In this document: positions 1 to 32,569 of the stretch, one piece after another
How positions within the stretch are numbered: position 1 is the stretch's first letter
Layout of the letters: each line of letters opens with the position of its first letter
The notes under the pieces: model-generated
Database searches by the model: none
What the model was told of the DNA's origin: nothing
The model's input: the letters and a program-made list of their open reading frames with translations, nothing else
From: Bacillota bacterium
GTDB lineage: Bacteria > Bacillota > Sulfobacillia > Sulfobacillales > JAIMBI01
DNA length: 32,569 nt
Direction of reading: 5' to 3'
Assembly (NCBI GenBank): GCA_021820465.1
Contig: JAKADP010000020.1
Coordinates: 1-32,569 of the forward strand
Made by a program: the position numbers and the translations under genes

Positions 1-1599
1 CCGCTTGAGGCCCTGCTGGACCAGCACCTCGGTGCTGGTGTCGATGCTGGCCGTGGCCTCGTCCAAGATCAAAATGGCGGGGTCGGCCAGGATCGCGCGG
101 GCGAACGCCAACAGCTGGCGCTGCCCCAGCGAGAGTCGGGACCCGCGCTCTTTGACCGGGGTGTCGTAGCCCTGGGGCAGCTCGCTGATGAAGTGGTGGG
201 CGCAGGCCGCGACGGCCGCCGCCTCCACCTCAGCGTCGGTGGCCTCCGGCCGCCCATAGCGGATGTTGTCCCGGATCGTGGCGTCGAAAATAAACGTGTC
301 CTGCAGCACCAGCGCCACCTGGCGGCGCAGAGACCGCATCTCGATGTCGCGGATATCGATGCCATCCAGCAGGATGGCTCCGCCCACCACGTCGTAAAAC
401 CGGGGCAGCAGCGAGAGGATGCTGCTTTTGCCGGCGCCGGTGGCGCCCACCAGCGCGATGGTTTGGCCGGGGGCGACGTGAAACGACACGTCGCGCAGCA
501 CAGGACGGCCCGGGACGTACTCAAACACCACGTGGTCAAATTCCACCTCGCCGGTGAGGCGCTCCACCGGTCGGGACCGCTCGCGGTTGGTGACCAGGGG
601 CACTTGGTCGAGATATTCGAACACGCGCTCGGCCGACGCCATGGCCACCAGCAGCTGGTTGTAGAAGTTGCCCAGCTGGGAGATGGGCTGCCAGAACCCG
701 GCCAGGTAGTTCAGAAACGCCACAATGAGGCCCAGTGACACCGCGTGGGCGGCGTACAGCGACGAGCCGTACCAGAACACCAGGGCCGTGCCCACCGTGC
801 CGGCAAACGTGATGGCGGGGCCAAACATGGCCGACAGCATCATGGCGCGCACGTGGGCGACGAAGTTCGCCTGGGAGATGCCATGAAAGTGCTCGCGGTT
901 GTGGTCCTCGCGGCCGAATGACGAGACGACCCGCGCCCCGTACAGCGACTCGGCCCACGTGGCGTTGACGATGGAAATCTGCCGGCGCACCCGCCGCCAG
1001 CGCTCGACAATCATGCGGCGGAACCGGGTCGAGAGCAGCACCAAGAGCGGCAGCACGATAAACGACACCAGCGCCAAGTTCCACTTCAGGATCAGCATCG
1101 CGGCCACGGTGCCCACCAGCGTGAGCGCGTTGCTGAGGGTGTTGACCAAGCCCTGGCTCAGCAGCGAGTTCAGGTTGGACACGTCCGACGTGACCCGCGT
1201 CATGATTTTGCCCGCCGGCAGGCGGTCAAAGAACGTGAAGTTCAGCCGGTTGATGTGCGTGAACAGCTGGCTCCGCAGGTCGCGCAGCACCTCCTGACCC
1301 ATCTTGGAGATGACCCAGGTTTGAATGCGGGTGCTGACGTAGCGCACCACGTAGATGAAGATCATGACGCCCGCCAGCGACAGCAGGCCCTGGAAGTGGC
1401 CCGGCAGAATGTCCTGGTTGATGGCGATTTCGAACATGTACGGAATCGCCAGCGTGGCCAGCGTCCCAAACACCAGCGCAATAATGGCCCACGTCAGCAT
1501 CCGCTTGTAGGGAAAGAGGTAGCGCAGCAGCCGGAGGAACATCTTGCTGTCAAATGGGCGTTCAACCGGCTCTTCTTCCTGGTCAATGCGGTTAATCAC
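1..1599 (-). CDS. ABC exporter half-transporter, ATPase-competent subunit (partial, 3' end outside window)
   Basis: This is a fused membrane-domain and ATPase half-transporter of the multidrug/lipid exporter type. It is read from a GTG at 1599 behind a GGGAAGGAGG ribosome site and runs off the left edge after 533 codons. The N-terminal ~330 residues form the six-helix transmembrane domain. The ATPase part has a Walker A (GATGAGKS, around residue 385), a degenerate signature LSLGQ (489-493, normally LSGGQ) and a canonical Walker B with catalytic Glu514 in LDEATAS. It starts 17 bases after the stop of the partner gene at 1617-3365, so the two are co-transcribed. The altered signature here pairs with the altered Walker B of the partner, as in heterodimeric exporters of the BmrCD or TM287/288 type. 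The substrate cannot be told from sequence. Confidence 0.93.
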   Translation of the reverse strand, partial: MINRIDQEEEPVERPFDSKMFLRLLRYLFPYKRMLTWAIIALVFGTLATLAIPYMFEIAINQDILPGHFQGLLSLAGVMIFIYVVRYVSTRIQTWVISKMGQEVLRDLRSQLFTHINRLNFTFFDRLPAGKIMTRVTSDVSNLNSLLSQGLVNTLSNALTLVGTVAAMLILKWNLALVSFIVLPLLVLLSTRFRRMIVERWRRVRRQISIVNATWAESLYGARVVSSFGREDHNREHFHGISQANFVAHVRAMMLSAMFGPAITFAGTVGTALVFWYGSSLYAAHAVSLGLIVAFLNYLAGFWQPISQLGNFYNQLLVAMASAERVFEYLDQVPLVTNRERSRPVERLTGEVEFDHVVFEYVPGRPVLRDVSFHVAPGQTIALVGATGAGKSSILSLLPRFYDVVGGAILLDGIDIRDIEMRSLRRQVALVLQDTFIFDATIRDNIRYGRPEATDAEVEAAAVAACAHHFISELPQGYDTPVKERGSRLSLGQRQLLAFARAILADPAILILDEATASIDTSTEVLVQQGLKR

Positions 1600-1616
1600 C
1601 GTGGCTTCCTCCTTCC

Positions 1617-3365
1617 CTACGACGCCGTGCCGCCCAGCACCTGACGCTGGTCGCGGGACTGAATGTCGTGGACGTCCCGATAGATGCCCGGCGCTGTCAC
1701 CAGCTGCTGGTGGCGGCCGCGCTGCACGATGCGGCCATCGTCAATCACCAGAATCTCGTGGGCCGCCTGCAGGGACGACAGGCGGTGGGCGACGACAATG
1801 GCGGTGCGCCCGTACAGCAGCGTGCGCGTGGCTTCCTGGATCGCGGCCTCGGTCTCCAAGTCGACGCTCGCGGTCGCATCATCCAAGATGATGATGGGCG
1901 GGTCCACCAGCAGGGCGCGCGCAATGGCAATCCGCTGGCGCTGGCCCCCCGACAGCCCAATCCCCCGCTCCCCAATAATGGTGTCGTAGCCGCGCGGCAT
2001 GTCGTCGATGAACTCAGCGGCCTGCGCCATCTCGGCCGCGCGGCGCACCTCGTCAAACGAGGCCTCGGGCCGCCCGTAGGCGATGTTTTCGCGCACCGTG
2101 GCGGAAAACAAGAACGTCTCTTGCGGCACCACCCCGATGTGGCGGCGGAGCCAGACGGGGTCCCACTGCCGCACGTCGACGCCGTCGACGCTCACGGATC
2201 CGCTGGACACGTCGTACAGCCGGGGAATGAGCGCAATCACGCTGGTTTTGCCGGCGCCGGTGGGGCCCACCAGCGCCACGGACTGGCCCGGCTCCACCTT
2301 GAAGGAAATGTCGATGAGCGCGGGCCGCATGGCATCCCGATAGGTGGACGACACGTGGTTCATCTCAATCGCGCCTGCCACCTTCTGGGGCCGGTGCGGC
2401 TTCGCCGGCGCGACGACGGTGGCCTCCTCCTGCATGAGCTCCCACAGGCGCTGGCCGGCCGTTCCAAACTGCGCGTACAGGTTCAGCACAAACCCCAGGC
2501 TCTGCAGCGGCACCATCATCATGACCACGTACGACGAGATGGCCACCAGGCTTCCGACGGAGATGATGTGGTGAATGGCCTGCCAGCCGCCGAAGAGAAA
2601 GACGACCACCCCGTATGCCCCGCCGATGAGGCCAAACAGGGGAAAGAAGCTGCTCTGCAGCCGGGCAGTGTCCAGGTTGCGCTCAAACAGCACGTCCAGG
2701 GTTTCATTGAAGGTGTCGGCTTCCCGGGGCTCCTGGCCAAACGCCTTGACGACGCGAACGCCCGTTATGTTTTCCTGGAGCTGCGTGGTCATCACGGCAA
2801 ACTGCTGCCGGATGGCCCGAAAGGCCGGCCGGATGCGGTGGTCAAAGCGCAGCACCATCAAGGTCAGAAACGGCATGAGGCCCAGCAGTATCAGGGCCAG
2901 CTGCCAGTCCAGGATGGCAATCGCGGCAATCACGAACACCAGGGTAAACAGCACCTGGGTGCCCTGGGTGAAGAAGCTGGAGAAAAACATGGATACCCAC
3001 TGCACGTCCGAGGTGAGCCGGCTCATCAGCTGGCCCGTCTGCACCGAGTCGTGAAACGAGTAGGAGAGACCCGTCAAGTGGTCGTACAGCTGGTCCCGCA
3101 TCCGCTTTAAGACCGCCTGGCCCAGCCGCTCCGACAGGTATGCCTGCATGAACGAAAAGATGCCGAACAAAATGGCAAACCCGATGGACGCCCCGATGAT
3201 CGGCCACAGCCACTGCAGCTGATGGCCAATCAGGACGTTGTTGACCAAGAGGCGCGACAGGGCCGGGGGAACCAGGTTCAGCCCCGCCGCGAGAACGGCT
3301 CCAATGACGGCCAGGATCCCATCGCGCAAGTGCGGGCGCACGAAGCCCATCAACCAGTCCTGCAT
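1617..3365 (-). CDS. ABC exporter half-transporter, degenerate-site subunit
   Basis: A 582-residue ABC exporter with an N-terminal six-helix membrane domain (about residues 15-310) and a C-terminal ATPase. Walker A is GPTGAGKT (367-374), the signature is a canonical LSGGQ (about 471-475) and the H-loop His lies in VVAHRLSS. Walker B ends LDDATAS, so the catalytic Glu is replaced by Asp. In heterodimeric exporters such as BmrC/BmrD, one of the two ATP sites is catalytically weak. Here the weak site would be built from this Walker B and the LSLGQ signature of the downstream subunit (1-1599). The ATG at 3365 follows GGGAGG four bases upstream. An AT-rich palindromic segment lies just upstream and may be an operator. 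Substrate unknown. Confidence 0.95.
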   Translation of the reverse strand: MQDWLMGFVRPHLRDGILAVIGAVLAAGLNLVPPALSRLLVNNVLIGHQLQWLWPIIGASIGFAILFGIFSFMQAYLSERLGQAVLKRMRDQLYDHLTGLSYSFHDSVQTGQLMSRLTSDVQWVSMFFSSFFTQGTQVLFTLVFVIAAIAILDWQLALILLGLMPFLTLMVLRFDHRIRPAFRAIRQQFAVMTTQLQENITGVRVVKAFGQEPREADTFNETLDVLFERNLDTARLQSSFFPLFGLIGGAYGVVVFLFGGWQAIHHIISVGSLVAISSYVVMMMVPLQSLGFVLNLYAQFGTAGQRLWELMQEEATVVAPAKPHRPQKVAGAIEMNHVSSTYRDAMRPALIDISFKVEPGQSVALVGPTGAGKTSVIALIPRLYDVSSGSVSVDGVDVRQWDPVWLRRHIGVVPQETFLFSATVRENIAYGRPEASFDEVRRAAEMAQAAEFIDDMPRGYDTIIGERGIGLSGGQRQRIAIARALLVDPPIIILDDATASVDLETEAAIQEATRTLLYGRTAIVVAHRLSSLQAAHEILVIDDGRIVQRGRHQQLVTAPGIYRDVHDIQSRDQRQVLGGTAS

Positions 3366-3379
3366 AGGTCCTCCCGATG

Positions 3380-3394
3380 ACTAAGTTAGTTAAC
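3380..3394 (-). promoter_or_regulatory. candidate operator upstream of the ABC exporter pair
   Basis: An AT-rich island in an otherwise GC-rich spacer carries the perfect 11-bp palindrome ACTAAGTTAGT (3380-3390) overlapping GTTAAC (3389-3394). It lies 15-29 bases upstream of the exporter start codon, where a repressor would block transcription. Exporter pairs of this kind are often controlled by MarR- or TetR-type repressors, but none is encoded in the window. I could not assign clear -35 and -10 boxes. The rest of the 176-base spacer to rlmH shows nothing definite. Confidence 0.3.
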
Positions 3395-3541
3395 AATCGC
3401 ATCTTAAGCCGGCCGAGGGCATTCGCCAACCCTCCAAGGTTTCGGGGGCATGATACGGTGAGGGAAGACGGCCGAGGCACTACGACAAGGGTTCATTGTG
3501 CGCCTTTGTTCGCGGGGGATCAAGCCGAATGGGACTAAAGG

Positions 3542-4021
3542 ATGAAGAGTCCTGTGGGGGGTGGGCGCGTGCGGGTCATCACGATCGGGCGGGCGTCGGG
3601 CGGCGAGTGGGCGGCGGCGGCCGAGGCGTACCGCCGGCGCACGCGGCCGCCGTGGGCGTGGGACTGGGTGGTGGTGCCCGCCAAAAGCCACGGGGGCCCG
3701 GCTGCGCGGCGGCAGGAAGCCGCGGCGGCGCTGGGACACGTCCGGCCCACGGACTTCCTGATTGCGCTGGACGAGCGCGGGCGGCAGTGGACCACCCGGG
3801 AGCTGCACCGCTGGCTGTCGGGGCTGTTGGCCGGCCCGCGGCCGCTGGTGCTGGTTATTGGCGGTCCCGATGGGCTGGACGGGTCCCTCACGGCGCGCGC
3901 CGATGCCGCGTGGTCGCTGTCGTCGCTGACGTGGCCGCACGAGCTGGCCATTCTGATGGTGGCAGAGCAACTGTATCGGGTATCGACGGTGGACCGCGGC
4001 CACCCCTATCATCGGGACTAG
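3542..4021 (+). CDS. rlmH: 23S rRNA pseudouridine-1915 N3-methyltransferase RlmH
   Basis: RlmH is a SPOUT-class enzyme that methylates pseudouridine 1915 in helix 69 of 23S rRNA using S-adenosylmethionine. The family marks are all present: LDERG in the middle, the cofactor loop GGPDGL, and the C-terminal segment with HELA, EQLYR and the terminal HPYHR. Its 159 residues match the usual length. The ATG at 3542 has only a weak ribosome site (AAAGG, too close). A GTG at 3569 would start directly at the conserved VRVITIGR strand and give 150 residues, so the true start could be either. The MazG-like gene follows 10 bases downstream. It is a housekeeping gene with no special link to the sulfur genes. 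Confidence 0.93.
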   Translation: MKSPVGGGRVRVITIGRASGGEWAAAAEAYRRRTRPPWAWDWVVVPAKSHGGPAARRQEAAAALGHVRPTDFLIALDERGRQWTTRELHRWLSGLLAGPRPLVLVIGGPDGLDGSLTARADAAWSLSSLTWPHELAILMVAEQLYRVSTVDRGHPYHRD

Positions 4022-4031
4022 AGGGAGGGCT

Positions 4032-4385
4032 GTGGCGGTGGACGGAGACTTGACGGTGGCGGACGTGCAGCGCGCGGTGGATCAGTGGATTCGCCGCTTT
4101 GAAGAGGGCTACTTTCCGCCGCTGGCCATGGTGGCCCGCCTGGCGGAGGAAGTGGGAGAGCTGGCGCGCGAGGTGAACCACACCTACGGGCCCAAGCCCA
4201 AGAAGCCCGAGGAACCTGGGGGATCGGTGGCCGAAGAGCTGGGGGACCTGCTGTTTGTGCTGGCTTCGATGGCCAATGCCCTAGACATCAACCTGGCCGA
4301 GGCCTTTGTCGCCGTCATGCAGAAATTCGAGGAACGCGATCATGACCGCTGGACCCCCCGGGGGGATGCCCCCGGCGCCGGATAG
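4032..4385 (+). CDS. MazG-like nucleotide pyrophosphohydrolase
   Basis: A 117-residue single-domain protein of the all-alpha NTP pyrophosphatase superfamily, the group that includes B. subtilis YpjD and MazG. These enzymes hydrolyse (d)NTPs to the monophosphate and pyrophosphate, mainly for house-cleaning. The metal-binding motif is visible as EEVGELAREV followed by EELGDLLFVLASMAN, giving the ExxE...ExxD set of acidic ligands. The C-terminal KFEERDHDRW is typical of the YpjD-like group. The start is GTG 4032 behind AGGGAGGGC. It is probably transcribed with rlmH, 10 bases upstream. Substrate preference cannot be read from the sequence. Confidence 0.88.
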   Translation: MAVDGDLTVADVQRAVDQWIRRFEEGYFPPLAMVARLAEEVGELAREVNHTYGPKPKKPEEPGGSVAEELGDLLFVLASMANALDINLAEAFVAVMQKFEERDHDRWTPRGDAPGAG

Positions 4386-4390
4386 CGGGC

Positions 4391-4438
4391 GGGCGGCGGG
4401 GGCTGCGACGCGCTCGCCGCAGGACGCGTCCGCCGCCC
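4391..4438. terminator. GC-rich inverted repeat between convergent genes (possible bidirectional terminator)
   Basis: GGGCGGCGG (4391-4399) pairs perfectly with CCGCCGCCC (4430-4438), and an inner ACGCG/CGCGT pair can extend the fold. It sits exactly between the MazG-like gene (plus strand) and the small gene ending at 4440 (minus strand). There is no T-tract on either side, so it is not a textbook intrinsic terminator. It could still protect 3' ends or slow polymerase. Confidence 0.4.
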
Positions 4439-4439
4439 C

Positions 4440-4781
4440 TCACGCTTCTGATGTCCGCCAGGCCTGGTCGATGCGGGCATTCCACTGCTCCCACTCCGGA
4501 TCCGCCGCGCCTCGCTCTACGCGCCAGATGAGATACCACAGGATGGCCCGGCAGTCCTCGGGGGACAGCCCCAATTCCTGCGCCATCTCGGGCAGACGGG
4601 GCCACTGCTCGAGGCGCTTCAGCACACTCGGGAGATCGGGCCCGTCCGGGCGGACGTACGGCAAGCCCTCCTGGACGGAGGGCGCCTGCCCCACACGCCG
4701 GAAAATGACCCACAGCGGGAAGCGGGGGTCGCTGCGACAATCCTCCCAATAGGCGGTGCGCAGTTCGTCCTCGCCGTTCAT
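4440..4781 (-). CDS. hypothetical protein, 113 aa, second gene of a two-gene unit
   Basis: I do not recognise this family. The start is ATG 4781, which overlaps the TGA of the preceding gene in an ATGA junction, so translation of the two is coupled. The protein is acidic and rich in Trp and Pro. An N-terminal stretch has PRFPLWVIFRR. The middle helices read LPEMAQELGLSPEDCRAILW, which looks like a helix-turn-helix-type arrangement, followed by an amphipathic C-terminal helix. It has two cysteines, no signal peptide and no membrane segment. The unit is divergent from the dsrE/sHdr locus, so a connection with sulfur metabolism is possible but unproven. The longer open frame upstream of 4781 is a shadow of the neighbouring gene. 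Confidence 0.7.
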   Translation of the reverse strand: MNGEDELRTAYWEDCRSDPRFPLWVIFRRVGQAPSVQEGLPYVRPDGPDLPSVLKRLEQWPRLPEMAQELGLSPEDCRAILWYLIWRVERGAADPEWEQWNARIDQAWRTSEA

Positions 4782-5128
4782 GAGACCGGCTCGGAGGCGC
4801 TCGGCGCCTGCGGGGGGGACACCAGCTCGCCCAGCTCGCCTTCCGCCCCGGTCTTGCCATGGAGATACAGCACATAAGGGGCGTCGTCCCGCTGGATCTC
4901 CAGCTGCCAGTGCCCCACCTGCGGAGGCCGGTCCGGGCCTTGCGGGGTGAGTTCGGCGCGCATGTGCACCTGATAGCCGCTGACAGGATGGTCGTACGGC
5001 AAAAACTCCATGCGGCCCATGTTGATGCGCCTGAGTGCCTCGTTGATGGGGGCCAGCATCTCCGCCATGGCGGGAAACAGCTCCCCCGCTTGAGACAGCA
5101 AGATGGACTGGCTCGTCTTCATACCCAT
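4778..5128 (-). CDS. hypothetical protein, 116 aa, first gene of a two-gene unit divergent from dsrE
   Basis: No family recognised. I place the start at ATG 5128, behind AAAGGGGG about seven bases upstream; a second in-frame ATG at 5122 is also possible. The N-terminal half is helical (SQAGELFPAMAEMLAPINEA). The second half alternates hydrophobic and charged residues like a small beta-sheet domain (VGHWQLEIQRDDAPYVLYLH) and ends in a disordered Pro/Ser tail. There is no cysteine, signal peptide or membrane segment. It overlaps the downstream 113-residue gene by four bases. Its promoter must lie in the 226-base spacer shared with dsrE, which carries a CsoR-like palindrome, so both directions may share a regulator. 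Confidence 0.7.
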   Translation of the reverse strand: MGMKTSQSILLSQAGELFPAMAEMLAPINEALRRINMGRMEFLPYDHPVSGYQVHMRAELTPQGPDRPPQVGHWQLEIQRDDAPYVLYLHGKTGAEGELGELVSPPQAPSASEPVS

Positions 5129-5294
5129 ACGGGTGCCCCCTTTTATTCCCCGCGCAGTGCCCAAAGCTCCTCGGCGCCATCCTAGCACGACCGGCCGCCG
5201 CCGCCTGCGACCATTGGACCCATCGCGGCGTCCGTTGGTTTGAAAAAATATTGCGCCAATGGCTTGCGCCTCCCCCGGCGAAGGTGTAGATCCG

Positions 5295-5324
5295 TAGTGA
5301 TACCAGTGGGGGTATGGGTATAAG
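5295..5324 (+). promoter_or_regulatory. putative promoter with CsoR/CstR-like operator in front of dsrE and the sHdr locus
   Basis: The 16-mer ATACCAGTGGGGGTAT (5300-5315) is an ATACC-N6-GGTAT palindrome with a central G-run, followed at once by another GGGTAT. This resembles operators of the CsoR/CstR family (DUF156), whose CstR branch senses persulfides and polysulfides. A -10-like TATAAG (5319-5324) lies 31 bases before the dsrE start. A weak -35-like TAGTGA (5295-5300) sits 18 bases upstream, so the palindrome would fill the spacer between the boxes. No DUF156 regulator is encoded in the window. A ten-base match is not rare by chance, so position and sulfur context carry much of the argument. 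Confidence 0.4.
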
Positions 5325-5354
5325 GTGACCCGATCGGCGAAGGGAGGACCGGAG

Positions 5355-5822
5355 GTGCAGCAAGATCGGCTGGCCATCGTCTGTTCCAAGGGGTCTTTGG
5401 ACATGGCCTATCCACCATTTGTCCTGGCGACCGCGGCAGCGGCGATGGACATGGACTCGATGCTGTTTTTCACGTTCTGGGGGCTCGATATCATCAACCG
5501 CCACAAGATCGATTCCCTGGACATCTCGATTGCGGGCAATCCCAGCATGCCGTCCATGGCCAAAGTGGCCGGCATGGTCCCAGGGGGGACGCGCATGGTG
5601 TCCACGATGATGCGCACCCAGTTTGCCAAGGCGAAGGTGATGTCCATTCGAGAGTTTGTGGGCACGGCGCACGAGGTGGGCGTCCACATGGTGGCCTGCC
5701 AGATGACGATGGACGTGATGGGGATGAAGCGCGAGGACCTGATTCCCGAAGTGGAAGATGTTGTGGGGGCGGCCACATTCCTGGACTACGCCCGCGACGC
5801 CAAGATCCAGCTGTTCGTGTAA
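5355..5822 (+). CDS. DsrE-like sulfurtransferase (COG2210-type), first gene of the locus
   Basis: A 155-residue DsrE/F-fold protein of the kind that accompanies sHdr clusters. Such proteins accept sulfane sulfur as a cysteine persulfide and exchange it with TusA in the cytoplasm. The conserved segment ACQMTMDVMG places the likely active Cys at residue 115; a second Cys is at residue 10 near the end of the first strand. The start is taken as GTG 5355, eight bases after AGGGAGG. The upstream in-frame GTG at 5325 lies in the promoter region and lacks a ribosome site. A hairpin terminator follows the stop directly, so dsrE may be made in excess over the hdr genes. It belongs with TusA (13153) and the second DsrE (13457). 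Confidence 0.9.
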   Translation: MQQDRLAIVCSKGSLDMAYPPFVLATAAAAMDMDSMLFFTFWGLDIINRHKIDSLDISIAGNPSMPSMAKVAGMVPGGTRMVSTMMRTQFAKAKVMSIREFVGTAHEVGVHMVACQMTMDVMGMKREDLIPEVEDVVGAATFLDYARDAKIQLFV

Positions 5823-5845
5823 AGCCCGCTCGGTCGCGGGCTTTT
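5822..5845 (+). terminator. intrinsic terminator-like hairpin between dsrE and hdrC1
   Basis: AAGCCCGC (5822-5829), loop TCGGTC, then GCGGGCTT (5836-5843), an 8-bp perfect stem followed by a short T-run (TTTTCTC). It begins inside the dsrE stop codon. No strong new promoter is obvious in the 53 bases before hdrC1. It therefore probably acts as a partial terminator that lowers expression of the downstream operon relative to dsrE. Confidence 0.65.
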
Positions 5846-5850
5846 CTCAT

Positions 5851-5872
5851 GTTCGTGAGACGTTCGTGATCG
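5851..5872 (+). repeat. 11-bp tandem duplication in the dsrE-hdrC1 spacer
   Basis: GTTCGTGAGAC (5851-5861) is followed directly by GTTCGTGATCG (5862-5872); eight of eleven bases are identical. The next unit begins CATGAGAC. It is one of four spacers in this locus with an 11-base tandem period. Confidence 0.7.
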
Positions 5873-5898
5873 CATGAGACAGATGGGGGGAGCAGTCG

Positions 5899-6588
5899 AT
5901 GCAGCAGCCGATGAAGCAGGCTTACGCGGACGTGCCGGTGGAAGAGAAGACGCGCCTCTACCGCGAGGTCGTGCAGGATGCGCGCTTTGACACCTATCTT
6001 TACGGGTGCTATGAGTGCGGGATCTGCGTCGCGGCCTGCCCGTCAGCCCGCTTCTACGACTTCTCTCCCCGCAAGATTGCCCAGGCGCTGGCCCGCGAGG
6101 ACGTCGATCTGGTGTACGAGCAGATGAACGACGACGTGTGGAACTGCTCGCAGTGCTTTTCCTGCCTCCGCTGCCCCCGCGGGAACAACCCGGGCGGCCT
6201 CATCACCATCATGCGCGAGGTGGCGGTGAACAACGGGCTGCGCACCACCAAAGAGGCGCTCGCGGGCTATACCCGCATCATTTACAAAATCATGACCACC
6301 GGCACGCAGGTGTCGCCCGACATGCTGCAGGAGGACGCATTCCCCGACTGGGGCCCGCAAGTGAAGGAAGTGGCGGACCACCTCGCCGTGTGGCGGCGGG
6401 CGCTGCCGCCGGAGACCATGCACACCACGGCCCTCTCCTGGGAAGTGGAGGAGCGCACCATGCGGGAGCTGTACGCCATCTGGAAGTGGACCGGCACGCT
6501 GGACATGATTGCACAGCTGGACGAGGGCCTCCACGACATCATGGAGGAAATCATGGACGACGCCCTGGAGGACAGCGGCATTGCGTGA
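5899..6588 (+). CDS. hdrC1: sHdr complex iron-sulfur subunit HdrC1
   Basis: A 229-residue HdrC-type protein of the sulfur-oxidising heterodisulfide reductase-like (sHdr) complex, which turns protein-bound sulfane sulfur into sulfite in the cytoplasm. HdrC subunits pass electrons between the flavin of HdrA and the HdrB catalytic subunits. The first [4Fe-4S] site is Cys37, 40, 43 and 47 (CX2CX2CX3CP). The second is Cys83, 86, 89 and 92 with CX2CX2CX2CP spacing, one residue shorter than the classical motif. The C-terminal half is helical and acidic. The start is ATG 5899 behind a GGGGGGAG ribosome site. It opens the hdrC1-B1-A-hyp-C2B2 gene order that defines the system. Confidence 0.93.
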   Translation: MQQPMKQAYADVPVEEKTRLYREVVQDARFDTYLYGCYECGICVAACPSARFYDFSPRKIAQALAREDVDLVYEQMNDDVWNCSQCFSCLRCPRGNNPGGLITIMREVAVNNGLRTTKEALAGYTRIIYKIMTTGTQVSPDMLQEDAFPDWGPQVKEVADHLAVWRRALPPETMHTTALSWEVEERTMRELYAIWKWTGTLDMIAQLDEGLHDIMEEIMDDALEDSGIA

Positions 6589-6631
6589 CGGCAGGTTCTC
6601 GGGCTGACTCCAGCCCCGAAGGGAGGATATC

Positions 6632-7858
6632 ATGGCCACATTGACGCCGGAGAGCACCAAAAATGACCGAACGGTGCCCGTGCGCGGCACCTCGGTGGAA
6701 ACCACGAAGACGTTTCGCCCTGACCCGGAGGAGGCGCCCGAGGAGGATCTGCGCGAGGCGGTGCTCCAGCTTGAGCGCGAGGGCGAGTGGATCGTGCAGC
6801 GCGTGCCCGAGCCGTATTATGAAGCCCCCACCAAGTACGGGCGGATGAAGAAGATCCCGTACGAGCGCACGTGGCACCACAAAAGTTGCGGGCAGTGCGG
6901 GCACATCCCCGGGTATTCGACGTCGATTTTTTGGCTGAATCGCGTGCTGGGCTACGACTACTTCGACCCCCGCGACCAAACGTCGTGCACGGCGTGGAAC
7001 TACTACGCCTCCGCGACGTCCAATCAGGCCGCGCAGGCCGCCGTGGCGATGCGCAACTTCGCCGCGGCCTACGAGACCGGATACTTTCCGCTCATCCACT
7101 GCGGCACCAGCTTTGGGCACTACAAAGAAGTCCGGCATGAGCTGGTGCATGACCACGCGCTGCGGCGCCAGGTGCGGTCGATCATTGAGCGGCTGGGGCG
7201 GCCGTTCGTGATGCCGGAGGAGATCGTGCACTACAGCGAGTGGATGTACGCCGTTCGCGACCAGCTCCAAGCACGGGTGGTGCACGACCTCAGCTCCATC
7301 GTGTCGACGGTGCACCCCGCCTGCCACTACTACAAGCTGCAGTCGGGCGACGCCATCTATGACCCGGAAATCTATGGCGGCCAGCGCACGGCGGTGGTGA
7401 CCGGCGTGGTCCAGGCGCTGGGGGCGCAGGTGGCCGACTACTCCACCTGGTACGACTGCTGTGGGTTCGGGTTCCGGCACATCTTGGTGCAGCGGGACTT
7501 CACCCGGTCGTTTGCCACCCTCCGCAAAATCGAGGTCATGAAGGAAGAAGCCAATCCGGACGTGGTGCTGACCCACGACACGGGCTGTGTGACGTCGCTG
7601 GACAAGAGCCAGTTTGCCGCCCAGGCCCACGGGCGCAATGTGGGGGTGCCGGTGATGTCGGAGTCGCAGTTTGCGGCGCTGGCCATGGGGGCCCACCCGT
7701 TTCGCGTGACCCAGCTGCACTGGCACTCCACGGACTACCGGCCGCTTCTGGCCAAGATGGGCATCGATGCCGAGCGGGCGTGGGCCGAGTTTCAAGAGGA
7801 CGTGAAGCAAATCGAGGCAGGCACGATGGACTATCTCACGTGGGAGGCCGTGCTTTAG
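6632..7858 (+). CDS. hdrB1: sHdr complex catalytic subunit HdrB1
   Basis: A 408-residue HdrB-like subunit with CCG-type cysteine motifs, which in methanogen HdrB hold non-cubane [4Fe-4S] clusters at the disulfide site. The second motif is clear: Cys231 (VHPACHYYK), Cys276-Cys277-Gly (DCCGFGFRH) and Cys319 (TGCVTSLDKSQ). The final CxxC is reduced to one cysteine. The N-terminal half has Cys86 and Cys89 (CGQCGHIPGYST), Cys119 (SCTAWNYY) and Cys157 (HCGTSFGHYK), a degenerate first motif. The first ~75 residues are a charged, probably flexible extension. The start is ATG 6632 behind GGGAGG. A GC-rich hairpin can form in the spacer at about 6603-6620. In the sHdr model HdrB1 works with HdrC1 and HdrA. 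Confidence 0.92.
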   Translation: MATLTPESTKNDRTVPVRGTSVETTKTFRPDPEEAPEEDLREAVLQLEREGEWIVQRVPEPYYEAPTKYGRMKKIPYERTWHHKSCGQCGHIPGYSTSIFWLNRVLGYDYFDPRDQTSCTAWNYYASATSNQAAQAAVAMRNFAAAYETGYFPLIHCGTSFGHYKEVRHELVHDHALRRQVRSIIERLGRPFVMPEEIVHYSEWMYAVRDQLQARVVHDLSSIVSTVHPACHYYKLQSGDAIYDPEIYGGQRTAVVTGVVQALGAQVADYSTWYDCCGFGFRHILVQRDFTRSFATLRKIEVMKEEANPDVVLTHDTGCVTSLDKSQFAAQAHGRNVGVPVMSESQFAALAMGAHPFRVTQLHWHSTDYRPLLAKMGIDAERAWAEFQEDVKQIEAGTMDYLTWEAVL

Positions 7859-7874
7859 GCCAGGCAGCACCAGG

Positions 7875-7896
7875 AGCAAAGGAGGAGCAAAGGAGG
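7875..7896 (+). repeat. 11-bp tandem duplication carrying the hdrA ribosome site
   Basis: AGCAAAGGAGG occurs twice in perfect tandem (7875-7885 and 7886-7896), so hdrA has two consecutive Shine-Dalgarno sequences. Only the second is correctly spaced (6 bases) from ATG 7903. It looks like a slippage duplication that may tune translation of the flavoprotein. Confidence 0.85.
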
Positions 7897-7902
7897 CGGG
7901 TT

Positions 7903-8964
7903 ATGGCGATGGCGGATCGCGTGCTGGTGGTGGGGGGAGGACCGGCGGGGCTCGAGGCGGCGCGGGGCATCGCGGACTTAGGGACGCCGGTGTTGCTGGT
8001 GGAGGCCAAAGACACGCTGGGCGGGACACCCTGGGAGTCGTACGCCACGCTCACGCCACACTTGGCGCCGACACGCGAGCTGATGGCGGAGGTCAAGGGA
8101 GCCGTGGAGAGCCATCCCTTGATCGACGTGCGCACCGCGACGCGGGTGGTGGCGAGCGAAGGCGGCGCCGGGAACTTTCAGGTCACGCTGGAGCATGGCG
8201 GCGCGCGGGTCGTCGAGGCGGCGGGCGCCGTCGTGGTGGCCACGGGCTTCCAGCACTTTGACCCGGGCCGCGAAACCCAAATGTATGGGTACTACGAGTA
8301 CGACGACGTCATCACCCTGGTGGACGCCGAGCGCATGATGCAGGCGGGCCAGTTTGTGCGCCCCTCCAATGGCGCGCCACCCCGCTCGGTCGCGTTCATC
8401 CAGTGCGTCGGGTCGCGCGACCGGCGCATCGGCAACCAGTACTGCTCGAAAGTGTGCTGTGGGATTGCGTCCAAGCAGTCCATCGAGGTCAAGCACCTCG
8501 TGCCGGATGCGAAGGTGTTCATCTTCTATATCGACATGCGGATGTACGGGTTCTGGGAGGACCAGCTGTACTGGAAGGCCCAGGAGGAGCACAAGGTCAA
8601 CTACATTCGCGGCATCGTGACGGAGGTGATCAAGAAGGGCGATCAGCTGCTCATCAAGGGCGAGGACACCACCATGGGCCGGCCCGTGGAGGTCCCGATG
8701 GATCTGGTGGTGCTGTCGGTGGGCATGGAGCCGTCGGCGGGCACGCTGGAGATGGCGCGCATCTTCCAAATCCCGCGCGAGCCGCATGGCTTTCTGGCCA
8801 CCGTGGGGGAGCCGCTCGACACGGTGACCACGCCGGTGCCCGGGGTGTTTGTCGCGGGGGCGGCGGCCGGGCCCAAGGACTTGGAGGACACGGTGTCGAT
8901 GGGCGGCGCCGCCGCGATGCGCGCCGTCAGCCTGCTGCGGCGCCTGGCCGCCCAGCCGGCATGA
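7903..8964 (+). CDS. hdrA: sHdr complex flavoprotein HdrA
   Basis: A 353-residue HdrA of the short sHdr type, the FAD-binding core of the complex and its likely electron branching point. The Rossmann motif is VVGGGPAGLEAA near residue 10, followed by the VLLVEAK strand and a second flavin segment VVVATGF. The HdrA signature with clustered cysteines is present as IQCVGSRD then YCSKVCCGIASKQ; these are candidate [4Fe-4S] ligands. The C-terminal PGVFVAGAAAGPKD is the usual FAD-contacting GD-box variant. It lacks the extra ferredoxin domains of methanogen HdrA. The start is ATG 7903; the open frame extends upstream but has no better ribosome site. The stop overlaps the hyp start (ATGA). Confidence 0.94.
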   Translation: MAMADRVLVVGGGPAGLEAARGIADLGTPVLLVEAKDTLGGTPWESYATLTPHLAPTRELMAEVKGAVESHPLIDVRTATRVVASEGGAGNFQVTLEHGGARVVEAAGAVVVATGFQHFDPGRETQMYGYYEYDDVITLVDAERMMQAGQFVRPSNGAPPRSVAFIQCVGSRDRRIGNQYCSKVCCGIASKQSIEVKHLVPDAKVFIFYIDMRMYGFWEDQLYWKAQEEHKVNYIRGIVTEVIKKGDQLLIKGEDTTMGRPVEVPMDLVVLSVGMEPSAGTLEMARIFQIPREPHGFLATVGEPLDTVTTPVPGVFVAGAAAGPKDLEDTVSMGGAAAMRAVSLLRRLAAQPA

Positions 8965-9668
8965 GTCCGGTGGGCGGCCTGGTGGTGGACGGGGAGGCCG
9001 TGCAGGAGTTCCTGGACAAAGCCGAGCCCCTGCTGGAGCCTCCGGTGCAGACCGCGCTGGATGCGGCGCTGCACCGGCGCACCGACCGCGTGCACCGTGA
9101 GGACATCGGGTGGGCGGCCCGGTGGGCGCTGGCCCCGGTATCGCGCCGAGTCAGCCCGGCCGAGCGGCTGCGCTGGCAGCCGGAGCTGGAGCCCATCTGG
9201 GCACTGGCGGCCGCGGGGGACGGCGAGGGGCTGCTGTCGCGGTTGGCCGAGCGGCCCACAGCGCCGGACTGGCTGCTCGATTGGGCCACGTACTGGCTGA
9301 ACATCTACGCACCGGAATGGCCGTGGTGGGGCCGGTGGGTCTATCGCCGAGAGGGCGGGACCGGGGCTCTGCCGCTGGTCACCGGCGATCTAGACGGACT
9401 GCGCGGCGCAGGCCTCGTGGAGGCTTATGCCGCGATCCGGCAGGACGTGCGGTTTCTGGGCTCGGTGCTGGATAGCACGCGGCGCCTGACGGCGGTGTCG
9501 GATGAGCACCGGCCGCTGGTGGCGCTCGGAGCCGTGTATGCGGTGTACATGTTCACCATGGCGGCTTGGAAGCTGACCGAAGAATTCACGCGGGTGTTTC
9601 CCCCGTTCCCCGTGGTGCTGCAGACGTTGTTGGGCGTAAGGCGATGGGAGGCGATGGAGCGTGGCTGA
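8961..9668 (+). CDS. sHdr-associated protein of unknown function (Hyp)
   Basis: A 235-residue protein at the position of the conserved Hyp gene between hdrA and hdrC2 in sHdr clusters. Its function is not known. ATG 8961 overlaps the hdrA stop by four bases. It contains no cysteine, so it cannot ligate an iron-sulfur cluster. The notable feature is a tryptophan-rich stretch with seven Trp between residues 104 and 126 (W104, 108, 112, 120, 122, 123, 126). This may be a protein-protein or membrane-surface contact. A moderately hydrophobic segment near residue 185-200 (VALGAVYAVYMFTMAAWK) could be a buried or membrane-associated helix. Strict conservation of gene order suggests a structural subunit of the complex. 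Confidence 0.88.
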   Translation: MSPVGGLVVDGEAVQEFLDKAEPLLEPPVQTALDAALHRRTDRVHREDIGWAARWALAPVSRRVSPAERLRWQPELEPIWALAAAGDGEGLLSRLAERPTAPDWLLDWATYWLNIYAPEWPWWGRWVYRREGGTGALPLVTGDLDGLRGAGLVEAYAAIRQDVRFLGSVLDSTRRLTAVSDEHRPLVALGAVYAVYMFTMAAWKLTEEFTRVFPPFPVVLQTLLGVRRWEAMERG

Positions 9669-10929
9669 GAAGGCGCAGGCCGTCGAAGGGGAGACGGTGA
9701 TGGTGGACGGCGTGGCATTGGCGCCGCAGTGGAGCCGCATGTTTGAGCCGCGGGCCATCACTGAGTATGACTTGTCGGTGCTGGACGACATCACCGCCAT
9801 CGGCGGCGCCGAGTCCCTGGGGTGGTGCTATCAGTGCGGCAAGTGCACAGCCGTGTGCCCGGTCGACACGGTGGGCGATTACTCGCCGCGCAAGGTGTTT
9901 CGCCGCACACAGCTGGGCGCCTCGCTGCTGGACAGCCCGGACCTCTGGCTGTGCACCACCTGCTCCAACTGCCTGCGCGTGTGTCCCAAAGAGGTCAACA
10001 TGATTCAAATCATGCCGGCCGTGCGCGAGAAGGCGGTGGCGGAGGGCCAGGCACCCCAAGAGTTGCTGTCCGCCTTCGAAAATACGGCGCGCTACGGCAA
10101 TCCCCTAGGGGAGCCCGCCCGCAAGCGGGCCGATTGGGTGAAGCAGGCGGGCGTGCCGGTGCCCATCATGAGCCAGCATCCCGACCCGGTGGAGGTGCTG
10201 TGGTTCGTCGAGTGCTATCCCGCCTACCATCCCCGAGGCCAGGAGGCGTCCGTCGCGCTGGCCCGCATCTTGAGCACCCTCGGCGTGGACTTTGGCATTC
10301 TGGGGCGGGAGGAAAAGTGCTCGGGGGACTCGCAGCGCATGGCGGGCGAGGCGGGGCTCTTTGAGATGCTGGCGGAGCACAACGTGAAAGTGCTGTCGCA
10401 GTACGACTTCCGTGAAATCTTGGTCACCGACCCCCATGCGTACAACGCGCTGCTGCATGAGTACCCGAAGTTTGGCGGCGAGTGGCCCACCCGCCACTAC
10501 ACCCAGTTCCTGGCCCCGCGGATCGGGGAGATGGCGTTCACGCGCGAGCTGCCTTGGCGCGTCACGTTCCACGATCCCTGCTATCTGGGCCGCCACAACG
10601 GTGAATATGAGGCGCCGCGACAGCTGCTGCAAGCCATTCCCGGTCTCCAGCTGGTGGAGATGGGCCGGTGCCGCGAAAACGCCTACTGCTGCGGCGGCGG
10701 GGGCGGCGGCATGTGGATGGACAGCTTTACCGCCCAGTTCACCAGCATGCGCCTGTCCGAAAAGCGGGTGCTGGAAGCTATCGAGTATGGAGCTGAGGTG
10801 CTGGCGGTCACCTGTCCCTATGAAGTGTCGCGGTTTGAGGACGCGGTGAAGTCGACGGGCAACACGGGTCGGCTCCAGGTGATGGACATTGCGGAGCTCC
10901 TGGCCAAATCCCTGGCGCTGGTGGACTGA
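9661..10929 (+). CDS. sHdr complex fused HdrC2-HdrB2 subunit (HdrD-like)
   Basis: A 422-residue polypeptide joining a ferredoxin-type HdrC part to an HdrB part, the HdrD architecture. Two [4Fe-4S] sites are Cys56, 59, 62, 66 and Cys98, 101, 104, 108, both CX2CX2CX3CP. The C-terminal CCG2 motif is complete at its core: Cys307 (HDPCYLGRH), Cys343-Cys344 (CCGGGGGGMWMD) and Cys385 (TCPYEVS). The first CCG motif is degenerate, with Cys185, Cys220 in KCSGD and no terminal CxxC (TDPHAYNALL instead). In the sHdr clusters I know of, hdrC2 and hdrB2 are separate genes. The C-terminal half closely resembles EtfD (16182) of the same locus. GTG 9661 overlaps the hyp stop by eight bases. Confidence 0.91.
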   Translation: MAEKAQAVEGETVMVDGVALAPQWSRMFEPRAITEYDLSVLDDITAIGGAESLGWCYQCGKCTAVCPVDTVGDYSPRKVFRRTQLGASLLDSPDLWLCTTCSNCLRVCPKEVNMIQIMPAVREKAVAEGQAPQELLSAFENTARYGNPLGEPARKRADWVKQAGVPVPIMSQHPDPVEVLWFVECYPAYHPRGQEASVALARILSTLGVDFGILGREEKCSGDSQRMAGEAGLFEMLAEHNVKVLSQYDFREILVTDPHAYNALLHEYPKFGGEWPTRHYTQFLAPRIGEMAFTRELPWRVTFHDPCYLGRHNGEYEAPRQLLQAIPGLQLVEMGRCRENAYCCGGGGGGMWMDSFTAQFTSMRLSEKRVLEAIEYGAEVLAVTCPYEVSRFEDAVKSTGNTGRLQVMDIAELLAKSLALVD

Positions 10930-10964
10930 TTGACCCATGAATTCGACTCGAGGGGGAGGACGTC

Positions 10965-11438
10965 ATGAGCGGAGCCACGGACGGGGGGCACGACGTGAAC
11001 ACCGTGAATGGGTGCCACTTGCCCGCCGACTTGCTGTACTGGCCGGAAAAGCACGTGTGGGTGCGGGGCCCGGACCCCGACGGCGTGGTGGAGGCAGGCC
11101 TCACCGATGTGGCCCAGCACCTGGCCGGCAAAATCGTGGTGGTCAACCTGCGCGCCCTGGGCAAAACCCTCGTTCGCGGGAAAAGTGCCGGGACGCTGGA
11201 GTCAGGCAAGTGGGTGGGAATCATCCCGACCCCCGTGGCCGGCGAAGTGGTCGCTGTCAATGAGGCGCTCAAAGCAGCGCCAGACACGGTCAACCGCGAT
11301 CCCTACGGCGCGGGGTGGCTGATCCGCATCAAGCCCACGGCGTGGGACGTGGATCGCGAGCAACTGGCGGGGGGGCCCGACGGCCTCGCGCGCTATCGCG
11401 AGCTGTTGGAGCGGGACGGAATCCACTGCGCGAGCTAG
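10965..11438 (+). CDS. lbpA1: lipoate-binding protein LbpA, copy 1
   Basis: A 157-residue GcvH-like lipoate-binding protein of the LbpA type, which is tied to sHdr sulfur oxidation rather than glycine cleavage. The lipoylated lysine is Lys82 in LESGKWVG. The hammerhead fold is marked by the early YWPEKHVWVRG segment and the late VNRDPYGAGWLIRI segment. Its C-terminal tail ends in a cysteine four residues from the end (GIHCAS), a feature shared with copy 2. Known LbpA proteins are thought to carry the sulfur or electron-bearing lipoyl group for sHdr. The start is ATG 10965 behind GGGGGAGG. It lies 35 bases after hdrC2-B2 and 16 bases before lbpA2. Confidence 0.94.
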   Translation: MSGATDGGHDVNTVNGCHLPADLLYWPEKHVWVRGPDPDGVVEAGLTDVAQHLAGKIVVVNLRALGKTLVRGKSAGTLESGKWVGIIPTPVAGEVVAVNEALKAAPDTVNRDPYGAGWLIRIKPTAWDVDREQLAGGPDGLARYRELLERDGIHCAS

Positions 11439-11454
11439 AAACGGAGGGGAGGGC

Positions 11455-11916
11455 ATGGCCTTCGTCTTTGCCTGTGAACTGCCCGATCATCTGTGGTACC
11501 GCGTCGACCAGGATGTGTGGCTGGAAGAGCGGCCCGACGGCACCGTGCGGCTCGGCATGACCGATCCCGCGCAGACGCGGGCCGGCAAGCTCCTGTACCT
11601 GCGCGTCCGAGCCAACAAGACGGTGCGCGCGGGCCAGAACGTCGCCACGGTGGAGTCGGGCAAGTGGGTGGGTCCCGTGCCCGCCCCGCTCCCCGGCAAG
11701 GTGGTGGACGCCAACCCGGCGGTGCTGGAGGACCCGTCCCTGGTAAATCGCGACCCCTATGGCGCCGGGTGGCTGCTCTCATTTCGGCCCGACCTGGGCC
11801 GCGAGGCCTGGGCGGCCAGTGGGCTCCAGCACGGACTGGACGCGGTCGATCCGTACCGGGTCAAGCTCCAGGCCGAGGGCCTCACGTGCGTGCGGTGCGC
11901 GGATCCCAGCCCCTGA
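11455..11916 (+). CDS. lbpA2: lipoate-binding protein LbpA, copy 2
   Basis: A 153-residue paralogue of the preceding gene. The lipoyl-lysine is Lys70 in VESGKWVG. It shares the VNRDPYGAGWLL block and a cysteine-containing tail (LTCVRCADPSP) with copy 1 but is otherwise clearly diverged. The two copies are therefore not a recent duplication and may have separate partners or steps. Tandem lbpA copies are known in some sulfur oxidisers. The start is ATG 11455 behind GGAGGGGAGGG. The lipoate ligase that can modify both follows 50 bases downstream. Confidence 0.93.
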   Translation: MAFVFACELPDHLWYRVDQDVWLEERPDGTVRLGMTDPAQTRAGKLLYLRVRANKTVRAGQNVATVESGKWVGPVPAPLPGKVVDANPAVLEDPSLVNRDPYGAGWLLSFRPDLGREAWAASGLQHGLDAVDPYRVKLQAEGLTCVRCADPSP

Positions 11917-11966
11917 TGGCCCAGCCCGCACCCAGCAGAGTCCGATGCCACGAGGAGGAAGGCGTC

Positions 11967-13073
11967 ATGAGGCATGTGGATCTGGGCACGGTGTCTCGGC
12001 CCGTGTCTCAGGCCGTGTATCACGGGGTGGCGCACATGATGGCGGCGGGCGATGAGCCCACCCTCATCACGGTCAGCCCCGATGGGCCATATGTGTGCGT
12101 GGGCTACCATCAGGTGGCGGCTCGGGAGGTCAATCGGGAATACTGCGCCGCTCATGACATTCCGGTGGCCCGCCGCATGGTGGGCGGAGGCGCCGTGCTG
12201 CTGGACCACGACCAGGTGTTTTGGCACCTGATCCTGCCGCGGGGGACCGAGACAGTCCAGTCCGTGTACGACCGATGCCTCGGAGCTCCCGTGGCCGCGT
12301 ACCGCCGCATGGGCATCGCGGCCGAGCACCGGCCCGTCAACGACATTGTCGTCGGCGCGCAGAAGATCGGGGGGACGGGCGCCGTCACGCTGGAGGGGGC
12401 CCTGGCCATCGTGGGCAGCCTGATGTTTGACTTTGACGTCGACACCATGACCCGGGTGCTGGCGCTGCCCTCGGAGAAGTTCCGCGACAAAATGCTCCAC
12501 AGCCTTCGCGACTACATGACGACGATGCGCGCGCAGCTGGGCGACGCGGTGCCCTCTCGCTCGCGGGCCGTGGGTCTGCTCGTGGAGGCGTTCGGGGAGC
12601 ACCTGGGCGAGGCCGTGCACAGCGCCCCCCTCACGCCTTCGGAAGAGGCCGCCACCCGCCACTATGCGGAGCTCCTGTTTGACCCGGCGTTTGTGTATGC
12701 CTACGGGTCCAGCGAGGGCTGGGTGCAGGCAGGCGTCAAAATCCGTGAGGGGGTGCGGCTGTACGAGGGCGTCGCCAAGGCGCCGGGGGGGCTGGTGCGA
12801 GTCATCGTGCGCGAGCGCGACGGCCTCGTGGACGATGTGCTGCTGGCGGGCGACTTCCTCGTCGAGCCCCGTGACGGCTTGGCTTGGGTCGCTCGGGAGC
12901 TCGTGGGCTCGCCCATGTCGCCGGCTGCGTACCTGCCGCGCCTGGAGCGTGCCTGGGCCTCCGTCCATGTGCCGGGCGTCACGGCGGCGGATGTGGGCCG
13001 CGCCTGGGCCAATGCGGTGGCCATCGATCCCACCGAGGTCTTAGAGCCCCATCGGGCGGCGACCGGCCCGTGA
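11967..13073 (+). CDS. lplA: lipoate-protein ligase, LplA type with C-terminal accessory domain
   Basis: A 368-residue ligase that activates lipoate (or octanoate) with ATP and attaches it to a lysine of an acceptor protein, here most likely LbpA1 and LbpA2. The substrate-binding loop is ARRMVGGGAVLLD (RRxxGGGxV) and the catalytic lysine lies in VGAQKIGGTGAV. The C-terminal third (YGSSEGWVQAGVKI, then DGLVDDVLLAGDFL) matches the accessory domain that some organisms encode separately as LplB. The ATG 11967 is preceded by GAGGAGGAAGG; the longer open frame upstream overlaps lbpA2 and is a shadow. The sulfur-type sLpl(AB)/LipS1/LipS2 lipoylation pathway is a candidate context, but no lipS genes are in the window. 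Confidence 0.9.
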   Translation: MRHVDLGTVSRPVSQAVYHGVAHMMAAGDEPTLITVSPDGPYVCVGYHQVAAREVNREYCAAHDIPVARRMVGGGAVLLDHDQVFWHLILPRGTETVQSVYDRCLGAPVAAYRRMGIAAEHRPVNDIVVGAQKIGGTGAVTLEGALAIVGSLMFDFDVDTMTRVLALPSEKFRDKMLHSLRDYMTTMRAQLGDAVPSRSRAVGLLVEAFGEHLGEAVHSAPLTPSEEAATRHYAELLFDPAFVYAYGSSEGWVQAGVKIREGVRLYEGVAKAPGGLVRVIVRERDGLVDDVLLAGDFLVEPRDGLAWVARELVGSPMSPAAYLPRLERAWASVHVPGVTAADVGRAWANAVAIDPTEVLEPHRAATGP

Positions 13074-13113
13074 TGGCCGGGCGGCCCGCCGGATGAGCCG
13101 CAGACACAACAAG

Positions 13114-13135
13114 GGAGACATAAAGGAGACATAAA
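13114..13135 (+). repeat. 11-bp tandem duplication upstream of tusA
   Basis: GGAGACATAAA is perfectly repeated (13114-13124 and 13125-13135). It is followed by GAAGGGAGCGG, which acts as the ribosome site for tusA at 13153. Each repeat contains a GGAG core. Confidence 0.8.
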
Positions 13136-13152
13136 GAAGGGAGCGGATCGCG

Positions 13153-13413
13153 ATGGACCAGGTTCCAGGTGAGGTGCAAACCGCCGAGATCACGGCCCGC
13201 ATTGATGCGAAGGGCTTGGCCTGCCCCATGCCCGTGATCAAGGCCAAGAAGGGAATTACGGGGGTCGAGATTGGCCAGGTGGTGGAGGTGGAGTGCACGG
13301 ACCCGGGGTCCATGGCCGACTTCAAGGCGTTTGCCAACTCCACCGGCCATGAGCTCCTGCTGGCTCAGCAAGATGGGTCGGTGTTTCGGTTTCGCCTTCG
13401 CCGGACCAAGTAG
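13153..13413 (+). CDS. tusA: sulfur carrier protein TusA
   Basis: An 86-residue TusA-family protein, a small cytoplasmic sulfur carrier. The persulfide-carrying residue is Cys24 in the family motif GLACPMPVIK, followed by the DPGSMADFKAF block after the second strand. A ten-residue N-terminal extension precedes the usual core. In sHdr organisms TusA exchanges sulfane sulfur with DsrE proteins and is thought to feed the sHdr complex. It lies between lplA and the second dsrE. The start is ATG 13153 behind GAAGGGAG. Confidence 0.95.
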   Translation: MDQVPGEVQTAEITARIDAKGLACPMPVIKAKKGITGVEIGQVVEVECTDPGSMADFKAFANSTGHELLLAQQDGSVFRFRLRRTK

Positions 13414-13456
13414 GTCGGAGGGAGCTGCCCAGTGAATCAAGGGACGGAGGCAGTCA

Positions 13457-13837
13457 ATGGCTGACGAAGCGAAGAAGTATCTCTACATCCTCACCACCGG
13501 GGTCGAGGCGCCGGAGAGGTCGGCATCCCCGTTCTTTCTGGCCACGACGGCCGCGCTGATGGATGGGGAGGCGCGGATGGTGTTCACCATCACCGCCACC
13601 AGCCTGCTCAAGCGAGGGGCTGCGGAATCGCTCTACATCAAGGGGTATGGCCAGGGATCGACGCTGCAATTTTTCATGGATCAGGCCCGGGAGGCGGGCG
13701 TGGAATTTTACGTCTGCGCGCCGAGCCTGGACCTGAACGACTGCACCTTAGACGACCTGATCGAGGTGTCCGGTGTGGTCGGCGGCACGGCACTCAACGA
13801 AATGGCGGCCGAGGCGGACGTCGTCATCACGTTTTGA
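13457..13837 (+). CDS. DsrE-like sulfurtransferase, second copy
   Basis: A 126-residue DsrE/F-fold protein, distinct from the copy at 5355. The two cysteines are Cys87 and Cys96 in YVCAPSLDLNDC, at the position where DsrE3-type proteins carry their sulfur-binding residues. The N-terminal strand-helix unit (YLYILTTGVEAPERSASPFF) is typical of the fold. It is probably a persulfide donor or acceptor for the adjacent TusA, 43 bases upstream. The start is ATG 13457 behind GGGACGGAGG. Its stop overlaps the next start in a TGATG junction, tying it to the GAF-like gene. Confidence 0.92.
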   Translation: MADEAKKYLYILTTGVEAPERSASPFFLATTAALMDGEARMVFTITATSLLKRGAAESLYIKGYGQGSTLQFFMDQAREAGVEFYVCAPSLDLNDCTLDDLIEVSGVVGGTALNEMAAEADVVITF

Positions 13838-14340
13838 TGCCGGAGCCAGACGTGGCCGCGGCCCTGGCTATCGGGCCCGCGTCTTCCGTCCGCGAGGTGG
13901 CCGAGGCCGCCCAGGTGGTGCTGGACGCTGGGGCTCCCTGGTCCAGCCGGCTCCAGGGGGTGTGCGCTGTCTTGTGGCGGGCGCGGCCGTCCCTGGTGAG
14001 CGCGAGCCTGTATGTGCCAGCCCCGCCGGGCATTCGGCTGGTGCTCGCGGCCCATCAGGGGGGACCCGTGGCGCTCAGCGTGCCGTGGCATGAGGGCTTG
14101 GTGGGCACAGCCGCGGCGGATCGGGTCGTGCAGATTGTTCCCGTGTTGCGCATGTTTCACGGGCACCGCTTGGACAATCCCGCAGGGGAGGCCGCGGTGG
14201 CCGTGCCGGTCACGCGCCACGGCGTGCTGGCCGTCTTCGTCTTGGTGGCGCCCGAGCGCGACGCCTTTACCCCCGTGGAGGTGGAGATGGTGCAGCAGGT
14301 GGCAGACCTCGCCGCTCAGCGCTGGCCGCCTGGCCCGTGA
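13837..14340 (+). CDS. GAF-domain-like protein of unknown function
   Basis: A 167-residue soluble protein translationally coupled (TGATG) to the upstream dsrE. The pattern fits a single GAF domain: an N-terminal helix, then strands VSASLYVPAPPGIRLVLAA, the WHEGLVGTAAADR helix turn, GEAAVAVPVTRHGVLAVFVL and a C-terminal helix with FTPVEVEMVQQVADLAAQ. GAF domains bind small ligands or cofactors and often sense redox state. The protein has one cysteine (residue 43 region, GVCAVLW). It lacks the three-cysteine set of free methionine sulfoxide reductase, so that enzyme is unlikely. No output domain is attached. A sensor or cofactor-binding accessory for the sHdr/Etf machinery is possible, but I cannot assign a function. 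Confidence 0.78.
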   Translation: MPEPDVAAALAIGPASSVREVAEAAQVVLDAGAPWSSRLQGVCAVLWRARPSLVSASLYVPAPPGIRLVLAAHQGGPVALSVPWHEGLVGTAAADRVVQIVPVLRMFHGHRLDNPAGEAAVAVPVTRHGVLAVFVLVAPERDAFTPVEVEMVQQVADLAAQRWPPGP

Positions 14341-14370
14341 GCGGCCAGCAGCCAAAGCCACACGCGCGAG

Positions 14371-14448
14371 ACGGTCAAGGGCAGTGCAAGGACAGTGCAA
14401 GGACAGTGCAAGGACGCCGTGAGGACAACGTGAGGACAGCCTTGAGGA
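14371..14448 (+). repeat. 11-bp tandem repeat array in the spacer before etfB
   Basis: CAGTGCAAGGA occurs three times in perfect tandem (14382-14392, 14393-14403, 14404-14414). It is flanked by degenerate units in the same register: ACGGTCAAGGG (14371-14381), CGCCGTGAGGA, CAACGTGAGGA and CAGCCTTGAGGA. Each of the later units ends in AGGA, and the last forms the ribosome site for GTG 14458. No hairpin or promoter is evident in it. Confidence 0.88.
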
Positions 14449-14457
14449 GGGGTTTCG

Positions 14458-15225
14458 GTGCGCATTGCCGTGCTGGTCAAGGACGTTCCCGATTTGGTGG
14501 AGGAGTTGGAGCTGGACGAATCGGGCCGCGGGCTGGCGGTCGACGACCTGAGCTATGTGCCCAGTGAGTGGGACGACCAGGCGCTCGAGGAGGCCCTGCT
14601 ATTAAAAGAAGCATCGGGCGCGCACGTATCCGCTGTGGCACTGGACACGGGCGACGTGGACAACATGCTCTACACCGCGCTGGCCAAAGGAGCGGACCGC
14701 GCGGTCAAGCTGGTGGGCGACTATGACCGGACGCTCCCGGGCCGCCAGCGGGCACGCATCTTGGCGGACTATTTGGCCGGCGCGGGGTACGACCTCGTGA
14801 TGACCGGGGTCCAGGCCGTCGACGACCTGGACGGGCAGATCGCGGGCTTGCTGGGCGGAATGCTGGGATGGCCCCATGCGTCCGTGGTGCGGGACGTCGC
14901 GGTGGATTCCGGGGCGGTGCGCTTCGTGCAGGAGTACGCCGGCGGCCGGATGGCCGAGTTTCGATCCAGCACGCCGCTGGTGCTGGGGGTGCAGGCGGCG
15001 AAAAAGCCTCCCCGCTACGTGCCCATCGCTCGCATCCGCCAGGTATCCCGCTCCGCGGCGCTCGAGGAGGTTGAAGCCGGCGGGTCGCCGTCGGAGTCGC
15101 TGGCCGCCATCGAGCGGCTCTACCGGCCCGAGGCGCAGGGGCACGCCACGATGTGGGACGGGGATGCCGAACAGGTGGCCGCGGCGCTCGTGGCGCTGCT
15201 TGATGAACAGCACTTAAGGAGTTGA
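14458..15225 (+). CDS. etfB: electron transfer flavoprotein, beta subunit
   Basis: A 255-residue EtfB. It begins with the strand IAVLVKDVPD, continues with PSEWDDQALEEALLLKE, and has the conserved GVQAVDDLDGQIAGLLGG nucleotide-binding segment near residue 120-140. EtfB pairs with EtfA to form a soluble flavoprotein that carries electrons from dehydrogenases to a membrane quinone reductase. The start is GTG 14458 with GAGGAGGGG upstream. It is followed four bases later by etfA and then by etfD, so all three parts of an electron path to menaquinone are present. Whether this ETF is bifurcating cannot be settled by eye; the EtfD partner favours a non-bifurcating role. Confidence 0.94.
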   Translation: MRIAVLVKDVPDLVEELELDESGRGLAVDDLSYVPSEWDDQALEEALLLKEASGAHVSAVALDTGDVDNMLYTALAKGADRAVKLVGDYDRTLPGRQRARILADYLAGAGYDLVMTGVQAVDDLDGQIAGLLGGMLGWPHASVVRDVAVDSGAVRFVQEYAGGRMAEFRSSTPLVLGVQAAKKPPRYVPIARIRQVSRSAALEEVEAGGSPSESLAAIERLYRPEAQGHATMWDGDAEQVAAALVALLDEQHLRS

Positions 15226-15229
15226 TGAC

Positions 15230-16180
15230 ATGGGACCCATTATCGTCGTGGTCGAGATGCAGAGCGATGCCATGAGCCCCGCGTCAGCGGAGCTATTGAG
15301 CCGCGCACGCCAGCTGGCGCGCGCGCAGTCGACCCGGGTGGTGGCCCTGGGATTTGGGGAGGCGGCGCGCGGAGCGCTCGGGTCGTCGGGCGCGGACGAT
15401 GCCTTTCTGGCTGCGGGGGCGGACGCCTACGTGCCCACCCAGGCGGAGGCGGCGCTGCGCCAGGTCCTGCAGGAGACGGCCGCGGGCCTGGTCCTGCTGC
15501 CCAACACCACGATGGGCATGGATCTGGGTGCAGCCACGGCGGCCGCTGAGGGGCGCCCCATGGTGGCGTACGCCACCAGCCTGGCCGCGGTGGAGGGCGG
15601 TGCCTTTAAGGCCACGAGCCAAGTGTACGGCGGCAAGCTGGTGGCGGAGGTGGCGGTGCCGGAGGGGTCCGTCGTGACGGTCCTGCCCGGATCTTGGCCG
15701 GCCGACGAGGCCGTGTCCGGCACCACCCCCGTCCGCGACCTCGTGGTGGCGGGCGAGTCGCCGATGGAGCTGGTCCGGACCATTGAGCCGGACACCGGGG
15801 ACGTGGACATCACCCGGGCCGATGTGCTGGTGAGTGTGGGCCGCGGCATTCAGGACCCGGACAACTTGGAGCTGGCGGACGAGCTGGCGGAGGCGCTGGG
15901 AGCGGTGGTGAGCTGCTCGCGGCCGGTGGTGGATGCGGGCTGGCTGCCGCGCGCACGGCAGGTGGGCAAGTCGGGGCAGACAGTCAAGCCCAAGCTGTAC
16001 CTAGCGCTGGGCATCAGCGGGGCGCCGGAGCACCTGCAGGGGATGAAGGACAGCGAGATCATTGTCGCGATCAACAGCGATCCCACGGCCCCCATCTTCG
16101 AGGTGGCGCACTACGGCGCCACGTGCGACATCTTGGAGCTGATGCCGATCTTGACAGAGCGACTCGGGGGGGCGGACTAG
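15230..16180 (+). CDS. etfA: electron transfer flavoprotein, alpha subunit
   Basis: A 316-residue EtfA with the diagnostic C-terminal FAD-binding domain. Its marks are VSVGRGIQDPDN, the VGKSGQTVKPKLYLALGISG stretch, and then VAINSDPTAPIFEVAHYG, which together hold the FAD cofactor. The N-terminal half is the usual weakly conserved ETF domain. The start is ATG 15230, eight bases after AAGGAG. The gene lies between etfB and etfD with near-zero spacing. Its donor here is not a neighbouring acyl-CoA dehydrogenase, since none is present. The gene order points to the sHdr/LbpA system as the electron source. Confidence 0.95.
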   Translation: MGPIIVVVEMQSDAMSPASAELLSRARQLARAQSTRVVALGFGEAARGALGSSGADDAFLAAGADAYVPTQAEAALRQVLQETAAGLVLLPNTTMGMDLGAATAAAEGRPMVAYATSLAAVEGGAFKATSQVYGGKLVAEVAVPEGSVVTVLPGSWPADEAVSGTTPVRDLVVAGESPMELVRTIEPDTGDVDITRADVLVSVGRGIQDPDNLELADELAEALGAVVSCSRPVVDAGWLPRARQVGKSGQTVKPKLYLALGISGAPEHLQGMKDSEIIVAINSDPTAPIFEVAHYGATCDILELMPILTERLGGAD

Positions 16181-16181
16181 C

Positions 16182-18194
16182 ATGACGCTCAGGACCATGC
16201 TGATGGCCGCCACGATCGTGGTGGCCTTGGCCAGCGTCGGGGTTTTCAGCGTGCGGGGCCGTGCCATCTGGACGGTGCTGCGCCGGACGCGGCCCGTCGT
16301 GCGGTGGGACCGGATCGGCGAGCGGCTGCTGTCGGTGGGCACCCAGGTGTTTGGCCATCGCCGCATGGTCCGCATCCCCTTGTCTGGCATCCTGCACTAC
16401 TTCATTTTCAGTGGATTCGTGGTGCTCCTGCTGGACATCGTCGGCACCATCGGCCAGGTGTTTCGCCCGGGATTTGGCATCGGGCCGTGGCTCAGCCTGG
16501 CGGTCGATGTGTGGGTGGCGCTGGTGCTGGTGGGGGTGCTGATGGCCGTGTACAATCGCGCCGTGCTGCGGCCGGCCCGCTTCCACGGCTCCGACGAGCG
16601 CGACGCCTACATGATTCTGGTGCTCATTGCCATTATCGTGGTGGGCATCGTGGTGCATGAGTCGTTCTACCCCGTGGTGGCGGCGTCATTCTTCCATGTG
16701 GCCGACCCATCTCTGAAGAGCGAGTTTCTTGGCAACGGGCTGTACCACGTGTGGCAGAACCTTGGTTGGACCACCCCCACCGCCGGCTTGGTGGGCTACA
16801 CCGTGGGCTATCTGATGGATATCGGGGTGGTGTTTGCGTTCCTGGCGTATCTCCCGTACTCCAAGCACTTTCACATCCTCCTGGCCGTGCCCAACATTTT
16901 CTTCCGCAATCTGCGCCCCATCGGGGAACTGGTCGAGTCGCCTCCCGACGAGACGATGGCCATCCGCTCGTTCGATGACATGCGCTGGAAAGACGTGCTG
17001 GACCTGTTTACCTGCACCGAGTGTGGGCGCTGCCAGGACGTGTGTCCCGCGTATGCGGCCGGTCAGCCGCTCTCGCCGAAGATGGTCATCTTGGACCTGC
17101 GCGACCGACTGGTGAGTGACTGGGGCCGATCGGAGGCCGACGCACCGCCACTGGCCGGCGGTGCGGTGTCCCGGGAAGCACTGTGGGCCTGCACCACCTG
17201 CGGCGCCTGTCAGCAGGCGTGTCCGGTGTTCATTGAGCACGTGCCCAAGATTGCCGGCCTCCGCGCGGCGCTGCTGGAGGACGGCGACGTGGACCCGGCG
17301 GCGCAGAAGGTGCTGGTCGCGTGGGAGCGCCAGGGCAACTCGTTTGGCCAACCGGCGAGGAAGCGCCCCGAGTGGGCGAAGGGGCTGGAGTTCCCCATTC
17401 GGGATGCCCGCAAGGAGCCGGTGGACTGGCTCTGGTTTGTGGGGGACTTTGCCGCCTTGGACCCTCGAGCCCGCGAGATGACCCCGGTCGTGGGCGAGCT
17501 GCTCCACCGAGCCGGGGTGGACTTCGGCATTCTGTACGAGGCGGAGGTGAACTCCGGCAACGACGCCCTGCGCATTGGCGAGTACGGCCTGTTTGAGACG
17601 CTGGCGCAGAAGAACCTCAAAGTCTTGGAGAAGGCCACGTTCCAAAGGGTCTTCACGACGGACCCGCATTCGCTGAACGCGCTGAAGAACGAATACCGGA
17701 AGTTCGGCTTCGACAAGCCCGTGTTCCACTACACGGAAGCGTTCCTGGCGCTGATTCAGGAAGGCCGCCTGCCGGTGTCGCCCGTCCCCATTCGCGCCAC
17801 GTATCATGACCCGTGCTACCTGGGGCGCTGGAACCACATCACCGAAGCACCGCGTGAGTTGCTGCGCGTGCTGGGGGTGGACCTCCGCGAAATGCCCCGC
17901 CATGGGGAGCAAAGCTTCTGCTGCGGTGCGGGAGGCGGGCGCATCTGGATGGATGAGTCCGGCATCGTCGAACGGCCGGCCAATCAGCGCATCCGCGAGG
18001 CACTGGCGCTGCCGGGCATTACCCATTTTGTGGTGGCCTGCCCCAAGGACGTCTCGATGTTTCATGCGGCCGCCACCGCCCTGGGCGTGGATGATCGGCT
18101 GCGCGTGACGGATGTGACCGAGCTGCTGGCCGCCGCGGTGGGCCTGCGCGCCACCCCGCTGCCCGCCGCCATGGCGATGGGGGCCAGCGAGTAG
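16182..18194 (+). CDS. etfD: membrane-bound ETF:menaquinone oxidoreductase, EtfD/HdrD-like
   Basis: A 670-residue fusion of a membrane domain and an HdrD-like iron-sulfur domain. The N-terminal ~240 residues have about six hydrophobic helices of the NarI-like cytochrome b type, with conserved His residues such as those in ILHYFIF and VVHESFY. Two [4Fe-4S] sites follow: Cys278, 281, 284, 288 and Cys337, 340, 343, 347. The C-terminus has a CCG motif with Cys545 (HDPCYLGRW) and Cys580-Cys581 (CCGAGGGRIWMD). This is the architecture of the EtfD/EMR enzymes that oxidise ETF and reduce menaquinone. The CCG region is strikingly like that of HdrC2-B2 in the same operon. It starts two bases after etfA. 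Confidence 0.92.
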   Translation: MTLRTMLMAATIVVALASVGVFSVRGRAIWTVLRRTRPVVRWDRIGERLLSVGTQVFGHRRMVRIPLSGILHYFIFSGFVVLLLDIVGTIGQVFRPGFGIGPWLSLAVDVWVALVLVGVLMAVYNRAVLRPARFHGSDERDAYMILVLIAIIVVGIVVHESFYPVVAASFFHVADPSLKSEFLGNGLYHVWQNLGWTTPTAGLVGYTVGYLMDIGVVFAFLAYLPYSKHFHILLAVPNIFFRNLRPIGELVESPPDETMAIRSFDDMRWKDVLDLFTCTECGRCQDVCPAYAAGQPLSPKMVILDLRDRLVSDWGRSEADAPPLAGGAVSREALWACTTCGACQQACPVFIEHVPKIAGLRAALLEDGDVDPAAQKVLVAWERQGNSFGQPARKRPEWAKGLEFPIRDARKEPVDWLWFVGDFAALDPRAREMTPVVGELLHRAGVDFGILYEAEVNSGNDALRIGEYGLFETLAQKNLKVLEKATFQRVFTTDPHSLNALKNEYRKFGFDKPVFHYTEAFLALIQEGRLPVSPVPIRATYHDPCYLGRWNHITEAPRELLRVLGVDLREMPRHGEQSFCCGAGGGRIWMDESGIVERPANQRIREALALPGITHFVVACPKDVSMFHAAATALGVDDRLRVTDVTELLAAAVGLRATPLPAAMAMGASE

Positions 18195-18199
18195 AGGCG

Positions 18200-18218
18200 C
18201 CGCGCTAAAATGGCGCGG
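18200..18218 (+). promoter_or_regulatory. hairpin with an embedded -10-like box between etfD and the acetyltransferase
   Basis: CCGCGC (18200-18205) and GCGCGG (18213-18218) form a 6-bp stem around the loop TAAAATG. There is no T-tract, so termination would be weak. The TAAAAT at 18206-18211 lies 19 bases before GTG 18230 and could be a -10 box for the next gene. I saw no convincing -35. Confidence 0.3.
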
Positions 18219-18229
18219 GGGGATGTGCC

Positions 18230-18751
18230 GTGGAGGACGCCGCACCTGTGGTGGTGCGTCCCGCTGTGCTCGGAGACGCCGCGGGCATCGCCCAGGCCCA
18301 CATCGCCAGCTGGCGGGCGACGTATCGCGGCATTGTTCCGGATGCGTTCTTGGACGGGATGGATCCCGAGCGCCAGCAGGCCCGGTGGCGGAACCTGCTG
18401 GGCCCGGGCCGTGCGACCGTGTGGGTGGCGGAGCGGTCTGGGGTCATTGTGGGCCATGCGTCGTGTGGTCCCCAGCGCGACCAGGCGATGTCCGGGTGGC
18501 CAGGCGAGGTGTATTCCCTTTACCTCACCAAGGCCGCCCAAGGCGCCGGCACGGGTGCCCGTCTGTGGAATCACGCGGCTGAAAGCCTTCGGCGTGCCGG
18601 CTTGGCTCCTTTTGTGGTATGGGTGCTGACCCAAAATCCCACCGTCCGCTTCTATGAGCACATGGGTGGCCGGCGCCTGATGGAGCGGCCGGTGGTCATT
18701 GGGGGCGTGGAGCTGCCCGAGGTGGCGTACGGGTTTGCCGACGGGCGCTGA
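18230..18751 (+). CDS. GNAT-family N-acetyltransferase
   Basis: A 173-residue acetyltransferase of the GNAT superfamily, transferring acetyl from acetyl-CoA to an unidentified amine. The N-terminal part (VVRPAVLGDAAGIAQAH, then SWRATYRGIVPD) is typical of the YitH/RimI-like subgroup. Motif A is present as VYSLYLTKAAQGAGTGARLW with the pyrophosphate loop QGAGTG. The C-terminal NPTVRFYEHMGG is the usual motif B. The start is GTG 18230 after GGGGGGATG. It lies 35 bases after etfD and may be read from its own weak promoter. No functional link to sulfur oxidation is evident. Confidence 0.9.
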   Translation: MEDAAPVVVRPAVLGDAAGIAQAHIASWRATYRGIVPDAFLDGMDPERQQARWRNLLGPGRATVWVAERSGVIVGHASCGPQRDQAMSGWPGEVYSLYLTKAAQGAGTGARLWNHAAESLRRAGLAPFVVWVLTQNPTVRFYEHMGGRRLMERPVVIGGVELPEVAYGFADGR

Positions 18752-18798
18752 CCTGGGCGGCGGGCCAAGGTGGGCGCCCTACTGCGTGGCCGGGGCGA

Positions 18799-18807
18799 TG
18801 GCATAAT
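18799..18807 (+). promoter_or_regulatory. extended -10 promoter for the nucleotidyltransferase pair
   Basis: TGGCATAAT (18799-18807) matches the extended -10 pattern TG-N-TATAAT with one change. It is placed 21 bases before ATG 18829. No good -35 is seen, which is acceptable for an extended -10 promoter. The leader would be very short, ending in GAAGGGTGG. Confidence 0.4.
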
Positions 18808-18828
18808 AGGGCGCGAAGGGTGGTGGCC

Positions 18829-19323
18829 ATGAAGGCAACCCTGGCGGTGCTAAGCGACCTGGAGCGAGAGGGCGTCTTCCGGCGGTATGCCATCGGCGGC
18901 GCCATGGGCGCGATGTTTTATGTTGAGCCGGTCGTTACCTATGACATGGATGTATTCGTCGTATTGTCCACGGTCCGCGGCTTGCTAACGCGCACACCCA
19001 TCTATGAGGTGCTGCGACAGCGGGGTTATGAGCCTCAAGACGAATGTATCCTCATAGAGGGTGTTCCGGTCCAGTTTCTGCCTGCCTACAATCCGCTGGT
19101 GGAAGAAGCCTTGGAGCAGGCGCGCGCTGTGGAGGTCGAGGGGGTGCCCACACGGGTCTTGCCGCTGGAGCATCTGATTGCCCTGGCTTTGCAGACGGGT
19201 CGCCTTAAGGATCGCGCGCGCGTCCAGCTGCTCATGGCCGAGGGGGCTGTGAACACCGGCCGCCTCGCTGAGATTTGCGGTCGCTATGGGTTGGACGTGC
19301 CGGCCCGCGAGGAGGCACCATGA
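18829..19323 (+). CDS. nucleotidyltransferase-fold protein (AbiEii-like)
   Basis: A 164-residue protein with the minimal nucleotidyltransferase signature: YAIGGAMGAMFY (the GG helix) followed by TYDMDVFVV, which supplies the DxD-type acidic pair. Similar proteins are annotated as AbiEii/AbiGii-like or DUF6036-type nucleotidyltransferases. The C-terminal half has the helix VLPLEHLIALALQTGRLKDR, seen in such families just after the core. ATG 18829 is preferred over GTG 18820 because GAAGGGTGG lies just upstream. Its stop overlaps the next start (ATGA). The pairing with a small basic protein resembles a toxin-antitoxin layout, but activity cannot be inferred. A housekeeping or vestigial role is equally possible. 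Confidence 0.78.
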   Translation: MKATLAVLSDLEREGVFRRYAIGGAMGAMFYVEPVVTYDMDVFVVLSTVRGLLTRTPIYEVLRQRGYEPQDECILIEGVPVQFLPAYNPLVEEALEQARAVEVEGVPTRVLPLEHLIALALQTGRLKDRARVQLLMAEGAVNTGRLAEICGRYGLDVPAREEAP

Positions 19324-19574
19324 GGGAGCTTCCCCCCCTTATGCAGTTGGCGCTGGCAGGCAAGCAGCGCCGACGCCGCGCGTTGGCCGCCCTGCCGTAC
19401 GCCGACAAGGTGCGCGTCCTCCTGCGCCTGCAGCAGATGGCCGACGCGATCGGCGCGACGCGCGGAGCGCCCGCGAGGTCATGGCCGCTGGACCCTGCCA
19501 CGCTTCTCCCGAAGGGCACGCCTCTCGGTCCGGGGGACCACCCGCTGGATGGCGATGCGCGCCTGAAGCCGTAG
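19320..19574 (+). CDS. small basic protein paired with the nucleotidyltransferase
   Basis: An 84-residue protein starting at ATG 19320, overlapping the upstream stop by four bases. The N-terminal 50 residues form a likely basic helical region (LALAGKQRRRRALAALPYAD, then VRVLLRLQQMAD). The C-terminal 30 residues are Pro- and Gly-rich and probably unstructured. I do not recognise a named family. Translational coupling suggests that it acts with the nucleotidyltransferase, perhaps as its partner or antidote. It faces the convergent MFS gene, whose stop is 37 bases away. Confidence 0.65.
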   Translation: MRELPPLMQLALAGKQRRRRALAALPYADKVRVLLRLQQMADAIGATRGAPARSWPLDPATLLPKGTPLGPGDHPLDGDARLKP

Positions 19575-19611
19575 CCACCCACACGCGCTGGGCTTGTCGC
19601 GACCGAGTGGC

Positions 19612-20859
19612 TTACCGGACGCTTTTGACCTTGGCGATGAGGAGTGATCCTATCAGGAAGTACACGAAGGTCACGAGATACAGCACCCGGTAGGCGAGGG
19701 CCAGCCCGGCGCTGGATACCAAGACCGCCAGGAGGCCGCCGGCAATCAGGGTGGCAATGGTCTGCGACAGCGTCTGCGAGATCGACCACAGCCCCATGTC
19801 CTTGGCCGCATCTCGCCCTTTAGGCAGCACGTCCACGGCCAGCGCCCAATCGGTGGACAGATAGGTGCCGTAACCCACCCCGAAGAGGCCGGACAGCACC
19901 AGGATCTGCGTCATGCCGTGGGAAAACACGAAGCCCAGCGCCGATAGACCCATGACGAGGCCGCCCCAGCGCACCATGATTTTCCGCCGGTGCAGCCGAT
20001 CCGACAGCCAGCCCGCCGTCAGCACGGAAATCAGGGAGCCGACCGTCACCAGCAGCAGGATGCTTTCTAGGGGGCCGTTGGGGTTCTTCATGTGCTGGAC
20101 GTACACCAAATAGTAGTTGAGGTAATACTCGAGCGTGCCAAAGCCCAAGAGCACCATGAGGCGCGTGCCAAACACCCACCACCAGTCGCTGTGCTCGCGC
20201 GGCGGAATCCAAAAGCTCTGCAAAAATGTCCGCCAGTGAAACGGCGCCGCCGCCGTGCGCTGGGGCACCTCCCGGACGCCCACGATGGTGACCACGAGTC
20301 CCAGCACCTGGAGCAGCGCCAGCGCCTCAAAGGCCACGCGGATGGAAAAGCTACTGGCAATCACCACGCCGCCAATGACGGCCGCCTGGGTCATGAGCCC
20401 CATGTATCCCGAGGCCGTCCCGCGCTGGTCGGCCACCACCAGGTCCGGGATGAGCGCCTGATACGGGGCGGAGGCCAGGTTTGCCACCACCTGCAGAAGA
20501 AAGTAGGCCGCAGCAAACAAAGGGATGGAGGGGGCGGCGCCCATGTACCACAGCAGCAGCGCCGTGGCCGGGACGCCCACCAGCATATAGGGACGCCGGC
20601 GGCCGAGGCTGCCAACCTTGCGGTCGGAGATGGCGCCGACCAGCGGCTGCACCACGCTGGCAATCAGCGCCCCGACGGCGGTGAGGCCGGACAATACCAG
20701 GCCGGCCTGGGTGTCGCCGACGAACCCGCGGATCACGGCAGGCCCCAAAATAATGATCAGCGCCGTCCACTGGGCGTTGGATGTGAACCAGAAAAACGAC
20801 AGCGCCAGGTTTTCTGACACCCCAAGCCGCCTCGGCGCGCTCTCGGCCACCAGCATCAT
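19612..20859 (-). CDS. MFS transporter (GPH/SLC45-like)
   Basis: A 415-residue major facilitator superfamily permease with twelve predicted membrane helices. The loop between helices 2 and 3 reads QPLVGAISDRKVGSLGRRRP, with the SDR...GRRRPY signature seen in the glycoside-cation symporter and SLC45/sucrose-type families. The matching loop of the second half is AGWLSDRLHRRKIMVRWG. The substrate is unknown, though the signature hints at a sugar or glycoside. Two adjacent ATGs, 20859 and 20856, follow GGGGAGGG; the second has better spacing. A strong hairpin abuts this ribosome site. The gene is downstream of the APC permease on the same strand, with a 62-base gap. Confidence 0.9.
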   Translation of the reverse strand: MMLVAESAPRRLGVSENLALSFFWFTSNAQWTALIIILGPAVIRGFVGDTQAGLVLSGLTAVGALIASVVQPLVGAISDRKVGSLGRRRPYMLVGVPATALLLWYMGAAPSIPLFAAAYFLLQVVANLASAPYQALIPDLVVADQRGTASGYMGLMTQAAVIGGVVIASSFSIRVAFEALALLQVLGLVVTIVGVREVPQRTAAAPFHWRTFLQSFWIPPREHSDWWWVFGTRLMVLLGFGTLEYYLNYYLVYVQHMKNPNGPLESILLLVTVGSLISVLTAGWLSDRLHRRKIMVRWGGLVMGLSALGFVFSHGMTQILVLSGLFGVGYGTYLSTDWALAVDVLPKGRDAAKDMGLWSISQTLSQTIATLIAGGLLAVLVSSAGLALAYRVLYLVTFVYFLIGSLLIAKVKSVR

Positions 20860-20867
20860 GGTCCCTC

Positions 20868-20893
20868 CCCGCCGGACCGCTTGGTCCGGCGGG
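20868..20893 (-). terminator. perfect 11-bp hairpin between the APC and MFS genes
   Basis: CCCGCCGGACC (20868-20878), tetraloop GCTT, then GGTCCGGCGGG (20883-20893). On the minus-strand transcript it follows the APC stop at 20922 by about 30 bases and runs straight into the MFS ribosome site GGGGAGGG. No T-tract follows on either strand. It could stabilise the APC message, terminate weakly, or hinder translation of the MFS gene. Confidence 0.5.
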
Positions 20894-20921
20894 ACTTCGC
20901 GACGGGGCGCCCCGGTTCCTG

Positions 20922-22565
20922 CTAGTCGTCCGCCGCCCCCCCGGACGGCACGTCAAAGGCGGACTCCCCCTGCGTCGCCTGCCCGCGCCGCATGGCGGGC
21001 AATGCGCTGCCGACGCGCCTCAAGTCTTCCGTCTCGTAGCCGGAGGACACCCCCCAGCGATAAAACGCCAGCGCCGCCACGGCCACCGCCAGCGAGTCCC
21101 AGGGGGCGGGCAGCACCTTGGGGGCGCCGGCGGCGGTGTTGAAGCTGCCGAGGTAATCCAGCCCGTTGAGCACGGCGAGATACACCACGAACCAGGCGCT
21201 TTTGGCCACGACATGGTCGGTGGCCGCATCTTCCCGGTGGTGCGTCCAGTAGTACGCGTACACAATCACCCCGGCCATCTCCACCAGCATGACCTTGCCA
21301 ATCGTCGGCCAGCCAGACCAGTAAATCAGCAGACTCCCGATGATGAAGCCCGCCGGCCCCCAGACGGAGAGCCACGGGACACGGCTCACATGGCGCGCGG
21401 GCGCCGGCGCCACCCGCCGCATGACCCCCACGGAAATCGGGCCCATGATGTACGTCAGGACAATGACGTCCGACACGACCCCCGCCAGCGCCCGCCAGCT
21501 CGGGAAGGGCAGCAAGAAGAGGAAGCCCACCAGCCACGTCACCACCAGTCCGGTGATGGGCTGGCCTGCATCCGTGAGCCGGGTGAACACGGCGGGAAAC
21601 GAGCCATTGCGCCCCATGGCGTGTGCCGTGCGGGAAGCGCTTGTCAGGTTGACCAGCGCGGTGTCGGCGGGCGAGATGACCGCGTCAATGCGCAGCAGCA
21701 GAGCAAGCCACCCCAAGCCCGCCACCAGGGCCAGGTCCACGTACGGGGCGCTGAACGACAGCCCGGCCCAGCCATGGTGCAGCGCGGAGGGCGGCACCGC
21801 CAGCACAAAGGCCACCTCCAGGCAGAGATACAGCACGCCGGCCAGGAGGAGGGAGATCCAGATGGAGCGGGGCACATCCCGCTGGGGGTTCTTCGCCTCG
21901 CCCGCCAGGTCGATGGAGTGGCGGAAGCCGGTGAGGGACAGGATGATGCCGCCGGATGACACCGCGCCCAGCATGCCCGAGACGCCGTAGGGGAGAATGC
22001 CGCCGTGCGTGAGGTTGCCAGCGTGGGACGCGGTGGCCAGGAGCACCACGACCGTGAGGACGGGAATAACCATCTTCCACGCCATCGTGTAGTTGTTGAG
22101 GCGGGCAAAAAGCTTCATGCCCATGAGGTTTAAGGCCATGAACCCGACCATCAGCAGCGCCCCCACCAAAAACCCGGGGGGCGTCAGAGATCCGTGGGCA
22201 TAGAGGCCCGGGACCCACGAGCTCCCGTACTGGATCATGGCGACGGTTTCCAGCGGGGAAAACGCGGCCCAGGAAATAAACGTGGCCCAGCCCACCAAGT
22301 GGCTCACAAAGGGCGACTGGGTGTACTGCGCGTAGCGGGCCATGCTGCCGGTTTCAGGAAACAAGGTGCCCAGTTCCATGAAAAACGGGGCGATGACCAG
22401 CGAGGCGGCAATGCCGATGAGCCAGGCGAGAATGGCCGAGGGCCCCGCCAGGCCGGCCGCGGCCATGGCTGCCAAGAGCCACCCCGACCCAATGATCGCC
22501 GCCAAGTTGACCATGACCAAATCCCAGAGGGTCAGAGCCCGTCGAAATGCTCGCGTGCGGGCCAC
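20922..22565 (-). CDS. APC-superfamily amino acid permease
   Basis: A 547-residue amino acid/polyamine/organocation-type permease with about twelve membrane helices plus a short C-terminal cytoplasmic tail. The first helix contains the unwound substrate-binding motif AAIIGSGWLLAAMAAAG, and helix 6 has LTGFRHSIDLAGEAKNPQRD, the typical F-x-x-x-E-x-K-NPxRD element. The start is taken as GTG 22565, eight bases after AAAGGAG. The frame stays open to 22844, but the extra residues are low-complexity and look unlike protein. The substrate cannot be named. The 5' leader contains competing hairpins that suggest transcription control. Confidence 0.91.
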   Translation of the reverse strand: MARTRAFRRALTLWDLVMVNLAAIIGSGWLLAAMAAAGLAGPSAILAWLIGIAASLVIAPFFMELGTLFPETGSMARYAQYTQSPFVSHLVGWATFISWAAFSPLETVAMIQYGSSWVPGLYAHGSLTPPGFLVGALLMVGFMALNLMGMKLFARLNNYTMAWKMVIPVLTVVVLLATASHAGNLTHGGILPYGVSGMLGAVSSGGIILSLTGFRHSIDLAGEAKNPQRDVPRSIWISLLLAGVLYLCLEVAFVLAVPPSALHHGWAGLSFSAPYVDLALVAGLGWLALLLRIDAVISPADTALVNLTSASRTAHAMGRNGSFPAVFTRLTDAGQPITGLVVTWLVGFLFLLPFPSWRALAGVVSDVIVLTYIMGPISVGVMRRVAPAPARHVSRVPWLSVWGPAGFIIGSLLIYWSGWPTIGKVMLVEMAGVIVYAYYWTHHREDAATDHVVAKSAWFVVYLAVLNGLDYLGSFNTAAGAPKVLPAPWDSLAVAVAALAFYRWGVSSGYETEDLRRVGSALPAMRRGQATQGESAFDVPSGGAADD

Positions 22566-22644
22566 CCGCACCACTCCTTTCCGTGAAGCCCTCGAATCCT
22601 GGGAAGCCCGCGGAGGCGTCGCACAGCGCCTCGGCCCGCGGCCC

Positions 22645-22713
22645 GACAAACAAGAAGTCCCGGGCAAACACCTGGGACCCTTCCAGCATAGCCAAAAGAG
22701 TTTTCTGGATCCC
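22645..22713 (-). promoter_or_regulatory. candidate attenuator/riboswitch-like leader of the APC permease
   Basis: Read on the minus strand, the leader can form two exclusive structures. One pairs GGGATCC (22713-22707) with GGGTCCC (22680-22674) around an inner CCAGAA/UUUUGG hairpin. The other pairs GTCCCAGG (22678-22671) with CCCGGGAC (22664-22657; one A/C mismatch) and is followed by the T-rich TTCTTGTTTGTC, like an intrinsic terminator. The two share the GTCCC bases. This is the usual layout of an antiterminator/terminator switch. It lacks the T-box consensus. Structures were judged by eye only. The remainder of the 398-base gap (22566-22963) holds GC-rich inverted repeats such as CCCGG/CCGGG at 22814-22827. 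Confidence 0.4.
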
Positions 22714-22856
22714 GGAGCCTCTGGCCGCGGTGAGCGGCTTCTCGCGGCGTCTCGCGTGCTCTCGCCGGCTGGGCACGGGAATGGGGAAAAATCCGGCGAT
22801 CTGTGGCCCCATGCCCGGATTTCCGGGTGGCATCGCCGTGGCACCCCCGCCCGGCC

Positions 22857-22885
22857 CCATGAGATTCATCCGCGAGGGCATCCTA
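22857..22885 (+). promoter_or_regulatory. sigma-G-like forespore promoter for the gerA operon
   Basis: CCATG (22857-22861) fits the sigma-G -35 pattern (gHATR) except its first base. It is followed after 17 bases by CATCCTA (22879-22885), which fits the -10 pattern CATnHTA exactly. It lies about 80 bases upstream of gerAA, whose family is typically transcribed by sigma-G in the forespore. Confidence 0.6.
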
Positions 22886-22963
22886 TCCGGGTGTCCACCC
22901 CCGCGCCCTGTCCTGGTCGCCGGGCGGTCGCCTCAGCGCACGGACAGAGGGAGGTCAGCCGGG

Positions 22964-24562
22964 GTGAATCTGGATGCGGATCTTGTGGGCGAGTTGCATC
23001 AGCGCCTGCGCGATCTGCTGCAGCTGCTGGACCGGCTGCTGGAGGGAAGCCCTTCTTTTCCCGCCGAGATGGCGGAGGTGCGTCATCGCCTGGCCCAGGG
23101 GCTCGGCCACAGCCAGGACGTGCGGGTGGTGTCCGTTGCCACGCCGGGACCCGAGCGCGGCGTGCTGGTGGCGTACCTCGACGGGATGGTGGACAGCCAG
23201 CGCGTGGCGGAGGCCGTGGTGCGCCCGCTGGAACACGCGGCCGATGGCGCGGCGGCGTGGCAGGAGACGGTGCTGGCCAGCGCGGGCGTGAAGGCGGAGG
23301 ACCGCTGGCCCCATCTGCTCGCCGCCTTGGCCCAGGGGTCCACCCTGATTTTTGCCAGCGGACTGGCCCACGCCTGGGTGGCCGACACAGCCAAGGCTGT
23401 CCAGCGGGATGTTACGCGCCCACAGACGGAGTTGGCGGTGCGCGGGCCGGAGCAGGCGTTCATCGAAGTGCTGTCGGTCCAAAAGACCCAGCTGCGGCAG
23501 GCCATCGGCAGTGCGGCGCTGCGGTTTGTCGATCTGCAGGTGGGGCGCACCGCGATGAGTCCGGTGGCGGTCGCCTACCTGGAGGGCGTGGCCAACCCCT
23601 CGCTGGTGGACACCCTGGTGGGCCGCGTCCGGCAGATTGAGGTGGCGGGCATATCGACGTCCACGCAGATCGCGGGCCTGATTCGCGACCATCCGCGGTC
23701 CATCTTTCCCACGATCCGCGCCACCGAGCGTGTGGATGCGGCGACCTGGCACATCCTTCAGGGGGGCGCGGCCCTCCTGACCAATGGCGACCCGTTCGTC
23801 CTGCTGGCCCCGGCGCCCTTGGTGACGTTTTACCGCACGGCCATGGATTACTCGTCGGCCTGGGCCGATGCCGCCTTCACGCGGATCATCCGCTTGATAT
23901 CGTGGGGCCTCGGGCTGTATCTGCCCGCGCTGTACGTGGCCCTGGCGGAGGTCAACCCCAGTCTCTTGCCCACGTCGCTGTACATTATGATGCAGGGCGG
24001 CCACTCGGGGCTGCCATTTTCTCCTCTCCTGGAAATCGTCTTGATGATTGTGGTCATTGAGGTGCTGCGCGAGGCGGCCATCCGGCTTCCCAAGTTTCTC
24101 AGCACCACCATTGGCACCGTGGGCGCCATTGTCGTCGGGACCGCCGTCGTGCGTGCCGGCATCGTCGATTCCCAGATCATCGTCATGATGACGCTGACCG
24201 CGCTGGCCCTGTTTGCGACGCCGACCTACGAATTGACGGGAGCGTGGCGCCTCGTGGGCTTCTTGCTGCTCATCGGCGCCGCGATCCTGGGCATCCTGGG
24301 CATCGTCCTCACCACGGTGGCCGTGGTGGCGGTGGTGCTGGATATGAAGTCGTTTGGCGTGCCTTACTTTGCCCCGGGAGCGCCATTTCGGGCAGCGGAC
24401 TGGTCCGACAGTGTCTGGCGCGCCCCGTGGACCCTGGTGCGGCATCGGCGGACCGAGGCCCGCCCGCAGCAGGGCACGTGGCGGGTGCGGCCGGCGCGCC
24501 CGGCCCCCTCGCCGCACCTTCATCGCGCCGAGCGCCGCCCGCGCCGGCGGGAGAGCCCGTAG
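22964..24562 (+). CDS. gerAA: spore germination receptor subunit A
   Basis: A 532-residue GerA-type protein, the A subunit of a germinant receptor in the spore inner membrane. It has a large hydrophilic N-terminal domain (about 1-290) with the family segments VAYLDGMVD, AYLEGVANPSLVD and DHPRSIFPTIRATERVD, then QGGAALLTNGDPFVLLAPAP. It continues into a membrane domain of five or so helices containing LPALYVALAEVNPSLLPTSL. The start is GTG 22964, nine bases after AGGGAGG; the long upstream open frame is a shadow. The order A-C-B with overlapping ends makes a compact tricistronic operon. The basic C-terminal tail is Arg/Pro-rich. Confidence 0.95.
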   Translation: MNLDADLVGELHQRLRDLLQLLDRLLEGSPSFPAEMAEVRHRLAQGLGHSQDVRVVSVATPGPERGVLVAYLDGMVDSQRVAEAVVRPLEHAADGAAAWQETVLASAGVKAEDRWPHLLAALAQGSTLIFASGLAHAWVADTAKAVQRDVTRPQTELAVRGPEQAFIEVLSVQKTQLRQAIGSAALRFVDLQVGRTAMSPVAVAYLEGVANPSLVDTLVGRVRQIEVAGISTSTQIAGLIRDHPRSIFPTIRATERVDAATWHILQGGAALLTNGDPFVLLAPAPLVTFYRTAMDYSSAWADAAFTRIIRLISWGLGLYLPALYVALAEVNPSLLPTSLYIMMQGGHSGLPFSPLLEIVLMIVVIEVLREAAIRLPKFLSTTIGTVGAIVVGTAVVRAGIVDSQIIVMMTLTALALFATPTYELTGAWRLVGFLLLIGAAILGILGIVLTTVAVVAVVLDMKSFGVPYFAPGAPFRAADWSDSVWRAPWTLVRHRRTEARPQQGTWRVRPARPAPSPHLHRAERRPRRRESP

Positions 24563-25668
24563 TGCGCTGGCGGGCCCGGCTCGCGGCGGTGGCGGGGCTG
24601 TTGCTGAGCCTTGTGCTGCTGGCCGGCTGCTGGGACCAGATGGGCATCTCCGACCGAGCGGCGGCCCTGATGGTCAGTGTGGCGTGGCACCCATCCGGCC
24701 GCTTGTCCTGGACATTCTTCTTTCCCAACCCGACCGTGACCGTCAACAGCCAGTCCCAGATCAAGTCAACTCGGCAGCTGTATACCGTGTCGGTGGCGGC
24801 CGACAGCTGGGCCGGCGCGGAGCGGGCCGCGCAGCGCCTCTTGGATCGCCATCTCTACCTCGGGCAGCTCAAAGTGCTGCTGTGGTCATCTGACATGCCG
24901 GCCGAGGCAGTGGCCACGCTGGTGGATGCTTACAATCGCCAGGGCATCACGTCTAAGGTGGCCTACGTGGCTGCGGCACCGGCCAGGGCGCTGCCACACC
25001 TGCTCCAGGCGTCTCCCCAGGAGGTGGTGCCGCGGCTGAAGTGGGAGCATGTGTTTTCCTGTGGGCCCTGCGAGGCCATTCGGCTCAGCCAGCCGCTTTG
25101 GCATGTGTGGGTCGACGTGCACACGCCGGGCATGTCGCCGGTGGTGCCCTACATTGCCGCCAGCGGGGCGCTCAGCCAAATCGCGGTGTACGGCCGCCGG
25201 GGGCCCCCCGTGATTTTCACCCCGCAGCAGACCCTGGGATGGGCCGTGCTGACGGACCGCGTCACCCGCGAGGTGCTGTCCCTGACGCGGGGCGGTGCGC
25301 GCTATACCGTCACCGGCGTCCGCGGACACGGCGCCACACGGGTGGCCTGGACCGGCGGGCCGATCCAGGTGGATGTGCATGTGGCCATGAGCGGCGTGCT
25401 GGCCCAAGCCCCCTATGGCACCGCGGGGCGGCCCCGGGAGGTGCGCGCCATCGAGACGGCCACGGCCCGCCTGCTGCTGGCGGACTGCCAAGCGGCTGTC
25501 CGCCGGGCCAATGCAGAGCACGTGGATCCGTTTGGGTACGCGCGGACGCTTCTCTTTGAGCATCCCCAGTGGGCGCGGGCTCCTCGCGGCTCCGACTGGT
25601 CGGACGTGGCGTTGCGTGCGGGGTTCGCGGTGTCATTCAACCTGACGACGCCGGGCGTGACATCGTGA
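24562..25668 (+). CDS. gerAC: spore germination receptor subunit C, lipoprotein
   Basis: A 368-residue Ger(x)C-family lipoprotein that forms the peripheral part of the germinant receptor. The N-terminus is a signal peptide (RWRARLAAVAGLLLSLVLL) ending in the lipobox LLAGC, so Cys22 is the lipidated residue. The next residues WDQMGISDRA match the family's usual W-D-x-x-E-I-x-D-x-A start. The C-terminal half contains the ECQ-like helical end typical of this family. GTG 24562 shares its first base with the gerAA stop (TAGTG). The frame open further upstream overlaps gerAA and is rejected. Confidence 0.93.
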   Translation: MRWRARLAAVAGLLLSLVLLAGCWDQMGISDRAAALMVSVAWHPSGRLSWTFFFPNPTVTVNSQSQIKSTRQLYTVSVAADSWAGAERAAQRLLDRHLYLGQLKVLLWSSDMPAEAVATLVDAYNRQGITSKVAYVAAAPARALPHLLQASPQEVVPRLKWEHVFSCGPCEAIRLSQPLWHVWVDVHTPGMSPVVPYIAASGALSQIAVYGRRGPPVIFTPQQTLGWAVLTDRVTREVLSLTRGGARYTVTGVRGHGATRVAWTGGPIQVDVHVAMSGVLAQAPYGTAGRPREVRAIETATARLLLADCQAAVRRANAEHVDPFGYARTLLFEHPQWARAPRGSDWSDVALRAGFAVSFNLTTPGVTS

Positions 25669-26783
25669 CTCAACCCGTCGAACCCATCTCCTCCGGGCAG
25701 TACTTGTGGGTGATGATGGTGTCTGTCGTCGCCGGCAGTGTGTATCTGTGGCCCGCGTACGTCGTGAAGTTGACCGGGCCAGGGGCGTACGTGTCGCTGC
25801 TCGCCGCGACCGCGGTGGCGGGGGGCATCACGATGCTCCAGGTGGGGTGGATGCGCCGCATGGCGTATCGCTCGTACCCAGCGGCCATGCAAGCCACCTG
25901 GTCGCCGTGGCTGGGGCCGGTCCTGACCTGGATCACGATGCTGCTGATGCTGGCGCTGGACGCCGCGATTCTGTATCTCTATGGGGAATTGCTGCAGACG
26001 TTTTTCTACCCGGCGACGCCAAGCTGGGTGACGGTCGCCACGATTGGCGCCCTGGCGGTCTGGATAGCCATTCGGTCGCTCACCGTGGTCGCGCGCAATG
26101 TTCAGTTCTGGTTCCCGCTGCTGCTGGCGTCGTTTGTCGTGGTGTTGGCCCTATCCACGGGCGACATGCGGTTTCCGCTCGCCGCCACCCCGAAGTGGGG
26201 TGTCTCCATGGGATCGCTGGCTCGTGCATCGGTGGCTACCTGGTTTCTTTATGCCAATCCCTGCGCCACCGCGGCTCTGCTGCCGCACGTGCGCCCAACG
26301 GGCCGCTGGAGCGCGGGCGCCGTGGCTCTGGCCGCCATCGCACTGCAGGGCGTCATTCTGTTGGCTATTCTCTACGCCGCGCTGGCGACGCTGGGACCTG
26401 CCGTGATCCCCGACATGACGTGGCCCATCATATACATCTTCAGTCTCATCCATATCTCATCGTTCTTTGTCCAAGACATCGGCATGCTGATTCTTATTAC
26501 GTGGACAATAGCCATTATCCTGCATCTGGCTGTCCACAGCTACGTGGTGGCCGCGAACGTGGGGCCGCCCTTAGGCGGACACAACCCGCAGCGGCAATAT
26601 CTCGTGGCGGGCATTGGCCTCGCGATGGTGGCCGGCGCCTTGTCCGTGGGATCGGTGGCGGAGGCGAAAGTCTGGCTGTTTCAGATTCTCACGCCCGCGG
26701 ACTTGGCGTGGACTGTGGCGGTGGTGCCTGCCACCGCCCTGATGGCTTGGTGGCGCACCGGGCGCGCGCCCGCGCCGCGCTGA
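25665..26783 (+). CDS. gerAB: spore germination receptor subunit B, membrane permease-like
   Basis: A 372-residue GerAB-type protein, the APC-fold subunit of the receptor that is thought to bind the germinant. It has about ten hydrophobic helices, starting with YLWVMMVSVVAGSVYLWPAY after a short polar leader (TQPVEPISSGQ), as in the spore permease family. GTG 25665 overlaps the gerAC stop in a GTGA junction, so all three receptor genes are translationally coupled. The protein ends in an Arg/Pro tail. A 31-base gap separates it from the convergent rhodanese gene. Confidence 0.92.
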   Translation: MTQPVEPISSGQYLWVMMVSVVAGSVYLWPAYVVKLTGPGAYVSLLAATAVAGGITMLQVGWMRRMAYRSYPAAMQATWSPWLGPVLTWITMLLMLALDAAILYLYGELLQTFFYPATPSWVTVATIGALAVWIAIRSLTVVARNVQFWFPLLLASFVVVLALSTGDMRFPLAATPKWGVSMGSLARASVATWFLYANPCATAALLPHVRPTGRWSAGAVALAAIALQGVILLAILYAALATLGPAVIPDMTWPIIYIFSLIHISSFFVQDIGMLILITWTIAIILHLAVHSYVVAANVGPPLGGHNPQRQYLVAGIGLAMVAGALSVGSVAEAKVWLFQILTPADLAWTVAVVPATALMAWWRTGRAPAPR

Positions 26784-26814
26784 GCCCGCGCGCCCAGGAT
26801 AGCCACCCCCAGCG

Positions 26815-27213
26815 CTACGCGGGCCGCTCCACCTCAAACCCCTGGGCCTTCCAGGCGGCGGTGCCCCCATCGATGAACGCCACGTGCTCGTAGCCCATGC
26901 GCTTCAGCAGGTGCGCACCCAACGCGGCCTGGCCGCCCGCCCCGCAGGTGACCAAGATCGGGCGAGTCCGGTCCTTCAGCTCCGGGGACCGCAGCGCCTC
27001 CGGGAGCTCGTGATCCGCACGAATCGGCAGCATGCCCAGCGTGATGTTGATGCCGCCGGGAATGAGGCCGCAGGCGCCCAGGTCGACCGCGTCCTGCACA
27101 TCGATCACCAGCGTGTCAGGGTGCTCCCGCATGCGCCGGCGGGCTTCCTCGGGCCCCACGCCCTCCACGTCCGCGCGCGCGTCCGCCACCATCTGCCGAA
27201 ACGTCCATGCCAT
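26815..27213 (-). CDS. rhodanese-domain sulfurtransferase
   Basis: A 132-residue single-domain rhodanese, a cytoplasmic sulfurtransferase that carries a persulfide on its active cysteine. The N-terminal helix leads into EARRRMREHPDTLVIDVQDA, the CH2A-like motif. The active loop is LVTCGAGGQAALGAHLL, with the catalytic Cys at the start of a CGAGGQA loop. The C-terminal GYEHVAFIDGGTAAWKAQGF is the classic end of the domain. The start is ATG 27213, eight bases after AAAGGGG. It lies 83 bases after the lysR gene on the same strand, near the soe genes, so a role in the sulfur oxidation network is likely but not shown. Confidence 0.94.
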   Translation of the reverse strand: MAWTFRQMVADARADVEGVGPEEARRRMREHPDTLVIDVQDAVDLGACGLIPGGINITLGMLPIRADHELPEALRSPELKDRTRPILVTCGAGGQAALGAHLLKRMGYEHVAFIDGGTAAWKAQGFEVERPA

Positions 27214-27254
27214 GGAGATCGCCCCTTTCGTTGTCTGCAAGCTCGACCGTGCCC

Positions 27255-27263
27255 ATCTTATCA
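27255..27263 (-). promoter_or_regulatory. possible extended -10 promoter for the rhodanese gene
   Basis: On the minus strand the spacer contains TGATAAGAT (27263-27255), an extended -10-like element about 42 bases before the rhodanese start. No clear -35 is present. The rhodanese could instead be read through from lysR. Confidence 0.25.
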
Positions 27264-27296
27264 GCTTCGCAACCGGCGGCATCGGGTCCAGGGTGT

Positions 27297-28199
27297 TCAT
27301 GGCGCCTGGGCGTGGGCTCCGGGCCGCGTGAGCAGGTGAATGAGCCGGCGCGCGCCCGGGGGCAGCGTGATGGGCAGGTGTACGGCGTAGAAGTGCCGCG
27401 TGAGGTCCAGGTCCCGCACGGCCACCGTGTGAAAGCCGGCCGCCTCGTCGGCGCGTATGGTGAGCGGCGACAGCACCGTGGCGCCGAGCCCGGCGCGCAC
27501 CATCGCCTTGATGGCCTGCGTGGTTCCCAGCACCAGCCGGACAGACAAATCCTCGATGCCCCGCTCGTGGTCGCCCAAAGCGCGCTCCAAGGCACGGCGT
27601 GTGCCCGAGCCCGGCTCGCGAAGAATCATCGGCTCCTGGATGAACTCGTCGAGGCTGATGTCCTGGGCGGCGGCCCAGCGGTGGCCGCGAGCCACGTAGA
27701 CGGCCAGGCGATCCGTATAGAATCGCTCGGCCACCAGCGGGCTCTTCTCCACCTCGGCTTCCACCAGGCCGACGTCGACGGCGCGGTTCAGCACGAAGTC
27801 GCATACGGCCTCGGAGTTGGCCATCATGACCGACACGTGATCCCGCGGCTCGGGCCGATACAGGTGGGCCAGCACATCGGGCAGGACGTACTCCGCAATG
27901 GTGAGACTGGCTCCGATGCGCAGTCGCGACGCTCCGGGGTCCGACAGCCGGGCTATTTGCTCATGCGACTCCGCCAGCGTGCGCAGCAGCTTCTTGGCAT
28001 AGCGATACAGCACCTCCCCCTCCGCGGTGAGATGCACGCCATGCGTATGGCGCACCAGGAGCCGGCATCGATAGCTGTCTTCCATCTGCTGAATCTGCTG
28101 GCTCACCGCCGACGGCGACAGGTTTAAGGTGCGGGCGGCGGCCGAGATGGACCCCGCCTCCGCGACCGCCCTAAACGTCTCCCAGTTCTGCGGATTCAT
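27297..28199 (-). CDS. LysR-type transcriptional regulator
   Basis: A 300-residue LysR-family regulator. The N-terminal winged helix-turn-helix is clear (NWETFRAVAEAGSISAAART, then SPSAVSQQIQQMEDSYRCRL). It is followed by a linker helix and the two-lobed effector domain starting near residue 92 (RLRIGASLTIAEYVLPDVLA). The effector-domain set resembles the CysL/CbbR side of the family, often used in sulfur or carbon assimilation; the inducer is unknown. It is transcribed divergently from soeA across a 243-base spacer, the classic arrangement for a LysR regulator and its target. ATG 28199 has no strong ribosome site. The rhodanese gene follows downstream. Confidence 0.94.
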   Translation of the reverse strand: MNPQNWETFRAVAEAGSISAAARTLNLSPSAVSQQIQQMEDSYRCRLLVRHTHGVHLTAEGEVLYRYAKKLLRTLAESHEQIARLSDPGASRLRIGASLTIAEYVLPDVLAHLYRPEPRDHVSVMMANSEAVCDFVLNRAVDVGLVEAEVEKSPLVAERFYTDRLAVYVARGHRWAAAQDISLDEFIQEPMILREPGSGTRRALERALGDHERGIEDLSVRLVLGTTQAIKAMVRAGLGATVLSPLTIRADEAAGFHTVAVRDLDLTRHFYAVHLPITLPPGARRLIHLLTRPGAHAQAP

Positions 28200-28270
28200 C
28201 GTGAGTCCACCACCGTCGCTCCATTCATCGCTCGGCGGGCCCTGCCCGGGCGCCCATCAACGCTCCTCCC

Positions 28271-28320
28271 AGTATAGCCGCCTCGGCGCGGAGGCTCGCG
28301 GGCACTGCCGGCTTGCGCAA
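28271..28320. promoter_or_regulatory. divergent lysR-soeA control region
   Basis: The 243-base spacer carries a good -10 box for lysR on the minus strand, TATACT (28276-28271), without a matching -35. Further on is the palindrome TTGCGCAA (28313-28320), a plausible core of a LysR-type binding site. A weak plus-strand promoter for soeA could follow: TTCACG, 16 bases, then TGTACA, at about 28325-28352. The assignments are by eye. Confidence 0.3.
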
Positions 28321-28442
28321 ACGGTTCACGCGGCCTGCAGCAATCCTGTACACCGGCTTGGCCCGGCTGCCTTAGCGTGGAGGCCACGAGCAACGCCCAC
28401 GGCCCCGATGGGCCAAGGGCGGGAAGGGGGCGCCAGGCGCCT

Positions 28443-31361
28443 ATGGCGATTGGGCAGGAGGCAGCGGACGCCACAGCGGTGCCCAGCACGCGCACCGTGC
28501 ACACCACGTGCTACATGTGCGCATGCCGCTGCGGATTGGAAGTGCGCGTCGAGGACAACCGCGTGCGCTTCATCAAGGGCATTGCAGAGCACCCCGTCAA
28601 TAAAGGGGTGTGGTGCGCCAAGGGGGGCGCGGGCATCATGACGCAGTACAGCCCCGCCCGGCTCACCACGCCCCTGATGCGCGACCCGGACGCCCCACGG
28701 GGGCAGGGCGGGCTCAAGCCCGTGGACTGGGACACCGCGCTCGACACGCTGGCCGGCTGGCTTGGCCACATTCGCGACACCGATCCGCGCCGGCTGGCCT
28801 ACTTCACCGGGCGAGACCAGATGCAGGCGTTCAATGGCTTTTGGGCCCAGCAGTTTGGCACCCCCAACTGGGCCGCGCACGGCGGGTTCTGCTCGGTGAA
28901 CATGGCCGCCGGCGGCATGTACTCGGTCGGAGGCAGCATGTGGGAGTTTGGCTGGCCCGACTTGGACCAGTCGCGCTGGTTTCTCTTGGCCGGTGTGGCG
29001 GAGGACCACCCGTCCAATCCCCTGAAGCTGTCGATTGCCGCCTTGAAAGATCGCGGCGGCCGCTTTGTGGTGCTGAACCCCGTCAAGAGTGGCTACGGCG
29101 CGCTGGCCGATGAGTGGGTGCCCATTCGGCCCGGCACCGATGGCGCTCTGTTCATGGCGTTTATGCACGTGCTGGTGGAGGAGGGCTTGATCGATCGCGA
29201 GTTTTTGGCGCGCTACACCAATGCGGCCCACCTGGTGCGTGTGGCGCCCGGCACCCCCGGCGACGGGCTCTTTGCCCGCGATGCCGACGGGCAGCCGCTC
29301 GTCCTGGGGCCGGACGGGGTCCCGCGGCCTTATTTGGAGGCCGCGGGCCGCGGCGCGCTTGAGGGCCAGGCGGTCTGGGCCGGAGAGCAGGTTCGGCCGG
29401 CCGTGGCCCTCCTGTTTGACCGCCTGAAGGCGGCCACGCCCCGGTGGGCCGAGTCCCTCACGGATGTGCCGCGGCGGACCATCGTGCGGCTGGCCCTTGA
29501 GATGGCCGACGCGGCGTTCAGCCATCCCGTGGAGCTGCCCATCCCCTGGACCGACGTGTACGGCCAGCACTACGACACGACGGTGGGTCGTCCGGTGGCG
29601 TTTCACGCGATGCGGGGCTTGGCCGCGCACACCAACGGGTTTCAGACGATTCGCGGCCTGTTCACCCTGATGATGCTGCTGGGGGCCATCGACCGCCCTG
29701 GGGGATTTTTGTACAAGAGCCCCTACCCCAAGCCGGTGCCGCCGCCCGTGAAGCCGGCGCACGGCCCGCACGACTACGAGCCCAAGCGGGCCGCCTCGGG
29801 GCCGATCTTGGGATATCCCACGTCGCCGGACGATCTGCTGGTAGACGGGGATCGCCCGATCCGCATCGATGAAAGCTATTCGTGGAAGTACCCGCTGGCG
29901 GCGCATGGCGCCATTCAAAACGTGATTCGCAACGCGCACGACGGCATTCCCTACCCGATTGACACGCTCATGGTGTACATGGCCAATCTCGCGTGGAACT
30001 CCACGTGGAACACCCTGGACACCCGCGCCATGCTGACGGCCCAGGACGAGGCCGGGCAGTACCGGATTCCCCATGTGGTGGTGTTTGACGCGTATGACTC
30101 CGAAACAGTGCAGTTTGCGGACTTGGTCCTGCCCGACACGACCTACCTGGAGCGGTGGGATGCCACGAGCCTCCTCGACCGCCCCATCTCCGAGCCGGAC
30201 GGGCCGGCCGACTCCATCCGCCAGCCCGTGGTGCCGCCGCCTCCCGGCGTCGCGCCCACGGCGGACGTGCTCATCGAGATGGCCAATCGCCTGAAGCTTC
30301 CCCGCTTCGTCGACGAGCGCGGCGAGCCCCTGTACCGCAGCTATGCCGACTTCGTGCAGGGGTGGGAAACCGAGCCCGGCTCAGGCGTGGGGCTCCTGGC
30401 CGGGTTTCGCGGGGCCGGGGGCGACGGCGAGTTGGTGGGGGAGCCCAACCCGGACCAGCTCCAGGCGTATGCGACCCACCGCGCCTTTTGGCGCCTGCAC
30501 CTGCCCCCCAGCATGCGGTACTTCCGCATGGCCAACCGGGAGTATCTGGAGTGGGCCGTGGATAAGAAGTTCCTGCGGGATCCGGCCCCGATTGTCTTGA
30601 ACCTCTACGCCGAGCCGCTGCAAACCTTTCGGCTGGCGGGCCAGGGATTATGGCCGGGCCAACAGCCCCGCGACCCGCATCTGGCGGCCCGGCTGGCGCG
30701 CTACATGGACCCGCTGGCGTCCTGGTACCCGCCGCTGGAAGACACGCTGCCCGGGGCCGAGGCATTTCCGCTCAAAATTCTGACCCAGCGGCCGATGACG
30801 CACTACCACTCGTGGGGCTCCATGAACGCCTGGCTCCGCCAGCTGCTCTACGAGAACCCGGTGTTTATCAACCCGGCCTTGGCCCAGTCCCTAAGTCTGG
30901 TGGACGGCCAGTGGGTGTGGGTGGAGTCGCGCCTCGGCCGCATGACCGCGCGCGTCCGGCTGTCGGAGGCGGTGGAGCCCCGCACCATCTGGACTTGGAA
31001 TGCGATTGCCAAGGCGCCGGGGGCGTGGGGCCTCCATCCGGACGCTCCCGAAGCCACCCGGGCGGTGCTGGTGAATCACATCATTCCGGACGTCTCGCCG
31101 CTGGAGGGCCCCGGGATCTTTTTCAACAACGACCCGGTGACGGGGCAGGCGGGCTGGTACGACACCCGCGTGCGCCTCTATCCGTCCGACATCCACGAGG
31201 TGTGGCCCAACGTGGCCGCGGTGGCGCCGCGGCGAGCCGGCGCCGTCCGGCAGGGGCGCCTCGCGTACACCACTCGGCCGGACAATGCCCACGCCACGGG
31301 AGCGCCCGACCTGTTGGACCATATCGCAGCGCCGGCGCCGCCAGACCCCTCAGGGCGCTGA
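28443..31361 (+). CDS. soeA: molybdopterin oxidoreductase, SoeA-like sulfite dehydrogenase catalytic subunit
   Basis: A 972-residue molybdo-bis(guanine dinucleotide) enzyme of the DMSO reductase family. The N-terminal [4Fe-4S] site is CX2CX3C (Cys23, 26, 30) with a fourth Cys in GVWCAKG about 27 residues on. The C-terminal domain has the cofactor-binding LKILTQRPMTHYHSWGSMN and IWTWNAI segments. There is no Tat signal before the cluster, so the enzyme is cytoplasmic, as expected of SoeABC, which oxidises sulfite to sulfate. ATG 28443 (AAGGGGG upstream) is preferred over GTG 28377, which lacks a ribosome site. The downstream ferredoxin and DmsC-like anchor complete the complex. A polysulfide or thiosulfate reductase role is the main alternative; the sHdr context favours sulfite. 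Confidence 0.87.
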   Translation: MAIGQEAADATAVPSTRTVHTTCYMCACRCGLEVRVEDNRVRFIKGIAEHPVNKGVWCAKGGAGIMTQYSPARLTTPLMRDPDAPRGQGGLKPVDWDTALDTLAGWLGHIRDTDPRRLAYFTGRDQMQAFNGFWAQQFGTPNWAAHGGFCSVNMAAGGMYSVGGSMWEFGWPDLDQSRWFLLAGVAEDHPSNPLKLSIAALKDRGGRFVVLNPVKSGYGALADEWVPIRPGTDGALFMAFMHVLVEEGLIDREFLARYTNAAHLVRVAPGTPGDGLFARDADGQPLVLGPDGVPRPYLEAAGRGALEGQAVWAGEQVRPAVALLFDRLKAATPRWAESLTDVPRRTIVRLALEMADAAFSHPVELPIPWTDVYGQHYDTTVGRPVAFHAMRGLAAHTNGFQTIRGLFTLMMLLGAIDRPGGFLYKSPYPKPVPPPVKPAHGPHDYEPKRAASGPILGYPTSPDDLLVDGDRPIRIDESYSWKYPLAAHGAIQNVIRNAHDGIPYPIDTLMVYMANLAWNSTWNTLDTRAMLTAQDEAGQYRIPHVVVFDAYDSETVQFADLVLPDTTYLERWDATSLLDRPISEPDGPADSIRQPVVPPPPGVAPTADVLIEMANRLKLPRFVDERGEPLYRSYADFVQGWETEPGSGVGLLAGFRGAGGDGELVGEPNPDQLQAYATHRAFWRLHLPPSMRYFRMANREYLEWAVDKKFLRDPAPIVLNLYAEPLQTFRLAGQGLWPGQQPRDPHLAARLARYMDPLASWYPPLEDTLPGAEAFPLKILTQRPMTHYHSWGSMNAWLRQLLYENPVFINPALAQSLSLVDGQWVWVESRLGRMTARVRLSEAVEPRTIWTWNAIAKAPGAWGLHPDAPEATRAVLVNHIIPDVSPLEGPGIFFNNDPVTGQAGWYDTRVRLYPSDIHEVWPNVAAVAPRRAGAVRQGRLAYTTRPDNAHATGAPDLLDHIAAPAPPDPSGR

Positions 31362-31391
31362 CGGGGTTCTCAGCGAAGGGAGGAGCGCATC

Positions 31392-32054
31392 ATGCAGCTG
31401 ACAATCATCACGGACCTCAACAAGTGTGTGGGGTGCAAAAGTTGCCAGGTGTCGTGCAAGGAGCACAACACCGGAGGCTCGTTTGGGCCGGTGCCGGACC
31501 AGGACCCCTACGCGGATCCGGACGGCATGTGGTGGAACCGGATTGTGGGGATGGAGGGCGGCGAGTACCCTGACGCCGACGTGCTGTACCTGCCCAAGGC
31601 GTGCATGCACTGCTATGACGCGCCCTGCGTGCCGGTGTGCCCCACGGGGGCGTCCTTCAAGCGCGAGGACAACGGCGTGGTGCTGGTGGACTACGACAGC
31701 TGCATCGGCTGCCAACTGTGCATGTGGGCCTGCCCCTACGGGGTGCGCGAGTTTGACGAGCACGAGGGCGTGGTGAAGAAGTGCACCTTGTGCATCGATC
31801 GCATCGAAGACGAGACGCTGGCACCCGAGGACCGGCAGCCGGCCTGCGTGCAAAGTTGTCCCACCCACGCCCGCACGTATGGGGACCTGGACGATCCGGA
31901 TTCCGAGGTGGCGCGGCTGGTGGCCGAGCAGCGCGGGTTTCAGCTGCTGCCGGAGCTTGGGGCCAACCCGGCCGTGCACTATCTTCCGCGGCGACCCGTG
32001 GCCAGCGCGGTGGAGGACGCCAAGTTGGACACCCTGCTCACGGGGCGGTACTGA
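31392..32054 (+). CDS. soeB: four-cluster ferredoxin subunit, SoeB-like
   Basis: A 220-residue DmsB-type subunit that wires the molybdenum enzyme to its membrane anchor. Four [4Fe-4S] clusters can be laid out: Cys12, 15, 18, 22; Cys71, 74, 79, 83; Cys104, 107, 110, 114; and Cys131, 134, 152, 156. All sixteen cysteines are present. The start is ATG 31392 behind GAAGGGAGGAG, 30 bases after soeA. There is no signal peptide, in line with a cytoplasmic complex. The soeC start lies one base after the stop. Confidence 0.93.
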   Translation: MQLTIITDLNKCVGCKSCQVSCKEHNTGGSFGPVPDQDPYADPDGMWWNRIVGMEGGEYPDADVLYLPKACMHCYDAPCVPVCPTGASFKREDNGVVLVDYDSCIGCQLCMWACPYGVREFDEHEGVVKKCTLCIDRIEDETLAPEDRQPACVQSCPTHARTYGDLDDPDSEVARLVAEQRGFQLLPELGANPAVHYLPRRPVASAVEDAKLDTLLTGRY

Positions 32055-32055
32055 C

Positions 32056-32569
32056 ATGCGGCCGACGGGGCCCCTCTTGCTCATGACCGGCCTGCAGGGA
32101 CTGGCGGGGGGCGTGTTTTTGGTGCTGGCTGTCTTGGCCTGGGGGGCCGCTCCGGGCTTCCTGCACGGCACGGCGCCCGGGTGGCTGGCGCTGTTGGGGC
32201 TGGCCCTGGTGGCCGGCGGCGGCCTGGCCTCCACCTTCCACATGCACCGGCGCGCAGCTGCCAAGTTTATCCTGCGGCGGCTGGCCTCCTCGTGGCTGTC
32301 GCGCGAAGTGGCCACCACGGCGCCGTTCGGGGCGGCGGCGGCGCTCTCCGTCCTGGTGTCGCTGGTGCACCCGGGCGCGCCCGGCGTGGAGCGCGCGGCC
32401 TTCGGCGCCACGGCGCTGCTGGGGCTGCTGGCCATGTGGGTCACGGCCATGATTTACGCGACGATTCCCGCCATGCTGAGCTGGCGGACGCCTGTGACGG
32501 TGGCGGCCATGATGGGCACGGGCCTCGTCGCCGGGGGGGTGTGGGCCTGGGCCATCCTGGTGGTGGCCC
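32056..32569 (+). CDS. soeC: DmsC-like membrane anchor, SoeC (partial, runs off window end)
   Basis: The open frame runs from ATG 32056 to the window end (171 codons) without a stop. It encodes a DmsC-family quinone-interacting membrane subunit. Three to five hydrophobic helices are visible. The loop between helices 2 and 3 has FHMHRRAAAKFILRRLASSW followed by LSREV, the typical DmsC element with conserved His and the SWLSRE signature. A later stretch MIYATIPAMLSWRTPVT also fits the family. It would hand electrons from SoeAB to menaquinone. The 3' part lies outside the window. Confidence 0.9.
   Translation, partial: MRPTGPLLLMTGLQGLAGGVFLVLAVLAWGAAPGFLHGTAPGWLALLGLALVAGGGLASTFHMHRRAAAKFILRRLASSWLSREVATTAPFGAAAALSVLVSLVHPGAPGVERAAFGATALLGLLAMWVTAMIYATIPAMLSWRTPVTVAAMMGTGLVAGGVWAWAILVVA

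Follow-up and report, generated by a model that had tools for sequence, protein, structure and literature searches.

The stretch of 32,569 nucleotides analysed here (contig JAKADP010000020.1 of a Bacillota bacterium from the order Sulfobacillales; hereafter the window) carries an sHdr locus that begins with dsrE2 and continues, on the same strand, with genes for Fe-S/HdrC-like, CCG/HdrB-like and Pyr_redox_2/HdrA-like proteins, an ORF without a Pfam match, HdrC2/B2-like genes and two GCV_H lipoate-binding-like proteins, the sHdr gene names being those that we presume from position (Table 1). A two-gene unit, X and Y, diverges from dsrE2; neither product matches a Pfam family, nor that of X an NCBIfam family, and in relatives a DUF156 gene comes after Y on the same strand. 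An ORF at 4315-4875 was considered as the second divergent gene and rejected in favour of the frame at 4440-4781. X remains beside dsrE2 even in loci that have neither the operator nor the regulator described below.

Table 1. Features of the dsrE2 promoter region and the adjoining genes in the window
Feature	Positions	Strand	Basis
Y, second divergent gene, overlapping the stop of X by a few bases	4440..4781	-	frame reading
X, divergent gene of no known family	4778..5128	-	kept beside dsrE2 across the order
O2, second probable operator, ATACCCATACGGGTGC, two mismatches	5121..5136	.	genus alignment
Likely -35 element, TTGCGC	5264..5269	+	alignment with relatives
Likely -10 element, TAGATC, 7 bp upstream of O1	5287..5292	+	inferred by alignment; weak alone (shuffle frequency 0.09)
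O1, predicted operator, ATACC-N6-GGTAT palindrome	5300..5315	.	predicted from sequence
Third half-site, GGGTAT, in tandem, 6 bp on from O1	5316..5321	+	sequence and genus alignment
dsrE2, opening the sHdr locus, with a GTG start	5355..5822	+	PF13686, E 7.5e-46
sHdr genes after dsrE2	5899..11916	+	Pfam matches

The palindrome O1 (ATACCAGTGGGGGTAT), in which six bases separate the arms ATACC and GGTAT, lies 39 bp upstream of the GTG start of dsrE2 (5355) and is present exactly as a preliminary description of this DNA had claimed. It is the sole exact match in the window, where allowing up to two mismatches gives six matches against 3.77 in shuffled sequences, and the 2.88 Mb genome holds two exact copies against none in the reversed control; the one further copy, for which a search had been proposed, is found 67 bp upstream of a single-domain rhodanese gene. 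From base composition one would expect 0.008 exact copies in the window and 0.7 in the genome, and scarcity by itself is weak evidence; we regard the palindrome as more than chance because of its position in relatives, the related genomes retaining it, as the preliminary description had proposed to check. Across seven genomes of the window's family, exact palindromes with the N6 spacer number 27 against one in the reversed control, those with N7 three against three and those with N5 three against seven; across 42 genomes of the order, the corresponding figures are 227 against 81, 110 against 90 and 83 against 90. N6 is the enriched spacer among the three, and N5 and N7 are not enriched. It is extremely improbable that O1 is a functionless product of chance, for although composition alone could supply nearly one exact copy per genome, the sister genomes keep the palindrome at the same position while the bases between its arms change, the enrichment is specific to N6 and the sites stand before regulon genes.

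The sequence GGTAT recurs at 5317-5321, which would allow a 22-bp reading, ATACC-N12-GGTAT. This was dropped, and since N6 is the enriched spacing the outer arm is taken instead as a third half-site, of which GGTAT is kept in two other genomes of the genus (G001 and G003) and appears as GGGAT in a third (G002). Outer relatives carry extra half-sites with a period of six, for example ACACCTGTACCGGTATTGGTGT in G009, an arrangement that would suit binding by two tetramers. An Rfam scan gave no match.

The preliminary description had placed O1 between a -35 and a -10 box, and here the comparison with relatives gave a different picture. The would-be -10, TATAAG at 5319-5324, is not conserved in the three sister genomes and was rejected, and no conserved -10 overlaps or follows the palindrome; instead, a conserved pair of the form TTGC(G/A)(C/T)-N17/18-TA.... 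lies upstream of it in the sister genomes. In a search that demanded TTG at -35, all 16 site-bearing dsrE2 promoters showed a TTG-starting -35, a spacing of 17-18 bp and a TA-starting -10, the end of which lies 7-19 bp upstream of the operator. The sigma-70 consensus score is 9/12 in seven of these promoters and 6/12 in the window's own, and, taken promoter by promoter, 0.6-15% of shuffled sequences score as high; as the single scores are modest against shuffles, the case for the promoter rests on its repetition. Because this conserved promoter (5264-5292) precedes the palindrome, O1 most likely occupies about +1 to +22, with the transcription start expected near 5299, a position that would suit a repressor blocking RNA polymerase at the start. 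An inverted repeat around CCAATGG/CCATTGG (5209-5239 and 5256-5262), partly conserved in the genus and possibly an activator site, lies immediately before the likely -35.

On the divergent side, O2 spans the start codon and ribosome-binding site of X. Within it, ACCCATACGGG is invariant in all four genomes of the genus, in which X itself is 65-89% identical, and in G001 the site is an exact ATACC-N6-GGTAT. The earlier suggestion that the divergent unit is also under operator control is therefore plausible, given an O2-like site at X in 4/4 genus genomes and an exact one in one of them, if less certain than control through O1.

Exact N6 sites across the family indicate which genes such control might embrace. 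Twenty of the 27 precede genes that were identified by homology and make up a predicted regulon, namely dsrE2 (3), X (1), rhodanese (6), DUF302 (4), MBL-fold (5) and a DUF156 gene (1), at distances of about 5-100 bp, or about 330 bp from the domain in the DUF156 case. The seven without a homology assignment comprise three inside ORFs, one in a repeat array, one ~180 bp before an ORF, one directly before an ATPase-like ORF and one, in G006 C99, upstream of a gene whose product falls in no known family and by eye resembles that of the gene divergent from a DUF156 gene in G025. The MBL-fold regulon protein matches Pfam Lactamase_B and falls below the cut-off of the NCBIfam model for the Blh sulfur dioxygenase, so that 'persulfide dioxygenase type' is an interpretation only. 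In the window's own genome the site of the DUF302 gene has N7 spacing and that of the MBL-fold gene one mismatch. Single-base near-matches number 19 in this genome against 13 in the reversed control; since this is barely above the control, a regulon scan by near-matches is unreliable, and the one-mismatch scan was abandoned as too noisy except for the DUF302/MBL-fold locus, which homology confirmed.

Three smaller observations concern these sites. The N7 spacer of the DUF302 promoter (G000:C66:19482-19498, ATACCCGTGGGGGGTAT) is N6 in G001 and G003 and reflects either a change in the length of the G-run or an assembly slip. The unknown-family protein carries a GVRYLGFPGG motif (L230 2931-3903; L214 2058-2501), and in G025 its gene diverges from a DUF156 gene of the YWD clade (defined below), while in G006 it stands behind an exact site. 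In G004:C131 (L213 1732-2627), an exact palindrome that looks like a chance occurrence belongs to a CRISPR-like array whose repeats read as SIPAHAGEP.

Searching the window's genome for DUF156 genes, as the preliminary description had proposed, found three with PF02583, of which two are of metal-sensor type and one belongs to what we call, after its N-terminus, the YWD clade, whose feature is a C-x23-C cysteine pair. A tree of 107 DUF156 domains, those in the fetched loci and a part of all DUF156 matches, separates 49 of metal-sensor type from 58 of the YWD clade with a support of 99, and C-x23-C is found in 12 of 12 aligned YWD members and in the protein of the window's genome. Of the 58 YWD-clade genes 25 have the exact N6 palindrome in the 400 bp before them, and of the 49 metal-type genes none, with none in either group in the reversed control; these are tree-based counts, a cysteine rule having divided the set 57/50 by putting L083 among the metal type. 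The association gives a Fisher value of 1e-8 with kinship ignored, and as eight of the 25 palindrome-bearing genes are close relatives from one genus the effective number is smaller, ten genera being represented. The remaining 33 of the 58 YWD-clade genes are without an exact upstream site, and none was found within 400 bp upstream of the candidate regulator itself, the YWD-clade gene at C76:18320-18589 on the minus strand, which is unlinked to dsrE2 in this genome as in all four genomes of the genus. Its protein scores 60.4 bits against PF02583 (cut-off 22.8; 59.7 in the genome search), which places it in the family, and the monomer model of its Sulfobacillus harzensis relative has the three-helix fold (pLDDT 84.8), the best 18 structure matches of this model being chains of InrS, CsoR, CstR and FrmR.

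The distribution of site and regulator in relatives points the same way. Matches to dsrE2 were found in 40 of the 61 genomes searched, and 30 loci (L019-L048, the window's own included) were fetched; once one partial gene and one locus with 18 bp of upstream sequence had been dropped, 28 upstream stretches were examined, and inspection found the site in 16. Ten of these 16 have a YWD gene no more than 3 kb upstream of dsrE2, on the divergent strand and as a rule behind X; an eleventh has it at a distance of about 8 kb, and G020 and the four members of the window's genus show no linkage between the YWD gene and that dsrE2 copy. A YWD gene of the sHdr-linked type accompanies 16 of 16 loci with the site against 1 of 12 without it, a co-occurrence that tracks genus lines and does not amount to 28 independent cases. 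When a weight matrix built from 41 sites, dsrE2 promoters excluded, was applied to the 150 bp before dsrE2, the five genomes of the window's family all reached the floor of p 0.005, and their best match was the aligned site; among the outer site-bearing genomes 7 of 11 gave p<0.05 and the rest 0.05-0.19, against 0 of 12 of the others. The dsrE2 sites of the outer genomes are degenerate (p 0.19 in G035), and for G037 the register of the best match is shifted. Several genomes have two or more YWD paralogues, any of which might be the one that binds at dsrE2 there. A cultured acidophile that comes from mine tailings, S. harzensis DSM 109850 (PMC8489842, in excerpt), also has the linked arrangement, with X and a YWD gene beside dsrE2.

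A different family of regulators might be expected at such a locus. In Hyphomicrobium, sHdr and Sox genes are under the ArsR-type repressors sHdrR and SoxR (excerpts of PMC10451225 and PMC12423496, in whose available text neither CsoR nor CstR is mentioned). These exert sulfane-sulfur-responsive control over sHdr of the kind proposed here, although as proteins they are unrelated to the DUF156 family, and the window's genome has five matches to HTH_5. None of these is on the window's contig (C122), so no ArsR-type regulator accompanies the locus, as had been noted before; it is DUF156 genes that flank dsrE2, and they are themselves marked by the same palindrome, which makes an ArsR-type site very unlikely.

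Within the DUF156 family, the effector has to be considered separately. Most members are metal sensors, and both metal-type genes of the window's genome adjoin what, by eye, appear to be metal exporters, so that copper or nickel might be the effector at O1, with the sulfur genes drawn into the regulon to protect thiols. We consider this unlikely, in that the motif is confined to YWD genes in the comparison above and the regulon genes that could be assigned include no recognisable exporter. The ligands of copper CsoR are Cys-His-Cys, and in the YWD clade, the candidate included, the His and second Cys aligning with this copper site are replaced. The operators and the fold are nonetheless alike: CsoR proteins bind TAC/GTA pseudopalindromes as two tetramers, and the ATACCCC..GGGGTAT sites of copper CsoR resemble the ATACCC-N-GGGTAT seen here, with TAC-X9-GTA there against TAC-X8-GTA in O1 (PMC3902906, in excerpt).

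A better-surviving alternative, which we would still rank as possible rather than probable, is that the effector is general thiol oxidation, with disulfide formation, and not persulfide, as has been suggested for TTHA1953 of Thermus thermophilus. This CsoR-family regulator of Sox, with Cys39/Cys68, gave no response to NaHS in vitro; in its reduced form it binds DNA best, and a mutant with both cysteines changed to alanine is unresponsive to oxidation (PMC10318464, in excerpt). Like the candidate, it is a DUF156 regulator of energy-yielding sulfur oxidation, unlinked to its targets, with repeated TAC/GTA triplets in its operator. It differs in cysteine spacing and target (x28 and Sox, against x23 and sHdr) and in operator, its consensus being TACNNTACNNNNGTANNGTA with a period of 5 against tandem TACC/GGTA half-sites with a period of 6, and by eye neither O1 nor the sites of relatives are of the TACNNTACNNNNGTANNGTA type. 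Against thiol oxidation, the YWD regulon is one of sulfane-sulfur handling (rhodanese, the MBL-fold protein of persulfide-dioxygenase type, sHdr), and no classic peroxide genes were recognised in it.

Closer in function is CstR, to which the preliminary description had assigned the regulator. CstR of Staphylococcus and Enterococcus shares with the YWD clade the DUF156 fold and two conserved cysteines, as does the Bacillus licheniformis protein YrkD, which is CstR-like and represses sqr-pdo until sulfane sulfur releases it; CstR represses genes of sulfide oxidation and detoxification such as persulfide dioxygenase (PMC9918477, in excerpt), a likeness to the YWD regulon, in which sites stand before rhodanese and MBL-fold/DUF302 genes. 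CstR serves sulfide detoxification, however, whereas the YWD regulon includes the energy-yielding sHdr locus, and in CstR the cysteines joined by sulfur bridges are Cys31 and Cys60 (PMC9774590, in excerpt), a C-x28-C spacing, against C-x23-C in the YWD clade. The earlier assignment thus stands for the DUF156/CsoR family, given the link between site and clade, and falls for CstR membership, which we reject on cysteine spacing, CstR being set apart by its published cysteine positions as the 107-domain tree holds no CstR sequence. The YWD clade appears to work like CstR, YrkD and TTHA1953, with the cysteine spacing of neither Cys31/Cys60 nor Cys39/Cys68.

From the site, its conservation, the regulon and the link to the YWD clade, all read in the DNA, we put at roughly 0.8 the probability that O1 is the operator of a YWD-clade DUF156 repressor, the C76 gene product, that is released by sulfane sulfur and governs a coordinated regulon. 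Binding at O1, repression, cysteine chemistry and effector are what we infer, and the cycle would run as follows. The reduced repressor would bind over the transcription start of the dsrE2-sHdr unit and, at a second site, over the start of the gene X, blocking both this and the divergent unit; sulfane sulfur, as persulfide or polysulfide, would modify the two conserved cysteines, the repressor would leave the DNA, and the sHdr, rhodanese, DUF302 and MBL-fold persulfide-dioxygenase-type genes would be switched on together. It is very probable that the candidate senses reactive sulfur, and the content of the regulon points to persulfide. With somewhat less assurance, we favour a broader reading in which the C-x23-C clade is the sulfane-sulfur switch of the order of Sulfobacillus, joining energy-yielding sHdr oxidation and persulfide detoxification in one regulon through operators of 2-4 half-sites at six-base spacing.

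To our knowledge, sHdr regulation is known through ArsR-type repressors alone, and in the literature searched (subscription papers and preprints lying outside it) no report was found of a DUF156 regulator linked to an sHdr locus. In acidophilic Bacillota of the Sulfobacillus group, a CsoR-family repressor with cysteines unlike those of CstR seems to take this part, and as S. harzensis DSM 109850 has the linked version the idea is directly testable in a cultured species.

Other dsrE2 loci of the order differ from this pattern. In L083 and L085 (G020:C118 and G026:C198) a YWD DUF156 gene follows a dsrE2 of a second locus kind, the site being absent upstream in that of G026. In the Sulfobacillus genera g7 and g8 (L042, L047, L036, L037, L040 and L041), the dsrE2 promoters are without ATACC-N6-GGTAT and by eye carry other palindromes in a like place, GACTA-N6-TAGTC, GTCTA-N6-TAGAC and CTAGT-N8-ACTAG, as if a different regulator had taken over.
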